Shown here: piece after piece, positions 1 to 64,000 of the stretch
Layout: the number at the start of each line of letters is the position of its first letter
How positions within the stretch are numbered: the stretch's first letter is position 1
Source of the DNA: Pseudomonadota bacterium
Lineage (GTDB): Bacteria; Desulfobacterota; Binatia; Binatales; Binataceae
Direction of reading: 5' to 3'
DNA: 64,000 bases
Assembly (NCBI GenBank): GCA_021324885.1
Contig: JAJPIF010000025.1
Coordinates: 172,713-236,712, forward strand
The notes under the pieces: generated by a model
What the model saw: only the letters and a program-made list of their open reading frames with translations
Told to the model about the DNA's origin: nothing
The model's database searches: none
Made by a program: the position numbers and the translations under genes

Positions 1-199
1 TGATGAAGTCGATCTGATACACAGCTACTGGGCCGGCGCGATCGACTTCCGCCGCGCAGTAAATCTGGTGTCAAGCCGCAAACTCGACGTGCGGCCATTA
101 ATCACCGGCCGCGTGGGCCTCGATCAGATGCAATCCGCGATGGACGGACTGTTAGCCGATCGCGGCAATCACAGCAAAATACTGGTGGCGTGCAGTTGA
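1..199 (+). CDS. Zinc-type alcohol dehydrogenase, C-terminal fragment (cut by window edge)
   Basis: Reading from base 2, 65 codons are open to a TGA at 197-199. The peptide (…LVSSRKLDVRPLITGRVGL…, ending …GNHSKILVACS) is typical of the last ~65 residues of medium-chain, zinc-binding dehydrogenases: the C-terminal stretch of the nucleotide-binding domain and the closing strand that ends in a K-I-hydrophobic pattern. The family oxidises alcohols or polyols with NAD(P)+. The catalytic domain lies outside the window, so the substrate cannot be named. No downstream gene on the same strand follows closely; the next feature is a convergent minus-strand gene. Confidence 0.75.
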   Translation, partial: DEVDLIHSYWAGAIDFRRAVNLVSSRKLDVRPLITGRVGLDQMQSAMDGLLADRGNHSKILVACS

Positions 200-253
200 A
201 AACAGCACACTGAAAAACGTCGCAAGAGACGCAGAAAAGGGCAATGATAAATT

Positions 254-463
254 CTACAATTCGCGCAGGGCGCGATCGGCCAGCGGGTTGCCCACCGCCA
301 GCAGCAAACCGATCGCGAAGACCACGCCGCCCCAACCAGCCCACCATCCCGATCGCCATCCCACGCCCAATCCAATCATCACCGCACCCCACACAGGCAA
401 AGCGAGCGAGATCGCCATCCGCAGCACGAAATCGACCATTATGTCCAGCTTCTCGCTACTCAT
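254..463 (-). CDS. Small two-helix membrane protein, unknown function
   Basis: A 69-residue protein with a short polar N-terminus (MSSEKLDIMVDF), two hydrophobic stretches (about residues 13-32 and 41-57) separated by a Trp/Gly-rich turn, and a charged tail (LADRALREL). An AGAGG Shine-Dalgarno-like sequence lies about 6 bases before the ATG, which supports real expression. It is 80 bp downstream of the GT39-type glycosyltransferase on the same strand and may be the last gene of that operon. I recognise no family; a helical-hairpin accessory membrane protein is the most that can be said. Confidence 0.6.
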   Translation of the reverse strand: MSSEKLDIMVDFVLRMAISLALPVWGAVMIGLGVGWRSGWWAGWGGVVFAIGLLLAVGNPLADRALREL

Positions 464-543
464 TATTTGCCTCTATTTGTATCGCGTGAAGGCTATGTGC
501 CGTCGACACCAGCCACGACGAATCAGGACTCAATGTCACCTTT

Positions 544-2229
544 TTAATGTTTATCATGATTTGGTTCAAACGGGATTGAACCGATTTTCAACAGGACCAT
601 CCGATGGCCGTCCAGGGCCGGGCGCGACGCCAGTACCTCGCTGCCCTCGACTGAATGTCTGAACTTAACCCAGTTGTCCTGGATCAGGACGTAGCGCGGC
701 TGGTAGCGGCGGGTGTGGGAGACCCACGCCAACTCCCTGATCGGCTGGCCATAATAATAGGAAATTTCATAATCGGGGCCGTCCGGGGTATAGACAGGTT
801 GCCCGGCGGTCACCGCCCGCATCTGAATTGCAAACTCCTTAAAGGCGCGCCGCGCCGCCAGGTTCGGCCGGATGATCCCGATCCACAGACTGACTCCAGC
901 CATCCCGGCCAAAGCAATCGCGATTGCGGTTTGCGCCGCTCTTCCACGCCGCCACAAGACCAGTGCCACGATCGAAGCGGTGGCGGCCGCCAGTATCAAG
1001 GCCGCCTCATGCGGTCGCCGCGCACCCGAAACAAAAAGTCTGAGATAAGCCGCATCACTGGATTGCATATGAGCACCGAGCCAGCCGACCAGCGCAGGCT
1101 GGCGGCTCAACACCAAACCGCCCGCCGTTGCAATTAGCATCGCCGCTGCGGCGACCAGGCCAACGGCGCGGCGCAAGCGCTCGGCTGCAGGCGGGATCTT
1201 GCCAGCGCCTGCGGTGATGATGGCGGCCACAAGAATCGCGAAGGGCGCGAACGCCGGCAGTATATAGTCGTCGCGCTTGGCGCTGGCGATCGAGAACAGA
1301 CCCAGCACCGCGATCAGGAAGGCCAACTGGTAGAGCTGCGGACGCGCGCTGGCGCGCAACGGGATCGATGCGACCAGCAAGGCAGGAATGTACAGACTGA
1401 AAGGCAACGACGTGCCGATGAAGCGAACCAGCAGGTAGTAGAAAGGACGGCTCGCCTCACCCGTACCGCCCAGTTTGGCAGGCACGAAATGGCCCAGGTT
1501 TTCCTGCATGAACTGGACTTTCGCGATGGCGCCGTGAGTCTCGATCAGGGCCGGCACATACCACGCCGCAGCGACAATCGCGGCGACGACCAGCGTGCCC
1601 CACGCCCAGGACTGCGCTGCCAGGCTCAAGGGATTGCGGCGCACCATCAGCAGGTAAACCGCCACCGCGAGCCCGCACAGCACCGCGGCCAGCGGTCCCT
1701 TGGTCAGAATCGCAAGTCCCATAATTAAACCCGCCGGCAGCCAGTAACGGCCGGTCGCCCCCCCCTCCAGCATCGGATAGAGCAGGCAATAGGCCCCGAA
1801 CAGCAGAAACGTGAACAGCATGTCAGTGCGGGCGTAAGCGGCATGCGAGCAAAAGCCGTAGCAGCTCAGCAGGACCATCCAGGCGATCCATCCGGCGACG
1901 CCGTCCAACCAGGCGCTCGCGTAGCCCATCACCAACATCGACAATCCCGCCGCGGCGATCAGCGAGACCGCCCGCGCTCCGGCTTCGTCGGTAACCCCGC
2001 CGCGAGCTTCGGCCAGCGCCGCCGACAGCCAGTAGAACAGGGGAGGCTTGCGGGTGACCTCGCCGTATACATCGTCGGGAAGCATCCAGTGGCCGCGATG
2101 GACAATATCGACGATGATCCAGGCGGGACGCGACTCCTCGTCCTTTTCGAAGGGAGCCGTCAGTCCCTGGCTGAGGAAGAGCAGCGCCAACAAGCCGGCG
2201 ACCGCCAGGCTCATCACCCGCACATTCAT
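544..2229 (-). CDS. GT39/ArnT-type membrane glycosyltransferase
   Basis: A 561-residue, strongly hydrophobic protein. The N-terminal helix is followed by the acidic catalytic motif of the PMT_2/ArnT family (TAPFEKDEESR, D30-E31) in the first periplasmic loop, a second charged loop (AYARTDML) and about ten further membrane segments; the soluble C-terminal part (from about residue 450) is periplasmic in relatives. Such enzymes transfer a sugar from a polyprenyl-phosphate carrier to lipid A, protein or another envelope acceptor on the outer face of the inner membrane. The acceptor cannot be read from sequence. The start lies 21 bp after the stop of the upstream AlkP-superfamily gene, with a GGAG in between, so the two are almost certainly cotranscribed. 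Confidence 0.88.
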   Translation of the reverse strand: MNVRVMSLAVAGLLALLFLSQGLTAPFEKDEESRPAWIIVDIVHRGHWMLPDDVYGEVTRKPPLFYWLSAALAEARGGVTDEAGARAVSLIAAAGLSMLVMGYASAWLDGVAGWIAWMVLLSCYGFCSHAAYARTDMLFTFLLFGAYCLLYPMLEGGATGRYWLPAGLIMGLAILTKGPLAAVLCGLAVAVYLLMVRRNPLSLAAQSWAWGTLVVAAIVAAAWYVPALIETHGAIAKVQFMQENLGHFVPAKLGGTGEASRPFYYLLVRFIGTSLPFSLYIPALLVASIPLRASARPQLYQLAFLIAVLGLFSIASAKRDDYILPAFAPFAILVAAIITAGAGKIPPAAERLRRAVGLVAAAAMLIATAGGLVLSRQPALVGWLGAHMQSSDAAYLRLFVSGARRPHEAALILAAATASIVALVLWRRGRAAQTAIAIALAGMAGVSLWIGIIRPNLAARRAFKEFAIQMRAVTAGQPVYTPDGPDYEISYYYGQPIRELAWVSHTRRYQPRYVLIQDNWVKFRHSVEGSEVLASRPALDGHRMVLLKIGSIPFEPNHDKH

Positions 2230-2250
2230 TAAGGAAGCGAACTCCAGAAC

Positions 2251-3987
2251 CTACAAATATCCGAGATCGCGCAGGCGGCGCTCGATTACCTCGCGTTCCT
2301 CGTCGGTGTAATTGTCAGCCGGCGCTTCCTCGCCGACCGCCTGACCTGCGGGCCCCGCTACGCGCTGGGGGGCGTTCGCGTTGAGGAATTCGGAGTTGAA
2401 TAGCGCGGACAGGACGCGGCCTTCCATCTCCTGCGGAATTCCCAATCCCTGGCAGAACAGAATCGTCGGCGCCAAGTCGCCCAGCGTGGCGCCCTCGATC
2501 GAGCCACCGCAGGCAAAAGGGCCGCGCGCCGCCATCAGGATTCCGTTGGGCCGATGGCTGCCGCCGCGCGTGGCCATTTCGTGGGTGTGAAATTCATCGG
2601 GAAGCAGGCGGCGCAAGCTCTGGCCGGTGTGATCTTCAAGCGAGCGACCGCTCAGATAGCTATAGCCCTGGTCCAGGTTCCAGTCGATCAACAGGTCGGG
2701 AGCGCGTTCGACTTGCTCGCCGCGGTAGATTTCTTCGCGCCGATAGACGCGGCGCACCAGCGGCTGATCGGTTTCCGGATCGCGCCATTGGGTCAGCGCC
2801 TGCGCAGCGCGCGCGCACATCTCGTCGTAGCGCTCCGGCGGCACGATGCCGGCGCTTTCGCGTCCCGCCAGATTGACCCATAAGGCCGGGAAATAGGGCG
2901 ACTCGTCGGAATAGACGGTAGTATGGCGCCAATCGATTCCACCGAAGCGGATACGCGATTCAATCTGGTTGCCCAGCGTCATTGAGCGCAGCAGCGGCGT
3001 GCGCAGGACCTCGGGTAGATAATGCAGGCCGAAATCCTTCAGCCGCGCCATCCCCAGCCGTGCGCTCAATCTGATGCGGCCGCCAAGCGAGCTTTGAGTG
3101 CTGGTATCGGCGGCGAACTTCAGCATCCCTTGCTGCTGCAGGAAGCGATTGAGAAACACCGCCTTGGTGCTGGCGCCGCCAAAGCCATGATCGGAAAAGA
3201 TGAGGACGCCGGCTTGCGGATCCGCTGCCATCAGGCGACCCAGCGCATCGTCGATCGCGCCGTAGACTCTGGGCAGCGCCTCGCGCAGTTCATCAGGCGC
3301 ATCAGACTGGTATTGCGGTGAATTGGGATCGTAGTATTTCCAGTAGCGATGGCCGGCGAAATCGCTTTCGATCAGCATGAAGGCAAAGCAATCCCATCGC
3401 TCCCGCGCCTGCGCAAACAACGCCGTGCGCACCTTGCGCTCGATCGTGTCCAGGATCGCGCCTACGCCTTCGCCCGGATTTTCGCGGGCGCGCAGCATAT
3501 CCACGGTGGGCGTGATGACGTAGTCGCCGACCTCGCGCCGCAGTTCATCATAAAAGGATGCCGGATAAAAGCAGGTGCGATCCGCCCGGGCACCGATTCC
3601 GGGAGCGTCAAAGCCGCTGATCATCATGCCGTTAATCGGCTCGGGCGGATAGGTAACCGGAAATCCAATCACCGCCACGCGCCGCCCGGCTTCGCTGAGC
3701 ACGCGCCATAAGGTGCGGCTGCGGCGAGATCTGGCGTTGACAAAGCGAACGCTGTAGCGGCCCGGCACCCGCTCGAAAAAATCAAAAACGCCATGCCCGC
3801 CCGGGTTCTTGCCGGTCATGAAGGTGGTGAAGGCGGGAAAGGTCATCGGCGGAAAGGTCGAACCCAATTCTCCGGACACCCCCTGTTCCATCACTCGGGC
3901 GAAATTGGGCAGCCTGCCCTGGGCAACCAGCGGCCGCACGAGGTCCAACGTCCCCCCATCCACGCCAAATATTATTAATCTATGCAT
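2251..3987 (-). CDS. AlkP-superfamily phosphohydrolase/phosphomutase-like protein (COG3379 type)
   Basis: A 578-residue member of the type I phosphodiesterase / alkaline phosphatase superfamily. Metal ligands and nucleophile are recognisable: D10 in IIFGVDGG, T49 in PPMTFPAF, the D/H pair in ESDFAGHRYW, the DH of FSDHGFGG, and the late His in GGSHRPNGI. These proteins hydrolyse or transfer phosphoryl or phosphodiester groups, often in glycan or lipid metabolism. The natural substrate here is unknown. No signal peptide is visible, so a cytoplasmic location is likely. It heads a probable operon with the GT39-type glycosyltransferase. A second, shorter paralogue is encoded at 5296-6681 on the opposite strand. 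Confidence 0.88.
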   Translation of the reverse strand: MHRLIIFGVDGGTLDLVRPLVAQGRLPNFARVMEQGVSGELGSTFPPMTFPAFTTFMTGKNPGGHGVFDFFERVPGRYSVRFVNARSRRSRTLWRVLSEAGRRVAVIGFPVTYPPEPINGMMISGFDAPGIGARADRTCFYPASFYDELRREVGDYVITPTVDMLRARENPGEGVGAILDTIERKVRTALFAQARERWDCFAFMLIESDFAGHRYWKYYDPNSPQYQSDAPDELREALPRVYGAIDDALGRLMAADPQAGVLIFSDHGFGGASTKAVFLNRFLQQQGMLKFAADTSTQSSLGGRIRLSARLGMARLKDFGLHYLPEVLRTPLLRSMTLGNQIESRIRFGGIDWRHTTVYSDESPYFPALWVNLAGRESAGIVPPERYDEMCARAAQALTQWRDPETDQPLVRRVYRREEIYRGEQVERAPDLLIDWNLDQGYSYLSGRSLEDHTGQSLRRLLPDEFHTHEMATRGGSHRPNGILMAARGPFACGGSIEGATLGDLAPTILFCQGLGIPQEMEGRVLSALFNSEFLNANAPQRVAGPAGQAVGEEAPADNYTDEEREVIERRLRDLGYL

Positions 3988-4405
3988 TCGCTTCGCGCAT
4001 TGACCGCCGCCAAACCCTCCTTGGAGCGAATGGCGATATCAGGTCTTTGCAACTGTGGTCCGTACGGGAGACCGGGTCAAGACACCGTGGCCCGCGGCAG
4101 AAAAATGCTACCCGGTCATTCACAAGCTCCCGTATGCTCGCTTGGCCCGCCTATAACAAGCCGATGGAAGCATTCGCCCGCTAAAGGGGATGGAAGGCGC
4201 GATGCGGTCTTTGCCACAATCACCCGCCTGCGAATCGGTATGATAGACCAGCGCCGTTCGGATAAGGGACAGCGCTTTTGCTGGGTAGGGACCTGGATTC
4301 GGGGATTTGCGACGGCGGGCTTTACCGTGGCGGTGATTCAGATGGCGGCAACGCGGGGTGCCGCCATCCGAGCGATTAAGGACAGGCAGCAGCCTCACCC
4401 CAACG
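3988..4405. other. Intergenic stretch without a convincing gene
   Basis: 418 bases upstream of the minus-strand AlkP-like gene. Open frames exist on both strands, but their translations are low-complexity Arg/Pro/His-rich, lack ribosome-binding sites and resemble no family. The stretch probably holds the promoter of the 3987-544 operon; I can place no specific promoter box. Confidence 0.5.
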
Positions 4406-4600
4406 TCACAGCGCATCAAACAGGTGTGCGGTGGGATGGTCAATGAGCACCCTGAATGGACCATGTCCATGCATCCACCAGGGGCGCCAGCAATCGCGGC
4501 ACAGGACCGTGGCCAAGTGCCAGGCGAGACTGTCAAAGCTGTCCAGACCGGAGTTACCCGGCTGCTCTTGCAGGGTTGGGATTAAAATGTGATCGGACAT
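4406..4600 (-). CDS. Putative small Trp/His-rich protein, unknown function
   Basis: A 64-residue frame beginning MSDHILIPTLQEQPGNSGL, preceded by GGAGAG 4 bases before the ATG. The middle (WHLATVLCRDCWRPWW, then a Met-His-Gly-His run) has a balanced composition with tryptophans, a CxxC pair and histidines, unlike shadow frames nearby. It could be a small metal-binding protein, but I recognise no family. It stands alone in a 1.3-kb gap. Real expression is plausible, not proven. Confidence 0.35.
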   Translation of the reverse strand: MSDHILIPTLQEQPGNSGLDSFDSLAWHLATVLCRDCWRPWWMHGHGPFRVLIDHPTAHLFDAL

Positions 4601-5295
4601 AAGCTCTCCATCGGATCGAACTCTGAATCGAGTCATGCAGCACGATTAGTGCCACTTCAAAAGCGACAATTTGGACCGATCGCTGAGCTCATATGAGTTC
4701 TTTGAGGCGAATCCGGCTAAATTGCATCCGAACGCATCATATCCGTTCGTCTTTTTCATCAGAATCGAAGTCATGCCCGGTAAAATTCACCTTTAGTTAT
4801 TCGGGCTTTCAACACTGCCGATTGGCATTCGCCCAAGAAAAATGCAAGGCATCCACAACTCTCCCACCACCCTGACGCATCTAAAGTCCAACTCGGTCCG
4901 GACAGAATTTTCGGCGAAGACTATAATCAGAACCTAGCCGCCTTGTCTAGGGCTTTGTACATCATTTTCGGCTTGCTTTGGCCACTGAGGTACGATATCT
5001 GCCTAAAAGAGACTAGTTTACACCAGTTATAGCGCGCCTTGCGATTGTGGATATCCCTCACTTTCCATTGCCGAACCTGCCGCTACGAATCACTCATGTA
5101 CGGTGGCCGAACGTCCTTGCGTTTTGATCGGAAGCGTTCTTGGTAACACTTGTTGCGGGCGGGAACAAGACTGCGGGACGGGAAACGATTCGATCGCTAT
5201 TGCGTGGCTTGCGACAAATTCCAGCGGTATGCTGCGCATAGCGCAACGCCTCCCGCTATTGCGCCGCCGTCGCGAGCCTGACAAAAATTTTTGCG
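4601..5295. other. Long AT-richer intergenic stretch
   Basis: 695 bases with lower GC than the flanks (about 4640-5060), no frame with coding character on either strand, and no clear terminator or repeat. It separates the small minus-strand frame from the plus-strand AlkP-like gene and probably contains that gene's promoter. A decayed gene or an unrecognised small RNA cannot be excluded. Confidence 0.5.
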
Positions 5296-6681
5296 ATGAA
5301 ACGGTTGGCCATCATCGGATTGGACTGCGCGGCGCCGGCCCTGGTCTTCGATCGCTTCGCCGCCGACTTGCCCAATCTGCGCCGGCTGATGCAGGCGGGT
5401 TCATGGGGCCCGCTGCTGAGCTGCGATCCCCCCATCACCGTGCCCGCCTGGTCATGCATGACAGCCAGCCGCGACGCCGGCCAGTTGGGCTTTTACGGCT
5501 TTCGCAATCGCAGGAACTATTCTTACGACGGCTACCAGATCGCCGACTCGCGCGCCGTACGCGTGCCGCGATTGTGGGAAATCCTTTCCCAAACCGGCCG
5601 TGACGTGATTGTTCACGGCGTCCCCCAGACCTATCCGGTCAGCCCGGTGCGGGGCGCGATGGTGAGCTGCTTTCTAACGCCGTCCACCAAAAGCCAGTAC
5701 ACCTACCCGGCCGAACTCAAACCGATCGTCGAGCAGGTGGCAGGCGGCTATGTGCTCGACGTCGAGGACTTTCGCACCGACGACAAACGCGCGCTGTTGG
5801 GGCGCATCCACGACAAAACCGCCAAACATTTCAAGGTCGCCCGCCATCTGCTGACTACCCACCCATGGCAATTCTTCATGATGGTCGAGATGGGCGTGGA
5901 TCGCGTCCATCACGGCTTCTGGCGCTTCATGGACCCGGCCAACCGCAATTATGTCGCGGGCAATCCGCTGGAGGATTCGATCCGCGAGTATTACCGCGCG
6001 GTCGATCGCGAAGTCGGTGAGCTTATCGCGCTGCTGCCTTCGGATTGCGCCGTGATGGTGGTTTCCGACCATGGCGCGAAATCCATGGAAGGTGGCGTCT
6101 GTGTCAACGAATGGCTGATCCAGCAGGGTTACCTGGTGCTTAAGGAATACCCGCATAAGCCGACGCCGATCACCGCTGCCGCCATCGACTGGGATAAGAC
6201 CCGGGTCTGGGGAGACGGCGGATACTATGCGCGGATCTTCATGAACGTGCGCGGACGCGAACCACAAGGCACGATTGCGCCGGACGAATACGAGAACTTT
6301 CGCGCACAACTGGCCGCTCAGCTCGAGGCGATTACCGACGATCACGGGCGGCGCCTGGGCACCCGTGCGCTGCGCCCTCAGGATATCTACCGTGAAGTAA
6401 ATGGCTCCGCGCCCGATCTGATTGTCTATTTCGGCGACCTTAATTGGCGCTCGGTCGGCAGTGTGGGCTTGAACACCATACTTACCTATGAAAATGACAC
6501 CGGCCCTGATGATGCCAACCACGACTACAACGGGATTTTTATTCTAAATGAACGCGGCTCGCGTCCGGACACCGTCCGCGGCCGGATCGAGGGCCGCCAA
6601 CTTTATGACGTGGCGCCCACCGCATTGCGCCTGATGGGCTTGGCACCGCCGCCCCAGATGATCGGCCGCTCGTGGATTTAG
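5296..6681 (+). CDS. AlkP-superfamily phosphohydrolase/phosphomutase-like protein, second copy
   Basis: 461 residues, same COG3379-type fold as the protein at 2251-3987 but about 115 residues shorter. Catalytic features: D10 in IIGLDCAAP, T48 in PPITVPAW as the expected nucleophile, D/H in GVDRVHHGFW, the DH of VSDHGAKS and the late His in DANHDYNGIF. The set of two-metal ligands is complete, so an active phosphohydrolase or phosphomutase is expected; the substrate is unknown. Predicted cytoplasmic (no signal peptide). The start has only a weak ribosome-binding site, but the N-terminal MKRLAIIGLD matches how the family usually begins. Monocistronic as far as can be seen. Confidence 0.88.
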   Translation: MKRLAIIGLDCAAPALVFDRFAADLPNLRRLMQAGSWGPLLSCDPPITVPAWSCMTASRDAGQLGFYGFRNRRNYSYDGYQIADSRAVRVPRLWEILSQTGRDVIVHGVPQTYPVSPVRGAMVSCFLTPSTKSQYTYPAELKPIVEQVAGGYVLDVEDFRTDDKRALLGRIHDKTAKHFKVARHLLTTHPWQFFMMVEMGVDRVHHGFWRFMDPANRNYVAGNPLEDSIREYYRAVDREVGELIALLPSDCAVMVVSDHGAKSMEGGVCVNEWLIQQGYLVLKEYPHKPTPITAAAIDWDKTRVWGDGGYYARIFMNVRGREPQGTIAPDEYENFRAQLAAQLEAITDDHGRRLGTRALRPQDIYREVNGSAPDLIVYFGDLNWRSVGSVGLNTILTYENDTGPDDANHDYNGIFILNERGSRPDTVRGRIEGRQLYDVAPTALRLMGLAPPPQMIGRSWI

Positions 6682-6933
6682 CCCGCTGTGGATTACGCCG
6701 CCATCGCGCTCACTGCGAATGGCAGAAGAGATTGGGGGCGATTAGACTTATCATAGGAAGTTCGTCGCAGGAGTTATTCCTGCATCGGTTGGAATTGACT
6801 GAAGCTTCCTGGCGAGTCGGCCCATTCCGAATCGACTGCCGTTTTGTTTAGCTAAAATATCCAAGCTAACGGAATGCATTTTGCGTGTGTGCCATCGTGG
6901 AGGTGTGAATCCCATGCGCAAGAGGCTCGCCAA

Positions 6934-7743
6934 ATGACTCGAACGACATCCGGGGCCGCGCAACTCGATTTCCCATCAGTTGGGGCGCCCATAGTTCCGT
7001 CAGCAGAGCGGTCCGACTACGACCTGGCCCATTTTACGCTGGCCGACATGGTGCGCTGTGGCGGCGCGCTCCGTCTCATGACCGGTGACTCCGCCAGCAT
7101 GGAAGAGGCGGCACAAAAGGTCACCCGCTATTTGTACGACCATCTGCGAGAGCAAGGCTCCAAGCGCCGCTGCTGCGCTCTGGTGCGGCTGTTCAAGACG
7201 CACAGCTATTCCCAATTGCCCGCGGAATTGCGGGCGTTCGCTGAATCGATGTCTGGCGACACCGCGCTCGGCCCGAACACCCGCTGCCTGACCCTGCTGG
7301 CCTCGGCCGGCGATGAGCTCCAATGGAACTCGCGGCGCACTTCCGGGACGCATCAATGCATACCGCTCGCTAGCGAAGCGATGCTCGGGCAGTTCCCGAT
7401 GATTGCCGGATTGATAAGCCAGCTCGGACTGACCACCACCGAGTTTCTGCAGGCCGGACCGGAGATCGTCAGTGAACTGGAGCAAAGGAAGTTCGGCATC
7501 TTTCATGTGCGGTCGGCGCCGGGGAGTTCGTTTATCCCGGCGCAGGACGATTTCGTAACTCCGCACTCGATCGCATCGGTGCTGGGTCTGGGCGGCGTTC
7601 TGGCAAACGGTGATTTCTTTGCCTTGATAATTTTTACTCACACCACGGTGCCGGTCCCGACGGCGGAAATGTTTCGCACCATTGCGTTGAACTTGAAACT
7701 GGGGTTCCTGGCTATTTTGGACAGGCCGGTTTTTATAAATTGA
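6934..7743 (+). CDS. Conserved sensor-like protein paired with a hybrid histidine kinase
   Basis: A 269-residue soluble protein. Its conserved core begins LADMVRCGGALRLM and continues through LVRLFKTHSY, the segment with WNSRRTSGTHQCIPL, the PMIAGLISQLG region and a closing GDFFALIIFTHT strand. From memory, similar ~250-residue modules occur upstream of or fused to PAS/GAF histidine kinases in proteobacteria and are thought to be ligand- or signal-sensing, but I know no defined function. The start at 6934 is chosen because AGAGG lies 9 bases upstream and homology begins soon after; an upstream in-frame ATG at 6874 has no such site. It ends 22 bp before the kinase gene, so the two form an operon. 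Confidence 0.7.
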   Translation: MTRTTSGAAQLDFPSVGAPIVPSAERSDYDLAHFTLADMVRCGGALRLMTGDSASMEEAAQKVTRYLYDHLREQGSKRRCCALVRLFKTHSYSQLPAELRAFAESMSGDTALGPNTRCLTLLASAGDELQWNSRRTSGTHQCIPLASEAMLGQFPMIAGLISQLGLTTTEFLQAGPEIVSELEQRKFGIFHVRSAPGSSFIPAQDDFVTPHSIASVLGLGGVLANGDFFALIIFTHTTVPVPTAEMFRTIALNLKLGFLAILDRPVFIN

Positions 7744-7765
7744 AGGCAAGGCAAAGGGGGGATAA

Positions 7766-12139
<4,374 letters not shown>

Positions 12140-12161
12140 GGTGCCCGAGTCAGAGTTGCAG

Positions 12162-13388
12162 CTATCCCTTTTTACGAAACAGTCCCTGTTCTTCCAGTTG
12201 TTTGATCTTCTCGTCCGAATAGCCGAGGTATTCCTTCAGGATCAGCCGGTTATGCTCGCCGAGATTGGGCGCCGCCGGCACTTCGACCGGATCGGGAAAT
12301 TCTGAAAAACGCATCGGCGGACCGGGCAATTCGATCTCACCCAGCACCGGATCCTGCACGGTTCTAATCGTGCCGCGCTGGATCATGTGAGGATGTTCAG
12401 CGGCCTCACCGACGTCAAGCAACGGGCCGACCGGGATGTGATACTCGTCCATCAGGCGCAGCACTTCGTCCTCGGGAGTGACATCGAGCCATTGCTGGAT
12501 CAGGTTGTAAACGGCGTCGGCATTTTCCTGGCGTTTGGCATTGGTGGCAAAATCCGGATGGCGTCCCAGCTCGGGCTTGCCCATCGCCTTGCACAGGTTT
12601 CCCCATACCTTGTCCAACGCGACCATAAAGCACAGGTAGTGCTTTTCGCCCTTTAAAATTCCTTGTGGCACGAAGTCGCGGGTGAACCTGCCCGGACGTT
12701 TCATCCGGAATTTGCCGCCGCTTAACTTGTGCCGGATCGTGCCGCGGTCGTGCACGTAGAAATAGGAATCGAGCAGCGAGATATCGAGATACTGGCCGAC
12801 GCCGGTGCGTTCGCGATGGTACAAGGCGTATCCGATCGCCGCCGCCGCCTGAACGCTGGTCATCACATCACCAATCGCGACGCCGGGAAAGGTTGGCGCG
12901 CCATCGGGTTCCCCGCCCAGCACGTCGAGTACGCCGGCGTATGACGCGCCAATATAATCGTAACCCGGCGCGTGCGCCAGCGGCCCGGTCTGACCAAAGG
13001 CCGAGATCGAGCACATGATGATTCTGGGATTAATCGCCTTGACCGTGTCGTAGCCCAGCCCCAGACGGGCGATTGCTCCAGGCGCGAAATTCTCGACAAA
13101 CACGTCGATCTGTGGGATTAGCTCCTTGACGATCTGCTGCGCGGCTGGCTGCTTCAAATCCAGCAGCAGGCTCTTCTTGCCCCGATTGTGCTTGACGAAA
13201 GTCGAACCGCGGCCCGGTTTGATTGGATCGATGAAGCGGGCGCGGTCGCCGGTCGGGCTCATCTCGACCTTGATAACATCTGCGCCGAGTTCGACCAGCA
13301 GATTCGTGGTCGACGGTCCCGCAATCACGTTGGTGATGTCCAGAACTTTTATGCCGTTCAGGATATGCCTGGGTTTGTTCGCAGCCAT
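12162..13388 (-). CDS. CaiB/BaiF family (class III) CoA-transferase
   Basis: 408 residues, normal length for the family. The N-terminal signature KVLDITNVIAGPSTTN with LVELGADVIKVE and NRGKKSLLLDLK is characteristic. The catalytic aspartate is D144 in APGYDYIGAS. These interlocked dimers move CoA between carboxylic acids (formate/oxalate, carnitine, arylsuccinate, bile acids). The substrate cannot be deduced: no partner dehydrogenase or hydratase lies next to it, and the neighbours are a histidine kinase (convergent) and a divergent lipoprotein gene. A second, distinct member of the family at 41665-42906 has a clear metabolic context. Confidence 0.92.
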   Translation of the reverse strand: MAANKPRHILNGIKVLDITNVIAGPSTTNLLVELGADVIKVEMSPTGDRARFIDPIKPGRGSTFVKHNRGKKSLLLDLKQPAAQQIVKELIPQIDVFVENFAPGAIARLGLGYDTVKAINPRIIMCSISAFGQTGPLAHAPGYDYIGASYAGVLDVLGGEPDGAPTFPGVAIGDVMTSVQAAAAIGYALYHRERTGVGQYLDISLLDSYFYVHDRGTIRHKLSGGKFRMKRPGRFTRDFVPQGILKGEKHYLCFMVALDKVWGNLCKAMGKPELGRHPDFATNAKRQENADAVYNLIQQWLDVTPEDEVLRLMDEYHIPVGPLLDVGEAAEHPHMIQRGTIRTVQDPVLGEIELPGPPMRFSEFPDPVEVPAAPNLGEHNRLILKEYLGYSDEKIKQLEEQGLFRKKG

Positions 13389-13629
13389 CGAAAAATCTCC
13401 CTGAAATCCGCCCGCCCGGATTCGGCCGATTTGCAGTGCTTGTAGCAGTTTGAGCGCGTTTACAAAAGCCAGCGGATGACTGATGCTTGAAGGGCGCGTC
13501 GCACTCCGAATCGCATTTAACTGCCCGTTTAAAATGGTAAATAGAATTACAAGCGGTAACTATTTGCTTTACATAGCACCAAGATCGGGTTAGGAAAGAA
13601 TGAATCTTTATAAGCGGAGAGGTGCGGCG

Positions 13630-15165
13630 ATGAGGTTCCTCTACAGAAAGTTTTCCCTCACAGCGGCTGTTTTAACGGCCTTAATGCTGGTCTCAGGATG
13701 CGGTGGCGGTGGTGGCGGCGGCACCGTGGTTCCGGTGCCGGCCAGCGGCAAAATTGTGACCGGCTTGAGCGATCCTCCGTCGTGCAAAGCCAGCTTGGAA
13801 CACGTATGGGTTACGATCGCCGACGTAAAAGCCCATCTTAATCCCGACGCCGCTTCGGACGATCCGGACTTTGTCGATCTAACCCCGAACCTGTCCTCCG
13901 CTCCCCAGCAGATCGACCTGTTGAGCGCGGCCAATACTGAATGCCTGCTCGCCACGCTCGGCACCACCACGGGCCTGCCGCCGGGAAAATATCAGCAGAT
14001 CCGAATTATCCTGGTGGCCAACGACGCCAGCGGTATCACTCTTTCCACCAACGGCGGTACCAATGAATGTGCGGACGTCGGAGGTTTCAATTGCGTGGTG
14101 GACTCTTCCGGCACCCCTCATCTGCTCAGCCTCCCCAGCGAAGCCAAGACCGGGATCAAAATTCCGCCCGGGCAACTCGGCGGTGGCGGACTCAACATCG
14201 CCAATGGCCAGGGACTGGATATTGATATTGACTTCAACGCATGCACTTCCGTGGTCGAGGCCGGACGCAGCGGAAAATTCATCCTCAAGCCCACGCTTAG
14301 AGCTGCTGAACTGGGGACCAACCCCCTGATCGCGGGCAACGTCGTGGTAGGGACATTGAGCGGAACCGCGGTTAATATCCCCGGCAGTCCGCAACCTGTG
14401 CCCAATGCGGTGGTTTGGTTGGAGCAGCAATCAACCACCGTGCCGATCCAGGGCGGCGGCTCCGACACGGTGGAAAACTTTATCGGCAGCACGATTACGG
14501 ATTCGTCAGGGAATTTTGAGTTCTGTCCCGTGGCCACAGGCACCTACGACCTCGTGGTGGACGCGGCCGCGATGCCCGGCGGCGGCTCATCCAACGCGAG
14601 CGTCAGCACCGGAGTCAGCGTAACCTCCAGTGGCGGTCCCAATAATCTGGTTATTCCGCTGGTCGCGGAAGAAGCGGGTCCGGGCACGGTGGATGCCGCC
14701 TTCACTACCGCCAACAGCGACGCGTCGACCGTTGACGACATTACCTATACCACCCTTCAGCCGTTTAACACCGGCGGCAGTCCCGTGCAGGCCCTGGTCC
14801 CATTCTTTACAGTCAATGGCAATGTCAGCACCACTCCAGCCGTGACAACCACGACGGACGCGGCCGACAGCGGCTGCACGGTACTGCCACCAGCGTGTTC
14901 GGGCGCCACCCATTGTGTCTGTGTCAGCTATACCGCTCCCAATAGCAATCTGGTCGTGGGCGCGGCGAATTCGACCGGCACCGGATACACGATCGGCACG
15001 GCCACGCCGGTTACCGGGTCGCTCGACGGCATCGCCAGCCAGGAGGGTTCTTCCATCTCCGTTCCGGAGTGCAGTCCGAGTCAGATGGACACCGCGCCGT
15101 TTGATCTGGTAGCGGCCCCTGGCGCTTCCGGAGCTGGCACGCTCGCCTTCAGCGGCTGCGATTAA
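13630..15165 (+). CDS. Secreted lipoprotein with DUF4382-like and carboxypeptidase-regulatory-like domains
   Basis: 511 residues from the ATG at 13630, which has GGAGAGG 7 bases upstream and gives a clean lipoprotein signal peptide ending in LVSGC (lipidated C24) followed by a glycine run. An in-frame ATG at 13600 would add ten residues. Residues about 40-250 (LEHVWVTIADVKAHL; LLATLGTTTGLPPGKYQQIR) resemble DUF4382-type surface lipoproteins. Residues about 250-330 (VPNAVVWLEQQ…ITDSSGNFEF…YDLVV) look like a carboxypeptidase-regulatory-like beta sandwich. The C-terminus is Ser/Thr/Gly/Ala-rich and carries Cys pairs. Probably anchored in the outer membrane; function unknown. A strong hairpin follows the gene. 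Confidence 0.75.
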   Translation: MRFLYRKFSLTAAVLTALMLVSGCGGGGGGGTVVPVPASGKIVTGLSDPPSCKASLEHVWVTIADVKAHLNPDAASDDPDFVDLTPNLSSAPQQIDLLSAANTECLLATLGTTTGLPPGKYQQIRIILVANDASGITLSTNGGTNECADVGGFNCVVDSSGTPHLLSLPSEAKTGIKIPPGQLGGGGLNIANGQGLDIDIDFNACTSVVEAGRSGKFILKPTLRAAELGTNPLIAGNVVVGTLSGTAVNIPGSPQPVPNAVVWLEQQSTTVPIQGGGSDTVENFIGSTITDSSGNFEFCPVATGTYDLVVDAAAMPGGGSSNASVSTGVSVTSSGGPNNLVIPLVAEEAGPGTVDAAFTTANSDASTVDDITYTTLQPFNTGGSPVQALVPFFTVNGNVSTTPAVTTTTDAADSGCTVLPPACSGATHCVCVSYTAPNSNLVVGAANSTGTGYTIGTATPVTGSLDGIASQEGSSISVPECSPSQMDTAPFDLVAAPGASGAGTLAFSGCD

Positions 15166-15224
15166 AAGCAACCGCAAGTTCGGACGGCTTTCAGGCCGGT
15201 CCAACTCGCGGCGCGGCCTGTTCT

Positions 15225-15268
15225 GGTCAACGAGTATGCTCTCCACAGGGGGGCATACTCGTTTGACC
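15225..15268. terminator. Hairpin downstream of the lipoprotein gene
   Basis: Left arm 15225-15239 (GGTCAACGAGTATGC) pairs with 15253-15268 over 15 base pairs with one bulged T; the loop is 13 bases. It lies 60 bases after the lipoprotein stop codon. There is no clear T-run after it, so it may be a stability or processing hairpin rather than a classical intrinsic terminator. Confidence 0.5.
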
Positions 15269-15358
15269 TGATGCCGCATGCTAAGAAACTGCTGAACTCG
15301 CCCCTCATGCAGTTTCGTTGGTCGATTATCGTCGTATTGCGCCGGATGAGGCTAGTGC

Positions 15359-16672
15359 TTGCCTGACGCCGGCCCGCAGCTATCGTGCCCCCCAGGCCAC
15401 CCTGGGAGCGTACTCTCGTTGCGCGACTACCGCTTGTACCTGGCCACTTCGTTCTTCTCCTCGATGGCGGCGCAGGCGCAAACCGTGGCGGTCGGCTGGC
15501 AGATCTACGCCATCACTCACAGCGCGCTGGCGCTCGGCTACGCGGGTCTGATGCCGTTTGTGCCGATTGCGTGCTTGCTGCTTCCGGCTGGAAATTTGGC
15601 GGATCGGCTCGACCGGCGGATTTTGATGGTCCTCGCATTTCTGATGCAGACCGGTGTCAGCGCGCTCTTCCTGATGCTCACCATCCGGGGTGTGCGTCAT
15701 GCCTGGCCTTTTTATCTCGTCCTTCTGCTGCTGGGAGCGGGACGGGCGCTGGGATGGCCCGCAAGACAATCGTTCCTGCCATTGCTGGTGCCGCAGGGCA
15801 GTTTCGCCCAGGCCGTGAGCTGGAATAGTGCGGCGTTTCAGACCGCGACCATTCTCGGACCCGCGCTGGGCGGTTTGATCTATCTGCTCGGCCCTGCCGT
15901 GGTATATGCGACCTGCAGCGTTATCATGTTGGCGATGGCCGCGGCGGTCGCGGCTATCCGCACCGACGGGCGTGCGCGCGGGGCGTCGATCGAACCAGAG
16001 GGCTTCAGGCGCCTGATCGCCGGAATCGAGTACGTGTGGGGCAATCCGCTGCTCCTGGGCGGCATGACGCTGGATTTTCTGGCGGTCCTGCTTGGCGGCG
16101 CGACAGCGCTGCTGCCGATCTACGCGCGCGACATTCTGCGCGTCGGTCCCACCGGTCTGGGTCTGCTGCGCGCCGCCCCCGCGCTGGGTGCCGCAGGGGT
16201 CGGGATGATACTGGGACGCAGGCCGATCCGTGAACGCGCGGGGCGCAAAATGTTCGCCTGTGTCGGGCTGTTCGGCCTCGCCACGGTCGTGTTCGGCATC
16301 TCCCGCAGCTTTGCGCTTTCCATCGTTGCGCTTGCGGTGCTGGGCGCCGCCGATATGGTCAGCGTTTACGTTCGCAGCACGATTGCACAGCTCGCTACAC
16401 CCGATGAGATGCGCGGGCGAGTCAGCGCGGTCAACGGCTTATTCATCAGCGGTTCGAACGAGCTGGGCGAATTCGAGTCCGGCGTGACTGCGGCATGGTT
16501 CGGCACGGTTGCGGCGGTCGTAATCGGCGGCCTTGGCACCTTGGTCGTGGTGGCCGTCGGCTGGTTCCTGTTTCCCGACCTGCGCAACATCGAAAATCCG
16601 GGCGAAGTCACACCCGAACTCAGCCAGCGGATCGGAAATGATCGCCGGCGCGCACGGACGAGCGCGCCATAA
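15359..16672 (+). CDS. Major facilitator superfamily exporter (EntS-like)
   Basis: About 437 residues with 12 predicted membrane helices. The motif between helices 2 and 3 (PAGNLADRLDRR) and the overall pattern (GWQIYAITHSALALGY; GWPARQSFLPLLVP; MRGRVSAVNGLFI) match the MFS_3 / enterobactin-exporter branch. Such proteins export siderophores, drugs or small metabolites using the proton gradient. The start is uncertain: the frame opens with TTG at 15359 just after an in-frame stop, and no good ribosome-binding site is visible. Conserved sequence begins at about residue 20 (LSLRDYRLYLATSF). Neighbouring genes do not suggest a substrate. Confidence 0.85.
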   Translation: MPDAGPQLSCPPGHPGSVLSLRDYRLYLATSFFSSMAAQAQTVAVGWQIYAITHSALALGYAGLMPFVPIACLLLPAGNLADRLDRRILMVLAFLMQTGVSALFLMLTIRGVRHAWPFYLVLLLLGAGRALGWPARQSFLPLLVPQGSFAQAVSWNSAAFQTATILGPALGGLIYLLGPAVVYATCSVIMLAMAAAVAAIRTDGRARGASIEPEGFRRLIAGIEYVWGNPLLLGGMTLDFLAVLLGGATALLPIYARDILRVGPTGLGLLRAAPALGAAGVGMILGRRPIRERAGRKMFACVGLFGLATVVFGISRSFALSIVALAVLGAADMVSVYVRSTIAQLATPDEMRGRVSAVNGLFISGSNELGEFESGVTAAWFGTVAAVVIGGLGTLVVVAVGWFLFPDLRNIENPGEVTPELSQRIGNDRRRARTSAP

Positions 16673-16880
16673 TCTTTCGGACTTTAGCCGGCCGCCTCGC
16701 TTTTTTGGCGAGAGCCGAATCAGAATTCCTGACGGCTGCGTCAACGTTCATACCAGCGCAACGCGACGTCCCTTAAGCGCTGGGCGCGACACCGCCTTCT
16801 GGACCGCGCCCCCTCGTCCACGTCGGCCAGTCGTGATAAACAGCGCGTTGAAGGTCAGCCTAAAGGCAGGAGAACAAACG

Positions 16881-17723
16881 ATGGGACGGCTCGATGGCAA
16901 AGTCGCAGTGATAACCGGAGCGGCCAGCGGAATCGGACGCGCCAGCGCGATTCGATTCGCGGGCGAAGGCGCCGCGGTGCTGGTTACCGACCTCAACGCC
17001 CAGGGCGGCGAAGAGACGGTGGCCGAATGCAAAAGGGCCGGTGGACGCGCGGCGTTCCACCGCGTGGATGTAACCAGCGAGGCCGAGGTCAAGGCCGCGG
17101 TCGATCGTGCGGTATCCGAGTTTGGCAAACTCGACATCATTTTCAACAACGCCGGACTGGCAGGCGCTATCGGAAAGATCGAAGAAACCACGGCGGAGAA
17201 CTGGGACCGCACCTTTGCGATCCTCCTGCGGGGCGTGTTTTTCGGAATGAAATACGCCGTACCGGCGATGCGCAAGGCGGGTGGCGGCTCGATAATCTCA
17301 ACGGCCTCGATCGCGGGGTTGCGCGGCGGCGCCGGCCCGCATGCTTATAGCGCGGCCAAGGCGGGAGTGGTCAATCTGACGCGGTCGGTTGCGCTGGAGG
17401 TGGGCAAGGATCGCATCCGCGTCAATTGCATCTGCCCCGGCGGCATCAACACGCCGCTCATTTCCAACAACCTGCCCGGCGGTTTCGAGATGGCAAGTCA
17501 ATTTCTGAAAAACATCCAGCCGATTCCCCGCGCCGGCCTGCCCGAGGATATCGCGGCGATGGCGGCGTTTCTGGCCAGCGACGACGCGCAATGGATTACC
17601 GGCACCGCGATGGTGGTGGACGGCGGCTTCACCGCCGGACCCGTTCTGTTCGGCGATCAGGGCGCGCTGCGCCCGCCCAGCGGCAATTTCATGGGTCCAA
17701 GTTTCGAGCAGAAACCCAAATAA
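16881..17723 (+). CDS. Short-chain dehydrogenase/reductase
   Basis: 280 residues from the ATG at 16881, with AGGAG 8 bases upstream; a much longer open frame upstream does not look coding. Classical SDR features: cofactor motif TGAASGIG (12-19), D37 after the second strand (VTDLN, favouring NAD), NNAG (89-92), and the active-site triad S143, Y156, K160 (AYSAAKAG). The C-terminus (GTAMVVDGGFTAG) is normal, with a ~25-residue extension. Oxidises or reduces a secondary alcohol/ketone; substrate unknown. It is followed after 37 bp by an SMP-30-type lactonase gene, so a dehydrogenase-lactonase pair acting on a cyclic or sugar-like substrate is conceivable, but this is inference. Confidence 0.92.
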   Translation: MGRLDGKVAVITGAASGIGRASAIRFAGEGAAVLVTDLNAQGGEETVAECKRAGGRAAFHRVDVTSEAEVKAAVDRAVSEFGKLDIIFNNAGLAGAIGKIEETTAENWDRTFAILLRGVFFGMKYAVPAMRKAGGGSIISTASIAGLRGGAGPHAYSAAKAGVVNLTRSVALEVGKDRIRVNCICPGGINTPLISNNLPGGFEMASQFLKNIQPIPRAGLPEDIAAMAAFLASDDAQWITGTAMVVDGGFTAGPVLFGDQGALRPPSGNFMGPSFEQKPK

Positions 17724-17760
17724 CGATCGCCTTGTTTCTTTACCTAATCGGAGCTGACTG

Positions 17761-18591
17761 ATGGCTATAGAAATATTGTCGAGCGGCTACACTTTGGTTG
17801 AAGCGCCGCGGGTGGACGAACAGCAACGGCTGTACTTCAGCGACGTGCGCGGCAACGGCGGCGTTTACCGTCGCCACCCGGACGGCCGGATCGAGACGCT
17901 GATTCCCAAGCGCAAGGGCGTGGGCGGATTGGCGCTCGACCAAAGCGGCGGCTTCGTTTGCGGAGGCCGCGGCCTTATCTACTGGGATGAAAAAACCCGG
18001 CAGAGCCGCGACATCTTCACCGAGTTCGAAGGACGCCCGCTCAAGGGGCTTAACGATCTTCAGCCCGATGATCAGGGAAGTGTCTACGTGGGATCGCTCG
18101 AATCCGACGAAAAGCAGCAGATTCCCTGCAACCTGTTCAGAGTCGATCCCGGTGGCGCCGTGACCAAAGTGTGGGAAGGCATCCAGGTCACCAACGGAAT
18201 GGGATTCAGTCCCGATCGCAAGCTGCTCTATCATTGCGATACCGCGACGGAAGCCGTCTGGGTCTATGACGTGATGCCAGACCGGACGCTGAAGGACCGC
18301 CGCGTCTTTGCCCGGGTCGAGGGATGGCCCGACGGGATGGCGGTGGACGCGGAGGGCGGGGTTTTCGTCGCGATGGCGCACGGGGGGGCGGTGGTGCGGA
18401 TCAAGAGCAACGGCACCATCGACCGGCGCATCAGGATCCCGCAGTCATTCGTCACCAGCGTCACTTTCGGCGGTCCCGGCCTCCAGGACCTTTATGTCGT
18501 AACCGCTCGCGACAAAACCATGATGGGCACCATCTTTCGGATGAGATCGGAAGTCCCCGGTCTGCCCATCCCGAAAACCCGCTTCGCCTGA
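17761..18591 (+). CDS. SMP-30/gluconolactonase-like beta-propeller hydrolase
   Basis: 276 residues. The four expected metal ligands of the SMP-30/gluconolactonase fold are in place: E14 (LVEAPRV), N98 (KGLNDLQ), N145 (VTNGMGF) and D191 (WPDGMAVD). The family hydrolyses lactones with Ca2+ or Zn2+; members annotated as gluconolactonase act on many lactones. The ATG has GGAG 8 bases upstream. It lies 37 bp after an SDR gene and 102 bp before a VOC gene, suggesting one catabolic cluster. No signal peptide, so cytoplasmic. Confidence 0.9.
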   Translation: MAIEILSSGYTLVEAPRVDEQQRLYFSDVRGNGGVYRRHPDGRIETLIPKRKGVGGLALDQSGGFVCGGRGLIYWDEKTRQSRDIFTEFEGRPLKGLNDLQPDDQGSVYVGSLESDEKQQIPCNLFRVDPGGAVTKVWEGIQVTNGMGFSPDRKLLYHCDTATEAVWVYDVMPDRTLKDRRVFARVEGWPDGMAVDAEGGVFVAMAHGGAVVRIKSNGTIDRRIRIPQSFVTSVTFGGPGLQDLYVVTARDKTMMGTIFRMRSEVPGLPIPKTRFA

Positions 18592-18652
18592 GCAGATCTT
18601 GGAAGTCGTTGCGGGGAACAGGTTTCCGTTCTGTCAGTGCCCTGGGATGCAG

Positions 18653-18674
18653 ACCGCGAAATTATTTTCGCGGT
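18653..18674. promoter_or_regulatory. 9-bp perfect hairpin/palindrome before the VOC gene
   Basis: The arms ACCGCGAAA (18653-18661) and TTTCGCGGT (18666-18674) are perfectly complementary around a TTAT loop. The element ends just before the GAGGAG ribosome-binding region of the VOC gene that starts at 18694. It could be an operator for a dimeric regulator or an RNA hairpin controlling translation. No T-run suggesting termination. Confidence 0.45.
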
Positions 18675-18693
18675 GCAATGAGGAGAAGCAACC

Positions 18694-19584
18694 ATGTTCA
18701 AGATCGGCAAGCTGTTCCATCTAACCCATTTGGTTGATGACCTGGACGCGTGCGATCAATGGTACGATGAGGTCTTTTCATGCCACCGTTTCTATCGCGG
18801 CTACGAGAAGCTCGCGGTACGCGACGCCTCGTTGCTGACGATCGGCGACGTGGTCATGGAACCGCTGAGCCTGGCCAAAGTGGATGGCGCCGAGAATTCG
18901 CCCATCGGCAAGTTCAAAGCCCGCTTCGGCCAGCGCTTCCATTCGATTGCCTGGTACGTCGAGGATTGCGCGGATCTCGCGGCGCAGTTCGCCCGCCATC
19001 AAATCAAAATGTTCAACCTTGTCGGCAGACCGCTGAAGGCTCCCGTCCGGCCAGGCACCGCGATCTGGACGCAACCACGCCAGACGCATGGGCTGCTGGA
19101 GTTCGCCGAAATCCCCAGGTTCACGACTGACGCGCGCCTGCAACCGGGATGGTCTTCCTCCTTCTGGCGCGAACGCCATCCGCTGGGTATCGAGCGCGCT
19201 TCGCACATCACGGTCCTGGTGCGCGATCCGGCGCCCGCGGTCTCCTTTTATTGCGACGTGCTGCGCGGCCGGCTGATCCATGAGGAGGAAAGGGCGGGGC
19301 AGGCCAAAAGCGTCTTTGTCAGCGTCGGCGAGGACACCGTCATCGAATTGAGAAAACCCTTGTCCCCAACCAGCGATGAAGCGCGCGACCTGGAACAAAA
19401 CGGCGACAGCATCTACGCGGTGACTTTCAAGACCATCAATCTGGCCAGGGCCGCTGACTTCCTCCGGTCCAAGAAACAGAAAATCCAGGCCCAGACCGGC
19501 GATTCACTGCTGCTCGCCAGAGCAAACACCTTCGGAATGGTGGTCGGCTTCACCGAACGCGCAATCCCCAACGATCCGCGTTAG
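18694..19584 (+). CDS. Two-domain VOC (glyoxalase/dioxygenase-fold) protein
   Basis: 296 residues containing two vicinal-oxygen-chelate modules: about 1-145 (KLFHLTHLVDDLDACDQWYDEVF … RFHSIAWYVEDC … THGLLEFAEIP) and about 165-290 (ASHITVLVRDPAPAVSFYCDVL … VFVSVGEDTVIEL). The VOC superfamily includes glyoxalases, extradiol dioxygenases and isomerases; these share only the metal-binding fold, so a reaction cannot be assigned. GAGGAG lies about 10 bases upstream of the ATG. A palindromic hairpin sits immediately before this site. It closes the SDR / SMP-30 / VOC cluster. Confidence 0.8.
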   Translation: MFKIGKLFHLTHLVDDLDACDQWYDEVFSCHRFYRGYEKLAVRDASLLTIGDVVMEPLSLAKVDGAENSPIGKFKARFGQRFHSIAWYVEDCADLAAQFARHQIKMFNLVGRPLKAPVRPGTAIWTQPRQTHGLLEFAEIPRFTTDARLQPGWSSSFWRERHPLGIERASHITVLVRDPAPAVSFYCDVLRGRLIHEEERAGQAKSVFVSVGEDTVIELRKPLSPTSDEARDLEQNGDSIYAVTFKTINLARAADFLRSKKQKIQAQTGDSLLLARANTFGMVVGFTERAIPNDPR

Positions 19585-19616
19585 CGGGCGGGGTCCGCCG
19601 TGAAATCACCAACAGC

Positions 19617-19815
19617 TTGAACCCGATGTTCGCTGATCTCTACCGCGAGTATGCCGGCGCGATTACCCGGTGGCGCTGATTCCAACGCATACTCCCGCCG
19701 AAGCGATCGATGAACTCGAATATGCAGTGAGCAATTGAGTCTCAAAGTGGTTCTGCTGCCAATCCCGCCAAAGCCGATTTTCCAACCGCCGCCGACCGGG
19801 TTTGCGCGGCGCCCT
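19617..19815 (+). pseudogene. Decayed fragment of an amidohydrolase-2 family gene
   Basis: Three consecutive pieces in changing reading frames can be aligned with the intact amidohydrolase at 63423-64000: NPMFADLYREYAGAIT, then VALIPTHTPAEAIDELEYAV ending in a TGA at 19736-19738, then SLKVVLLPIPPKP in another frame. The intact gene has the equivalent order DFPDRITPVAVIPMHTP, EAIEELDYAV and GLKVVMLPSHIK. At least two frameshifts and the loss of both ends make it non-functional. It lies between the VOC gene and the cytochrome c gene. Confidence 0.7.
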
Positions 19816-20031
19816 TCAGCGGATCGCGGCGGCCTTGAAAGTTCGAATTTTCGAACATGGATTCAAATTATCGAACAGGCTCATTGCCCTTCTCGTCCAA
19901 ATACATGGCAAGGCGAGGGTGCGCTTGCATCGAGCAATGGCAAGCGGATTGCTTTGCCTTGCGGCTGGGGGCAAGGAAAGCCGAAACTGGTTCTCAAATA
20001 CCTGTGCGGAGCGAAGGTAGCTGTTTGGACT

Positions 20032-20394
20032 ATGAAAAAAGCTCTGTTTAGTCTGCTGTTGTTGCTTATAGCGCTGCCAGTGATTGGCGCAAACGCCGAA
20101 GATCAGTCGCCGGCGGCTGTGTTCGCCGCTCGTTGTTCGCGCTGTCACGGCGCCGACGGCAAAGGCAACGGATTGCTCATCCGAACTCTGACTACGATAA
20201 GCGGCGCCCAGCGTCCCGCGGATTTTACCGATTCCTCTGCGATGAGCAAATGGAGCGACAAGCAACTCGCCGGGATCATTGCCAATGGGGGTGCGGCAAC
20301 CGGCGGCTCCAAGCTGATGCCCGCTTACGGGGAGAGTCTGTCGGCGGCCCAGATTTCAGAGTTGGTTAAATATATCCGTTCCCTGAGCAAATGA
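20032..20394 (+). CDS. Small periplasmic class I cytochrome c
   Basis: 120 residues from the ATG at 20032: MKK, a hydrophobic stretch and a signal-peptidase site after about ANA (residue 22) give a Sec signal peptide. Covalent haem attachment is at C35-S-R-C38-H39; the distal ligand is M96 in LMPAYG, followed by the closing helix ISELVKYIRSL. The mature protein of ~98 residues carries electrons in the periplasm. Upstream in-frame sequence belongs to an amidohydrolase remnant and non-coding DNA, which is why the longer frame is rejected. The gene appears solitary, so its redox partner is unknown. Confidence 0.88.
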   Translation: MKKALFSLLLLLIALPVIGANAEDQSPAAVFAARCSRCHGADGKGNGLLIRTLTTISGAQRPADFTDSSAMSKWSDKQLAGIIANGGAATGGSKLMPAYGESLSAAQISELVKYIRSLSK

Positions 20395-20572
20395 AAATTC
20401 CAGCCAGGGTTCTTGGTAGAGGCAACCTGTTCCAGCATCGGGGCGCCCCACCTTTTCACGACGGCCCCGACGCCCCGCGGCAAGACACAGGACGGATAAC
20501 AGCGCGGTCGTAAACTTATCACCCCGAATAAAGTAACCGCCAGGCACTCATGACCGCGCCGTACTGCGCAAC

Positions 20573-22099
20573 TCACTTTGGTGGCGCCGGACAGAGCAGC
20601 GACGGTGTCGGGTCGAATTTGGGTTGCGGTGGAAAGCCGACCGTCGCGTAGCGCGGGGTGTGATAAAGGCCAAAGTAGCCATTGCCGAAACATGACGGAC
20701 ATCCTGCGCTGCACTTGGCGTTGCCGGAGCATTGATGCTTGCAGCAGCAGTTGAAATTGCACTGCTCTGGATCGCCGCAACCGGTTATACATCCTCCGGG
20801 CGGGCACGCGTCAGCGAATTCGAATAGAAAATCAGGAATTGTTCGCGCACCGTCCGCTTCGTTTCTGCAAGCCGGCTCATTACTCACCATGGCCTGGACG
20901 AACTCGCGTTCGGCATCAAGGCGGCCTTCCCTTTTGGTCTCCAGCGGGCATCCGCTGTTATAACCGGTCTCGCCGATATAGGTGTGCGCCGCTCCACATG
21001 CTTTTTTGACCTTCGCCAGGTCATCGCTCACCTGCTGCCAGCATTCGGTGCCTTTCAATGTGCTCCACGACGGCGGCATTTCGGCGACTGAATCACAGTA
21101 TAAATGCGCGGCAACATAGTCAATTCCAGGCGGCGGCGCTCCGTTTTGGCAGAATTGCATTTCAGCTCCGTCATTCAGGCCGAAGCTGATTTTCACCTGC
21201 TTCAATCCTCTACGATCCAACGCCTCTCGCAGTGTTTGCGCTGCTGTGCTGATCACGTGACGGTTCACGGTCCACGCCCGGCACTTACCGCTGTGGTCAC
21301 GATAGCAACATGATTCGTTCTGCCCGGGTATTTCCGGAATTTGGCATTGTCCGAGGAACTCGTTGCCCAGCTGGATCGCGACCACGGTGCCGTCGCGCAG
21401 GAATTCCCCGCTCGCGGGGTTATCCAGCGGGGCGATATGAGCGCCATGCCGGCATTGATTGCCCGCCCCGAAACATTCGGCGTCCGATTCGCAGGAACAG
21501 TCTCCATTCTTGCAATCGCGCGCCGGATCCACCCGGATCGAACAGCGCGGCACGCATAGGGCGAAAGGATCGCCACCCGAACTGTCGACGCACGCTCCGT
21601 CGATCAGCGCCGACGCATACCGGGAGCCGCACAGATAAAGCGCGGTCCCCCCGGATGAGCAATTGGTTTGATTTGACGGAGTAGCCAGTCCAAGCACGGC
21701 GTCATTATATAATCCCACGATCACCTTCATCCCGAGTTGATGCGCGGCCTTAAGGATGTGGTAGTTGGGCGCATAGATGGTAATGGTATTTACCTTGAGT
21801 TCGTGCCGGATAAAGGAAAAATCCTTATCATAGCATTGCTGGCATCGCGCCGGGCAGGTATTCAGCGTGTCCCCGCAGCCGCGGACGCCGAGCTGAGGAT
21901 TGCACGCCACCGGATGCTGATTCGAAAGCCATTCTGGATTGTTGTCGGAGCATCGCGTCTCCGGAGCATAGTCGATTCCGATCGGAGACATCCGGGTCTT
22001 TTGCTCCAATCCATCCCGCGACCTCTGCGCTGCGGCGCATAACGCAGCGGATGCCAGCAGGATGCCGGCAATTATCGAAACGCCGAATGCTTTGAGCAC
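20573..22099 (-). CDS. Secreted cysteine-rich GH17-like glycoside hydrolase
   Basis: 508 residues starting at a GTG 6 bp after the NAD synthetase gene. A Sec signal peptide (about residues 1-24, ending CAAAQ) leads to a TIM-barrel-like sequence: GIDYAPETRC at the start, TITIYAPNY, LGMKVIVGLYND, then VAIQLGNEFLG (expected acid/base Glu) and YIGETGYNSG (expected nucleophile Glu), the pattern of GH17 beta-1,3-glucanases. Unusually, the mature protein has about 38 cysteines, concentrated in inserted segments (about residues 150-210) and in a tail with a CCC triplet, implying a heavily disulphide-bonded extracellular protein. The glycosidase assignment rests on motif placement only. Confidence 0.65.
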   Translation of the reverse strand: MLKAFGVSIIAGILLASAALCAAAQRSRDGLEQKTRMSPIGIDYAPETRCSDNNPEWLSNQHPVACNPQLGVRGCGDTLNTCPARCQQCYDKDFSFIRHELKVNTITIYAPNYHILKAAHQLGMKVIVGLYNDAVLGLATPSNQTNCSSGGTALYLCGSRYASALIDGACVDSSGGDPFALCVPRCSIRVDPARDCKNGDCSCESDAECFGAGNQCRHGAHIAPLDNPASGEFLRDGTVVAIQLGNEFLGQCQIPEIPGQNESCCYRDHSGKCRAWTVNRHVISTAAQTLREALDRRGLKQVKISFGLNDGAEMQFCQNGAPPPGIDYVAAHLYCDSVAEMPPSWSTLKGTECWQQVSDDLAKVKKACGAAHTYIGETGYNSGCPLETKREGRLDAEREFVQAMVSNEPACRNEADGARTIPDFLFEFADACPPGGCITGCGDPEQCNFNCCCKHQCSGNAKCSAGCPSCFGNGYFGLYHTPRYATVGFPPQPKFDPTPSLLCPAPPK

Positions 22100-22105
22100 G
22101 GACGG

Positions 22106-24169
22106 TTACTCGGAGTCGGGGATCAGCTCCAGTTCCCCCAGCCACACCTCCGCTTCGCTATCGCTGGGCGCACGATAGTCGCCGCGCGGAGACAGCGAGC
22201 CGCCCGAACCGACCTTGGGAGCATTGGGAATACAACTGCGCTTGTACTGGCTGAGCGCGAAGAAACGCTGGAGGAAAATGCGAAGATATTTTTTGATCTC
22301 GCCAATCGAATACTGATTGCGCTCCGAAGCCGGTATGCCGGGCCATCCCCCGCGCAGCCGATTCGACCACGCGCAATAGGCAAGAAATGCTGTGCGCGAG
22401 GGTAAGTAGCCAAACCGCAAAGTATAGTAGAGATTGAAATCCTGCAATTCATACGGTCCGATTGCCGCCTCGGTCTGCTGCGACGGCTCGGCATCGCAGC
22501 TTCCCGGCACCAGTTCCGGGCTGACCGGAGTTTCCAAAATCTCCATCAGCACGGCGCTGGCGTCGGAGCCGACCCGTTGGGTTTCCGCCACCCAGCGGAT
22601 CACATGGCGGATCAAGGTTTTGGGCACGCTCGCGTTGACCGCGTAATGCGACATGTGGTCGCCGACGCCGTACGTGCACCATCCAAGCGCCAGTTCGCTC
22701 AGATCGCCGGTCCCCACCACCAGGCCGCCGCGCAGGTTCGCGATCCTGAACAGATGGCTGGTGCGCTCGCCCGCCTGCACGTTTTCAAAGGTGACGTCGT
22801 AGACCTTTCTGCCCTCGGCATAAGGATGGCCGATGTCTTTGAGCATCTGGAGGCAGGCCGGCCGGATATCCAATTCATTCGCTTCGCATCCCAGCGCCTG
22901 CATCAGGCGACGCGCCTGCGTCAGCGTGCGCGTGCTGGTGGCAAACCCCGGCATCGTGTAGGCCAGAATGTTGGAACGCGGCAGCCGCAGCCGATCCATC
23001 GCGTCCGCGCAAACCAGCAGCGCCTGGGTGGAATCGAGGCCCCCCGAGATTCCGATCACCACGTGCGTAAGCCCGCTGAACGCCAGGCGCTTGCTCAGAC
23101 CCTGCACCTGGATGTCGTAAACTTCGGCGCAGCGCTCGTCGCGTGTGGCGGGATCGGAAGGGACGTATGGAAAGCGTTCGTAGATGCGGTCGCCGAGGAG
23201 CCTTTCGCCGCGCGGAAGTTCGACCTTGACTCCGATCCGGCGAAAGCCGCGCAGCCGGTCGCGGTAATCGCGCACATTGGCGGCGAACGTGGTCTGGCGC
23301 ATCCGCTCCTGCGTCAGCCGTTCGAGATCGACCTCGCCGCAGATGATTTGCGGATCGGGCGAGAAGCGGCGCGATTCGGCGAGCAGGTTGCCATTCTCAT
23401 AAATCAGCGCGTGGCCGTCCCAAGCCAGATCGGTCGTGGATTCACCTGGGCCGGCGCCCGAATACATGTAAGCACACAGGCATCGCGCGGACTGGCTGGC
23501 GACCAGTTGATGACGATAGCCGGCCTTGCCCACCGTGATATTGGAGGCCGAAAGGTTGAGCAGCACCGTCGCCCCCGCCATCGCGCCGTAACTCGAGGGC
23601 GGGATCGGCACCCACAAATCCTCGCAGATTTCGACGTGGAACTTCAGCAACGGCTGCTGATCGGCCTCAAACAGCAGATTATTGCCGAAGGGAATGCCAG
23701 TCTGGCCGCACAGTTCGATCGCGTCGCTGACGGCATGGGCCGCGGGATTGAACTGGCGCGCTTCGTAAAATTCGCGATAGTTGGGCAGATAGGTCTTGGG
23801 CACCACGCCCAGGATCTGCCCGCGATTGATGACAATCGCGCAATTGAACAGCAGATGATCGATCTGCAGCGGCGCGCCGACGACCGTAATGACGGGTGTC
23901 AGCCTGCTCGCCGCGGCGATGCGGTCCAGTTCAGCTCTGCATGCCTGGAGCAAGCTGCGCTGATGGAACAGGTCTTCGCACGAATAGGCGGAAAGTCCCA
24001 GCTCGGGAAACAAAACCAGTGCGGCCTTGCGGTCGGCCGCCGCGCGCATCATCTCGACGATTTGGAAGCCGTTGTAGGCGGGGTCGGCAACTTTGACTGC
24101 GGGCAGGGCGACCGCCACGCGGACGAAATCGTGATTGTAGAAATTGAAGAATTCCTCGCCCGCCTTCAT
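22106..24169 (-). CDS. nadE: Glutamine-dependent NAD+ synthetase
   Basis: 687 residues, the full two-domain length. The N-terminal nitrilase-like glutaminase has its triad E56 (FPELGLSAY), K125 (VPKTYLPNY) and C182 (EICEDLW); the C-terminal amidotransferase domain has the ATP-pyrophosphatase loop SGGLDST and the [12 protein letters not shown] segment. It converts nicotinate adenine dinucleotide to NAD+ using glutamine-derived ammonia and ATP in the cytoplasm. GAGG lies 8 bases before the ATG. It sits 43 bp downstream of the glutaredoxin gene and 6 bp upstream of the GH17-like gene, so transcription as one unit is likely. Confidence 0.96.
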
Positions 24170-24212
24170 GGCCGGACCTCGGTTGCTTCCGGCGCCAGCC
24201 CGGCCCGGTCCA

Positions 24213-24536
24213 CTATTCGTTCATCACCGATTTCAGCAGGTTCTGTAGCTCGCCGTTTTCATACATCTCGCGGACGATGTCGCAGCCGCCGATAAACTTG
24301 CCGCCAATAAAAACCTGGGGAATCGTCGGCCAGTTGCTGTAACGCTTGATTGCTTCGCGCAGTTCGGGATCGCTCAACACATCGGCGGTTTGGAACGGGA
24401 CGCCGAGTTCCTCGAACACCTGGACCGTCGCGGCGGAAAAACCGCATTGCGGGAAACTGGCGGTGCCTTTCATGAAAATCATCACTTTGTTGTTGTTAAC
24501 CGCACTCTCGATACGCTGGACCACGTCGTCGGCCAT
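24213..24536 (-). CDS. grxD: Monothiol CGFS glutaredoxin (Grx4/GrxD type)
   Basis: 107 residues, the standard single-domain length. The active site is C31-G-F-S, preceded by the conserved FMKGT (K23), with the [18 protein letters not shown] segment that binds glutathione. CGFS glutaredoxins hold a [2Fe-2S] cluster as homodimers or with BolA and deliver it to apoproteins. GGAGG sits 8 bases before the ATG, overlapping the end of the BolA gene 5 bp upstream; this coupling supports a Grx4-BolA complex here. Confidence 0.95.
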
Positions 24537-24541
24537 TTGAC

Positions 24542-24787
24542 TTACCTCCGCTGCTGGTATTGCGCCGGCGTCAGCGTCTTCAACGTGAGCGCATGGACCT
24601 GCGCCCGCATCGCGTCGCCGAGCGCCGCATAGACCGCCTGATGGCGCTGCACCAGGGATTTGCCTTCAAATTCCTGGCTCACCACCAGGGCTTCGAAATG
24701 ATCGCCCCCGCCGGTATAATCGCGCACTTCGACGTGAGCGCCCGGCAGACCTTGCTCGATAATTCTCTTGAGCTCTTCAGCTTGCAT
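24542..24787 (-). CDS. BolA/IbaG-family protein
   Basis: 81 residues: MQAEELKRIIEQGLPGAHVEV, the DHFEALVVSQEFEGKSLVQR core with the helix-turn-like segment, and RHQAVYAALGDAM with a C-terminal HALTLKT strand containing the invariant histidine. BolA proteins pair with CGFS glutaredoxins to bind and traffic [2Fe-2S] clusters, and the glutaredoxin gene follows after 5 bp. The start at 24787 is chosen by homology; the frame is open further upstream, but that part lacks similarity. Confidence 0.92.
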   Translation of the reverse strand: MQAEELKRIIEQGLPGAHVEVRDYTGGGDHFEALVVSQEFEGKSLVQRHQAVYAALGDAMRAQVHALTLKTLTPAQYQQRR

Positions 24788-25151
24788 TTTGAAGCATTCT
24801 AACCCGCCGCAAACCGGTGAATCCATATGCAAAGGCTGTGTTCCTGCCAATTGGCCTGGCTGCTCAAGCCCGCCTTGCGGCCGATCGGCCAAACGGCCTG
24901 CCACAAAAGCGCCGGCGACGCGCTCCGGTTGCCCCATATGGAAAGGCGGGCGCAAGCGGCGATCCATTTTGCGGCATAATAATGGCGATGGCTGTGCAAG
25001 TTAGCAGCATCAAAGCCGTCAAACCTATAGTCTGGTAAAAAGGATCATCTGGCCTGCGTCAGCACCAATGGTTTCAAGACCACAGAATGGATATACCGGT
25101 GCTGATGGCGCCAGGCGAGGCTACGGACGCAAATGGCGTGAGCAGACTTGG
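24788..25151. other. Divergent intergenic region
   Basis: 364 bases between the BolA operon (leftward) and the methyltransferase operon (rightward). It must contain both promoters. I see no hairpin, riboswitch-like structure or convincing small frame. The in-frame extension of the methyltransferase reading frame into this region is judged non-coding. Confidence 0.5.
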
Positions 25152-25952
25152 ATGAAGGATTGGGATCCTGATCTGTACAATCGTTTTCGGGCCTATCGAG
25201 CCGAACCCTTTCACGCCGTTCTTAAGCGCCTTGAGCTGGGTCCGGCGCACGAAATTCTCGACCTCGGATGCGGCAGCGGCGAAAACACGATCGAACTGGC
25301 ACGGCGCGCGCCACATGGCCGGGCGCTGGGCATTGATTCCTCGCCCGCGATGATTGCTCGCGCCAATGCCGCCAAAGCCGGATTGACGGAACAACTGGCC
25401 GCGCGGGTGGATTTCCGCCTGGGTGAGATCGGCGCTTTTGCATCCTCGGATCGCTACTCAGTGGTTTTCTCCAACGCCGCGCTGCATTGGGTCAAGGACC
25501 ATCGGCGGACGCTGCAAGCGTGCTATCGTCTTCTGCGTCCGGGCGGCCGCCTGGTCGTACAGATGCCTGCAAATAACGAAGAGACCGCGCAGATAACGTT
25601 GAGCGTTTTGGCTGCGGAGTCCCCCTGGCGCGATTTCACCGGCCGGATCCAGGTGCCGTCCGCAACCGTGCAGACGCCACAATATTACACGTGTCTGCTC
25701 AAGGGCTTGGGTTATACCGATGTTGACTGCTATTACCAGGTCTTTGCCCATCCGATGAACGGGCCCGATGACGTTGTGCAATGGTCGCGGGCGACCGTTC
25801 TGCGGCCTTTTTTGGATGCCATACCCGAAGCGCGGCGCGAGGAGTTCGTCGCCCAATGGCGCACTCGGCTCCAAGCCGCATACGGCACCAGCGGTCCGTT
25901 CACTTTCAACTTCCGCCGCATCTTTCTGTGGGCCCGGCGCCGCACGGATTGA
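25152..25952 (+). CDS. Trans-aconitate-methyltransferase-like SAM methyltransferase
   Basis: 266 residues from the ATG at 25152, whose start MKDWDPDLYNRF closely follows the usual beginning of the Tam family. SAM-binding motifs: ILDLGCGSGENT (motif I), ALGIDSSPAM (acidic end of strand 2), SNAALHWVKDH (motif IV/post-IV) and LLRPGGRLVVQMP. E. coli Tam methylates trans-aconitate, a tricarboxylic-cycle poison; a similar small carboxylate is a reasonable but unproven substrate. The ribosome-binding site is weak. The stop is 5 bp before the isoaspartyl peptidase start, so they are coupled. Confidence 0.85.
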   Translation: MKDWDPDLYNRFRAYRAEPFHAVLKRLELGPAHEILDLGCGSGENTIELARRAPHGRALGIDSSPAMIARANAAKAGLTEQLAARVDFRLGEIGAFASSDRYSVVFSNAALHWVKDHRRTLQACYRLLRPGGRLVVQMPANNEETAQITLSVLAAESPWRDFTGRIQVPSATVQTPQYYTCLLKGLGYTDVDCYYQVFAHPMNGPDDVVQWSRATVLRPFLDAIPEARREEFVAQWRTRLQAAYGTSGPFTFNFRRIFLWARRRTD

Positions 25953-25957
25953 GAACG

Positions 25958-26881
25958 ATGAACCGCGCGATTGCTCCTGCTCTGATCATCCACGGCGGCG
26001 CCGGCGTGCGCGGTCCCGCTGAGGAGCGGCCTGCCCGCCAGCGCGCGATGCTCGAAGCGGCCGACCGCGCCAGATCCGTGCTCGTCAGCGGCGGCAGCGC
26101 GCTGGACGCGGTGTGCGCCGCCACGGTCACTATGGAGGACAGCCCGCTGTTTAACGCCGGGTACGGTTCGGCGCTGAACTCCGACGGCGAGGTTGAGATG
26201 GATGCGTCGTTGATGGTCCTGCCTTTTGCCTGCGATTCAAACAGGCTGGACGGCGCCGGCGCAACGACGATCGGCGCCGGCGCTGTAGCCGGCGTGCGCA
26301 GGATACGCAATCCTATCCTGGCCGCCCGCGCCGTCATGACAGAGACCCCACACGTTTTGATCATCGGCGCCGCCGCGGAACGTCTGGCCTCCCGCTGCGG
26401 ACTCGCCCTGTGCCGTCCCGAGGAATTGATCACGGACCGGGCGCGGGCGCGATGGAAAACTTACATGGGACGAACCCCTGAGCATGGCACCGTCGGCGCC
26501 GTCGCGCTCGATACGAATGGACAGCTTGCCGCGGCCACTTCGACCGGCGGCATCACCGGCAAGATGGCCGGACGGGTGGGCGATTCGGCAATCGTGGGCG
26601 CGGGAACCTACGCCGACCGCATCGGCGCCGCCTCCGCCACCGGTTTCGGCGAAGCCATCATGAAGACCACGCTTTGCCGCGAAGTGGTCAGGATGCTTTC
26701 GCGTACAGCGCCCTCACGAGCCGCGGCGATGGGAATAAAAATGCTGGAAGTGATGGCCGGCGGCGAGGCAGGCATCATCGTCGTGGACCGCCGCGGTCGA
26801 ATCGGCTACGCCCACAACGCCCAGGCCATGGATATTGCCACCTTTACCCCGGCCGAAGGCCTTCGCCATTATCATTTGTGA
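25958..26881 (+). CDS. Isoaspartyl peptidase / plant-type L-asparaginase (Ntn hydrolase)
   Basis: 307 residues, the normal precursor length. Autoproteolysis is expected before T178 in EHGTVGAVALD, giving alpha and beta chains with Thr178 as N-terminal nucleophile; the ATSTGGITGKMAGRVGDS and GAGTYAD segments form the oxyanion and substrate pocket. The N-terminal IHGGAG is typical. The enzyme hydrolyses beta-aspartyl peptides and asparagine in the cytoplasm, clearing isomerised protein fragments. It lies 5 bp after the methyltransferase gene. Confidence 0.94.
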   Translation: MNRAIAPALIIHGGAGVRGPAEERPARQRAMLEAADRARSVLVSGGSALDAVCAATVTMEDSPLFNAGYGSALNSDGEVEMDASLMVLPFACDSNRLDGAGATTIGAGAVAGVRRIRNPILAARAVMTETPHVLIIGAAAERLASRCGLALCRPEELITDRARARWKTYMGRTPEHGTVGAVALDTNGQLAAATSTGGITGKMAGRVGDSAIVGAGTYADRIGAASATGFGEAIMKTTLCREVVRMLSRTAPSRAAAMGIKMLEVMAGGEAGIIVVDRRGRIGYAHNAQAMDIATFTPAEGLRHYHL

Positions 26882-27057
26882 TGAGCGGACCGCATTGGAT
26901 AAGCGCGCCCTTCCGGTGCGTTCCATCCTTTGATGATCAGAATGCTATCATAGGCGACGCGCGAACGTGCCGGATCGACGCAGAGACCGTGCTTGAGCCG
27001 GCGACTTGTCGGCCTCCAGAGGCGGCAGTTGCAATTGGAGCGATCAGCAAACCATAA
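26881..27057 (+). CDS. Possible coupled 58-residue small protein
   Basis: The ATG at 26881 overlaps the TGA of the isoaspartyl peptidase (TGATG), a typical coupling arrangement. The frame runs 58 residues (beginning MSGPHWISAPF, ending AVAIGAISKP). It overlaps the long upstream extension of the ABC transporter frame, so only one of the two readings is likely to be real. No family recognised and no independent support beyond the overlap. Confidence 0.22.
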   Translation: MSGPHWISAPFRCVPSFDDQNAIIGDARTCRIDAETVLEPATCRPPEAAVAIGAISKP

Positions 27058-29104
27058 GGCGGTAGCGGCGGCCAGGATCGATGAGCGGGAGCCAACCGCC
27101 GCGCCGCCGGGCGATCCCCGCCTGAATCGGCTCTACGCCGGTGAGACGACGCCGGTGAGCACGCGCGAAGCTTTCAGGCTGCTGGTGTGGAGCTGGCGTT
27201 TCGTGCGCGAGCATCGGCGTCTGCTCCTGCTCAAATGCCTGTTCGCTTTCCTGGGCCTGGGCTTTTTCCTGCTGACGCCCTGGCCGCTGAAGATCATTAT
27301 CGACAACGTGATCGACGGCCGTCCGCTGACCGGAATTGCGGCCGAAATCCTCGATCCGATCACGGCAAACAATCGCATGCTCCTTCTCGCGGTGCTGGCG
27401 GCTATTCTGGTCGTCTCCGCGATTGTGATTGGAATGGTCGGCGACAACACGCCGCGGCTCTCCACCCGCGTGCCCAACGGCGGACTGGATCAGGCGGGAT
27501 TTACCGCCAATGATGCGAACGACGGCTGGAGCCTGTGGAACGGGGTCTTTGGCTATCTCGAAGCAGCACTCACGCTCGACCTGACCCAGCGAATCAACCA
27601 GAGCGCGCGTGTCGCGATCTACGAGCGCTTTCTGCAATCCCCGCTCGCGGTTTACTCGGACCAGAAAATCGGCGACGCAGTGTTCCGCGTGATGCACGAC
27701 ACCGCGGCGATCGGCGCGGTGCTTTACAACGGAGTGTTCGCTCCCTGCATGGCGGCCGTGACTTTTGTCCTCACCATCGTGGTTCTGTGGGCGGAGTTCA
27801 GAAGCGAGCCGCTCATTCCAATCCTTGCCGCATCGCTGCTGCCCATCGTTGCAATCGGCGCCTCCGTCTTCGGGGAACTGATTCGCGCCCAGAGCCAGGA
27901 GATGCGCGAGCGCGGCAGCAGTGTGATAGCGGCCTTCGAAGAACGTCTCGCGCACGTTCATCTGATCAAGGCGTTCGGCCAGGAAGAAAGGGAAAAGCGC
28001 GCGATCGACGCCGCAAGCCGGGATTCGTATCGCGCGACGCTCAAAATGATCGCGATCTTTTGCGCGATGCTGCTGGTGCTGATCCCGGCGGGCGGCGCTC
28101 TGGTCGTGGTCGCGATTTTCCATCTGATGCTCGAAGTGATTCACGGCCGCATCACGCTGGGCGACGTGACCCTGCTGGCCGGCTATCTGGGCCTGCTGAT
28201 GACCCCGATGGGCGTGATCGGAGGAACGTGGGCCGGTCTGCAAATTCCCGTCGCCGGCCTGCGCCGGATCCATAGCGTGCTGGAGACCCTCGGTGAACCC
28301 GCTATGCAGGCCAACAGCGTCGACCTCGGAGGCCCCCTCCATGAGCTCGAGCTGCGCGGCCTGACAATTGGTTATGATCAGACTGCGCCGGTGCTTGAAG
28401 ATGTTTCAATAAAGCTTCGATCGGGTGAGATTGCCGCGATCGCAGGCCCCAGCGGATGCGGCAAGACCACTCTGATCTACGCCCTGCCCCGATTCATCGA
28501 ACCCTCGGCCGGAACGATTTTGGCCAACGGCAAAGACACCTCGCACGCGGCTGCGTCGATGCGCCGGCGAATCGGCTTCGTGTTCCAGCAGGAGTCGCTC
28601 TTTTCCGCGACCATTGCGGACAATATCCGCTACGGGAATCCGGCGGCTGCGCAGGATGAAGTCCGTCGCGCGGCTGAGATGGCGGGCGCTGCGGAGTTCA
28701 TCAACCATCTTCCGCGCGGCTACGACACGATGCTGGGGCGGCGCGGCGCGCGATTATCGGTCGGCCAAAAACAGCGGATCGCTATCGCGCGGGCGCTGCT
28801 GCGCAATCCCGACGTCCTTGTACTCGACGAACCCACCGCGCCGCTCGACGCCGACGGCGAGGCGGGACTGCTGCTAACGCTTCGCGAGATCGCCAGGCAC
28901 AGGATCGTGTTGCTGGTGACCCATCGTCCGCGCATGCTCGCCGCCTGCGATCGCGTGTTTTTCATCCACGACCGGACCGTCAGCGCGGCGGGCAGCCATC
29001 ACAACCTGATCCGCGCTTGCGCATCGTACCGCGCCTACCTCAAGGATGTGGAAGCCGGATTCCCGCCTGAGACCGCTACAAATGCGGCGGCCGGTGCTGG
29101 ATAA
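26993..29104 (+). CDS. ABC exporter half-transporter 1 (membrane domain fused to ATPase)
   Basis: Up to 703 residues. Six membrane helices (about residues 70-440, with a ~60-residue insert between helices 1 and 2 containing DNTPRLSTRVPNGG) precede a nucleotide-binding domain: Walker A GPSGCGKTTL, Q-loop FVFQQES, signature LSVGQKQRIAIAR, Walker B VLVLDEPTAPLD, H-loop VTHRPR. The signature has Val where Gly is usual (LSGGQ). Type IV exporters of this kind move lipids, peptides or drugs outward. The start is uncertain: TTG 26993 opens the frame, while GTG 27155 with GGTGAG nearby is a good alternative. The partner half-transporter follows 66 bp downstream. Confidence 0.88.
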   Translation: MSRRLVGLQRRQLQLERSANHKAVAAARIDEREPTAAPPGDPRLNRLYAGETTPVSTREAFRLLVWSWRFVREHRRLLLLKCLFAFLGLGFFLLTPWPLKIIIDNVIDGRPLTGIAAEILDPITANNRMLLLAVLAAILVVSAIVIGMVGDNTPRLSTRVPNGGLDQAGFTANDANDGWSLWNGVFGYLEAALTLDLTQRINQSARVAIYERFLQSPLAVYSDQKIGDAVFRVMHDTAAIGAVLYNGVFAPCMAAVTFVLTIVVLWAEFRSEPLIPILAASLLPIVAIGASVFGELIRAQSQEMRERGSSVIAAFEERLAHVHLIKAFGQEEREKRAIDAASRDSYRATLKMIAIFCAMLLVLIPAGGALVVVAIFHLMLEVIHGRITLGDVTLLAGYLGLLMTPMGVIGGTWAGLQIPVAGLRRIHSVLETLGEPAMQANSVDLGGPLHELELRGLTIGYDQTAPVLEDVSIKLRSGEIAAIAGPSGCGKTTLIYALPRFIEPSAGTILANGKDTSHAAASMRRRIGFVFQQESLFSATIADNIRYGNPAAAQDEVRRAAEMAGAAEFINHLPRGYDTMLGRRGARLSVGQKQRIAIARALLRNPDVLVLDEPTAPLDADGEAGLLLTLREIARHRIVLLVTHRPRMLAACDRVFFIHDRTVSAAGSHHNLIRACASYRAYLKDVEAGFPPETATNAAAGAG

Positions 29105-29170
29105 TGGCTTCAACGCCGGCGCGGGCGCCGAACCTGCCGGAGTTCAGCGTCACCGCATGGGCACCTGGTT

Positions 29171-31039
29171 TTGGTTGTGAGCGGCAAGACCCTGGAATTG
29201 TCAGCGCCGGTGGGCCCTGAGGGCGAGTTGTCATTCGCGGCCCCCTCGCGTGTTAGATCGCGCGACGTTTTTCGTTTGCTCCCCCGTGCGTGGCCGTTCA
29301 TCCGCCCCTACCAGCGCCATCTGATCTGCCTGGTCCTGCTGACGCTGCCCGGCCTGGCGGCCGCGCTCCTCGCGCTGACGCTGATTCGGATTTTATTCGA
29401 CGTCGTCGGCCAGGGCTATCCGCTGAAATGGTACGAAGCCCGCATGATACTTGTTCGGGTTGGAGCGCCGCGCGAGATCGTGCTTTGGCACGCCTGTGTC
29501 TTCGCCGGATTGGCGGCAATCGTCGCGATCCCCTGCGGGATGGCGGCGTTCGGCTACGCGGTGTGGATCCTTCAGCGAATCTCGAACCTGTTCCGCGTCA
29601 ATCTCTACACGCGGCTGCAGGAACTGAGCCTCCAGTTCCACGCCGAAGAGAAAATCGGGGACGCGATGTTCCGCATGTTCCAGGACTCGGCGGCCCTAAC
29701 CGGGGTAATCGATGGCCTGCTGCTGCAACCGCTGATGGATCTCCCGCTTCTGATCGGAACGCTCGGTTGGCTGCTGTTGTACAACTATTGGATAGCGCTG
29801 ATCGCCGCAGGAATCATTCCGCTTAATCTCGCGCTGGCGTGGATTTACAGCGATCGGCTAAGACGCGGCTTTCTGAGCGAACGCGAGGCCACCGCGCAGG
29901 CCACCACTCGTCTGGAGGAAACGCTCGCCTCCATCAAAACTGTCAAAGCCTTCGGCGCGGAAGTGTCGGAGACGGCCAATTACGCAGGCGACAACTGGAA
30001 TGCGTTCCTCGCCGCGCGCCGCGCCCGTCTGATGCTGGCGAGATATTCCGTGCTGACCAATACGATTCGCGCGCTCGCCACGGTGGCGGTCGGATATTTC
30101 GGCGCGCTCCAGGTCATAAGCGGAGCTGTCGGAGGAATCACGGGCGCCGTGGTCTCGCTGGGCGTTTTCCAGGGCGAGATGGCGATCATCGCCCGGATGA
30201 GCAACAGCATGCGCAACCTGACCAATCGATGGGGCAGCATGCAGGACGTGGTGGTCGCGATCGCACGCGTGCTCGAGATGCTGTCGTGGCCTGCTGAAGC
30301 GGCGATCAAAAGCGGCCATCGCATCCCGCATGCTCATCCACAAGCGCTTTACTTTGACGATGTCCGGTTCGGCTACGAAGCGGACGCACCGGTGCTGCGA
30401 GGCGTATCGATGGCCGCGCGTCCGGGCGCGATCACCGCGATCGCGGGCCCCAGCGGCGCCGGCAAGAGCACGCTGATCGCGCTGATCGCCAGATTCTTCG
30501 ATCCTGACTCGGGCGCGATCAGGTTGGGAGCCGACGATATTGCTGATTTCGACCTCGCCGCATGGCGCGCGATGCTCTCGATCGCCTTCCAGGAAAATCC
30601 GCTGCTCAGCGCCAGCCTGCGCGACAACGTGGCGTACAGCCGTCCGCAGGCGACGGCGCCCGAGATCGCGACCGCGTTAAAGCGCGCGGGACTGGCCGAT
30701 TTTGTTGAGTCGCTACCCGATGGAATCGACACCCCGCTCGGCGAGAAGGGCGCCAAACTCTCGGGCGGGCAGGCCCAGCGTATCGGGTTGGCCCGCGCTC
30801 TGCTGCGCAGCGCCCAAATCCTGCTGCTGGACGAACCGACCTCAGCGCTCGACAGCGCCGCCGAGGAAAGGGTAATGCGCGGCATCCGTGAATGGATCGA
30901 TGAGGCTCCGGCGCGCCTTGCGATCGTCCTGACCCATCGCACAACCACCGCCGCCCGCGCCGACCGCACCTACACCATCACCGCGGGCGGGATCGCACAG
31001 GTCGAAGAAATCGCCGCGTCTCGCCGCGGCGCGGACTGA
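29171..31039 (+). CDS. ABC exporter half-transporter 2 (membrane domain fused to ATPase)
   Basis: About 622 residues with six membrane helices (about 40-340) and a C-terminal ATPase domain: Walker A GPSGAGKSTL, Q-loop IAFQENPL, canonical signature LSGGQAQRIGLAR, Walker B ILLLDEPTSALD with catalytic Glu, H-loop LTHRTT. Together with the preceding gene it very likely forms a heterodimeric exporter in the inner membrane. The cargo is unknown. TTG 29171 opens the frame; GTG 29177 is an equally good start and neither has a clear ribosome-binding site, so the exact N-terminus is open. Confidence 0.9.
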   Translation: MVVSGKTLELSAPVGPEGELSFAAPSRVRSRDVFRLLPRAWPFIRPYQRHLICLVLLTLPGLAAALLALTLIRILFDVVGQGYPLKWYEARMILVRVGAPREIVLWHACVFAGLAAIVAIPCGMAAFGYAVWILQRISNLFRVNLYTRLQELSLQFHAEEKIGDAMFRMFQDSAALTGVIDGLLLQPLMDLPLLIGTLGWLLLYNYWIALIAAGIIPLNLALAWIYSDRLRRGFLSEREATAQATTRLEETLASIKTVKAFGAEVSETANYAGDNWNAFLAARRARLMLARYSVLTNTIRALATVAVGYFGALQVISGAVGGITGAVVSLGVFQGEMAIIARMSNSMRNLTNRWGSMQDVVVAIARVLEMLSWPAEAAIKSGHRIPHAHPQALYFDDVRFGYEADAPVLRGVSMAARPGAITAIAGPSGAGKSTLIALIARFFDPDSGAIRLGADDIADFDLAAWRAMLSIAFQENPLLSASLRDNVAYSRPQATAPEIATALKRAGLADFVESLPDGIDTPLGEKGAKLSGGQAQRIGLARALLRSAQILLLDEPTSALDSAAEERVMRGIREWIDEAPARLAIVLTHRTTTAARADRTYTITAGGIAQVEEIAASRRGAD

Positions 31040-31143
31040 AGCGCAATCGTCTCGACCGCGAGAGCGGAGATCCGCGCGATGCGAATCCGGCGATCCGATT
31101 CAGCTCCAGCCGGGGGAGTCATTGCGCTGTCTGCGGGGTGTTC

Positions 31144-31219
31144 TGGAGGCGGCGAGCGGATTCGAACCGCTGCATCGAGGTTTTGCAGACCTCTCCCTTA
31201 ACCACTTGGGTACGCCGCC
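31144..31219 (-). tRNA. tRNA-Cys (anticodon GCA), CCA encoded
   Basis: On the minus strand the 7-bp acceptor stem (GGCGGCG / CGCCGCC) encloses a D-arm, an anticodon stem GAGGT/ACCTC with loop CTGCAAA (anticodon GCA), and a T-arm AGCGG-TTCGAAT-CCGCT. The discriminator base is U, as expected for cysteine tRNA, and CCA is present in the DNA. It occupies the gap between the ABC exporter pair and the aldehyde dehydrogenase gene. Confidence 0.96.
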
Positions 31220-31331
31220 CCTGCGCGTAGAGTGTGATTTCTATCATGGCGCGGCTTTTGTCTCAATTGGCCCTGGCTTCGCCCTGCAGTCGAGGGCTGC
31301 CTGTAAGCCTTGCACGTGGCATCATGGGTAT

Positions 31332-32792
31332 ATGACAGCGATCAGCGAATACGGCCTTTTCATTGACGGCAACTACTGCAGCAGCGAGGACCGTTACGAG
31401 CGGGAATATCCCTACACCGGCGAAATCGTCGCGCGGATTGCGCGGGCGAGCGCCGCTCAGGCGGATGCGGCGATCGATGCTGCCGCGCGCGCCTTTTCCA
31501 AAACGCGGCGGTTTTCGCGCGCCCAACGCGCGGAAATTCTGACCACGATCGCGAAGGGAATCGCCGAACGCCGGAGTGATTTCGAGAACGCGATTCTCTA
31601 CTGCACCGGCAAGCCGATCAGCTATGCCCGCGCCGAGGTCACGCGCACGATTGGAGTTTTCACGCTGGCCGCGGAGGAGACCAAGCGCTTCGGCGGGCAT
31701 TACGAGCCGCTCGATTTCGATCCCTCCCGTCCCGGCGCAGTCGGGATGGTGGAGCGTTTTCCGATCGGTCCGATCACCGCGATCGCGCCTTTCAATTTTC
31801 CGCTCAACCTGGTGAGCCACAAGGTCGCGCCGGCGCTGGCCACCGGCAACACAGTGATCGTCAAGCCGCCGCCGCAATGTCCGGGACCGGCGCTGCTGCT
31901 GGCCGAAATCGCGACCGCCGCCGGAGCGCCCGCCGGTGCCGTCAACGTAATCTCGGCGGACCCGCCGGTGGCCGAGCGCCTCGTCACCGACGATCGCGTC
32001 AAAGCGCTGTTCTTTACCGGGAGCACCAAAGTCGGATGGGCGTTGAAGGCGAGAGCGGTGCGCAAACGGGTGACGCTGGAGCTGGGCGGCAACGGCGGGC
32101 TGATCATTGACGACGACGTCGATATTGCCGCGGCAGCGAAACAGGCTGCGCGCGGCGCGTTCGTCCATGCCGGACAGGTCTGCCTGTCGGTCCAGCGCAT
32201 CTTCGTCCAGCAAAAGATCTACGATGCGTTTATCAAACAGTTCGTGGACGAAACCGAGCGCTTCCCAAGCGGCGACCCGGCCGATGAAAAAACCCTGGCC
32301 GGACCGATGATCGACAGCGCCGCCGCCGATCGCGTGATGCAATGGATCGCGGAAGCCAGGGCAGCCGGAGCGCCAATTCTTACCGGAGACCGCCGCCAGG
32401 GCGCGGTCGTCGCGCCGACGATTATCGAAACGCGCGATCCAAAATTCCATCGCCTGCGCGTCTGGTGCGAGGAGGTCTTCGGCCCGGTGGCGACGGTTGA
32501 GCCCTTCCAGTCGTTCGACGACGCCGTCCGCAGCGTCAACGACTCTCCCTATGGGCTTCAGGCGGGCGTGCTGACCAACAACCTGGAGCATGCGATGTTC
32601 GCCTTCCGCGAGATCGAAGCGGGGGCGGTAATCGTCGGCGAAACCGGGGTGTTTCGCGTCGACAGCTATCCGTTCGGCGGGGTCAAGGATTCGGGATTCG
32701 GGCGCGAAGGCGTTGCCTATGCGATGGAAGCGATGACCGAACCGCGGATGCTGGTGCTCAACCTGCCGGGAGCATCAACCGGAGGGCGTTGA
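31332..32792 (+). CDS. NAD(P)+-dependent aldehyde dehydrogenase
   Basis: 486 residues from the ATG at 31332. Catalytic residues are E250 (LELGGNGG) and C284 (GQVCLS), with the cofactor-binding GSTKVG and the proton-relay Asn in APFNFPLNL. The signature resembles the non-phosphorylating glyceraldehyde-3-phosphate / lactaldehyde / succinate-semialdehyde branch, but the precise aldehyde cannot be fixed. An open extension upstream would run across the tRNA-Cys gene and is rejected. No strong ribosome-binding site is visible. It appears transcribed alone, followed by a perfect 20-bp palindrome. Confidence 0.9.
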   Translation: MTAISEYGLFIDGNYCSSEDRYEREYPYTGEIVARIARASAAQADAAIDAAARAFSKTRRFSRAQRAEILTTIAKGIAERRSDFENAILYCTGKPISYARAEVTRTIGVFTLAAEETKRFGGHYEPLDFDPSRPGAVGMVERFPIGPITAIAPFNFPLNLVSHKVAPALATGNTVIVKPPPQCPGPALLLAEIATAAGAPAGAVNVISADPPVAERLVTDDRVKALFFTGSTKVGWALKARAVRKRVTLELGGNGGLIIDDDVDIAAAAKQAARGAFVHAGQVCLSVQRIFVQQKIYDAFIKQFVDETERFPSGDPADEKTLAGPMIDSAAADRVMQWIAEARAAGAPILTGDRRQGAVVAPTIIETRDPKFHRLRVWCEEVFGPVATVEPFQSFDDAVRSVNDSPYGLQAGVLTNNLEHAMFAFREIEAGAVIVGETGVFRVDSYPFGGVKDSGFGREGVAYAMEAMTEPRMLVLNLPGASTGGR

Positions 32793-33174
32793 TTTTCGGC
32801 CTTCACTCGCCCCGTGCAACCGGGATGAGATCTCATCCCGATGGAATCGCCGCCGTCCCTGGCGTCTGGCTGCGTCTTTTGCCGCCAGATATTCAGATTC
32901 CTGCGATCCGCTTCCGCAGACTTGATAACCTATCAACTGACTTTGACGCAATGACCCGGATCGAAGACGCGCAGGCACCAGCCATTGATAGCGCCGATAA
33001 TCGGCAGCGGTTTTCTCCGGCGTGATCGCCGCTGCCGTCGTGGATTGTGGTCCGACTTCTGAAGCCCACCGATTCACGGCTATAATCCGGGCGGCTGAAT
33101 TGGGCAGCCGCGCAGGCGCGGTTTTCCTGCTCGCGCCAGTTTTGTTACGATGCCCGCGCGATAGCAGGTGAATC
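32793..33174. other. Intergenic region between aldehyde dehydrogenase and LLM oxidoreductase genes
   Basis: 382 bases without a credible gene on either strand. It contains the perfect 20-bp palindrome at 32821-32840 and presumably the promoter for the LLM oxidoreductase / cyclase pair. Confidence 0.5.
32821..32840. promoter_or_regulatory. Perfect 20-bp palindrome (candidate operator)
   Basis: CGGGATGAGATCTCATCCCG reads identically on both strands. It lies 29 bp after the aldehyde dehydrogenase stop codon and ~335 bp before the LLM oxidoreductase start. The absence of a spacer and of a T-run makes a dimeric regulator site more likely than a terminator, though the RNA could also fold as an 8-bp hairpin with a tetraloop. 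Confidence 0.5.
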
Positions 33175-34194
33175 ATGAAACTGGATACAGCACTGCGCTG
33201 GAACGAGATGCATGAGGTGGCGGGAGTGGCCCGGGCCGCTGAAGACGCCGGTTTCGACGCGCTGTGGAGCGCCGAATCCGGCACCGACGCGCTGCTGCCG
33301 CTCGCCGTCGCCGCCGTAAATACCGAACGAATCAAACTGGGAACTGCGGTGGTGCTGGCTTTTCCGCGTTCGCCGATGGTGCTGGCGTACATGTCGTGGG
33401 ATTTGGCGCGCGCCTCCCGTGGCCGTTTCATCCTGGGACTGGGCACGCAGGTCAAGGGGCATATCGAGCGCCGCTTCAGCACGCCGTGGCTGCCGCCGGT
33501 GGCGCGGATGCGTGAGTATATCGAATCGCTGCGGGCAATTTTCAAATGCTGGTCGGAGGGCGGCCGCAAGCTGTCCTATCAGGGCAAGTATTACAACTTC
33601 TCGCTGATGACGCCGGCTTTCACTCCGCCCCATCACGAGTTCGGCAATATCCCGATCTATACTTCGGGGCTGAACGCGCGCATGTGCCAACTGGCCGGCG
33701 AATTGTGCGAGGGCTTCCACGTCCATCCGTTTCATACCGCCAAATTCCTGCGCGAGAACGTGATGCCCAACGTCGAGGCCGGACTCAAAAAAGCCGGCCG
33801 GCAACGCTCCGATATCGCGATTGCGACCGGCGCCTTCGTGGTGGTGGGCCGCAACGACGAGGAACTGCATAATGCGCGTGAAGCGGTCCGCCGTCAAATC
33901 GCCTTTTACGGCTCCACGCGCACCTACAAACCCGTCTTCGACCTCCATGGATGGGGTGACGTGACGATGCGCCTCAACGAGAAGACCGCCAAGGGCGACT
34001 GGAAAGGCATGCCCAATGAAATCACGGACGAGATGCTCGACACCTTTGCGATCAGCGGCACGTTCGACAATATCGCCGCGAAGGTAAAAGCGACTTACGA
34101 TGGGCTGCTGGACCGGGTCTATTTCTATTTTCCATATCAGCCCGGCCGCGACGATCAGGAATGGCGCCGGTTGACGCGCAGTTTCAACGGCTGA
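33175..34194 (+). CDS. LLM-class F420-dependent oxidoreductase
   Basis: 339 residues with a luciferase-like TIM barrel: N-terminal DTALRWNEMHEVAGVARAAE, the WSAESGTDALLPLA segment, GTAVVLAFPRSP and GRFILGLGTQVKGHI, as in the subgroup typified by mycobacterial MSMEG_2256-like proteins predicted to use coenzyme F420. The fold alone cannot prove F420 rather than FMN. AGGTGA lies just upstream of the ATG. It is followed after 35 bp by a cyclase-family gene, so both probably act on the same compound. Cytoplasmic. Confidence 0.85.
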   Translation: MKLDTALRWNEMHEVAGVARAAEDAGFDALWSAESGTDALLPLAVAAVNTERIKLGTAVVLAFPRSPMVLAYMSWDLARASRGRFILGLGTQVKGHIERRFSTPWLPPVARMREYIESLRAIFKCWSEGGRKLSYQGKYYNFSLMTPAFTPPHHEFGNIPIYTSGLNARMCQLAGELCEGFHVHPFHTAKFLRENVMPNVEAGLKKAGRQRSDIAIATGAFVVVGRNDEELHNAREAVRRQIAFYGSTRTYKPVFDLHGWGDVTMRLNEKTAKGDWKGMPNEITDEMLDTFAISGTFDNIAAKVKATYDGLLDRVYFYFPYQPGRDDQEWRRLTRSFNG

Positions 34195-34229
34195 TTGAAA
34201 AAAATGGCGCCTTGACAGGAGTTTAGAGC

Positions 34230-35165
34230 ATGTCCCTGGCTGAAAGATTGGGAATCCGGCCGCTTTCGAACTGGGGCCGATGGGGTAACGACGATCAACT
34301 CGGCACCGCCAACTTTATCACGCCCGAGGTCGTCGCCGCCGCGGCAAAGGAAGTCCGGCGCGGAAAGATCATCACCTGCGCGATCCCGATCGATCGCAGC
34401 GGACCGTTGTTTCCGGGACGCCAGCCATGCGTGCGCATGATGTCGTTGATGAACGTGCGTGGGCGCGATGTCGGGCTCAAAACGGATTCGGTAGTCAGCG
34501 ACGACGTGATCGTAATGCCGCTTCAGGGCTCGACCCAATGGGACGCCCTTTCCCACGTCGGCTACGGTGGTTCCTATTACAACGGCGTGCCTTACACTGC
34601 AATCACGACCGAGCGCGGCGCCACCAAAAACTCGATCTTCAGGCTGGGGGAAAGTCTGACCACGCGCGGCGTGCTGGTCGATATGGTGCGATACAAAGGC
34701 GCCGAGACTAAAGGGCATCTGGACCCTGAGTATCCGATCACGGTGGCGGACCTTGAAGGCTGTCTGGCGATGGAGAAGGCGGAGGTCCGCAGCGGCGACG
34801 CGCTGCTGGTCCGCACCGGATGGGTGCCCCATTGGTACAAGCATCCCAACGAGCGGCGCGGCTATTTCAACCATCAGCCGGGTCTCCATCTGAAGACCAT
34901 CGAATGGATTTACGACAAGGAGATAGCGTGCGTGGCGGTGGATAACGTCAATGTCGAATGCGTACCGTCAGGCTATGACGAGGAAAACGTATTTCACGCG
35001 ATTGCGATCCGCGACGTCGGGCTGACCTTGGGCGAGATATTCGATTTCGAGGCGCTGGCCGCGGACTGCAAAGAGGACGGACGCTACACCTGTTTCTTCG
35101 TCGCCCCACCACTGCGCTTCCGCGGCGCGGTAGGCAGCCCGCTCAATCCACTGGCGATGAAGTGA
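34230..35165 (+). CDS. Cyclase-family (kynurenine-formamidase-like) metal hydrolase
   Basis: 311 residues. N-terminal LSNWGRWGNDDQLGTANF and TQWDALSHVGYGGSYYNG are hallmarks of the cyclase family; the histidine/aspartate cluster in this second segment supplies metal ligands, together with the later VDNVNVECVP region. Members include kynurenine formamidase, isatin hydrolase and polyketide-type cyclases, mostly Mn2+- or Zn2+-dependent amide or lactone hydrolases. AGGAG is 9 bases before the ATG. Pairing with an LLM oxidoreductase suggests oxidation followed by ring or amide hydrolysis; this is inference. Confidence 0.85.
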   Translation: MSLAERLGIRPLSNWGRWGNDDQLGTANFITPEVVAAAAKEVRRGKIITCAIPIDRSGPLFPGRQPCVRMMSLMNVRGRDVGLKTDSVVSDDVIVMPLQGSTQWDALSHVGYGGSYYNGVPYTAITTERGATKNSIFRLGESLTTRGVLVDMVRYKGAETKGHLDPEYPITVADLEGCLAMEKAEVRSGDALLVRTGWVPHWYKHPNERRGYFNHQPGLHLKTIEWIYDKEIACVAVDNVNVECVPSGYDEENVFHAIAIRDVGLTLGEIFDFEALAADCKEDGRYTCFFVAPPLRFRGAVGSPLNPLAMK

Positions 35166-35169
35166 ACTG

Positions 35170-36183
35170 TTGGTTTTTTTGGCCAATAATTTTGCTAATC
35201 TGAGTAAAACTCCAAACATTTCAAACAGTCACATTTCCAGGCCCCTTCCCGCCCCGATCCAGGCTGCCGCGCGCACGCTGATCCGCCGATGGGCGCGCAC
35301 CGGCAGAAAAGCCTCCCGGCTGTTCCGCCTGATCGAGCGATGGGGCCCGCGCCTGGCCACGGGTCCGCTGGAGACGACGTTGCCCAACGGATGCCGCGTG
35401 AGCTGCGATCTGCATGAATTCGTGCAGCGCCAGGTCTATTTCATGGGCGCGTTCGAGCCGGTCGAATCCTACCTGTTCACGCGCCTGCTGCGCCGCGGGA
35501 TGACGGTGATCGACGCCGGCGCCAATATCGGGCAATACACGCTGCTGGCCGCGACCGCGGTCGGGCGCTCGGGCAGCGTTCACAGCTTCGAACCGGTACC
35601 GTCGATTTGCGCAAGCCTGCGGCGCCACGTCAGCGTCAATCGGCTCACCAACGTGAGCGTCAACCAGCTGGCGCTGTGGCACGAGGAGTCCACCGTCACT
35701 TTGGGGCTGCCGCCGGATCGAATATACAACGCCGGCAGCTGGACCATCGGAACATCCGAAAGCCAGAGCGCGGCAGTGCGGGCCGAGGCGATCCGGCTCG
35801 ACTCCTACGTCAGCAGGCGCGCACTGCCGCGCGTGGACGTGATCAAGATGGACATCCAGGGGGCGGAGCCATTTGCGCTGGAAGGCGCGCGCAAGATGCT
35901 GGCCGACTGGCATCCCACGCTCATGATGGAAGTCCATCGGCCATCGCTGGCGGCGTTGGGCAGCAGCCCCGAGGCGCTGTGGGCATTCCTGTCGCAATTC
36001 GGTTATCGCGCCTGGCGCATCAGGCCATCGCTCAAAAACAGCGGTCCGCTACCCAACCTCGACGGCGTCGAGTTCGAGAACTTCTTTTTTCATATCGAAG
36101 ATTTGCCGCACGCCGTGACCAGCGGATGGAGCCGCCACGTGCCCAAGCAGTGGGCCTGCTCGGGCTGGGCGTTGGAAGGATAA
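35170..36183 (+). CDS. FkbM-family methyltransferase
   Basis: The conserved domain is complete: VIDAGANIGQYTLLAA (SAM motif I), SGSVHSFEPVPS, the MDIQGAEPFALEGA segment and LMMEVH, all typical of FkbM methyltransferases, which O-methylate sugars or polyketides. The first ~20 codons after the TTG at 35170 are AT-rich and unlike the rest, so the true start is probably further in and the AT-rich DNA may be a promoter. It neighbours convergent glycan genes, so methylation of a surface sugar is the likely role. Confidence 0.8.
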   Translation: MVFLANNFANLSKTPNISNSHISRPLPAPIQAAARTLIRRWARTGRKASRLFRLIERWGPRLATGPLETTLPNGCRVSCDLHEFVQRQVYFMGAFEPVESYLFTRLLRRGMTVIDAGANIGQYTLLAATAVGRSGSVHSFEPVPSICASLRRHVSVNRLTNVSVNQLALWHEESTVTLGLPPDRIYNAGSWTIGTSESQSAAVRAEAIRLDSYVSRRALPRVDVIKMDIQGAEPFALEGARKMLADWHPTLMMEVHRPSLAALGSSPEALWAFLSQFGYRAWRIRPSLKNSGPLPNLDGVEFENFFFHIEDLPHAVTSGWSRHVPKQWACSGWALEG

Positions 36184-36186
36184 ATT

Positions 36187-37215
36187 TCAGAGCTTGCGCG
36201 CGTAAACTTCCAGCACGTCAGTGCGTGGCAGATCGGCGGAGCTGGTGCGCCGGTAGAGATCCATCCGGCCATGGTATGCGCGCTCCAGAATCCTGCCCAG
36301 CAGCCCGCCCGGTTTGAGTCGTTTGCCGCGGCGAAACGGCGCCAGGACGGCGGTAACCCATGGTGGAAAGGTCAGATCGCCGGCCATTGCGCGGCAGTAA
36401 TGCTCAAGCCCCTCGATCGCGAGGACTTCCAGGCCGCTGCGGCCAAGGCAATCGCGGATTGTGCCCGGACCGAAGTAGGAAATGTGCTCCGGCGGATCGA
36501 ACCATACATTGATCGGCTCGCCTGCCGCCGCATGCGGGCATTCGCAATTCGGGGTGCTCAGCGCAAGCGTTCCATTGGGAACCAGCAAGCTTGCAACCTG
36601 AGCCATTGTATCGACGGGATCGCTCAGATGCTCAATCACTTCGAACATGGTGACGCATTCAAAGCGCTCGCCGCTGCCCAGCGCCGCGTCGATAGATTCG
36701 TAAACGCGACTGCCGGTGATAGCGGCGGCGCGCCGGCGCATCTCGGGCGACAGTTCCACGCCCGCCACTTGCCATCCGCGCTGCTGCGCCGCGCGCATCA
36801 GGTACCCGGAGGCGCATCCGATGTCCAGCAGCCGTTTGGGCTGTTGGAAAGCGCGGACGCGGTCGAGCCTTGGCACATAGAAGTGCACAAGGCGGCGACG
36901 CCACAGCGCGTCATAGTCCGCGATTCCGCATTCGCCGCCGCTGGTGAAGTAAACGTCTTCCTTATAGATCGCGGCGGCGTCGTAACCGGGCGCAACCGGT
37001 GCGAACATGAATCCGCATTGGGCGCACTGCACGATCGCAAAGCCATTGCGCCGCATGATTTCGGCGCAGGGGCCGCCACAGATTTTGCAGGCGGCCCGCG
37101 CCAATGGCTCAGCGTTGCTCGGCGGGGTCGAACTCAAAGGTATTCGCTCCGAGGCATGATGAAAAAACCTCAATGTATTGATGCGCAAATTGCCGCCAGG
37201 AGAACCGCGATGCAA
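36187..37215 (-). CDS. SAM-dependent methyltransferase with N-terminal zinc ribbon
   Basis: Up to 342 residues. A CKICGGP…VQCAQCGFMF four-cysteine zinc ribbon precedes a class I methyltransferase core: LLDIGCASGYLMRAA (motif I), VAGVELSPEM, TMFEVIEHLSDP and GTLALSTPN. This architecture is common among sugar or polysaccharide C-/O-methyltransferases. The ATG at 37215 would overlap the upstream glycosyltransferase by 107 bases; a TTG at 37137 (overlap 29 bases) is a more economical start. Same strand and overlap with the GT4 gene show an operon for glycan synthesis. Confidence 0.82.
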   Translation of the reverse strand: MHRGSPGGNLRINTLRFFHHASERIPLSSTPPSNAEPLARAACKICGGPCAEIMRRNGFAIVQCAQCGFMFAPVAPGYDAAAIYKEDVYFTSGGECGIADYDALWRRRLVHFYVPRLDRVRAFQQPKRLLDIGCASGYLMRAAQQRGWQVAGVELSPEMRRRAAAITGSRVYESIDAALGSGERFECVTMFEVIEHLSDPVDTMAQVASLLVPNGTLALSTPNCECPHAAAGEPINVWFDPPEHISYFGPGTIRDCLGRSGLEVLAIEGLEHYCRAMAGDLTFPPWVTAVLAPFRRGKRLKPGGLLGRILERAYHGRMDLYRRTSSADLPRTDVLEVYARKL

Positions 37216-38266
37216 CCTTCTGACGCGCGCGTTTGCCCATCTGTTCGCGCTCCGCGGGCGAATTCAGCATCCAGCGCATCGCCCACGCCAGTTGATCGGC
37301 AGTGTTGGATTCGAGCAGCAGCCCGCTCTCACCGTGATCAATAATCTCAGGCGTGCCGCCGCTGCGCGTCGCGATTACCGGGGTCCCACATGCCATCGCT
37401 TCGAGAAAGACCAGGCCCAGCCCTTCCGGCATCCGGCTCGGCATCGCAAAGAACAGCGCATGCTTGTACAGGCTCCACAACTCGGGCCTCGCGACGATTC
37501 CAACCAATTTCACCCGATCGCCGATTCCCGCCGACGCCGCAATTGCTTCAAGCGTCGCCCGATCGCGGCCATCGCCGCTGATTAACAGGTCGACTTCAGG
37601 ATGCTGGCCGGCAATATCGGCAAAGGCTTCGATTAAAGCGTCCAGCGCCTTGTGACGTAGGTCCAAACGGGCGGCGCAAAAAACGTAGTCCCGTGGATGC
37701 ACGCGCGGGCCGGCAGAGTGCGGAGCGTCCGGATCGACGCCGCCGGTTATAACCCGCGCTTCGCGCGCCGCCGGGAGCAGATTCGCAAAAAATCCCCGGG
37801 TGGCTTCGGACAGCGCTGTCAGAGCCGCCGCGCCCCGCAGCGAGTGCAGCGCCCCGGTGTCCATTTTTCCCCGGCCCCATGAATCATAAAGGCTTTGGAC
37901 CATGGCAACGCCCGCTTGCTGACAGACGTCGGCCACGGTGGGAAATCGGTCCCAGGACCAGCAATGTGAACTGACAATTTGGGGTCGCCAGGCGATAATT
38001 TCGCCCATCAGCCTTCTGGCCTCGGACGAAAAACGCACCGGCCACAAACGTTCGAGATGGCGCAGCGTAACGGGCCGACGGCTTGGAATTCCGAGACAGC
38101 GCAATTCGCCGCGGAACCTGGTCGTCCGCTCCATGCCACTCACAGAAGGCGTTGAATAGACGGCTACCTGATGGCCCGCCAATTCCAGTTCGGCGGCCAG
38201 ATTGTCCACCACTTCCTGGACACCGCCCAGCGAGCGGAAGGCTTCGCATATGATTAGAATACGCAC
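37109..38266 (-). CDS. GT4-family glycosyltransferase
   Basis: 385 residues with the GT-B fold. N-terminal acceptor domain: RILIICEAFRSLGGVQEVVD with the glycine-rich loop. The C-terminal donor domain contains VFCAARLDLRHKALDALIEA, LLISGDGRDR and the E-x7-E motif region (EGLGLVFLEAMACGTP) that binds the nucleotide sugar. It retains the sugar's alpha configuration. The acceptor is unknown but, given the adjoining methyltransferases and WaaP-like kinase, is likely a surface polysaccharide or lipopolysaccharide core. Cytoplasmic or peripheral to the inner membrane. Its start lies 131 bp from the divergently transcribed kinase gene. Confidence 0.92.
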   Translation of the reverse strand: MRILIICEAFRSLGGVQEVVDNLAAELELAGHQVAVYSTPSVSGMERTTRFRGELRCLGIPSRRPVTLRHLERLWPVRFSSEARRLMGEIIAWRPQIVSSHCWSWDRFPTVADVCQQAGVAMVQSLYDSWGRGKMDTGALHSLRGAAALTALSEATRGFFANLLPAAREARVITGGVDPDAPHSAGPRVHPRDYVFCAARLDLRHKALDALIEAFADIAGQHPEVDLLISGDGRDRATLEAIAASAGIGDRVKLVGIVARPELWSLYKHALFFAMPSRMPEGLGLVFLEAMACGTPVIATRSGGTPEIIDHGESGLLLESNTADQLAWAMRWMLNSPAEREQMGKRARQKVASRFSWRQFAHQYIEVFSSCLGANTFEFDPAEQR

Positions 38267-38397
38267 AAAGCGCCTGATATCGTAACTCAGTATCAGGCAA
38301 ACCTACTATGGCCGACTAACCAGGGGCAACCACGAGAACGGCGCGGGAAGTGATGGCTGATGCATAAAAATGTCCAATCCGCTAGCCTTGACTTGTC

Positions 38398-39255
38398 ATG
38401 GGTTCCCAGGTTCTTTACGCGCACGGGCCGCAATGGCTTGAGTTGGTCGAGCACCCCGACCAGGTTATCGCGGGCAGCGGGTTTCACGAAGTAAAAAACA
38501 TTTCAAGAAATCGCGCCGGATTTATCCAGTCGCCGCACGGCACTATCTTCGTAAAGCGTCTTGTACCCGGCTCCTGGTTCGAAGGGATGCTGGAGCGGTT
38601 GCGTGGATCTTCGGCGAGGCGCTCCCTGCGCGCCGCTCAATTGCTTGACGCCGCAGGATTCCTGGTTCCGCTGCCGCTTGCCGCGTCGGAGCAAACTGCG
38701 TTTGGAGCGATCAGGTCGAGCTGGATCTTCAGCCGCGCGCTGACTTCAGCCAAGGTCCTCAGCCGCTTTATCGAGCGCGGGCACGCTCCAGCGGAGGTGG
38801 AAAAAATCAGGCGACGGGAGGCTCTGACGGCGGTTGCGCGATGCGTCCGGCGGCTCCATGACTCAGGCTTGTTCACCTCGGATTTGCAGGAAACCAACCT
38901 GATGCTCGAGCGCGCCGATGATGGGGTGAGAATCCATTTCGTCGATCTGGACGGCTTTCGCCAACTGGTACATGTGTCGTGGAGGCGGCGCAGGCGCAAC
39001 CTTGTTCAGCTCGACCGCAGTGTGGGCCGCTTCATGAGTCGCAGCGAGCGCCTGCGTTTTCTGCTTACCTATCTCGGTCCGGGATGGGACCGCGACGCGG
39101 TGAGGAAACTGGCCGCCCGCCTGATGGCCGAACGAGAGCGCAAGGAGCGTCAATTCGCGCATCGGCGCCTCAAGCGCGATGCTCAGGCGGTTTGGACCGG
39201 ACCGTTTAGTTCGAATCGCAAACCGGGATCACCTCAGGTTTCACAAATCAGATAA
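38398..39255 (+). CDS. WaaP/Kdo-kinase-like lipopolysaccharide kinase
   Basis: 285 residues with a small protein-kinase-like fold: FHEVKNISRNRAGFI and TIFVKRLVPGSW (ATP-binding Lys), a helix with CVRRLHDSGLF, the catalytic-loop equivalent SDLQETNLML, and HFVDLDGFRQL as the metal-binding Asp motif. WaaP/KdkA family enzymes phosphorylate heptose or Kdo in lipid A-core, stabilising the outer membrane. Divergent from the GT4 gene. The ATG at 38398 gives a full-length N-terminus. The VIT1-type gene follows 10 bp after its stop. Confidence 0.82.
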   Translation: MGSQVLYAHGPQWLELVEHPDQVIAGSGFHEVKNISRNRAGFIQSPHGTIFVKRLVPGSWFEGMLERLRGSSARRSLRAAQLLDAAGFLVPLPLAASEQTAFGAIRSSWIFSRALTSAKVLSRFIERGHAPAEVEKIRRREALTAVARCVRRLHDSGLFTSDLQETNLMLERADDGVRIHFVDLDGFRQLVHVSWRRRRRNLVQLDRSVGRFMSRSERLRFLLTYLGPGWDRDAVRKLAARLMAERERKERQFAHRRLKRDAQAVWTGPFSSNRKPGSPQVSQIR

Positions 39256-39265
39256 ACTGGATCTT

Positions 39266-39985
39266 ATGGCCATTTCGATTCGCAGGCGGGAATACGACCA
39301 TCATACCGAGCAGGTGCATGCCGCCGGAGGCGAGCAGATTCGCGACCTGATGCTCGGACTGAACGACGGACTGGTCGCGTCGCTGGCGGTCACCTCGGGG
39401 GTAAGCGGCGCTTTCACCGCGCGCAGGATCGTGATCATGGCGGGGCTTTCCGAAATGCTGGGCGGCGCGGTATCGATGGGCCTGGCGGCGTTTATTTCAG
39501 CTCGTTCCCAGATCGAGTTTTATCACAGCGAGATCGAACGCGAGCACCTTGAGATGCGCAAATGGCCCGATCGCGAGCGCGACGAAATCCGCAACATCTA
39601 CCGCGCCAAGGGTTTCACTGGAAAGCTGCTCGACCAGATCGTCGAGCATATCACGGCGGACCCCAAACGATGGAGCGACGTGATGATGCGCGAGGAACTG
39701 GGCTTCAGCGGCGAGTTCGAATCGCCTCTGCGCTCAGGCACGACGGTGGGCATTTCATACCTGTGCGGCGCCGCGGTGCCGGTAATCCCGTATCTGTTCG
39801 TCGAGCCGGCTCATGGGGTGATTCTGTCGGCAATCGCCACGCTGTTCGCGCTGTTCGTGGTCGGGGCCGCCAAGACCCTGATCACGACCCGATCGTGGTG
39901 GCGCAGCGGCCTGGAAAGCGTGGTGACCGGCGCTGCTGCCGCAGCAGCGACTTTCGGCGCGGGTTCGCTGTTTTCCCGCCTATAG
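39266..39985 (+). CDS. VIT1/CCC1-family iron/manganese transporter
   Basis: 239 residues from the ATG at 39266, 10 bp after the kinase gene. Signature DLMLGLNDGLVASLAVTSGV begins the first helix. SEMLGGAVSMGLAAFISARSQ forms the second, followed by the acidic cytoplasmic metal-binding helices (EIEREHLEMRKWPDRERDEI; ITADPKRWSDVMMREELG) and three C-terminal helices (about 155-235). The family moves Fe2+ or Mn2+ out of the cytoplasm. The frame is open upstream into the kinase gene, but similarity begins near the chosen start. Confidence 0.9.
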   Translation: MAISIRRREYDHHTEQVHAAGGEQIRDLMLGLNDGLVASLAVTSGVSGAFTARRIVIMAGLSEMLGGAVSMGLAAFISARSQIEFYHSEIEREHLEMRKWPDRERDEIRNIYRAKGFTGKLLDQIVEHITADPKRWSDVMMREELGFSGEFESPLRSGTTVGISYLCGAAVPVIPYLFVEPAHGVILSAIATLFALFVVGAAKTLITTRSWWRSGLESVVTGAAAAAATFGAGSLFSRL

Positions 39986-39990
39986 ACCCC

Positions 39991-41265
39991 TCACTGCATG
40001 ATCTTCTGAAGTCCGGCTGGAGAACCATAGCGGGTTACATCCCAATATTGTTTGGGGACCTGCTGGTTAACCTCGAAGACATCCTTGCCCACATATGCGA
40101 AACTGGCATGATTGTTTTGAAAATCGATCATCCAGTTGATGCCGCGGATGTTGGGGATAAAGCCGCCGCCCGGCACTGGTTCCGCTGACTCCAGCCAGGC
40201 CATGAGCTTCCAGAATTTGTTGTTCTGGTCGTACAGATCGATCCACATCGCGTTCCACGTGCGCGGGTCGGCATAGATTATTCGATTGGCGTAGCAATAG
40301 CCTGACGCCAGACTGGGCACGCGGCTCAGTTCGATGATCTCGGCGTCGAACACCTGCCATTTTCCGACCGCCGGTTTGGGGAAGAAGAGGGGCGGGTAGT
40401 ACCAGTTGCGCAGGTCGAATTGCGCGGGGTTTGACGGCGTCGGCCGAAACATCAACATCTTTTTCCGGCCCAGGTATTTGGCCTGGAACCATCCCACCGG
40501 CAGGGGTATCCCGGCGTAGATATCGTCTCCCACATAATCCTCGCCCGCGTAAGGCGCGCATCGGGCGCTGCTGGACAACCGCAGCGCGCGGCGCAGCGAA
40601 GGCAGAAAAACGTAGAACTCGGGGATTTTCTGCGGATCGTCGAACACCAACTCAAGCGGACTGGTGTACTTGGACTGCTCGGGTTCCATGAGTTCGTCGT
40701 AGTAGCTGGAGAAGTACCCTGGCATCTCCCGGGCGTATCCCGGAAATCCGGGATCCGTCATATGCGTGAACTGCAGGAAAACCTGGTAGGAGTCATTTGT
40801 ATATTGGCTAAGATAGCGATCGATCTCGAAACCTTTGCTTTCGTAATGATTAATTGACCCGCTGTAATGATAATATAAATTATATAGTATCTTGTATGCT
40901 TCATCCGGGCCCGAGTAATCAGGAAACGGAGTGCCGGCCTGGTATCCTTCCAGCGTATATCCGCCGGTCGGCAGCTTCACCAGTCTGGTTTGACCTTTGT
41001 ATTTCTCGGTTGCCTCGTACCATGACTTGGGAAGCGGATAGTCGATAAGCGGTCCCACCTCCATCACCGCGTCAGCCGGCAGCCTCCACATGGTCCTGCC
41101 GCTGAGAATTATTTGCAGTCCCTGCGGCATGTAGTCCTTGTATTTTTGCCAGTTCTCAGGAGTGATTCTGGTTCCGACCGGGATCGTGTCATCGGCGGCC
41201 CAGGCGGATGATCCCAGCAGGAGTGAGCCGAGGAAGCAGACGAACAGCAGTTTTCGTAAACCCAT
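39991..41265 (-). CDS. DUF1329 outer-membrane-associated protein
   Basis: 424 residues with a Sec signal peptide (cleavage after AWA, about residue 23). The conserved DUF1329 pattern is present: TRITPENWQKYKDYMP, the aromatic YYHYSGSINHYESKG region, RRALRLSSSARCAPYAGEDYVGDD, and WYYPPLFFPKP. The fold resembles lipoprotein-sorting LolA/B proteins, and DUF1329 genes often sit near RND exporters or hydrophobic-compound degradation genes. A very strong GAGGAGG site precedes the ATG. No RND gene is nearby; the neighbouring upstream gene on the strand is a small membrane protein. Confidence 0.88.
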   Translation of the reverse strand: MGLRKLLFVCFLGSLLLGSSAWAADDTIPVGTRITPENWQKYKDYMPQGLQIILSGRTMWRLPADAVMEVGPLIDYPLPKSWYEATEKYKGQTRLVKLPTGGYTLEGYQAGTPFPDYSGPDEAYKILYNLYYHYSGSINHYESKGFEIDRYLSQYTNDSYQVFLQFTHMTDPGFPGYAREMPGYFSSYYDELMEPEQSKYTSPLELVFDDPQKIPEFYVFLPSLRRALRLSSSARCAPYAGEDYVGDDIYAGIPLPVGWFQAKYLGRKKMLMFRPTPSNPAQFDLRNWYYPPLFFPKPAVGKWQVFDAEIIELSRVPSLASGYCYANRIIYADPRTWNAMWIDLYDQNNKFWKLMAWLESAEPVPGGGFIPNIRGINWMIDFQNNHASFAYVGKDVFEVNQQVPKQYWDVTRYGSPAGLQKIMQ

Positions 41266-41486
41266 TTTGCCCTCCTCTGCGGCCGAACTGGCCGCTCGAC
41301 GGCTGATTATGCATCACGGACCCACGGCGGTCGTTCGATCCCAAACTGATTGCATATATGAACTGCAACAAGCTGCCCTGAAATCTTCAAATCGCCGCCC
41401 AAAGGCCTGGGTCAATGCGACTTGCGCGCCTGGTTTTATAACTGCGGCGAACCTACCACCAGCCGCCAGGAACGGCAAGTTCCAAG

Positions 41487-41630
41487 CTACGGCAAATTCG
41501 GCATCGGGGTGGGATTGGTGAATGCGGAATTGGCTTCCGCGTTGAACATGACCTGCTGACGGCCGATTAGCAAAACTCCCGCGGTGCCCATCAGCCAAAC
41601 GATACTTAAGATTGTGAGCCAGTTCTTCAT
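41487..41630 (-). CDS. 47-residue single-helix membrane protein
   Basis: ATG at 41630, TAG at 41487-41489. The peptide begins MKNWLTILSIVWLMGTAG and continues with a second hydrophobic turn to about residue 22. It then has a polar Asn/Pro-rich tail ending MPNLP. One N-in membrane helix is predicted. A weak GGGCT precedes the ATG. It lies between the mesaconyl-CoA isomerase gene and the DUF1329 gene on the same strand, so cotranscription is possible. No family recognised. Confidence 0.45.
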   Translation of the reverse strand: MKNWLTILSIVWLMGTAGVLLIGRQQVMFNAEANSAFTNPTPMPNLP

Positions 41631-41664
41631 AGCCCACAGCCCAAGGGCTTTGCAGACGGTCAAA

Positions 41665-42906
41665 TCACGATCGACAGGGCCGCTCGGCCTTGTTCACGCA
41701 ACCCGCGACCACGCCACGCTGGTGCAGGCGCGCGATCTCCGCCGAACTGATTCCCAACACCTCGCTCAGGATCTCGTCCGTATGCTCTCCCAGCATCGGC
41801 GCGCGCACTACCGGTTCACGCGGCACGCCACTGAAATCCAGCGGAGACCCGGGCATGAGGTAGGTGCCGATTCCGGGCTGTTCGACCTCCGCGAACATCG
41901 GGTTGCGGGTCGAGCAGCGCGGATCCTCGTTGACCAGTTGGCGGAAGGTCTGATAAGGGCCCCACGACACGTTGGTACCTTCGAAGGTGCGGCGGATCTC
42001 GGCCAAATCGCGCGACGCGAACCACGGACGCAGCAGCGCCGCGATCAGGTCGCGCCCCTGAAACCGGCCGCTCTCGGTGTTGAGATCATAGCCGGTGGCG
42101 CGTTCGATGCTGTCGCAGGCCTCGCCAATGCCGGTGGCTTCCCTGAGCGCGATCCACTGCCGCGCAGTCAGCGCGACCACCATCACCCGGCGGCCTTCCC
42201 GGGTTTCAAAATCGTGACCGAACGCTCCGTACAGGTAGTTCCCATCCTTGGGCTGGTCGCGCCCGCCGAGCTGGGCTTCCGCGATACGGCCGAGATTGCC
42301 GACATTGGCGAACGCCACATCCGACAGCGACAGGCGGACCTGTTGTCCTTTGCCGGTCAGCCTTCGATGGCGCTCTGCAGCCAGCATCCCAACCGCCGCC
42401 AGCGAGCCCAGCGCGATATCCCACGCTGGCAGCACGCTGTTGAGCGGTTCGGACATGTTGCGCGGGCCGGTCGCCCAGGGAAATCCGGTCGCGGGATTAA
42501 CCGTGTAATCGACCTCGCTGGTGCCGTCGGGATTGCCGGTAAGCGCGACCATCACCAAGTCCTGGCGCCGCCTGGCCAGCGCCTCGTAGCTGAGCCATCC
42601 GCGGGCAGGGAAATTGGTAATGAACAATCCGCCCTGTTCGCCCGGCGCCGTAATCAGGGCGGACGCAAGCTCGCGTCCCTCCGGCGACTGCAAATCGATC
42701 TGAATCGAACGCTTGCCCTTGTTCATTCCGGCCCAAAACAGGCTCTGACCGTCGGCGGCCAGCGGCCAGCGGCGGTAATCCAGGCCGCCGCCAATCTGGT
42801 CAAAACGGATCACGTCGGCGCCCATTTGCGCCAGCGTCATCCCGCACAGCGGCGCGGCGACGAACGCGGAACCTTCGACAACGCGCATTCCAGACAGGAT
42901 TCCCAT
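41665..42906 (-). CDS. mct: Mesaconyl-CoA C1-C4 CoA transferase (2-methylfumaryl-CoA isomerase-like)
   Basis: 413 residues of the CaiB/BaiF fold with features I associate with Mct of the 3-hydroxypropionate bicycle: MRVVEGSAFVAAPLCGMTLA, GGGLDYRRWPLA, LFITNFPARGWLSY and VDYTVNPATGFPWATGP. Mct moves CoA intramolecularly from the C1 to the C4 carboxyl of mesaconate, keeping it within one active site. The start (ATG 42904-42906) overlaps the stop of the upstream hydratase gene (TGATG), a strict coupling that supports consecutive steps. Assignment is by remembered family sequence plus context; another methylfumaryl- or itaconyl-type substrate is possible. Confidence 0.8.
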   Translation of the reverse strand: MGILSGMRVVEGSAFVAAPLCGMTLAQMGADVIRFDQIGGGLDYRRWPLAADGQSLFWAGMNKGKRSIQIDLQSPEGRELASALITAPGEQGGLFITNFPARGWLSYEALARRRQDLVMVALTGNPDGTSEVDYTVNPATGFPWATGPRNMSEPLNSVLPAWDIALGSLAAVGMLAAERHRRLTGKGQQVRLSLSDVAFANVGNLGRIAEAQLGGRDQPKDGNYLYGAFGHDFETREGRRVMVVALTARQWIALREATGIGEACDSIERATGYDLNTESGRFQGRDLIAALLRPWFASRDLAEIRRTFEGTNVSWGPYQTFRQLVNEDPRCSTRNPMFAEVEQPGIGTYLMPGSPLDFSGVPREPVVRAPMLGEHTDEILSEVLGISSAEIARLHQRGVVAGCVNKAERPCRS

Positions 42907-43907
42907 CAGGCCATCACTCCGACAAAGCGCCAATCTAAAACTTCCTGATCGCCGGCCTCGCGATCGGCGCGGACGCGCGAACGCAGATGGACCAGGCCGC
43001 CGCCCCCTTCCAGCGGTTCGCAGGCCTCGAGTTCGAGCGTGCTGCGCAAGGTGTCGCCCTCACGCACGGGCGCCAGATGATCGCACGAATGCCAGGCCAG
43101 GATCGCGAGCAAATTGGGCAACGCGCGCGAGGCCTGGAGGGCGGCAATTCCGATCGTGTGGCCGCCATAAACCAGGCGGCCGCCGGCGCCGGCTTTGGCA
43201 TCGTGATGCACGATCGCGATGTTCAGGGTCATCCGCGCCAGTTCGGGCGCGGAGGAGACCAGATCGCCGCCGGCGATATCCCAGACCATACCCGGCTCAA
43301 GACCGTCGAAATGCTGGCCTGAAACCGCGGCGCGAAATTCGTCCAGTCGCCATCCCGCGATCGCCTTTCGGATCACCTTCATGTCCAGTTCGGAAGGGAT
43401 GGCATCAAGGTTGTCATTACGCGAGGTGACGCCCCTGGGGTCGCGCAGCGGAACCATCGCGCAGCGCTTGAAATCAAGCACCGGGCGGTCCAACTGATCG
43501 CGGGTCTTAATCCTGATTACAGCCAATCCGGTCGCCGCCCGCCCCTCGCGGGCACGGTTTTGCCTGAGCGCAACGATTTCGGTTGTCGTGTAAAGCGTGT
43601 CGCCGATACAAGGCAGACGCAGGAACATGAACTGGCGGTAAAAAAGATTGGCCACCACGCGATGGGTGATCAGCGTGGACTGCCCGATCGCGACATCCCA
43701 GACCAGTCCGGGACTGGCCAGCACGCCACCGGTGACTCGCCGGCTCAGCTCCGCGTCAAGCGCCAGATGCGAGCGGCAGCCGACAATCGATCGATGGAGC
43801 GCCGCGAGTCCGTCGGTAAGCGTCTGCGCCGGCGCGCTGGCGGGAAAAGGCCCGATTTCAAGGTCTTCAAAAAAAGGGCCCGAGACGGTTCGCGTCAGCG
43901 ATTGCAT
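42906..43907 (-). CDS. mch: Double hot-dog hydratase, probable mesaconyl-C1-CoA hydratase (beta-methylmalyl-CoA dehydratase)
   Basis: 333 residues with two MaoC-like hot-dog halves: the first around LASPGLVWDVAIGQST and FLRLPCIGDTLYTTTE, the second around VYGGHTIGIAALQASRAL and WHSCDHLAPVREGDTL. Enzymes of this kind dehydrate erythro-beta-methylmalyl-CoA to mesaconyl-C1-CoA in the 3-hydroxypropionate bicycle and ethylmalonyl-CoA pathway. The GGGGG run a few bases before the ATG at 43907 supports this start; a GTG one codon earlier is possible. It is coupled to the mct-like gene. Malyl-CoA lyase and mesaconyl-C4-CoA hydratase are not in the window. Confidence 0.8.
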   Translation of the reverse strand: MQSLTRTVSGPFFEDLEIGPFPASAPAQTLTDGLAALHRSIVGCRSHLALDAELSRRVTGGVLASPGLVWDVAIGQSTLITHRVVANLFYRQFMFLRLPCIGDTLYTTTEIVALRQNRAREGRAATGLAVIRIKTRDQLDRPVLDFKRCAMVPLRDPRGVTSRNDNLDAIPSELDMKVIRKAIAGWRLDEFRAAVSGQHFDGLEPGMVWDIAGGDLVSSAPELARMTLNIAIVHHDAKAGAGGRLVYGGHTIGIAALQASRALPNLLAILAWHSCDHLAPVREGDTLRSTLELEACEPLEGGGGLVHLRSRVRADREAGDQEVLDWRFVGVMA

Positions 43908-43982
43908 CACACCCCCAAAACTGTATCGAAGCAGGCAGGCAAATCCTACTCCTGAGGCGGGTTGTGATCCAAGTTCTAAATC

Positions 43983-44020
43983 CGCCCCCTGAATGGTGTC
44001 GAGTACTCATTCAGGGGGCG
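43983..44020 (-). terminator. 13-bp hairpin after the amidohydrolase gene
   Basis: CGCCCCCTGAATG (43983-43995) and CATTCAGGGGGCG (44008-44020) pair perfectly around a 12-base loop. Read on the minus strand it lies 34 bases after the amidohydrolase stop codon and is followed by GATTTAGAAC, only a weak T-tract. Probably ends the amidohydrolase transcript before the hydratase operon. Confidence 0.55.
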
Positions 44021-44054
44021 ATGGTACAGGCGGGGAAGGCTCCCACGCCATTAA

Positions 44055-45260
44055 TCAGACCGGGATCGAATAAACCTTCGCGGCGTTGGTACACATCAGC
44101 TTGCGCAAGGTCTCATGGTCGATGCCCGCCAGACCCTGCGCGGGGTAGCTCAGGGGAGCGGGATAGAGACAGGTCGGATGCGGGAAGTCGGACTCGAACA
44201 TCAGGTTGTCGGGACCCAGCGCCGCCAGCGCTGCCGGCAAGCCTTTGCGCTCAAACCAGAAGCAGGCATAGATCTGGCGCCGGAAATAATCCGAGGGCTT
44301 CATGCTCAGAATCTCCGACGCGCCTGGAACTTCCTCTTCAAGCTGGTAATCCAGCGCTTCGAGTACGAAGGGGATCCATCCAACGCCACTTTCGACCGAC
44401 GCGAACTTCAGCTTGGGAAAGCGCTCCATCACGCCGGAAAAAATCAGGTTGGCGAGCACGCTGGCGTTGTTGACGAACAGCATTGCCGAACCCAGCGCGA
44501 GTTTCTGGTCGGGGGTATGTGAGGGCCACGGCAGGTCGGTAAACCAACTCGCCGACTCGTCGCTGGCCCCGATATGGAAGTTGACCGGCAAATTCAGGTC
44601 GCTGCACACCTCCCACAGGCGATCCCAATCGCGATGGCCCAAATCGGGCAGTCCGTGGCTTTGCGGATGGTTATTCATGTTTACGCCGCGCAGCCCCATC
44701 TTGTGGCATCGAACCGCCTCCTGCGCTGACAACTCGATGTTCCACCACGGCATCATCGCCATCGGAAAAATCCGGTTTCCCGATTCCTGCTGTATCTCCG
44801 CCATCGCGTCGTTGTAGATCTGGAACGAAATCAGGCGGATATCCTCCGGCAGTTGCGAGGCGCGCTGGCCGCCGAAGCCGAGGAAATTCGGGTATATGAT
44901 CTGCGCCCAGATCCCCGACTCGTCCATGTAGCGCAGCCGCTCCTTGATATTGGAGGAACCGGGATGCACATCCTCGATCTTGCATTGCATAAAACCCCAG
45001 CCGCGAATCTTGGACCCGTCTTTGCGGATAACGCTGGCCGGGGTCGCGTAACCCATCTTGGTGTTGCCGTCGATCACCCACATGCGCTTGCCGTCGATCT
45101 CCTTGACCTGCGGCACCCGCTCCTTCCATTGCTTGGGCGCCCTCGAGGTCCAAAGGTCATACGGCTCGCTCAGATGAGTGTCGCTGTCAATCACCTTGAT
45201 ATCTGAAATCGCCTGCCGGAACGCTCTCTCGTCGCTCGATGTTTGCGGACTGGCTGCCAT
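44055..45260 (-). CDS. Amidohydrolase-2 family metal-dependent hydrolase/decarboxylase
   Basis: 401 residues. Metal and catalytic positions of the amidohydrolase-2 (ACMSD-like) family are visible: VIDSDTHLSEP near the N-terminus, VNFHIGASD in the middle and MFESDFPHPTC at the end (Asp). WIPFVLEALDYQ is the family's common helix. Members decarboxylate or hydrolyse ring-cleavage products and benzoate derivatives. GGGGAG lies 9 bases before the ATG. It is probably monocistronic, bounded by hairpins on both sides. A related intact gene starts at 63423 and a decayed copy lies at 19.6 kb. Confidence 0.88.
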   Translation of the reverse strand: MAASPQTSSDERAFRQAISDIKVIDSDTHLSEPYDLWTSRAPKQWKERVPQVKEIDGKRMWVIDGNTKMGYATPASVIRKDGSKIRGWGFMQCKIEDVHPGSSNIKERLRYMDESGIWAQIIYPNFLGFGGQRASQLPEDIRLISFQIYNDAMAEIQQESGNRIFPMAMMPWWNIELSAQEAVRCHKMGLRGVNMNNHPQSHGLPDLGHRDWDRLWEVCSDLNLPVNFHIGASDESASWFTDLPWPSHTPDQKLALGSAMLFVNNASVLANLIFSGVMERFPKLKFASVESGVGWIPFVLEALDYQLEEEVPGASEILSMKPSDYFRRQIYACFWFERKGLPAALAALGPDNLMFESDFPHPTCLYPAPLSYPAQGLAGIDHETLRKLMCTNAAKVYSIPV

Positions 45261-45395
45261 CGTGGTTCTCCCCTGCGGCTGGATTTTGCTCCAATCTCAA
45301 CGTGGCCGTCGCTAATGGATCGGCATAGACGGATTATGAGCTTTTTGCGCAATTTGTCCATGGCTTGCCGAAGGCGAGGAATCAGGAACGAGGGA

Positions 45396-45496
45396 GGGAA
45401 AAAGAGTGAGGGGCGAGAGCGGGCAGGGAAAAGACAGAAAAAATCCGACCGACGCTTTGGTCCGATTCTCTTTACCTGCCGCCTCACTCCTTTTCT
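45396..45496 (-). repeat. Long purine/pyrimidine imperfect hairpin element, copy 1
   Basis: A purine-rich left arm (45396-45450, containing GAGTGAGG and CGGGCAGGGAAAAGA) folds on a pyrimidine-rich right arm (45458-45496, containing GGTCCGAT and GCCTCACTCCTTTT), with loop GACGCTTT. Stem of roughly 35-40 pairs with bulges. On the minus strand it starts within the last codons of the alpha/beta hydrolase and ends in CTCACTC followed by five Ts, so it can act as that gene's terminator. A similar element occurs at about 62.4-62.6 kb. Confidence 0.55.
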
Positions 45497-46353
45497 AATG
45501 TCTGATGCACGAATTCCACGATCCTTCCAATCGCCCGAGTCGCGGCCTCCGAACCGGGCCTGCGGATGATGAAGGCTTCGGCTTCGCCTTCGAACATTGC
45601 CAGATCCAAGCGGCCGCCTGCCTTGCGGTAGTTTTCGACGAACAGGTCGAGGTCGACGCGGGGATGGACGACGTCGCTGGTGCCCTGCACGCACAGGGCG
45701 GGCGGCAGGTCGACGCGCTCGCCCCGTTGCAGCGCGAGCGCGGGGTTGCCTTCGGCCATCGTTTCCTCGTCGCGCCAGTAGCGGTCGTGCATTTTCACCA
45801 GCAGGTCAACGAAGTCGGGATAAGGCTTGCCCGCATCCTTGAGCTTGCGCACGAAGCGATAACGGCCCAGCGGATCGATGACCGGCCACAGCATCACGAC
45901 GCAACCAACGCTCGCATCAACGGCTGGGGACCCGGCGGGCAGCGACAGCGCGGTGTAGCGCGGGTCGCGCGGGCGCATCCCGGCGAGCATAGCTTGGTGG
46001 CCGCCGCTGGAACTGCCCATCAGACCAACGGCGTCGGCACGGCTGGAAAACCCGGCGGCGTGCGCCTTGACCCAGCGAATTCCATAGTTGATATCGGCCA
46101 TTGACGCGGGATAAGAGGCAATCGGTGGCATGCGGAAATCGAGCGCCGCCACGACCACACCGCTTTTTGCCAGCGGGATGTTCACCGGATCGTCGGCGGT
46201 GCGATCCATCAGATTCCAGGCACCGCCGTGGACCTCGACGATCGCCGGGAACGGCCCGTTGCCGCGCGGCTTGAACATTCGCGCCATCAACGCCCGCTCG
46301 CCATGACGCAGGTATTCGACTTCCTCGATATCGATTTCCCAACTCGACGGCAT
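45484..46353 (-). CDS. Alpha/beta hydrolase (esterase/acetyl-xylan-esterase-like) lacking the usual catalytic His
   Basis: 289 residues from the ATG at 46353, with AAGGAG 8 bases upstream. Oxyanion motif VHGGAW (H42-G43-G44), nucleophile S115 in GSSSGGH, and the acid D227 in GTSDVVHP are conserved. At the position where the family carries the catalytic histidine (usual pattern E-G-x-x-H-x-F) the sequence is FEGEAEAF, with E259 instead. Activity may therefore be lost or changed, or another His (H230) may serve. The stop codon lies inside the arm of the long hairpin element. Confidence 0.82.
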   Translation of the reverse strand: MPSSWEIDIEEVEYLRHGERALMARMFKPRGNGPFPAIVEVHGGAWNLMDRTADDPVNIPLAKSGVVVAALDFRMPPIASYPASMADINYGIRWVKAHAAGFSSRADAVGLMGSSSGGHQAMLAGMRPRDPRYTALSLPAGSPAVDASVGCVVMLWPVIDPLGRYRFVRKLKDAGKPYPDFVDLLVKMHDRYWRDEETMAEGNPALALQRGERVDLPPALCVQGTSDVVHPRVDLDLFVENYRKAGGRLDLAMFEGEAEAFIIRRPGSEAATRAIGRIVEFVHQTLEKE

Positions 46354-46638
46354 GATCCGCGCTCCTTGACGGGATAGATTGCCTGTACGCTGCGCCGGCC
46401 AGGCATCCGTCGTCAAGCGGCGTAAAAGAGCACACGCGCCGAAGTCTGGGCATTCAGATTGTGATAGCAATCGGGGGCATTGCGCCAGGATCCGGTGCGG
46501 GCTTGCAGCGGTTGAGCGTCTCCAGGTTCTGCACTGGCCGATCGCAGCGCTTTGCTGCTGGTGACCGCATCACGAGCGTGGGCCGCAGCGCTGCAGGTCG
46601 CTTGAATGGCGCAGCAAAAAAGGCATGATGGAAAGCCT

Positions 46639-48714
46639 ATGATAACCGCGATTGTCTTCACACTTTGCCTTGTGGCTGCCCTGGGCGTTTTTCTCTACCA
46701 GCTCTGGCTCCGCTTTCGCCTGCTGTTGAGCGCCGCTCCCGCGGCCCGTTTCGATCGCATTCCCGAACGAGTTCGCGCCGTGCTTGTCTACGCCTTTGGC
46801 CAGAAGAAATTCGTCCGTCCAAATCCGGGAGCCGAGCGGTACGCGGGGTGGATGCACTTTTTCATCTTTTGGGGCTTTGTCATCCTGTTCATCCAAATCC
46901 TAACTTTGTTCGGCCGCGCCTACTCCCCCTCCTTCGTCGTTCCCGGCTTCAGCCTGAATCTGCTGGGAGGCCCCTATTTTTTGCTCCGCGACATCATGGA
47001 GGTAACCGTCCTGTTCTGGATCGGGGTGGCATTCGTGCGATGGCTGGTCGTGCACGCTCCCCGGCTTTACGGCTATCTTCCGCCCGAGCAGCGCCTGCGC
47101 GGTCAATCCCACTGGGAAGCTTATGTGATCCTGGGTTTCATCGCGACGATCATGCTGGGAGGGCTCGTGTATGATGGCGGACGAATCGCTTCGCACCCCA
47201 ACAACATGCAGATCGTTGCGGAGGCGCGATGGCAGCCGATCTCAGCCCTGGTGGGCGCCAGCCTGGCGAAGGCTCTGGGCACGAGCTTCGCCCTGCACGC
47301 GAGCGAAGTAGCCTGGTGGGTGCACAATCTCGTGGTTCTTTTCTTTTTGAACCTACTGCCGCGCTCCAAACACTTCCACATCATCACCTCGATTCCGAAC
47401 GTCTTTTTCTTGAAACTCGAGCCCAAGGGGCAGCTCTCGAAGCAGGATCTCGAAAATGCGACTCACTTCGGCACCTCGCACATCGATCAGTTCACGTGGA
47501 AGCAAGTGCTCGACATGTACAGCTGCACGGAATGTGGCCGCTGCTCCTCCAATTGCCCCGCCACGGCAACCAAAAAGCCTCTGGCTCCACGGCAGTTGCT
47601 GCTCGATCTGCGGGACTACCTCTACCAGCATCAGAACGAGATGATTGAAAAGAGGAGCCACACCGGCGGAGATGGCGCGGAAGCGGCCGAGGTCGGAGAA
47701 AACATTGTCGGTCCCGTCATCCACGACGAGACCCTGTGGGCTTGCGTCACCTGCCGGGCCTGTGAGGAGGCCTGCCCGGTGTTGATCGAGTACGTCGACA
47801 AAATCGTCGACATGCGCCGTCACCTGGTGCAGGAGGAGGCCCGTTTCCCCAAGGAGCTTACCCGCACTTTTAAGAACATGGAGACCCAATCCAATCCGTG
47901 GGGAATCGATTCAGCACAGCGGTTTGAGTGGGCCGAAGGCCTGAACGTTCCGACCCTGGCCGACAAGCCCAACGCCGAGTTTCTGTACTACGTCGGCTGC
48001 GCGGGGTCCTTCGATGATCGGAACAAAAGGACGACGCAGGCCTTCGTCCGTGTGCTGCAGAAAGCAGGCGTGGACTTTGCCTGCCTGGGGCGCGAGGAAC
48101 TTTGCAACGGCGAAACCGCTCGTCGGCTCGGAAACGAGTACCTCTACCAGTCGATGGCCCAAATGCTGATCGAAACCCTGAACCAAAACCAGGTTCGCAA
48201 AATCATCGTAAACTGCCCCCATTGCTTCAACACGATCAAGAACGAGTTTCCGCAATTTGGCGGCTCATACGAGGTCATTCATGCCGCCGACCTCGTCCGG
48301 CAATTGATCGCTTCGGGGCGTCTGAAGATCTCCGCGGAATTCGCCAGGCGCACCGTATATCACGACTCTTGCTATTACGGCCGTTACAACGACGTTTTTG
48401 ACGAACCACGGGATGTGCTCAGCCGCGCGGGGGCCCAGGTTCACGAGATGGAACGCCACCATAAATTCGGCATGTGCTGCGGTGCCGGCGGAGGGCGGAT
48501 GTGGATAGAGGAGGACCCCGACAAACGGGTGAATCTGCTCCGCACCGAGCAGGCGCTTCAGACCAATCCTGAGGTGATCGCCGTCTCCTGCCCTTTCTGT
48601 ATGACGATGCTCTCCGACGGCATCAAGGCTAAGGACCTGGAGGAGAAGGTCAACACCCTCGATGTGATGGAGATCGTCGACCAAGTCACCCGCGGCCGCG
48701 ATGCAGAGTCCTGA
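46639..48714 (+). CDS. Membrane Fe-S oxidoreductase, probable ETF:(mena)quinone oxidoreductase
   Basis: 691 residues. Five or six helices in the first ~265 residues (haem-b-binding NarI-like; FFIFWGFVILF, LHASEVAWWVHN) are followed by two 4Fe-4S motifs: C296-x2-C299-x2-C302-x3-C306 and C369-x2-C372-x2-C375-x3-C379. Two CCG-type HdrD domains follow (LYYVGCAGSFDD … NCPHCFNT and YHDSCYYG … MCCGAGGGRMW with C613-C614). Proteins of this architecture beside etfBA pass electrons from acyl-CoA dehydrogenases, via ETF, to quinone in the membrane. Here etfA and etfB lie convergently 160 bp downstream, which supports the role. GGAAAG precedes the ATG. Confidence 0.9.
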   Translation: MITAIVFTLCLVAALGVFLYQLWLRFRLLLSAAPAARFDRIPERVRAVLVYAFGQKKFVRPNPGAERYAGWMHFFIFWGFVILFIQILTLFGRAYSPSFVVPGFSLNLLGGPYFLLRDIMEVTVLFWIGVAFVRWLVVHAPRLYGYLPPEQRLRGQSHWEAYVILGFIATIMLGGLVYDGGRIASHPNNMQIVAEARWQPISALVGASLAKALGTSFALHASEVAWWVHNLVVLFFLNLLPRSKHFHIITSIPNVFFLKLEPKGQLSKQDLENATHFGTSHIDQFTWKQVLDMYSCTECGRCSSNCPATATKKPLAPRQLLLDLRDYLYQHQNEMIEKRSHTGGDGAEAAEVGENIVGPVIHDETLWACVTCRACEEACPVLIEYVDKIVDMRRHLVQEEARFPKELTRTFKNMETQSNPWGIDSAQRFEWAEGLNVPTLADKPNAEFLYYVGCAGSFDDRNKRTTQAFVRVLQKAGVDFACLGREELCNGETARRLGNEYLYQSMAQMLIETLNQNQVRKIIVNCPHCFNTIKNEFPQFGGSYEVIHAADLVRQLIASGRLKISAEFARRTVYHDSCYYGRYNDVFDEPRDVLSRAGAQVHEMERHHKFGMCCGAGGGRMWIEEDPDKRVNLLRTEQALQTNPEVIAVSCPFCMTMLSDGIKAKDLEEKVNTLDVMEIVDQVTRGRDAES

Positions 48715-48876
48715 AAAGGCTTTCTTCGCAGACGGGACCACCGCCTGCCCCCCGACAGACGTACGTCAGCCGGAGCCGTCGATGGCCGGCGGTACAATCG
48801 CAGCGGACCGCTGCGGACAGATTCGCCGGTTAGCGCGCCTGTCAGGACGGCAGATTGCAGCCTTGTTGAGATTGAA

Positions 48877-49851
48877 CTACGACTGCTTCAGTTTGCGGAC
48901 CTCTTCGGCCATTTCCGGGACCGCTTTGAACAGGTCGGCTACCAGACCGTAGTCGGCGACGCTGAAGATCGGGGCCTCTTCGTCTTTGTTGATGGCCACG
49001 ATCACTTTGGAATCCTTCATTCCTGCAAGGTGCTGGATCGCGCCGGAGATCCCGACTGCTATATAAAGGTCGGGCGCGACAACCTTGCCGGTCTGGCCGA
49101 CCTGCAGATCGTTGGGGACGAAGCCGGCGTCCACCGCGGCGCGGCTGGCGCCCATCGCGGCACCCACCGCATCGACCAGTGGCTCGAGGACGGTCTTGAA
49201 GTTCTCGCCCGATTTCAGACCGCGGCCGCCTGAAACCACGATATGGGCTTCGGTCAGTTGGGGGCGGTCGCTCTTGATTTCATTGAAGTTGACGAACTCC
49301 ATCTTGAGCGAGGCCTGATCCAAGGTCGCGGGCTGTTTTTCCACCGGTGAGGGGCTGGAGGCTTCCGGCGCGGCGTCGAACGCGGTGGCCCGCACCGTGA
49401 TCACCTTGACCGGGCCGTCCATCTCCACCAGCGCCATCCCGTTGCCGGCGTACATCGGCCGGATCACGGTGCCGTCGTCGTTGATCGTAATGATATCGGA
49501 AGCCATCGGCGCGTCCAGCCGCGCCGCCAGCCGCGGCATCAGATCCTTGCCGCGCGCCGTCGCCGTAGCCATCACGTACTCGGCGCCGATGCTCTTGACC
49601 AGGTTGGCGAGCGCCTGCGCGTGCGCGTCGGCGAGGTAATTTTTGAGCGCGGGATGCTCCAGCGCAATCACTTTGGCGGCGCCGTATTTGGCTGCTTGCT
49701 GCGCCAATGACTCGACATTCTCTCCCAGCACGGCGACGAGGCATTGCGCGCCGCGCTTGCGCGCCATCTCAAGCCCGGCGTTGATCGCGACCAGCGTGGA
49801 TTTGGGAAAATGCTCGTGCTGATGCTCGGCAAAAACTAAAACGTCACCCAT
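48877..49851 (-). CDS. etfA: Electron transfer flavoprotein alpha subunit
   Basis: 324 residues. The C-terminal FAD-binding domain carries [16 protein letters not shown] and [19 protein letters not shown] with QHLAGM, invariant in EtfA/FixB; the N-terminal [17 protein letters not shown] is also typical. With EtfB it accepts electrons from acyl-CoA dehydrogenases in the cytoplasm. AGGAAG lies 7 bases before the ATG, and the gene follows etfB after 61 bp. The likely electron acceptor, the Fe-S membrane oxidoreductase, is encoded convergently. Confidence 0.97.
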
Positions 49852-49912
49852 TTGGTGTCTTCCTGATAAGGCAGTGGTTCGCGATCCGTGGTTCGCGCCC
49901 CCGGCATTCCGT

Positions 49913-50662
49913 TCAGATAAGCTTAGCCTCTTCGTGCAGGAGCTTGACCAGCTCCTGGACCGATCCGACCTTGCGGCCCGCCTGCCGCTTGGGCGGCGCC
50001 TTGAGTTCCTTCACTCTCAGTTTCGGGGTGAGGTCCAGGCCCAGGGACTCGATCGGGATTTCCTTCAACTCTTTTTTGCGCGCTTTCATGATTCCGGGCA
50101 GCGACGCGTAGCGTGGTTCGTTAAGGCGCAGGTCGGTCGTGACCACCGCGGGCAGTGGGAAAGCGACGGTTTCCAGACCGCCGTCCACTTCCCTGACCAC
50201 GGTGCAGCGGTCGCCCTCAATTTCAAGCTTGGAGGCGAAGGTCGCCTGCGGCCATCCGAGGATCTCGGCCAGCATCTGCCCGACCTGGTTCGAATCGTCA
50301 TCGATTGCCTGCTTGCCCAGAATCACCAGCCTGGGCTGCTCTTCGGCGACGACTTTGGCGATCACGCGGGCGATCGTGAGCGTGTCCAGCGGTTTGTCGG
50401 TCACAATGAGTTTGGCGCGATCGGCGCCCATCGCGAGCCCCGTGCGAAGCTGTTCCTGCCAGTTGCTCTGGCCGATGGTCATCAGCACGACCTCGCCGGT
50501 CTTCAGGCGCTCCTTGATGCGCAAGGCTTCTTCGATCGCGATTTCGTCGAAGGGGTTAATCACCCACTTAACGTTATCGGTGGCGATTCCCGATCCGTCG
50601 GGCAGGATCCGGATGGTCGTAGCGGGATCGGGAACACGCTTGAACGGTACCAGAATTTTCAC
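49913..50662 (-). CDS. etfB: Electron transfer flavoprotein beta subunit
   Basis: 249 residues starting at a GTG with AAGGAG 7 bases upstream. The family pattern ILVPFKRVPDPATTIRI, NPFDEIAIEEALRIKE, GADRAKLI, GKQAIDDDSNQVGQMLAE (AMP-binding) and the LPAVVTTDLRLNEPRY signature are complete. It forms the ETF heterodimer with the product of the following gene. The canonical EtfB sequence and convergent Fe-S oxidoreductase point to ordinary linear electron transfer to quinone; a bifurcating function is not indicated. Confidence 0.97.
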   Translation of the reverse strand: MKILVPFKRVPDPATTIRILPDGSGIATDNVKWVINPFDEIAIEEALRIKERLKTGEVVLMTIGQSNWQEQLRTGLAMGADRAKLIVTDKPLDTLTIARVIAKVVAEEQPRLVILGKQAIDDDSNQVGQMLAEILGWPQATFASKLEIEGDRCTVVREVDGGLETVAFPLPAVVTTDLRLNEPRYASLPGIMKARKKELKEIPIESLGLDLTPKLRVKELKAPPKRQAGRKVGSVQELVKLLHEEAKLI

Positions 50663-50818
50663 TGAATCGCTCCTTGGATTACGCCGCGTGAAGCACGGCG
50701 CCTGGCTGCTCTCCCATCATACAAACAGGGATCGAGGCAGGCGGATGGGAAAACTAACAACGGTATAAGTTTCAGTCAAATCAGGTCTGGACGGCGCCGC
50801 GAATGAGCCGGCGTCAGA

Positions 50819-51601
50819 CTATTCATTGTACCCCAGACGCAGCGACAACGCCCGGCCGGCCTCGAGGATGATAGGTGCAATCTCGTTGTCGACCCGCTCT
50901 GCCGGAATCCGGTACGACGGACCGGCGACGGCCAGCGAGCCGACCACAGTGCGGGTGTAATCGCGAATCGGCACGGCAACCGAGCACACATCTTCCATAT
51001 ATTCGCCGTGATCGACGGCATAGCCCGCCTTGGCGACCTCGCCCAGTTGTTCGAGCAGGGCCGCGCGATCGATGATGGTCTTGCCGGTGGGCGCGCGCAT
51101 CTGCTCAGGCAGCGCCGATTTCAGTTCCTCGTCGGCTTCGAAGGCCAGGTAAACCTTACCCACCGCGGTGCAATAAAGCGGCAATGAATCGCCGATCGGA
51201 GGAGTTATCTTGACCACGCGGTCTTCGGGCTCCGCTGCTTCCAGCGGCACCACGCCGTCGCGGCGCACTATGCCGACAAAGGCGCTCTCACGGCATTTGC
51301 GCGCCAGTTCAGACATGATCGGGCGCGCCTGCCGGACCAGACCCATATGGTCGATATAGCTGCGGCCGAGGTTTAGACATCGAATTCCCAGGCGGTAATT
51401 TTCCGTCGAACGGTTCTGTTCGATATAACCGCGCGCTTCCAACGTCGCCAGCAGCCGAAACACGTTGTTCTTATGCAGCTTCAAGCGTTTGGACAATTCG
51501 GTGACGCCGAGTTCATCAACGTCGCGGGAGAATTGTTCCAGCACGTCGAGCGAATGCGCCACGGACTGGATGACGTAGTTTGCTTTGTCGCGGCGAACCA
51601 T
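50819..51601 (-). CDS. IclR-family transcriptional regulator
   Basis: 260 residues. An N-terminal winged helix-turn-helix (SVAHSLDVLEQFS … LGVTELSKRLKLHKNNVFRLLATLEARGYI) precedes the effector-binding GAF-like domain (LYCTAVGKVYLAFE; GYAVDHGEYMEDVCSVAVPI; VVGSLAVAGP). IclR regulators control catabolic operons for aromatic or organic acids. Likely targets are the neighbouring etfBA genes downstream or the divergent VOC / aldo-keto reductase genes; no operator could be pinpointed in the 209-bp divergent region. A good single-gene transcript. Confidence 0.94.
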   Translation of the reverse strand: MVRRDKANYVIQSVAHSLDVLEQFSRDVDELGVTELSKRLKLHKNNVFRLLATLEARGYIEQNRSTENYRLGIRCLNLGRSYIDHMGLVRQARPIMSELARKCRESAFVGIVRRDGVVPLEAAEPEDRVVKITPPIGDSLPLYCTAVGKVYLAFEADEELKSALPEQMRAPTGKTIIDRAALLEQLGEVAKAGYAVDHGEYMEDVCSVAVPIRDYTRTVVGSLAVAGPSYRIPAERVDNEIAPIILEAGRALSLRLGYNE

Positions 51602-51810
51602 TGCGCTTTTCTATACCTCTAAGGTGCCTTCTTGCCCCGCGCCCGCCATTTTGGGATAGCGTTTTAATTTAGTGCGCCCCGAGCAGGTCTGTCAACGTAC
51701 CCTTTTTCCGCCACCCGCCGACCCCACGCGCGGGTGTCGCGGCCTGGCCACTGATGTAGACTCGACAACTGCATCGCAGTGAGCTTCAAAGGTCATGCAG
51801 GAGTGAAAAG

Positions 51811-52203
51811 GTGATAAAAACTGAAGGTTTACGCCATGTGGCCCTGCGTGTTGCCGATCTGCCTCGCGCCAAAAGATTCTACATGGAAGTGTTTGGCATG
51901 CGGGTGGTCTGGCAGCCCGACCAGGACAATGCTTACCTGAGTTCCGGCTCGGATAACCTCGCGCTGCATCATGAGGCTGCAGCCCAGCCGGGGGCAGCCG
52001 CAGGCGGAGCGTTGGACCATATTGGCTTCTTTGTACGGGAACTCAGGCAACTGGAGGAGAGCTTTGACTGGGTGCGGCAGCGCGGGATCGAAATCGTCAA
52101 GCCGCTGCGCCAGCATCGAGACGGCACCTGGTCCTTTTACATCAAGGATCCCGACGGCGTTGTGATCCAGTTAATCCACGATCCGTCCGCAACCGCGGCG
52201 TAA
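51811..52203 (+). CDS. VOC-family protein (glyoxalase/dioxygenase fold)
   Basis: 130 residues from a GTG start with AGGAG 7 bases upstream. One VOC unit: LRHVALRVADLPRAKRFYMEVF, NLALHHEA, LDHIGFFVREL and a closing IKDPDGVVIQLIHDP. Two expected metal-ligand histidines (H9 and the His in LDHIGF) are present, but the usual last Glu ligand is Gln (VVIQLI), so the metal site may differ from glyoxalase I. Function unassigned. It is followed by an aldo/keto reductase gene after 30 bp. Confidence 0.82.
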   Translation: MIKTEGLRHVALRVADLPRAKRFYMEVFGMRVVWQPDQDNAYLSSGSDNLALHHEAAAQPGAAAGGALDHIGFFVRELRQLEESFDWVRQRGIEIVKPLRQHRDGTWSFYIKDPDGVVIQLIHDPSATAA

Positions 52204-52233
52204 CCGGAGCGTCCGGCTAAGTGCCGCAAGGGA

Positions 52234-53355
52234 ATGAGAATAATAATGATTAAGGGCAAAGCGCTGTCTTCAGCAACCGCATCCTACGCGGCAAGATTTC
52301 CGGATCTGCCCGGCAACTACCGCTCGATGTTCGAGTTGGCCGCCTCGTCGCTGGGAATGGGGACCTATCTCGGCGAGATGGATGAGGCGACCGACGAGAT
52401 GTACCGCCAGGCGGCCAAAGCCGCGGTTTTGGGGGGTATCAATGTTATCGACAATGCCGTCAATTATCGGTTCCAGCGCAGCGAACGATCAATCGGAGCC
52501 GCGATTGCCGACCTGATTGAAGCCGGACAGGTGAGGCGCCCCGAACTGATCGTATCGAGCAAGGGCGGTTACATCACGTTCGACGGCGAAATGCCGGCTG
52601 ATCCGCGCGCATACTTCGACCGGGAGTTCGTCCGCACCGGGCTGATCGGACCGGGCGACCTGGTGGACAATTCCCATTGCATGACGCCCCGCTATATCAG
52701 CGCGATGCTCGACCGCAGCCGCGCCAATCTGGGCCTTGAAACTGTCGACGTCTATTTCCTGCACAACCCGGAAACCCAGGCCGCCGCGGTGGGACGGGAG
52801 GAATTCAAACGCCGGCTGCGGCTCGTGTTCGAACTGCTGGAGGCTAAAGCCGTTGAAGGCGCGATTGGCGTTTACGGCGTCGCCACCTGGAACGGTTTCC
52901 GGATGCACCCGGACAGCCCGGATTACTTATCGTTGCAGGAGATAGCCGATCTTGCGGCGGACATTGCCGGCCAAAAGCATCACTTCAAGGTCGTGCAGCT
53001 CCCCTACAGCCTGGCAATGCCCGAGGCATTCACCACCCCGAATCAAAAGATTCGCGGCGAAGGTCAGATGTTATCGCTGCTGGAAGCCGCCCGCGCCCTC
53101 GGCATCGCCGTTTGGGCCAGCGCCTCGTTGCTGCAAGGGCGGCTCACGGCGCGGCTGCCGCCGGTGGTGGCCGACGCGATGACCGCAATGCGCACCGACG
53201 CCCAACGATCGATCCAGTTCGTGCGCTCCACGCCCGGGGTCAACGTTGCGCTGGTCGGCATGAAAAGCATCGCGCACGTTCAGGAGAACCTCGAAACCCT
53301 GAAGCATCCACCGGCGCCGTTCGAGTCATTGATGAAACTATTCACCAAGGCGTGA
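52234..53355 (+). CDS. Aldo/keto reductase
   Basis: 373 residues, an AKR TIM barrel with the full catalytic tetrad: D73 and Y78 (VIDNAVNY), K110 (VSSKGGY) and H148 (VDNSHCM). The NADP-binding C-terminal part includes the QFVRSTPGVNVALVGMKS segment. Reduces aldehydes or ketones with NADPH; substrate unknown. Two starts are possible, ATG 52234 and ATG 52246, and neither has an ideal ribosome-binding site; the conserved region starts later (SSLGMGTYLG). Likely cotranscribed with the preceding VOC gene and possibly controlled by the divergent IclR regulator. Confidence 0.9.
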   Translation: MRIIMIKGKALSSATASYAARFPDLPGNYRSMFELAASSLGMGTYLGEMDEATDEMYRQAAKAAVLGGINVIDNAVNYRFQRSERSIGAAIADLIEAGQVRRPELIVSSKGGYITFDGEMPADPRAYFDREFVRTGLIGPGDLVDNSHCMTPRYISAMLDRSRANLGLETVDVYFLHNPETQAAAVGREEFKRRLRLVFELLEAKAVEGAIGVYGVATWNGFRMHPDSPDYLSLQEIADLAADIAGQKHHFKVVQLPYSLAMPEAFTTPNQKIRGEGQMLSLLEAARALGIAVWASASLLQGRLTARLPPVVADAMTAMRTDAQRSIQFVRSTPGVNVALVGMKSIAHVQENLETLKHPPAPFESLMKLFTKA

Positions 53356-53482
53356 TGCCTTCGGGCCAGGAGCAAAGCGGCAAAAGTTTAGCAGCCGTGC
53401 TGGGCGGCCGAATTTCGCCGCGGCACCGGCCCGGGCGCTCGCCCATGTCGGTGATTTGTTGAAGATGGTGGATTTCGCCGTA

Positions 53483-56400
53483 TCACGCATTAACCGCTTT
53501 GACGCCGGGGGTTAGTTCGCGTTCCAGGCGTTCGATGTCCGCTGAGGACAGGGCGAAGTACTTCGCTTCCGGATGGTGGAATACGATCGCCGTTACCGAG
53601 CCTTCGGGCTCCATCATGAAGCCCTCGGTCAAATGGATGCCGATATTGTTTTCGAGATCCAGCAGGCGAAATAGCTGGACCTGATCCTCAAGCCGCGGAC
53701 AGGCCGGATAGCCGAAGGAAAAGCGTTTGCCCCGGTAATGCGCATGGAACAGGTCCTTTTTGCTGATGCCATCGGGGTCCTTGAATCCCCACATCTCGCG
53801 GATCTTCTGATGGAGCAGCTCGGCAAACGCCTCCGCGCTTTCCAGCGCCAGCACCTGCAGGATGTGCGAGCGCAGATAGTCACCCTGCCCTTTCCATCGT
53901 TCGGCCAGCGTACGCACGCCGGGTCCGATCGTAGTCGCCATCATGCACACGTAATCGACGCGGCCCGATGAACGCGGCGCCACATAATCGGCCAGACACA
54001 ATCCGGGTGGATCGGCCTGACGGCCGAAGGTGAACTCCTCGATTATCCGCTTGGCGTCGGGCGCATAGATCAGCAGATGGTGTCCGTCGGAGTTGGCCGG
54101 AAAGAATTTGTAAGCCGCGTCAGCCCGGATGTCGTCAGCAGCGAGCATCACTTCCTCGACGGCTTTCACTCTTTCGCGCAGTTCGATCGCCTTGGGGTCG
54201 CGGGCGGCCATTGCCTGTTCCGCGTTCTTCAATCCCAGGTGGCGCGTATAGAGCATTACCGGGTTGATATACCCAAAGATTTGGTCGAGGTCGTAATTCT
54301 TAATCAGATGGAGCCGCAGGTCGGGCGGGCGCGGAATCTCGACATCCTGGCGCACCGCGGGTCGATCTTCGATTTTGGCGTCGGCCGCGGGCTTGGACGC
54401 GACCGCCTTCAGCATCCTGGCCGTCTCGGCGTCCAGTTGCGAAGCCAGCTTTTCGCGCCGCTGGGGGTCGATGATCTGGTTGGCCAGGTCCAGTCCGTTC
54501 ATCGCGTCGTTGGCGTATGCGACCAACCCGCCATACTGCGGTGCGATTTTGGTCCGGGTGAAGCGCGCCGACAGCGCCGCGCCGCCGACCAGCAGCGGGC
54601 AGTCGATTTCCGCAGCGCTCAGATCCTGGGCGGTAATCACCATCATCTGCGCGGATTTGACCAGCAGGCCTGACAGCCCGATCGCATCGGGATGGTATTC
54701 GCGATAGGCCTTGATCAACTCCTCGGGCGGCACCTTGATACCGAGGTTGACCACCCGAAACCCGTTGTTGCTAAGGATGATATCGACCAGGTTCTTGCCG
54801 ATATCGTGGACGTCGCCCTTGACCGTGGCGAGCACGATTGTACCTTTGCCCGTGCTCTCGCTTTTCTCCATGTGCGGTTCGAGATAGGAGACCGCCGCCT
54901 TCATCGCTTCGGCCGACTGGAGCACTTCGGCTACGATCATCTGATTGGCGTTGAACAGCCGCCCCACTTCGTCCATCCCCTTCATCAGGGGACCGTTGAT
55001 AATCTCCAGCGGCCGCCGCCCGCGCAGCGCTTCGTCGAGGTCCTGAAAGAGACCGTCCTTGGAGCCTTCCAGAATGTAGAGCGCCAGCCGCTCGTCCAGC
55101 GGCAGCGCCGCGCGCTGCTCGACCGACGCCTTGGCCTTGCGGGCGCGGAAATGCGCGCTGAACGCCGCGATCGGGTCATCGCCGCGCCACCAGATCAGAT
55201 CCTCGGCCAGCCGCCGCTCCTCCTCGGGGATGGACGGATAACGTTCGAGCTTCTCGGAATTGACGATCGCGCAGTCCAATCCCGCCTGCACGCAATGGTA
55301 GAGCATGACCGAGTTGAGCACTTCGCGCCCCGCTTCGGGCAGCCCGAAGGAGACGTTGGAAATCCCCAGGATTGTTTTGCAGCGGGGCAGCGCCGCCTTG
55401 ATCGCGCGGATGCCCTCGATCGTCTCGACCCCCGCCCCGATATAGTTGCGGTCGCCGGTGCCCACCGGGAACACCAGCGCGTCGAAGAAAATGTCCTCCG
55501 GCGCGATCCCGTGCCGATGAACCAACAGATCATAGGAACGCTGCGCGATTTGCAGTTTGCGCTCGCGCGTAATCGCCTGCGCTTGCTGCTTGTCCTCGTC
55601 GATACAGCCGACCACCAGCGCGGCGCCGAACTGTTTGCTCAATTCGATCACGCGCAGCAGCCGTTCAGAATGCTCGCCGTCCTCCAGATTGATGGAGTTG
55701 ATAATCGCTTTGCCCTGGATACGCTTGAGCGCCTGCTCGACCACTCGATAGTCGGTCGAGTCGATCATCAGCGGCACTTTGATCTTTTTGACCAGATGGT
55801 CGAGGAATTGGGCGACGTCCTGCGCCTCGTTGCGATCGGGATCCTGCAAACAAACGTCCAGGATATGAGCGCCGCGCCGCACCTGCAGGCGGCCGATTTC
55901 CGCCGCCTCCTCGAATTTGCCCTCCGCGATCAGCCGCTTGAACTTGCGGCTGCCCAGCACGTTGGTCCGCTCGCCCACAATCACCGGACGCGTGGCATCG
56001 TCTATGACCAGGGTTTCGATTCCCGACACTACCGAGCGCACCGGAGCAGCCGGCACCCGGGGCGGGTGTCCTACCGCAGCCTGAGCGAGCAGACGAATAT
56101 GTTCGGGCGTCGTCCCGCAGCATCCGCCGATTACGTTGAGCCATCCGTGATCCAGGAAGCGCGCGATTTTTGCGGCCAGGATTTCGGGCGTTTCGTGATA
56201 ATGGCCCTCTTCGTCCGGCAATCCCGCATTGGGAACGCAGGCCACGGGAAAGCGGCTGATTTCCGCGAGCGTGCGCAGATGGTCGGTCATGAAATCCGGC
56301 CCGGTCGCGCAGTTAAGCCCGATCCACAGCAGATCGCGATGGGCCACCGAGACGTAAAAGGCCTCGATATCCTGACCGGCCAGCAACGTACCCATCGTCT

Positions 56401-57004
56401 CGATCGTGCCCTGCACCGCGACTCCCACTGTGCATTGCAACCGCTTCATCGCGCGCTCAACGCCGATCAGACCGGCCTTGACGTTGAGCGTGTCCTGCAC
56501 CGTTTCCAGCAGCAGCAGGTCGGCACCGCCCTCGATCAATCCCTCGGCCTGCTCCTGGTAAGCATCAGCCAATTGATCGAAGGTCACGCCGCCGGTCACC
56601 GAGATGGTTTTGGTCGTAGGACCCATCGAACCGGCAACAAAGCGTGGGCGTTCGGCTGTCGCGACGCTGTCGGCGGCGTCGCGCGCGATCGCCGCCGCTG
56701 CGCGATTGAGTTCGCGGGCATCGTCCTGAAGCCCGTACTCGGCCAGCACTATAGAAGTGGATCCGAAGCTGTCAGTCTCGATGATGTCGGCGCCAGCCTT
56801 TAGAAAAGCCAGGTGCAGATTGCGGATCAGGTCCGGCCGGGTACGAACCAGATTCTCGTTGCATCCCTCGAGCTCAGGTCCGCCGAAATCATCGGGCCCG
56901 GGACGCAGGTCCTGGATCGACGTGCCCATGGCACCGTCGAGCACCAGGATGCGGGCGGCAAGCAGTTGCTTGAGCAGGTTTAAGCGTTCGACTCGGTCAA
57001 TCAT
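53483..57004 (-). CDS. metH: Cobalamin-dependent methionine synthase
   Basis: 1173 residues with all four MetH modules: homocysteine/zinc domain (about 1-330; zinc ligands C232 in LNCATGPDF and C295-C296 in GGCCGTTP), methyltetrahydrofolate (pterin) domain (about 345-610), cobalamin cap and B12 domain (about 625-860; axial His733 in DVHDIGKN), and the AdoMet reactivation domain (about 880-1170, with RFSFGYPACP). It methylates homocysteine using methyltetrahydrofolate via methylcobalamin in the cytoplasm. The 297-bp upstream region shows no cobalamin- or SAM-riboswitch pattern. Transcribed alone. Confidence 0.97.
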   Translation of the reverse strand: MIDRVERLNLLKQLLAARILVLDGAMGTSIQDLRPGPDDFGGPELEGCNENLVRTRPDLIRNLHLAFLKAGADIIETDSFGSTSIVLAEYGLQDDARELNRAAAAIARDAADSVATAERPRFVAGSMGPTTKTISVTGGVTFDQLADAYQEQAEGLIEGGADLLLLETVQDTLNVKAGLIGVERAMKRLQCTVGVAVQGTIETMGTLLAGQDIEAFYVSVAHRDLLWIGLNCATGPDFMTDHLRTLAEISRFPVACVPNAGLPDEEGHYHETPEILAAKIARFLDHGWLNVIGGCCGTTPEHIRLLAQAAVGHPPRVPAAPVRSVVSGIETLVIDDATRPVIVGERTNVLGSRKFKRLIAEGKFEEAAEIGRLQVRRGAHILDVCLQDPDRNEAQDVAQFLDHLVKKIKVPLMIDSTDYRVVEQALKRIQGKAIINSINLEDGEHSERLLRVIELSKQFGAALVVGCIDEDKQQAQAITRERKLQIAQRSYDLLVHRHGIAPEDIFFDALVFPVGTGDRNYIGAGVETIEGIRAIKAALPRCKTILGISNVSFGLPEAGREVLNSVMLYHCVQAGLDCAIVNSEKLERYPSIPEEERRLAEDLIWWRGDDPIAAFSAHFRARKAKASVEQRAALPLDERLALYILEGSKDGLFQDLDEALRGRRPLEIINGPLMKGMDEVGRLFNANQMIVAEVLQSAEAMKAAVSYLEPHMEKSESTGKGTIVLATVKGDVHDIGKNLVDIILSNNGFRVVNLGIKVPPEELIKAYREYHPDAIGLSGLLVKSAQMMVITAQDLSAAEIDCPLLVGGAALSARFTRTKIAPQYGGLVAYANDAMNGLDLANQIIDPQRREKLASQLDAETARMLKAVASKPAADAKIEDRPAVRQDVEIPRPPDLRLHLIKNYDLDQIFGYINPVMLYTRHLGLKNAEQAMAARDPKAIELRERVKAVEEVMLAADDIRADAAYKFFPANSDGHHLLIYAPDAKRIIEEFTFGRQADPPGLCLADYVAPRSSGRVDYVCMMATTIGPGVRTLAERWKGQGDYLRSHILQVLALESAEAFAELLHQKIREMWGFKDPDGISKKDLFHAHYRGKRFSFGYPACPRLEDQVQLFRLLDLENNIGIHLTEGFMMEPEGSVTAIVFHHPEAKYFALSSADIERLERELTPGVKAVNA

Positions 57005-57301
57005 TGATTGATAAGCGGATAAACAGGCGTCCTTTATGCATATGAACTTTAAACTCTAACCTACCATCGACTTGTTCGCAATTTTGTCCCCGGCAAACCG
57101 CGCTGTACTGATATTGTATCGCGATCAAAAGACCGGAACATCGCAATCCATTACATCGAGCGAAGGCCGGGGGTTCACGGCTGCAACGGTCTGGTAAGGC
57201 CGCCCGGGCCGAGCATCTTGTAAATCATCGGGCCGTTCCTGTAAGCATCGTTGAGAGGAGCAGAGAAGCGGGCTCCCACTCTTGGTGAAGGGAGCAAAAG
57301 T

Positions 57302-58069
57302 ATGATCGCGGCGTGGGTTGGATTTTTCGACAGTCTTATTGCATTGGCGCTGATCCTGGCGGGGGTGATTGGGGCCCACTTTGACTTGATAGTTCCATTC
57401 CTGGGCTTCCAGTTGTTCCTGCTCGGCCTGCTCTTCGGCGTCCTGTCCCTGATCCTCGGGATAATCGGACTATTTCGGACCCGGCGCCCCGAATGGCGCA
57501 GCAGTCGCGGCCGGGCGATGGTGGCCAGCTATCTGGGGGTGATTTTCACCGGGCTGCTGGTCTATCTTGCGGTCAGCGCCAAGGGCTACCCCGCCATCAA
57601 TGACATCACGACCGACGTCGACAATCCGCCGCAATTTGTCCACGCCGCCAACCTGGCGCCGAACCAAGGCCGAAATCTAAGCTACAATAAGGCGAAATAT
57701 GCCGCGCGCCAGGAGCAGGGTTATGGTCCGGTACAACCGCTTCGGGTGTCGCAGGATCCTGACCAATGCTTCAAAGAAGTCAGCACCCTCGCCTCGGACA
57801 TGCACGGATGGCGCGTTACATATACGGACGCCCGCACGCGCACGATTGAGGGCGTTGCGACCACGCCGCTGTTCCACTTTCACGATGATTTCGTGATCCA
57901 GGTCCGCCCCGCGCCGAATGGCAATGGCAGTCTGGTTGAAATGCGCTCCAAATCGCGCGACGGCGAAGGCGACGTTGGCGCGAATTACAACCGTATCGAA
58001 AACTTCTTCAGGACCCTGTCCGCGGCCACCGCCCGATCGGAAAAAGTCTCGTCGCACAAACCGGCCTGA
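57302..58069 (+). CDS. DUF1499 membrane protein
   Basis: 255 residues from the ATG at 57302, with GAAGGGAG 7 bases upstream. Three N-terminal helices (about 5-22, 30-58, 75-92) precede a DUF1499 domain: YPAINDITTDVDNPPQF, a Tyr-rich linker, the segment MHGWRVTYTDARTRTIEG, FHFHDDFVIQVRP and SLVEMRSKSRDGEGDVGANYNRI. DUF1499 proteins are bacterial/plastid proteins of unknown function, thought to face the periplasm. A short Lys/Pro tail ends the protein. Confidence 0.85.
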   Translation: MIAAWVGFFDSLIALALILAGVIGAHFDLIVPFLGFQLFLLGLLFGVLSLILGIIGLFRTRRPEWRSSRGRAMVASYLGVIFTGLLVYLAVSAKGYPAINDITTDVDNPPQFVHAANLAPNQGRNLSYNKAKYAARQEQGYGPVQPLRVSQDPDQCFKEVSTLASDMHGWRVTYTDARTRTIEGVATTPLFHFHDDFVIQVRPAPNGNGSLVEMRSKSRDGEGDVGANYNRIENFFRTLSAATARSEKVSSHKPA

Positions 58070-58164
58070 ATTCGCGCCGCGAACCTTTGGCCGGAACGCG
58101 GGCGGCCCCGCGCTGATTGCATCAGCCCGCCGCCGGACGCGGGCAGGACCGGCCGCGCTGCTAC

Positions 58165-59910
58165 TCAATGCGCGAGCAGCGTGTCCCATTTCGCGGGCAG
58201 CATTATCCGCTTGGCGGTAGGATAGCCGATGAAGCCGTTGTGCGAGAAGGCGTAGCCGTTGTCGCGCGATGGATCGCCGCACACCGCGACCATGAAATCG
58301 TCGGGCTTGACCACGATCGGCACCATCCGATTGGGATCGGACGATTCGCAGAACAGCTTCGGGATCTCGCCCAAACGCACCCGCTCCTCCAGGGTCCGCA
58401 GCGGATGGTCGGCGCCGTGCAGGTACTGGAACAGTTGCTTGTCGAATTCATGCGCGGGCAGGCGGGCATGATCGAACAGATACTGCCGCACATCCTTTTT
58501 GGACCATCCCGAGCGGGCGATCGTCCCCGCAATCAAGGGCGATAGCGCGACCAGCGGGCGCAGCGTGCCGACCACCATCCCGCACGTGAACGTCAGATGC
58601 CATCCGAGATTGGCGCGCAGGACTGCGTCGGCGACATACGGCATGATCCGCTCCGCCGAGGTGCCCGACGCGTTCGCGATTGTATCGCCGCCGGTATAGC
58701 GCGCGAGCGTGACCACGTTGTCGCCGGCGGCAAAGCCCATATCGGCGCACAGCGGCTCCCATCCGATCTCCGCCAGCACGTCTTCGTTCTCGGCCATCAC
58801 CACGCGCCAGGTCCCGCCGAAGGTCCCCTTGTCGGTCTTGTGGGGCAGGAACCCCGCGACATTGCGCAGGTACAGCCGCAGGAAACGCCCGATGCTGGTG
58901 TTGGCGCGGAAGCCGTCGCGCAACGCGCCCTGCTTATAGTTGAACCCGAGCTGTTTGATGATCGGGCCGTTGACGATAATCAACGTCTCCGGACCGGGCG
59001 TGTTGCCGGTGTGTTCCAGTCCGTAGCCGGGATCGGCCAGGGCCTCGACGATCGCAATCAGCACCGGCATGTATTCGGGACGGCATCCCGCCATCACGCC
59101 GTTGACCGCCACGGTCCAGATGGTGGCCTCGCGCCGATCGCACAGCAGCACGCCCAGCAGCTCCCCGGGCTTGCGATCGGTAAAGCGCAGGAACTGTTCG
59201 ACTTTGTCAATCGTGGGCGGCACGATCGGCAGGCCGTCGCTCCATTCGCGATCGTAGAAGTAATCGTTGACCTCCTCGAAACTGCCGGTGAAGACGATCT
59301 CCGAGGGATGCGGTTCGGCCTGCTGGTCCTCCGTCTCTTCAGGTTGCTCGCTCAGTCCGCTTACGACCTGGCCGGCGGTCACTTCGAGAAGGTTGTTCTT
59401 GAGTTCCTCGTAGGTCTGCATGTTGACGTGGCCGGGCAAGATCGCGACCGGCAGGTGCGTAAAGCCCAGTCCTTCGGCGGTGCTGGACGCCTGCCCTGCG
59501 AACCCCTCGCAGACCAGCGATACGCTGGGGATTCCCGCGCGTTCGGCCGCTGCTGCCGCCCGCATCACGGCGGGCGTACAGCTCCCTCAACATCCCATCC
59601 CGGAAATGACCGCGTCGACGCCGAGTTCGCGCAGGCGCTGGGGCAGCGCCTGGAGCACGTCGCGCTCCTCAGTACTGTGCGTGCTGCCGAAGCGGTCGGG
59701 GCCGATGAATTTGATGCCTTTGAAACGCGCGGACAGCTCGGCTTCGATCACCGGAAAGATTTCTTCGCCACGGAATACGTAGTCCCACAGTTCGGCGACG
59801 GTCTTGCCGTTCAGCGTGTCCAGGCGGCGGGCCGGCGCGGCTTTATCAATCACTTTTTTGCCGCGCGGCCATACCACTTCGAATATTCCTGCAGACTTCC
59901 TGCGCGCCAT
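58165..59910 (-). CDS. UGSC-family selenoprotein (in-frame TGA = selenocysteine)
   Basis: 581 residues read through a TGA at 59589-59587 (codon 108). The first 107 codons end …VDAVISGMGC; after the TGA the frame resumes GSCTPAVMRAAAAAERAG, giving the Cys-Sec-Gly-Ser-Cys motif that names the UGSC family. Residues 1-170 form this predicted redox domain; residues about 195-581 (YDREWSDGLPIVPPT; NTPGPETLIIVNGP; GWSKKDVRQYLFDHAR) form a large conserved domain of unknown function that I recall as usually encoded with UGSC. A bacterial-type SECIS hairpin follows the TGA. AAGGA lies 8 bases before the ATG. It is the last gene of an operon, 4 bp after the DsbA-family gene. Substrate unknown; a selenium-based thiol/disulphide reaction is plausible. 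Confidence 0.9.
59552..59589 (-). promoter_or_regulatory. Bacterial SECIS element at the selenocysteine TGA
   Basis: After the TGA come 11 bases, then stem GCCCGC (59575-59570), loop CGTGAT (59569-59564) and stem GCGGGC (59563-59558); GCTG (59582-59579) and CAGC (59555-59552) extend the helix below. The apical loop begins 17 bases after the TGA and has G at its second position, fitting the known bacterial SECIS rules for SelB recruitment. Confidence 0.85.
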
Positions 59911-59914
59911 CGAA

Positions 59915-60577
59915 TCATCCTTTCTCAGAGCCGCTCTGCTGCCGCGGCAGCATGCCCTGTCTTTGCATCACGGTCTGGAACACCTCGTAGTAATGCCATC
60001 CTTTGATCGCAATCCGTCCAAGAATGTAAGTCGGTGTGCTGACGACGCCCGCCTTCCTGGCCGCGGCGACGGCGTTCATGGTGCGCTCCATGTAGCGGCG
60101 TTCGCGCAACGCCCGTCCCATCTCCTCCGCATCAAGCCCAGCCTTCTGTGCCGCTTCCTGCAAGGTCGCAATCCGCGCGATGTCCTTGCCTTCCACCCAT
60201 AGCGCGTCGTACACGGCCGAAGTAAACGGCAGCGCATCGCCCCGATCCTGGGCGAATTCGACTGCCTGGAAGGCAAAGAAACTGCATTGCATCTTATCGG
60301 GGAAGCGCATGCGTGCGGCCTTCTCCGGCGCCATTTCCTTGAGCCATTGCGCGGTCGCGCGCGCACGCTCGCGATCGACGTTTTGGTGAAACGGCGCGCC
60401 TTCGGGCGGGGTCTCCGGATGGAGCCAGTGGGGACGCCACACCGGACGCACATCGTAGTCGCGCGCCAGTTGCTCCATCCGCTCCTGCCCGATGTAGCAG
60501 TAGGGACAGATGAAATCGGCGAACATCACCACCCGGAAAGGATTTTTGGATTGTTCGGCGCCCGATTCGTTCGCCAT
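59915..60577 (-). CDS. DsbA-family oxidoreductase (FrnE-like)
   Basis: 220 residues from the ATG at 60577 with AAGGAGA 6 bases upstream. Thioredoxin fold with an inserted helical domain: ADFICPYCYIG carries C24-P-Y-C27, and VVSTPTYILG holds the cis-proline near the C-terminus. No signal peptide, so cytoplasmic, like FrnE and 2-hydroxychromene-2-carboxylate-isomerase-like members. Its stop is 4 bp before the UGSC selenoprotein start, strongly suggesting a shared redox function, for example as reductant or partner of the selenoprotein. Confidence 0.88.
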   Translation of the reverse strand: MANESGAEQSKNPFRVVMFADFICPYCYIGQERMEQLARDYDVRPVWRPHWLHPETPPEGAPFHQNVDRERARATAQWLKEMAPEKAARMRFPDKMQCSFFAFQAVEFAQDRGDALPFTSAVYDALWVEGKDIARIATLQEAAQKAGLDAEEMGRALRERRYMERTMNAVAAARKAGVVSTPTYILGRIAIKGWHYYEVFQTVMQRQGMLPRQQSGSEKG

Positions 60578-60596
60578 TGGGTTTCTCCTTCGCAGG

Positions 60597-61382
60597 TCAG
60601 ATGGCCCGCTCGATCGCCTCGGCGGCGGCCCGCGATAATTCATCGTCGCCAATTCCGCCTTGCACCGCATCGGCGTCGAAGGACAGCAGAATTAGCGTCG
60701 CGCCTTTTTCTCCGCTTCGGATCGGCGTCGGTTGTTCGTCGCCGACGACGTATCTCAGTCCCGGCACGGCGACGGATTTGCCGTCAAACGACGCGCCGCC
60801 ATTGACCACCACTTCATAACGGCCGAAGTTCGCCGCGGGAACCGCAATGGTACAGTTCGGCGGGGCATCGAGGATTACCGCCTGAGGGCCGCTGCCCGGC
60901 GGGATCAGGAACTTGCAGCGCATCCCCGCCATTCCGAGCACCTCGAACCATTCGCTTTCCCGGTCCATCCCGACCAACTGCCGTCCGACCAGATTGATCT
61001 GCCTGCGCGCAGCCCGATCCGCCATCGAAACCAGCCCGCCCTGTCTGGGATGGAGCACCAGCATGTCGTGGCCCTCGCCGGTGGAGAACGGTCCGTATGG
61101 CAGTTTGTGATCGGCATAATGGATCGCCAGCGGCCGCAGCTTCATCGTCGATTTGGGGAAGTCCATCGCGCCGCCGATCAGGAGCTGGAACTGCGAGGTC
61201 AGATGCATGTGCGCGTAAACCCGGGGGCACGGATCGAAGCGGAAGCGGATTGCTTCAGGACCGCCGTCGGCGCCGCTCAGATACACCTGGCACTGGAAAG
61301 TGATTCCCTCGGTCTGGCCCGCCTTCCACGGGACCTCGGTTGGATCGACAATGTACTGCCTGAGCAAGCTTTTCCCGTCCAT
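60597..61382 (-). CDS. Cupin-like protein of unknown function, first gene of the selenoprotein operon
   Basis: 261 residues from ATG 61382 (MDGKSLLRQYIVDPTEVPW); ATG 61421 would add 13 residues. The sequence is beta-rich: ITFQCQVYLSGADG, a PCPRVYAHMHLTSQFQLLIGG segment with paired histidines typical of cupin metal sites, GEGHDMLVLHPRQGG, and a second half with VVVNGGASFDGKSV and ATLILLSFDADA. This suggests a bicupin-like fold; no enzyme family is recognised. It ends 19 bp before the DsbA-family gene, so the three genes form an operon. Confidence 0.7.
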   Translation of the reverse strand: MDGKSLLRQYIVDPTEVPWKAGQTEGITFQCQVYLSGADGGPEAIRFRFDPCPRVYAHMHLTSQFQLLIGGAMDFPKSTMKLRPLAIHYADHKLPYGPFSTGEGHDMLVLHPRQGGLVSMADRAARRQINLVGRQLVGMDRESEWFEVLGMAGMRCKFLIPPGSGPQAVILDAPPNCTIAVPAANFGRYEVVVNGGASFDGKSVAVPGLRYVVGDEQPTPIRSGEKGATLILLSFDADAVQGGIGDDELSRAAAEAIERAI

Positions 61383-61764
61383 TTGACCAGCAGGCGATCG
61401 ATGATTTCGAGCTAACATCACGTTTGCGGCAATGTCAAAAGGTCCGCACGCGTCCGGATCAAGGCCGTCTACGCGAAGCCGCCGACCGAGCGAAGGCGCG
61501 CCAGAACCTGGAACTGTTCGCCACGGTCTTGATCGCGCACGTCAGATGGCATTTCGGCGTTGAAGGTTGCGATAAACCGGATCTCCCCGCGAGCGCTTCG
61601 GCTATCTCCTGGCTGTCAAGCAGCATGCGCAGCGCCGATTGAATAACATTGGTGCTTGACATCAGCCCCTCCCGATTGGAGATTTCGACAGTGCGTCATT
61701 GTGGGCCGCCGCGCATGCAGAGTCACACGAAACGTGGCGCTCAGCGGCAGGAAGGAAATGCGCA
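61383..61764. other. Divergent intergenic region with possible gene debris
   Basis: 382 bases between the selenoprotein operon and the NIPSNAP-like gene. On the minus strand (61662 downward) a protein-like start MSSTNVIQSALRMLLDSQEI is followed, in a different frame, by EIRFIATFNAEMPSDVRDQD, which looks coding too. This could be a frameshifted remnant of a small gene, or chance. Both promoters should also lie here. Confidence 0.35.
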
Positions 61765-62418
61765 ATGCTGTACCTCAACCAGATCGTGCGTGTTCAGCCG
61801 ACCGCGATTAAACCATACGTGGAGCGGTTCAAGAACGTACTCACCCCGCTGATGCAGCGCCGCGGCTTCGAGCTGATTGGATTATGGCAGGCGCTGCAAT
61901 CCAACGATTTCATCGACCTGTGGGAAGCCCGCGAATGGGCCGACCTGGACCGCCTTACCCGTGCGGCCAGGGAGGACCCCGGGTTCCTAAACTACCAGGA
62001 GCAGGATTATCCCGATCGCGTGAACTGGAGCGTCAAACTGCTCCATCCCACGTCGTTTTGCCCCGACCTCGCCAGGATCAAACGCGAGCAGATCAAGGGC
62101 GGCCTTTACATGCTGGCCACGATTCCAATCGTGCCGGATCGGCTCCAGGAGTATCTTAAGTTGTTCCCGAAAAACGGGATGCGCCTGGAAGAAAAGCACG
62201 GCCTGCGCACGCTGGGCTACTGGATGGGCGGCGGGCCGGATCACACCGAAGCCTTCAACTGCACCCAGATTTGCGTGATCGAGGACTGGGAGCATTGGGG
62301 ACGTTTCATGGAGGGGCGCTCGAAGGATCCCGAAGTCGCGGAATGGATGCGCCGCGCCCTGTTTTATCGCACCTTCCATAGCGCCCGCTGGATGACCCCA
62401 GCGTATATACCGTATTGA
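61765..62418 (+). CDS. NIPSNAP/antibiotic-monooxygenase-like dimeric alpha-beta barrel protein
   Basis: 217 residues from the ATG at 61765 with AGGAAGGA 8 bases upstream. Two similar ferredoxin-like halves: YLNQIVRVQPTAIKPYVERF … LIGLWQAL … DLWEAREWADLDRL, and YMLATIPIVPDRLQEYLKLF … TLGYWMGG … CVIEDWEHWGRF. This is the repeat pattern of NIPSNAP-like proteins, small-molecule-binding or monooxygenase-type folds. Catalytic residues are not identifiable. It precedes SnoaL-like and amidohydrolase genes on the same strand, hinting at a catabolic cluster. Confidence 0.75.
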   Translation: MLYLNQIVRVQPTAIKPYVERFKNVLTPLMQRRGFELIGLWQALQSNDFIDLWEAREWADLDRLTRAAREDPGFLNYQEQDYPDRVNWSVKLLHPTSFCPDLARIKREQIKGGLYMLATIPIVPDRLQEYLKLFPKNGMRLEEKHGLRTLGYWMGGGPDHTEAFNCTQICVIEDWEHWGRFMEGRSKDPEVAEWMRRALFYRTFHSARWMTPAYIPY

Positions 62419-62423
62419 TGGGG

Positions 62424-62645
62424 ATGAGTGAGGAGAGGGTTTTAAGTGATAGGTACTGAGTAGTGAGAACGGAAAAGAGAACGGACAAGAGAGAGCCGAG
62501 AGGGAGGATGCGTGAGAGGCGGGACCGAATAAGTTGGAAGCGGATCGTTTTCCGGTTTCTTTCTTTCCTTTTTTGTTTTGTGCTCTCACATACTCACCGC
62601 GCCATCCCTCAGTTCTCTCCACTGTCCACTCACTCCTCTCAGCCA
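62424..62645. repeat. Long purine/pyrimidine imperfect hairpin element, copy 2
   Basis: A purine-rich arm (62424-62535, e.g. GAGTGAGGAGAGGG, GAGAGAGCCGAGAGGGAGG) switches at about 62540-62550 (GGAAGCGGATCGTTTTCC) to a pyrimidine-rich arm (62551-62645, e.g. TTTCTTTCTTTCC, CTCTCCACTG, CACTCACTCCTCTC). The arms are imperfectly complementary over ~100 bases. Like the copy at 45396-45496 it lies immediately downstream of a gene, here the NIPSNAP-like gene. Confidence 0.45.
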
Positions 62646-62683
62646 GGTCGTTGATCGATCATTCAGGTAAGGAGAGCAGATAA

Positions 62684-63184
62684 ATGAATGCCGAAAAGGA
62701 AGCCGCGCTCGACGACATTATCGCCAAGCAACAGATCCATGAAACTATAATGAGGTACTGCCGCGGCGTGGACCGGCTCGACGCGGAATTGTTGCGGACT
62801 GTCTATCATCCTGATGGATACGATAATCACGGCGGGTTCCGCGGCGTCGCGGAGGATTTCATCCGGTGGGTAATTCCGGAGATGCGCAGACTGTACAAAT
62901 CCACCAATCACTTCATCTGCAATGAACTGGTCGAGGTGAAGGGCGACACCGCATACTGCGAATCATATTTCATCGCACACCATCGTTTCGATCGCGACGG
63001 CAGAGAATACGACATGGTGTTTGGCGGGCGCTATATCGATGTGATGGAGCGGCGCAACGGCGAATGGAAAATCAAAAAGCGCAACGTGCTGCATGACTGG
63101 AACCGGATCGACCCCGTCGCGGAGCGCTTCGAGGTCCCAATCAACAGCCATCGCTCGCGCGAGGACCTGTGTTACCGCCGCTGA
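62684..63184 (+). CDS. SnoaL-like / NTF2-fold protein
   Basis: 166 residues from the ATG at 62684 with AAGGAGA 8 bases upstream. The SnoaL_4-type pattern is clear: QQIHETIMRYCRGVDRLDAELLRTVYHPDG, TNHFICNELVEVKGDTAYCESYFIAHH, and GGRYIDVMERRNGEWKIKKRNVLHDW. Proteins of this fold act as dehydratases, isomerases or ring-cleavage partners for aromatic and steroid-like substrates. The conserved D/H pair (H57 region and the late HDW) suggests an active site. The specific substrate is unknown; the next gene is an amidohydrolase. Confidence 0.88.
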   Translation: MNAEKEAALDDIIAKQQIHETIMRYCRGVDRLDAELLRTVYHPDGYDNHGGFRGVAEDFIRWVIPEMRRLYKSTNHFICNELVEVKGDTAYCESYFIAHHRFDRDGREYDMVFGGRYIDVMERRNGEWKIKKRNVLHDWNRIDPVAERFEVPINSHRSREDLCYRR

Positions 63185-63422
63185 CCGGGGAGAGGAGCGA
63201 CACAGTGCCGTCCCATAGCGGCGATAAAGCCCGGGCATATGGCCTCCGCTCTTCTTCCATTCGGCACAACAGAGCGATTCGTAACAGGGGCCGGAGTCTG
63301 CCTGCCTGTGATTCGGTGCGGTCGCTGGTGCCGGGTTCGGGGGCAGCGCTGGCGGTGGTTGTGTTGCGTCCGGAGGCGGACTAATTTCTGGTTCGAACAA
63401 TACCTTCGACGAGGCGAGCGCC

Positions 63423-64000
63423 ATGCAATCAGGAAAATCCAAAACCGCGGAGATCCGCGCCAAACTGGATCATCCGGTGATCGATTCCGATGGCCATCTG
63501 GGCGAATACCTGCCTGTGCTGCGCGAGTATCTGGCCGCGGTTGGAGGACAGTCGCTGCTGCGCGACTTCGGACGCGCCTTTGGCACCACTTTCCTGAGCA
63601 CCGAATGGTACGGACTGACGCCCGAGCAGCGCCGCCACCTGCGCTCCAAGCGTCCGCCGTTTTGGGGCGTGCCGACCAAAAACACGCTCGACCTTGCCAC
63701 TTCCCTGTTCCCCAAACTGCTCTACGAGCGGATGGACGACATCGGGCTGGACTTCGCCGTGCTCTATCCGGGGCTGGGGATTGGCGCGCAGATCTTCGAG
63801 GGCGAAGAGGTCCGGCGCCAGACGTGTCGCGCCCTCAACAATTACTATGCGGACATGTACGGCGACTTCCCCGACCGGATAACACCGGTGGCCGTGATTC
63901 CGATGCATACGCCGCAGGAGGCGATCGAGGAACTGGACTACGCTGTCGGCAAGCGCGGGCTTAAGGTGGTGATGTTGCCCAGCCACATCAAGCGACCGGT
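63423..64000 (+). CDS. Amidohydrolase-2 family protein, N-terminal part (cut by window edge)
   Basis: 192 complete codons from ATG 63423, preceded by GAGGCGA. VIDSDGHLGEYLPVL is the N-terminal metal-site motif, with Gly in the place of the residue between Asp and His; LDFAVLYPGLG and the DRITPVAVIPMHTPQEAIEE segment are typical of the family. It should continue past base 64000 with the remaining ~200 residues. Substrate likely an aromatic-acid-derived compound. A frameshifted relative of the middle part of this gene lies at 19617-19815. Confidence 0.85.
   Translation, partial: MQSGKSKTAEIRAKLDHPVIDSDGHLGEYLPVLREYLAAVGGQSLLRDFGRAFGTTFLSTEWYGLTPEQRRHLRSKRPPFWGVPTKNTLDLATSLFPKLLYERMDDIGLDFAVLYPGLGIGAQIFEGEEVRRQTCRALNNYYADMYGDFPDRITPVAVIPMHTPQEAIEELDYAVGKRGLKVVMLPSHIKRP

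Follow-up and report, generated by a model that had tools for sequence, protein, structure and literature searches.

A predicted UGSC selenoprotein fused to a recurrent partner domain and its resemblance to the selenocysteine region of GrdB

Sequence comparisons confirm positions 58165 to 59910 of the window, the 64,000-nucleotide stretch of contig JAJPIF010000025.1 analyzed here, as a single predicted selenoprotein gene whose in-frame TGA is read as selenocysteine (Sec) 108 (Table 1). Decoding of this UGA would involve tRNA-Sec and SelB together with the downstream hairpin, a reading that is strongly supported. Relatives of the UGSC protein suggest a redox enzyme akin to the selenium-bearing component of glycine reductase. 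The best explanation, to which we assign a probability of roughly 0.6, is a GrdB-like Sec-dependent reductase made of the UGSC domain and its partner, with the substrate between them and a thiol or flavoprotein as donor. The original prediction had proposed a selenoprotein, which our results support, and neither of the findings it had named as contrary turned up; it missed the second family in the C-terminal two thirds of the protein and the relation to GrdB.

Table 1. Positions of the fused gene, its parts, and its upstream neighbors in the window
Feature	Position	Strand	Remarks
Fused UGSC-partner selenoprotein gene	58165..59910	-	581 residues; terminal stop TGA 58165-58167
TGA codon, predicted selenocysteine 108	59587..59589	-	Read-through frame, homologue codons, fixed SECIS codons
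UGSC domain (PF24696)	59353..59880	-	Residues 11-186; predicted alternating alpha/beta
Partner domain	58168..59298	-	Residues 205-581; near-invariant MAGC motif (Cys276)
Putative bacterial SECIS	59558..59575	-	Arms 59575-59570 and 59563-59558; loop 59569-59564, CGUGAU
DsbA-family thiol oxidoreductase, CPYC site	59915..60577	-	4 nt before the fused gene
Cupin-like protein	60597..61382	-	Pfam match below the cut-off (20.2 versus 27 bits); opens the probable operon

A single reading frame across the TGA

Two open reading frames on the reverse strand are in phase across one TGA, as had been claimed: an upstream frame of 107 aa (59587-59910; ATG start, TGA end) and a downstream frame of 467 aa (58165-59568; GTG start). 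Translation through the TGA at 59587-59589 yields 581 residues with U108 within GMGCUGSCTP, which bears out the assignment of Cys-TGA-Gly-Ser-Cys to the UGSC motif. The Pfam UGSC model PF24696 spans the TGA (residues 11 to 186) with 103.7 bits against a curated cut-off of 25 bits; the separate halves score 30.7 and 37.9 bits. The NCBIfam equivalog model NF041046 (UGSC_fam) gives the fused protein 49.5 bits, below its cut-off of 125. The window has 13 gene-terminal TGAs after which 40 or more codons stay open. Past this one the coding score is a full 0.32 per codon, versus -0.30 to 0.18 at the other 12, and this read-through score shows what the hairpin described below does not show alone. A simple gene caller cuts the gene into 59587-59877 and 58165-59565, the kind of split that had been foreseen.

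Elsewhere in the window, a forward-strand gene at 46639-48714 ends in a TGA beyond which 172 codons are open, with a mild coding score of 0.18 per codon. This read-through is probably spurious, because it overlaps an ETF gene on the opposite strand.

A putative SECIS element under selection

The hairpin downstream of the TGA has a 6-bp stem, extended to 7 bp in the window's copy by an extra pair (59576/59557), and its CGUGAU loop starts 17 nt after the TGA with G at loop position 2. It agrees with the bacterial SECIS model as set out in the relevant passages of PMC13188914. The original prediction had described stem, loop, spacing, and G position correctly but had given the hairpin too much weight: a filter requiring a stem of at least 6 bp, a loop of 3 to 8 nt, G at loop position 1 or 2, and a spacing of 16 to 37 is passed by 127 of the 1,777 TGAs in the window (7%). 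Among 29 gene-terminal TGAs, 6 pass, including two that belong to this gene, as do 35% of 20,000 variants in which these codons were recoded synonymously. The fold z-score of the hairpin is -2.0. Because the chance pass rate of the filter is high, the hairpin alone shows little, and as a single sequence it is weak evidence.

The comparative evidence for a SECIS is strong and, compared with the hairpin alone, decisive. Over 83 TGA sequences (from 85 fused sequences, the other two with TGC), the modal codon at SECIS codons 112, 113, 114, 115, and 117 accounts for fractions of 0.84, 0.95, 0.94, 0.93, and 1.00, respectively. In 84 other conserved columns, the same fraction averages 0.57 and peaks at 0.88; four of the five beat every other conserved column, and the fifth ranks just under the top two. 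Codons 109, 110, 118, and 119 are unfixed (0.38 to 0.61); their third bases belong to neither the stem core nor the loop. The five inner stem pairs form in all 83 sequences and the outer pair in 77 (70 G-C, 7 A-U), with 6 lacking it. In a 34-sequence subset, 98% of cells are paired, and neither this value nor that for double changes was matched in any of 500 shuffles; the seven double changes from G-C to A-U all fall at one of the six pairs and, the sequences being related, may represent few events. In the seven A-U rows, the A-U form accompanies an Ala-to-Val change in the protein. The two fused copies with TGC use other codons at the SECIS positions. With these five codons near-fixed and the double changes, the proposed check on the SECIS came out in its favor: the element downstream of the Sec codon is under selection.

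Homologues keep Sec or, rarely, Cys

At the position of codon 108, TGA is present in 86 of the 88 mapped fused copies and TGC, encoding Cys, in the other 2 (L173 and L186); the 88 are those mapped of 89 fused sequences, counting the window's own copy and one duplicate, and L166 is partial. The comparison with homologues that had been proposed thus returned Sec or Cys codons and no unrelated one. The search did not favor TGA, because one of its two peptide patterns, that over the motif, spells Cys. A few fused relatives have UGAC or UGGC in place of UGSC. The copy in the isolate Xanthobacter aminoxidans (L137) is one of those with TGA. Sec is not strictly needed, because the two fused Cys copies sit in genomes that keep SelA. 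The fused homologues taken from named genomes number 79, the best out of 557, and by their record titles these come from Proteobacteria, Chloroflexi, Actinomycetota, Acidobacteria, Nitrospinota, Rokuibacteriota, and Candidatus Binatia. The gene also occurs in metagenome-assembled genome (MAG) records titled Bordetella parapertussis (L119, L121, L130, L134, L140, L150, L157, and L181), which we guess to be mislabelled environmental MAGs.

PF24696 matches in 105 of 148 genomes of the class. The window's own genome has two UGSC genes; besides the fused one, contig C24 carries a split copy with Sec at residue 96. Among the matches listed, G084 and G110 alone have no TGA inside the PF24696 match; their split copies (L056 and L057) have TGC at the Sec position. 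By eye, a partial hairpin still follows the TGC in both, as if Sec had been lost recently. With the UGSC family (PF24696; NF041046), as characterized in passages of PMC2398784 and PMC13188914, the window's protein shares the UGSC motif with Sec and the domain match across the TGA. It differs in having Cys before Sec, where many split copies have Asp, and in being fused to a partner domain and scoring below the NF041046 cut-off.

The selenocysteine machinery is present in the genome

All four genes whose presence had been suggested as a check, selA, selB, selC, and selD, were found in the window's own genome (96% complete), with profile matches of 519 bits for SelA, 374.5 for SelB, and 376.4 for SelD and a tRNA-Sec with anticodon UCA. 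The SelD gene in this genome (L003, contig C21) has an in-frame TGA (AGUAG) and is a predicted selenoprotein too. SelA is present in all 16 genomes tested among the 79 named fused loci, the two genomes with TGC copies included, and exceeds the cut-off in 14 of 20 chosen genomes of the class.

PF24696 has no match in G027, G032, and G011, which lack SelA, and G084 and G110, also without SelA, each carry a Cys copy of UGSC. SelB-like matches in G084 and G110 reach 205 and 215 bits, below the cut-off of 242, and the tRNA-Sec model gives a marginal 47 to 50 bits (cut-off, 47) in G027, G084, and G110, so that SelA is the only component clearly missing from these three genomes. In G041, rated 100% complete (loci L009, L044, L071, and L072), none of SelA, SelB, and tRNA-Sec exceeds its cut-off. 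This genome has 12 UGSC matches, and all five among the matches listed hold TGA, an exception that counts against the Sec reading; missing contigs would be the likeliest reason for its lack of sel genes.

UGSC genes have a regular partner

No Pfam or NCBIfam family matched residues 205 to 581. This part of the protein aligns at 32 to 36% identity with stand-alone proteins some 350 residues long. In loci L014 to L064, 50 of 51 UGSC hits have a same-strand partner gene no more than 600 nt away, the remaining hit being at a contig edge; the 51 include L018 twice, L014/L052 and L032/L056 fetched twice, and the fused L033. The UGSC gene comes first in 26 of the pairs and the partner in 24. Of the 30 loci fetched by UGSC alone (L035 to L064, best matches only), 29 are paired and 1 is the edge case. 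One locus fetched via the partner gene (L022) has no UGSC in its 1.5-kb flanks. Since the partner gene regularly adjoins UGSC, the linkage supports a reading in which the two act as one enzyme, and we infer a complex between them.

A structure model of the partner is of fair to good quality (pLDDT 82.5, pTM 0.87). Class I fumarate hydratase came up as a candidate fold (E = 5.9e-4), but superposed with an rmsd of 16 Å, and we claim no fold. A second structural look gave Z scores of at most 7.4 and no confident solved fold. Comparison of the partner with GrdB profiles returned nothing.

The Sec loop of UGSC resembles the end of GrdB

Comparison of UGSC and GrdB profiles gave a probability of 94.4 and an E value of 9.1e-8 over 99 columns, with Sec aligned on Sec; the GrdB profile was built from nine GrdB proteins of class genomes, and the E value is that of one pairwise comparison. 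With seven of the nine, leaving out L085 (itself UGSC) and L092, the probability was 85.1 and the E value 6.2e-6. A control comparison of partner and UGSC profiles gave 0.1, that is, nothing, and UGSC against a second PF07355 group (motif UPVC, one member in the window's own genome) gave only 3.5. The GrdB model TIGR01917 weakly matches 15 of 40 aligned proteins (E up to 1, best 3.4e-4), with 13.8 bits versus a cut-off of 602, and PF07355 matches none of 40 members at E up to 1. The profile comparison therefore supports homology between the Sec loop within residues 11 to 186 and the Sec region of GrdB; since the match is partial and a PF07355 match is absent, the UGSC protein is related to this region and yet is no GrdB.

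What UGSC shares with GrdB (PF07355; selenoprotein B of glycine, betaine, and sarcosine reductases) is the last ~100 residues of the latter, with the Sec loop; UGSC residues 1 to 81 lie outside the match. Nothing in the UGSC protein corresponds to the first ~340 residues of GrdB, and the partner domain of UGSC is different. The GrdB protein L085 carries the exact UGSC motif. Across L080 to L092, the GrdB genes have UGTST, UGTCS, or UGSC at the Sec site, and they look truncated too, because their PF07355 matches stop at Sec.

The model of the fused protein (pLDDT 88.2, pTM 0.89) alternates strands and helices over residues 37 to 187 and places Sec108 after the strand at 100-106 and before the helix at 111-124. 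In a second structural look, the 50 rows comprised PurE, regulator/binding-protein, and dehydrogenase-like folds and one designed protein, with Z scores of 8.8 to 11.1; PurE superposes on the UGSC model at about 3 Å over 124 residues. Foldseek matches of the whole model to FtsZ were set aside as noise (rmsd of about 19 Å). No thioredoxin or GrdB structure is among the matches listed by Foldseek or the second look, which excludes neither. Solved structures were also searched by sequence, using the window's UGSC stretch and profiles of the fused protein, UGSC, GrdB, and the partner, and nothing significant came back. The thioredoxin fold has the order beta-alpha-beta-alpha-beta-beta-alpha. The predicted model has no beta hairpin after the active-site helix and departs from that order, and its alternating alpha/beta arrangement would speak against a thioredoxin-like fold.

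Gene neighborhoods

The DsbA-like and fused genes are probably cotranscribed, being 4 nt apart. The order cupin-like, DsbA-like, fused gene recurs in the same-genus genomes G001 and G002; outside the genus, neither neighbor occurs among the loci examined, save for a 31% DsbA-like match in L111. Of 78 fused loci, 22 have a thioredoxin reductase (TrxR)-like gene nearby (raw count), and all 22 of these genes have CxxC and two dinucleotide motifs, features shared with thioredoxin reductase (TIGR01292), but the three members tested score 213 to 236 bits, below the cut-off of 343. No TrxR-like gene is called between 52 and 64 kb in the window, around its fused gene, and 56 of the 78 loci have none in the flank examined, some flanks being short. 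TrxB also belongs to clostridial glycine reductase operons.

Of the 66 loci with room for one, 13 continue with a second partner copy, and 9 of these also have a TrxR-like gene (raw counts). SelB is encoded in six fused loci, SelA in four of these, and tRNA-Sec in three of these (L148, L159, and L182). In L182 and L148, a TrxR-like gene stands beside fused UGSC, selB, selA, and tRNA-Sec, and L184 has the fused gene, selB, and selA, without tRNA-Sec, in the stretch examined. Among the gene clusters neighboring the fused loci are TctC (25 of 79), CoA transferase (13), Rieske oxygenase (8), and MmgE/PrpD (6), as raw counts with one representative annotated per cluster. Amidohydrolases lie near both UGSC copies of the window's own genome.

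Proposed function and alternatives

The Sec site, SECIS, UxxC motif, gene pairing, and GrdB kinship are read from sequence, and the mechanism that we propose extends from them. The substrate would be held between UGSC and the partner, which may bind it, and Sec108 would attack it by reductive cleavage or by thiol/selenol exchange. A selenenylsulfide could then form between Sec108 and Cys111 of the UxxC motif, with Cys111 as the resolving residue. Reduction of the selenenylsulfide would fall to a thiol donor: the TrxR-like flavoprotein where one is linked, and perhaps the DsbA-type protein at the window.

Plain ORF calling yields two separate genes, with a genuine stop at the TGA and a 467-aa product from an internal GTG. 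We give this almost no credence, since the UGSC Pfam domain crosses the TGA, all but two of the 88 mapped copies keep the TGA and those two have Cys, and synonymous codon choice across the hairpin hardly varies. Improbable too, if less so, is a thioredoxin-fold redox protein joined to an unknown domain and working as a general disulfide reductase, along the lines suggested in a passage of PMC2398784 in 2008. Its UxxC motif and the DsbA-type and TrxR-like genes close by would fit, but the model alternates strand and helix without a beta hairpin after the active-site helix, the structural matches are of the PurE, regulator/binding-protein, and dehydrogenase-like kinds plus one designed protein, and the sequence kinship goes to GrdB.

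An antioxidant or detoxification enzyme is unlikely but has more in its favor. Here UGSC and the partner would use thiol and selenol chemistry to reduce peroxides, electrophiles, or metalloids, with TrxR- or DsbA-like donors and without a GrdB-type cleavage. Many selenoproteins do such work, which we count for this alternative, as we do the TrxR-like link and the DsbA-like gene within the same probable operon. The homology to GrdB argues against it, and so do the TctC, CoA transferase, Rieske oxygenase, MmgE/PrpD, and amidohydrolase neighbors, which fit catabolism better than stress (raw counts); up to 12 UGSC matches per genome suggest varied substrates. The GrdB-like reductase remains our preferred reading. 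A wider proposal, whose odds we put slightly short of even, is that UGSC proteins are a minimal GrdB-type branch, not thioredoxin-like, and with an obligate partner form a large class of Sec-dependent reductases, either two-part or fused, for many substrates, having a dedicated TrxR-like donor and sometimes carried with selA, selB, and tRNA-Sec.

The UGSC family and a UGSC fusion have been in print since 2008 (PMC2398784). The passages of that paper on the fusion describe UGSC joined to Unknown_1, propose a thioredoxin-like fold, and place Unknown_1 in few aquatic organisms. The window's protein shares with it the fusion of UGSC to a conserved domain of unknown function, and its partner may or may not be Unknown_1; in contrast to those few organisms, the fused protein was matched in 82 of the 116 related genomes searched, many rows via the partner part only. 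A marine survey, in the part concerned, gives UGSC 8.2% of selenoprotein genes, among the commonest families (PMC9402790). The literature passages on UGSC selenoproteins within our scope, which most subscription papers and all preprints fall outside, state no function, GrdB relation, regular partner gene, or TrxR-like link. This analysis adds the alternating alpha/beta prediction, the GrdB resemblance, the regular partner, and the linkage to TrxR-like and sel genes, together with a functional hypothesis that becomes testable once UGSC is linked to GrdB, one regular partner, and a TrxR-like donor.

A link between UGSC and PF07355-type genes was considered and dropped: outside the loci fetched for the PF07355 family, such a gene is near the fused gene only in L126 and L156. 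In the window's own genome, a PF07355-type selenoprotein gene with an in-frame TGA (VPVUPVCHQS; L065:5052-5969, contig C24) is divergent from the split partner-UGSC pair. Plain ORF calling cuts in two the window's gene and similar genes at loci examined here, and this PF07355-type gene is split likewise.
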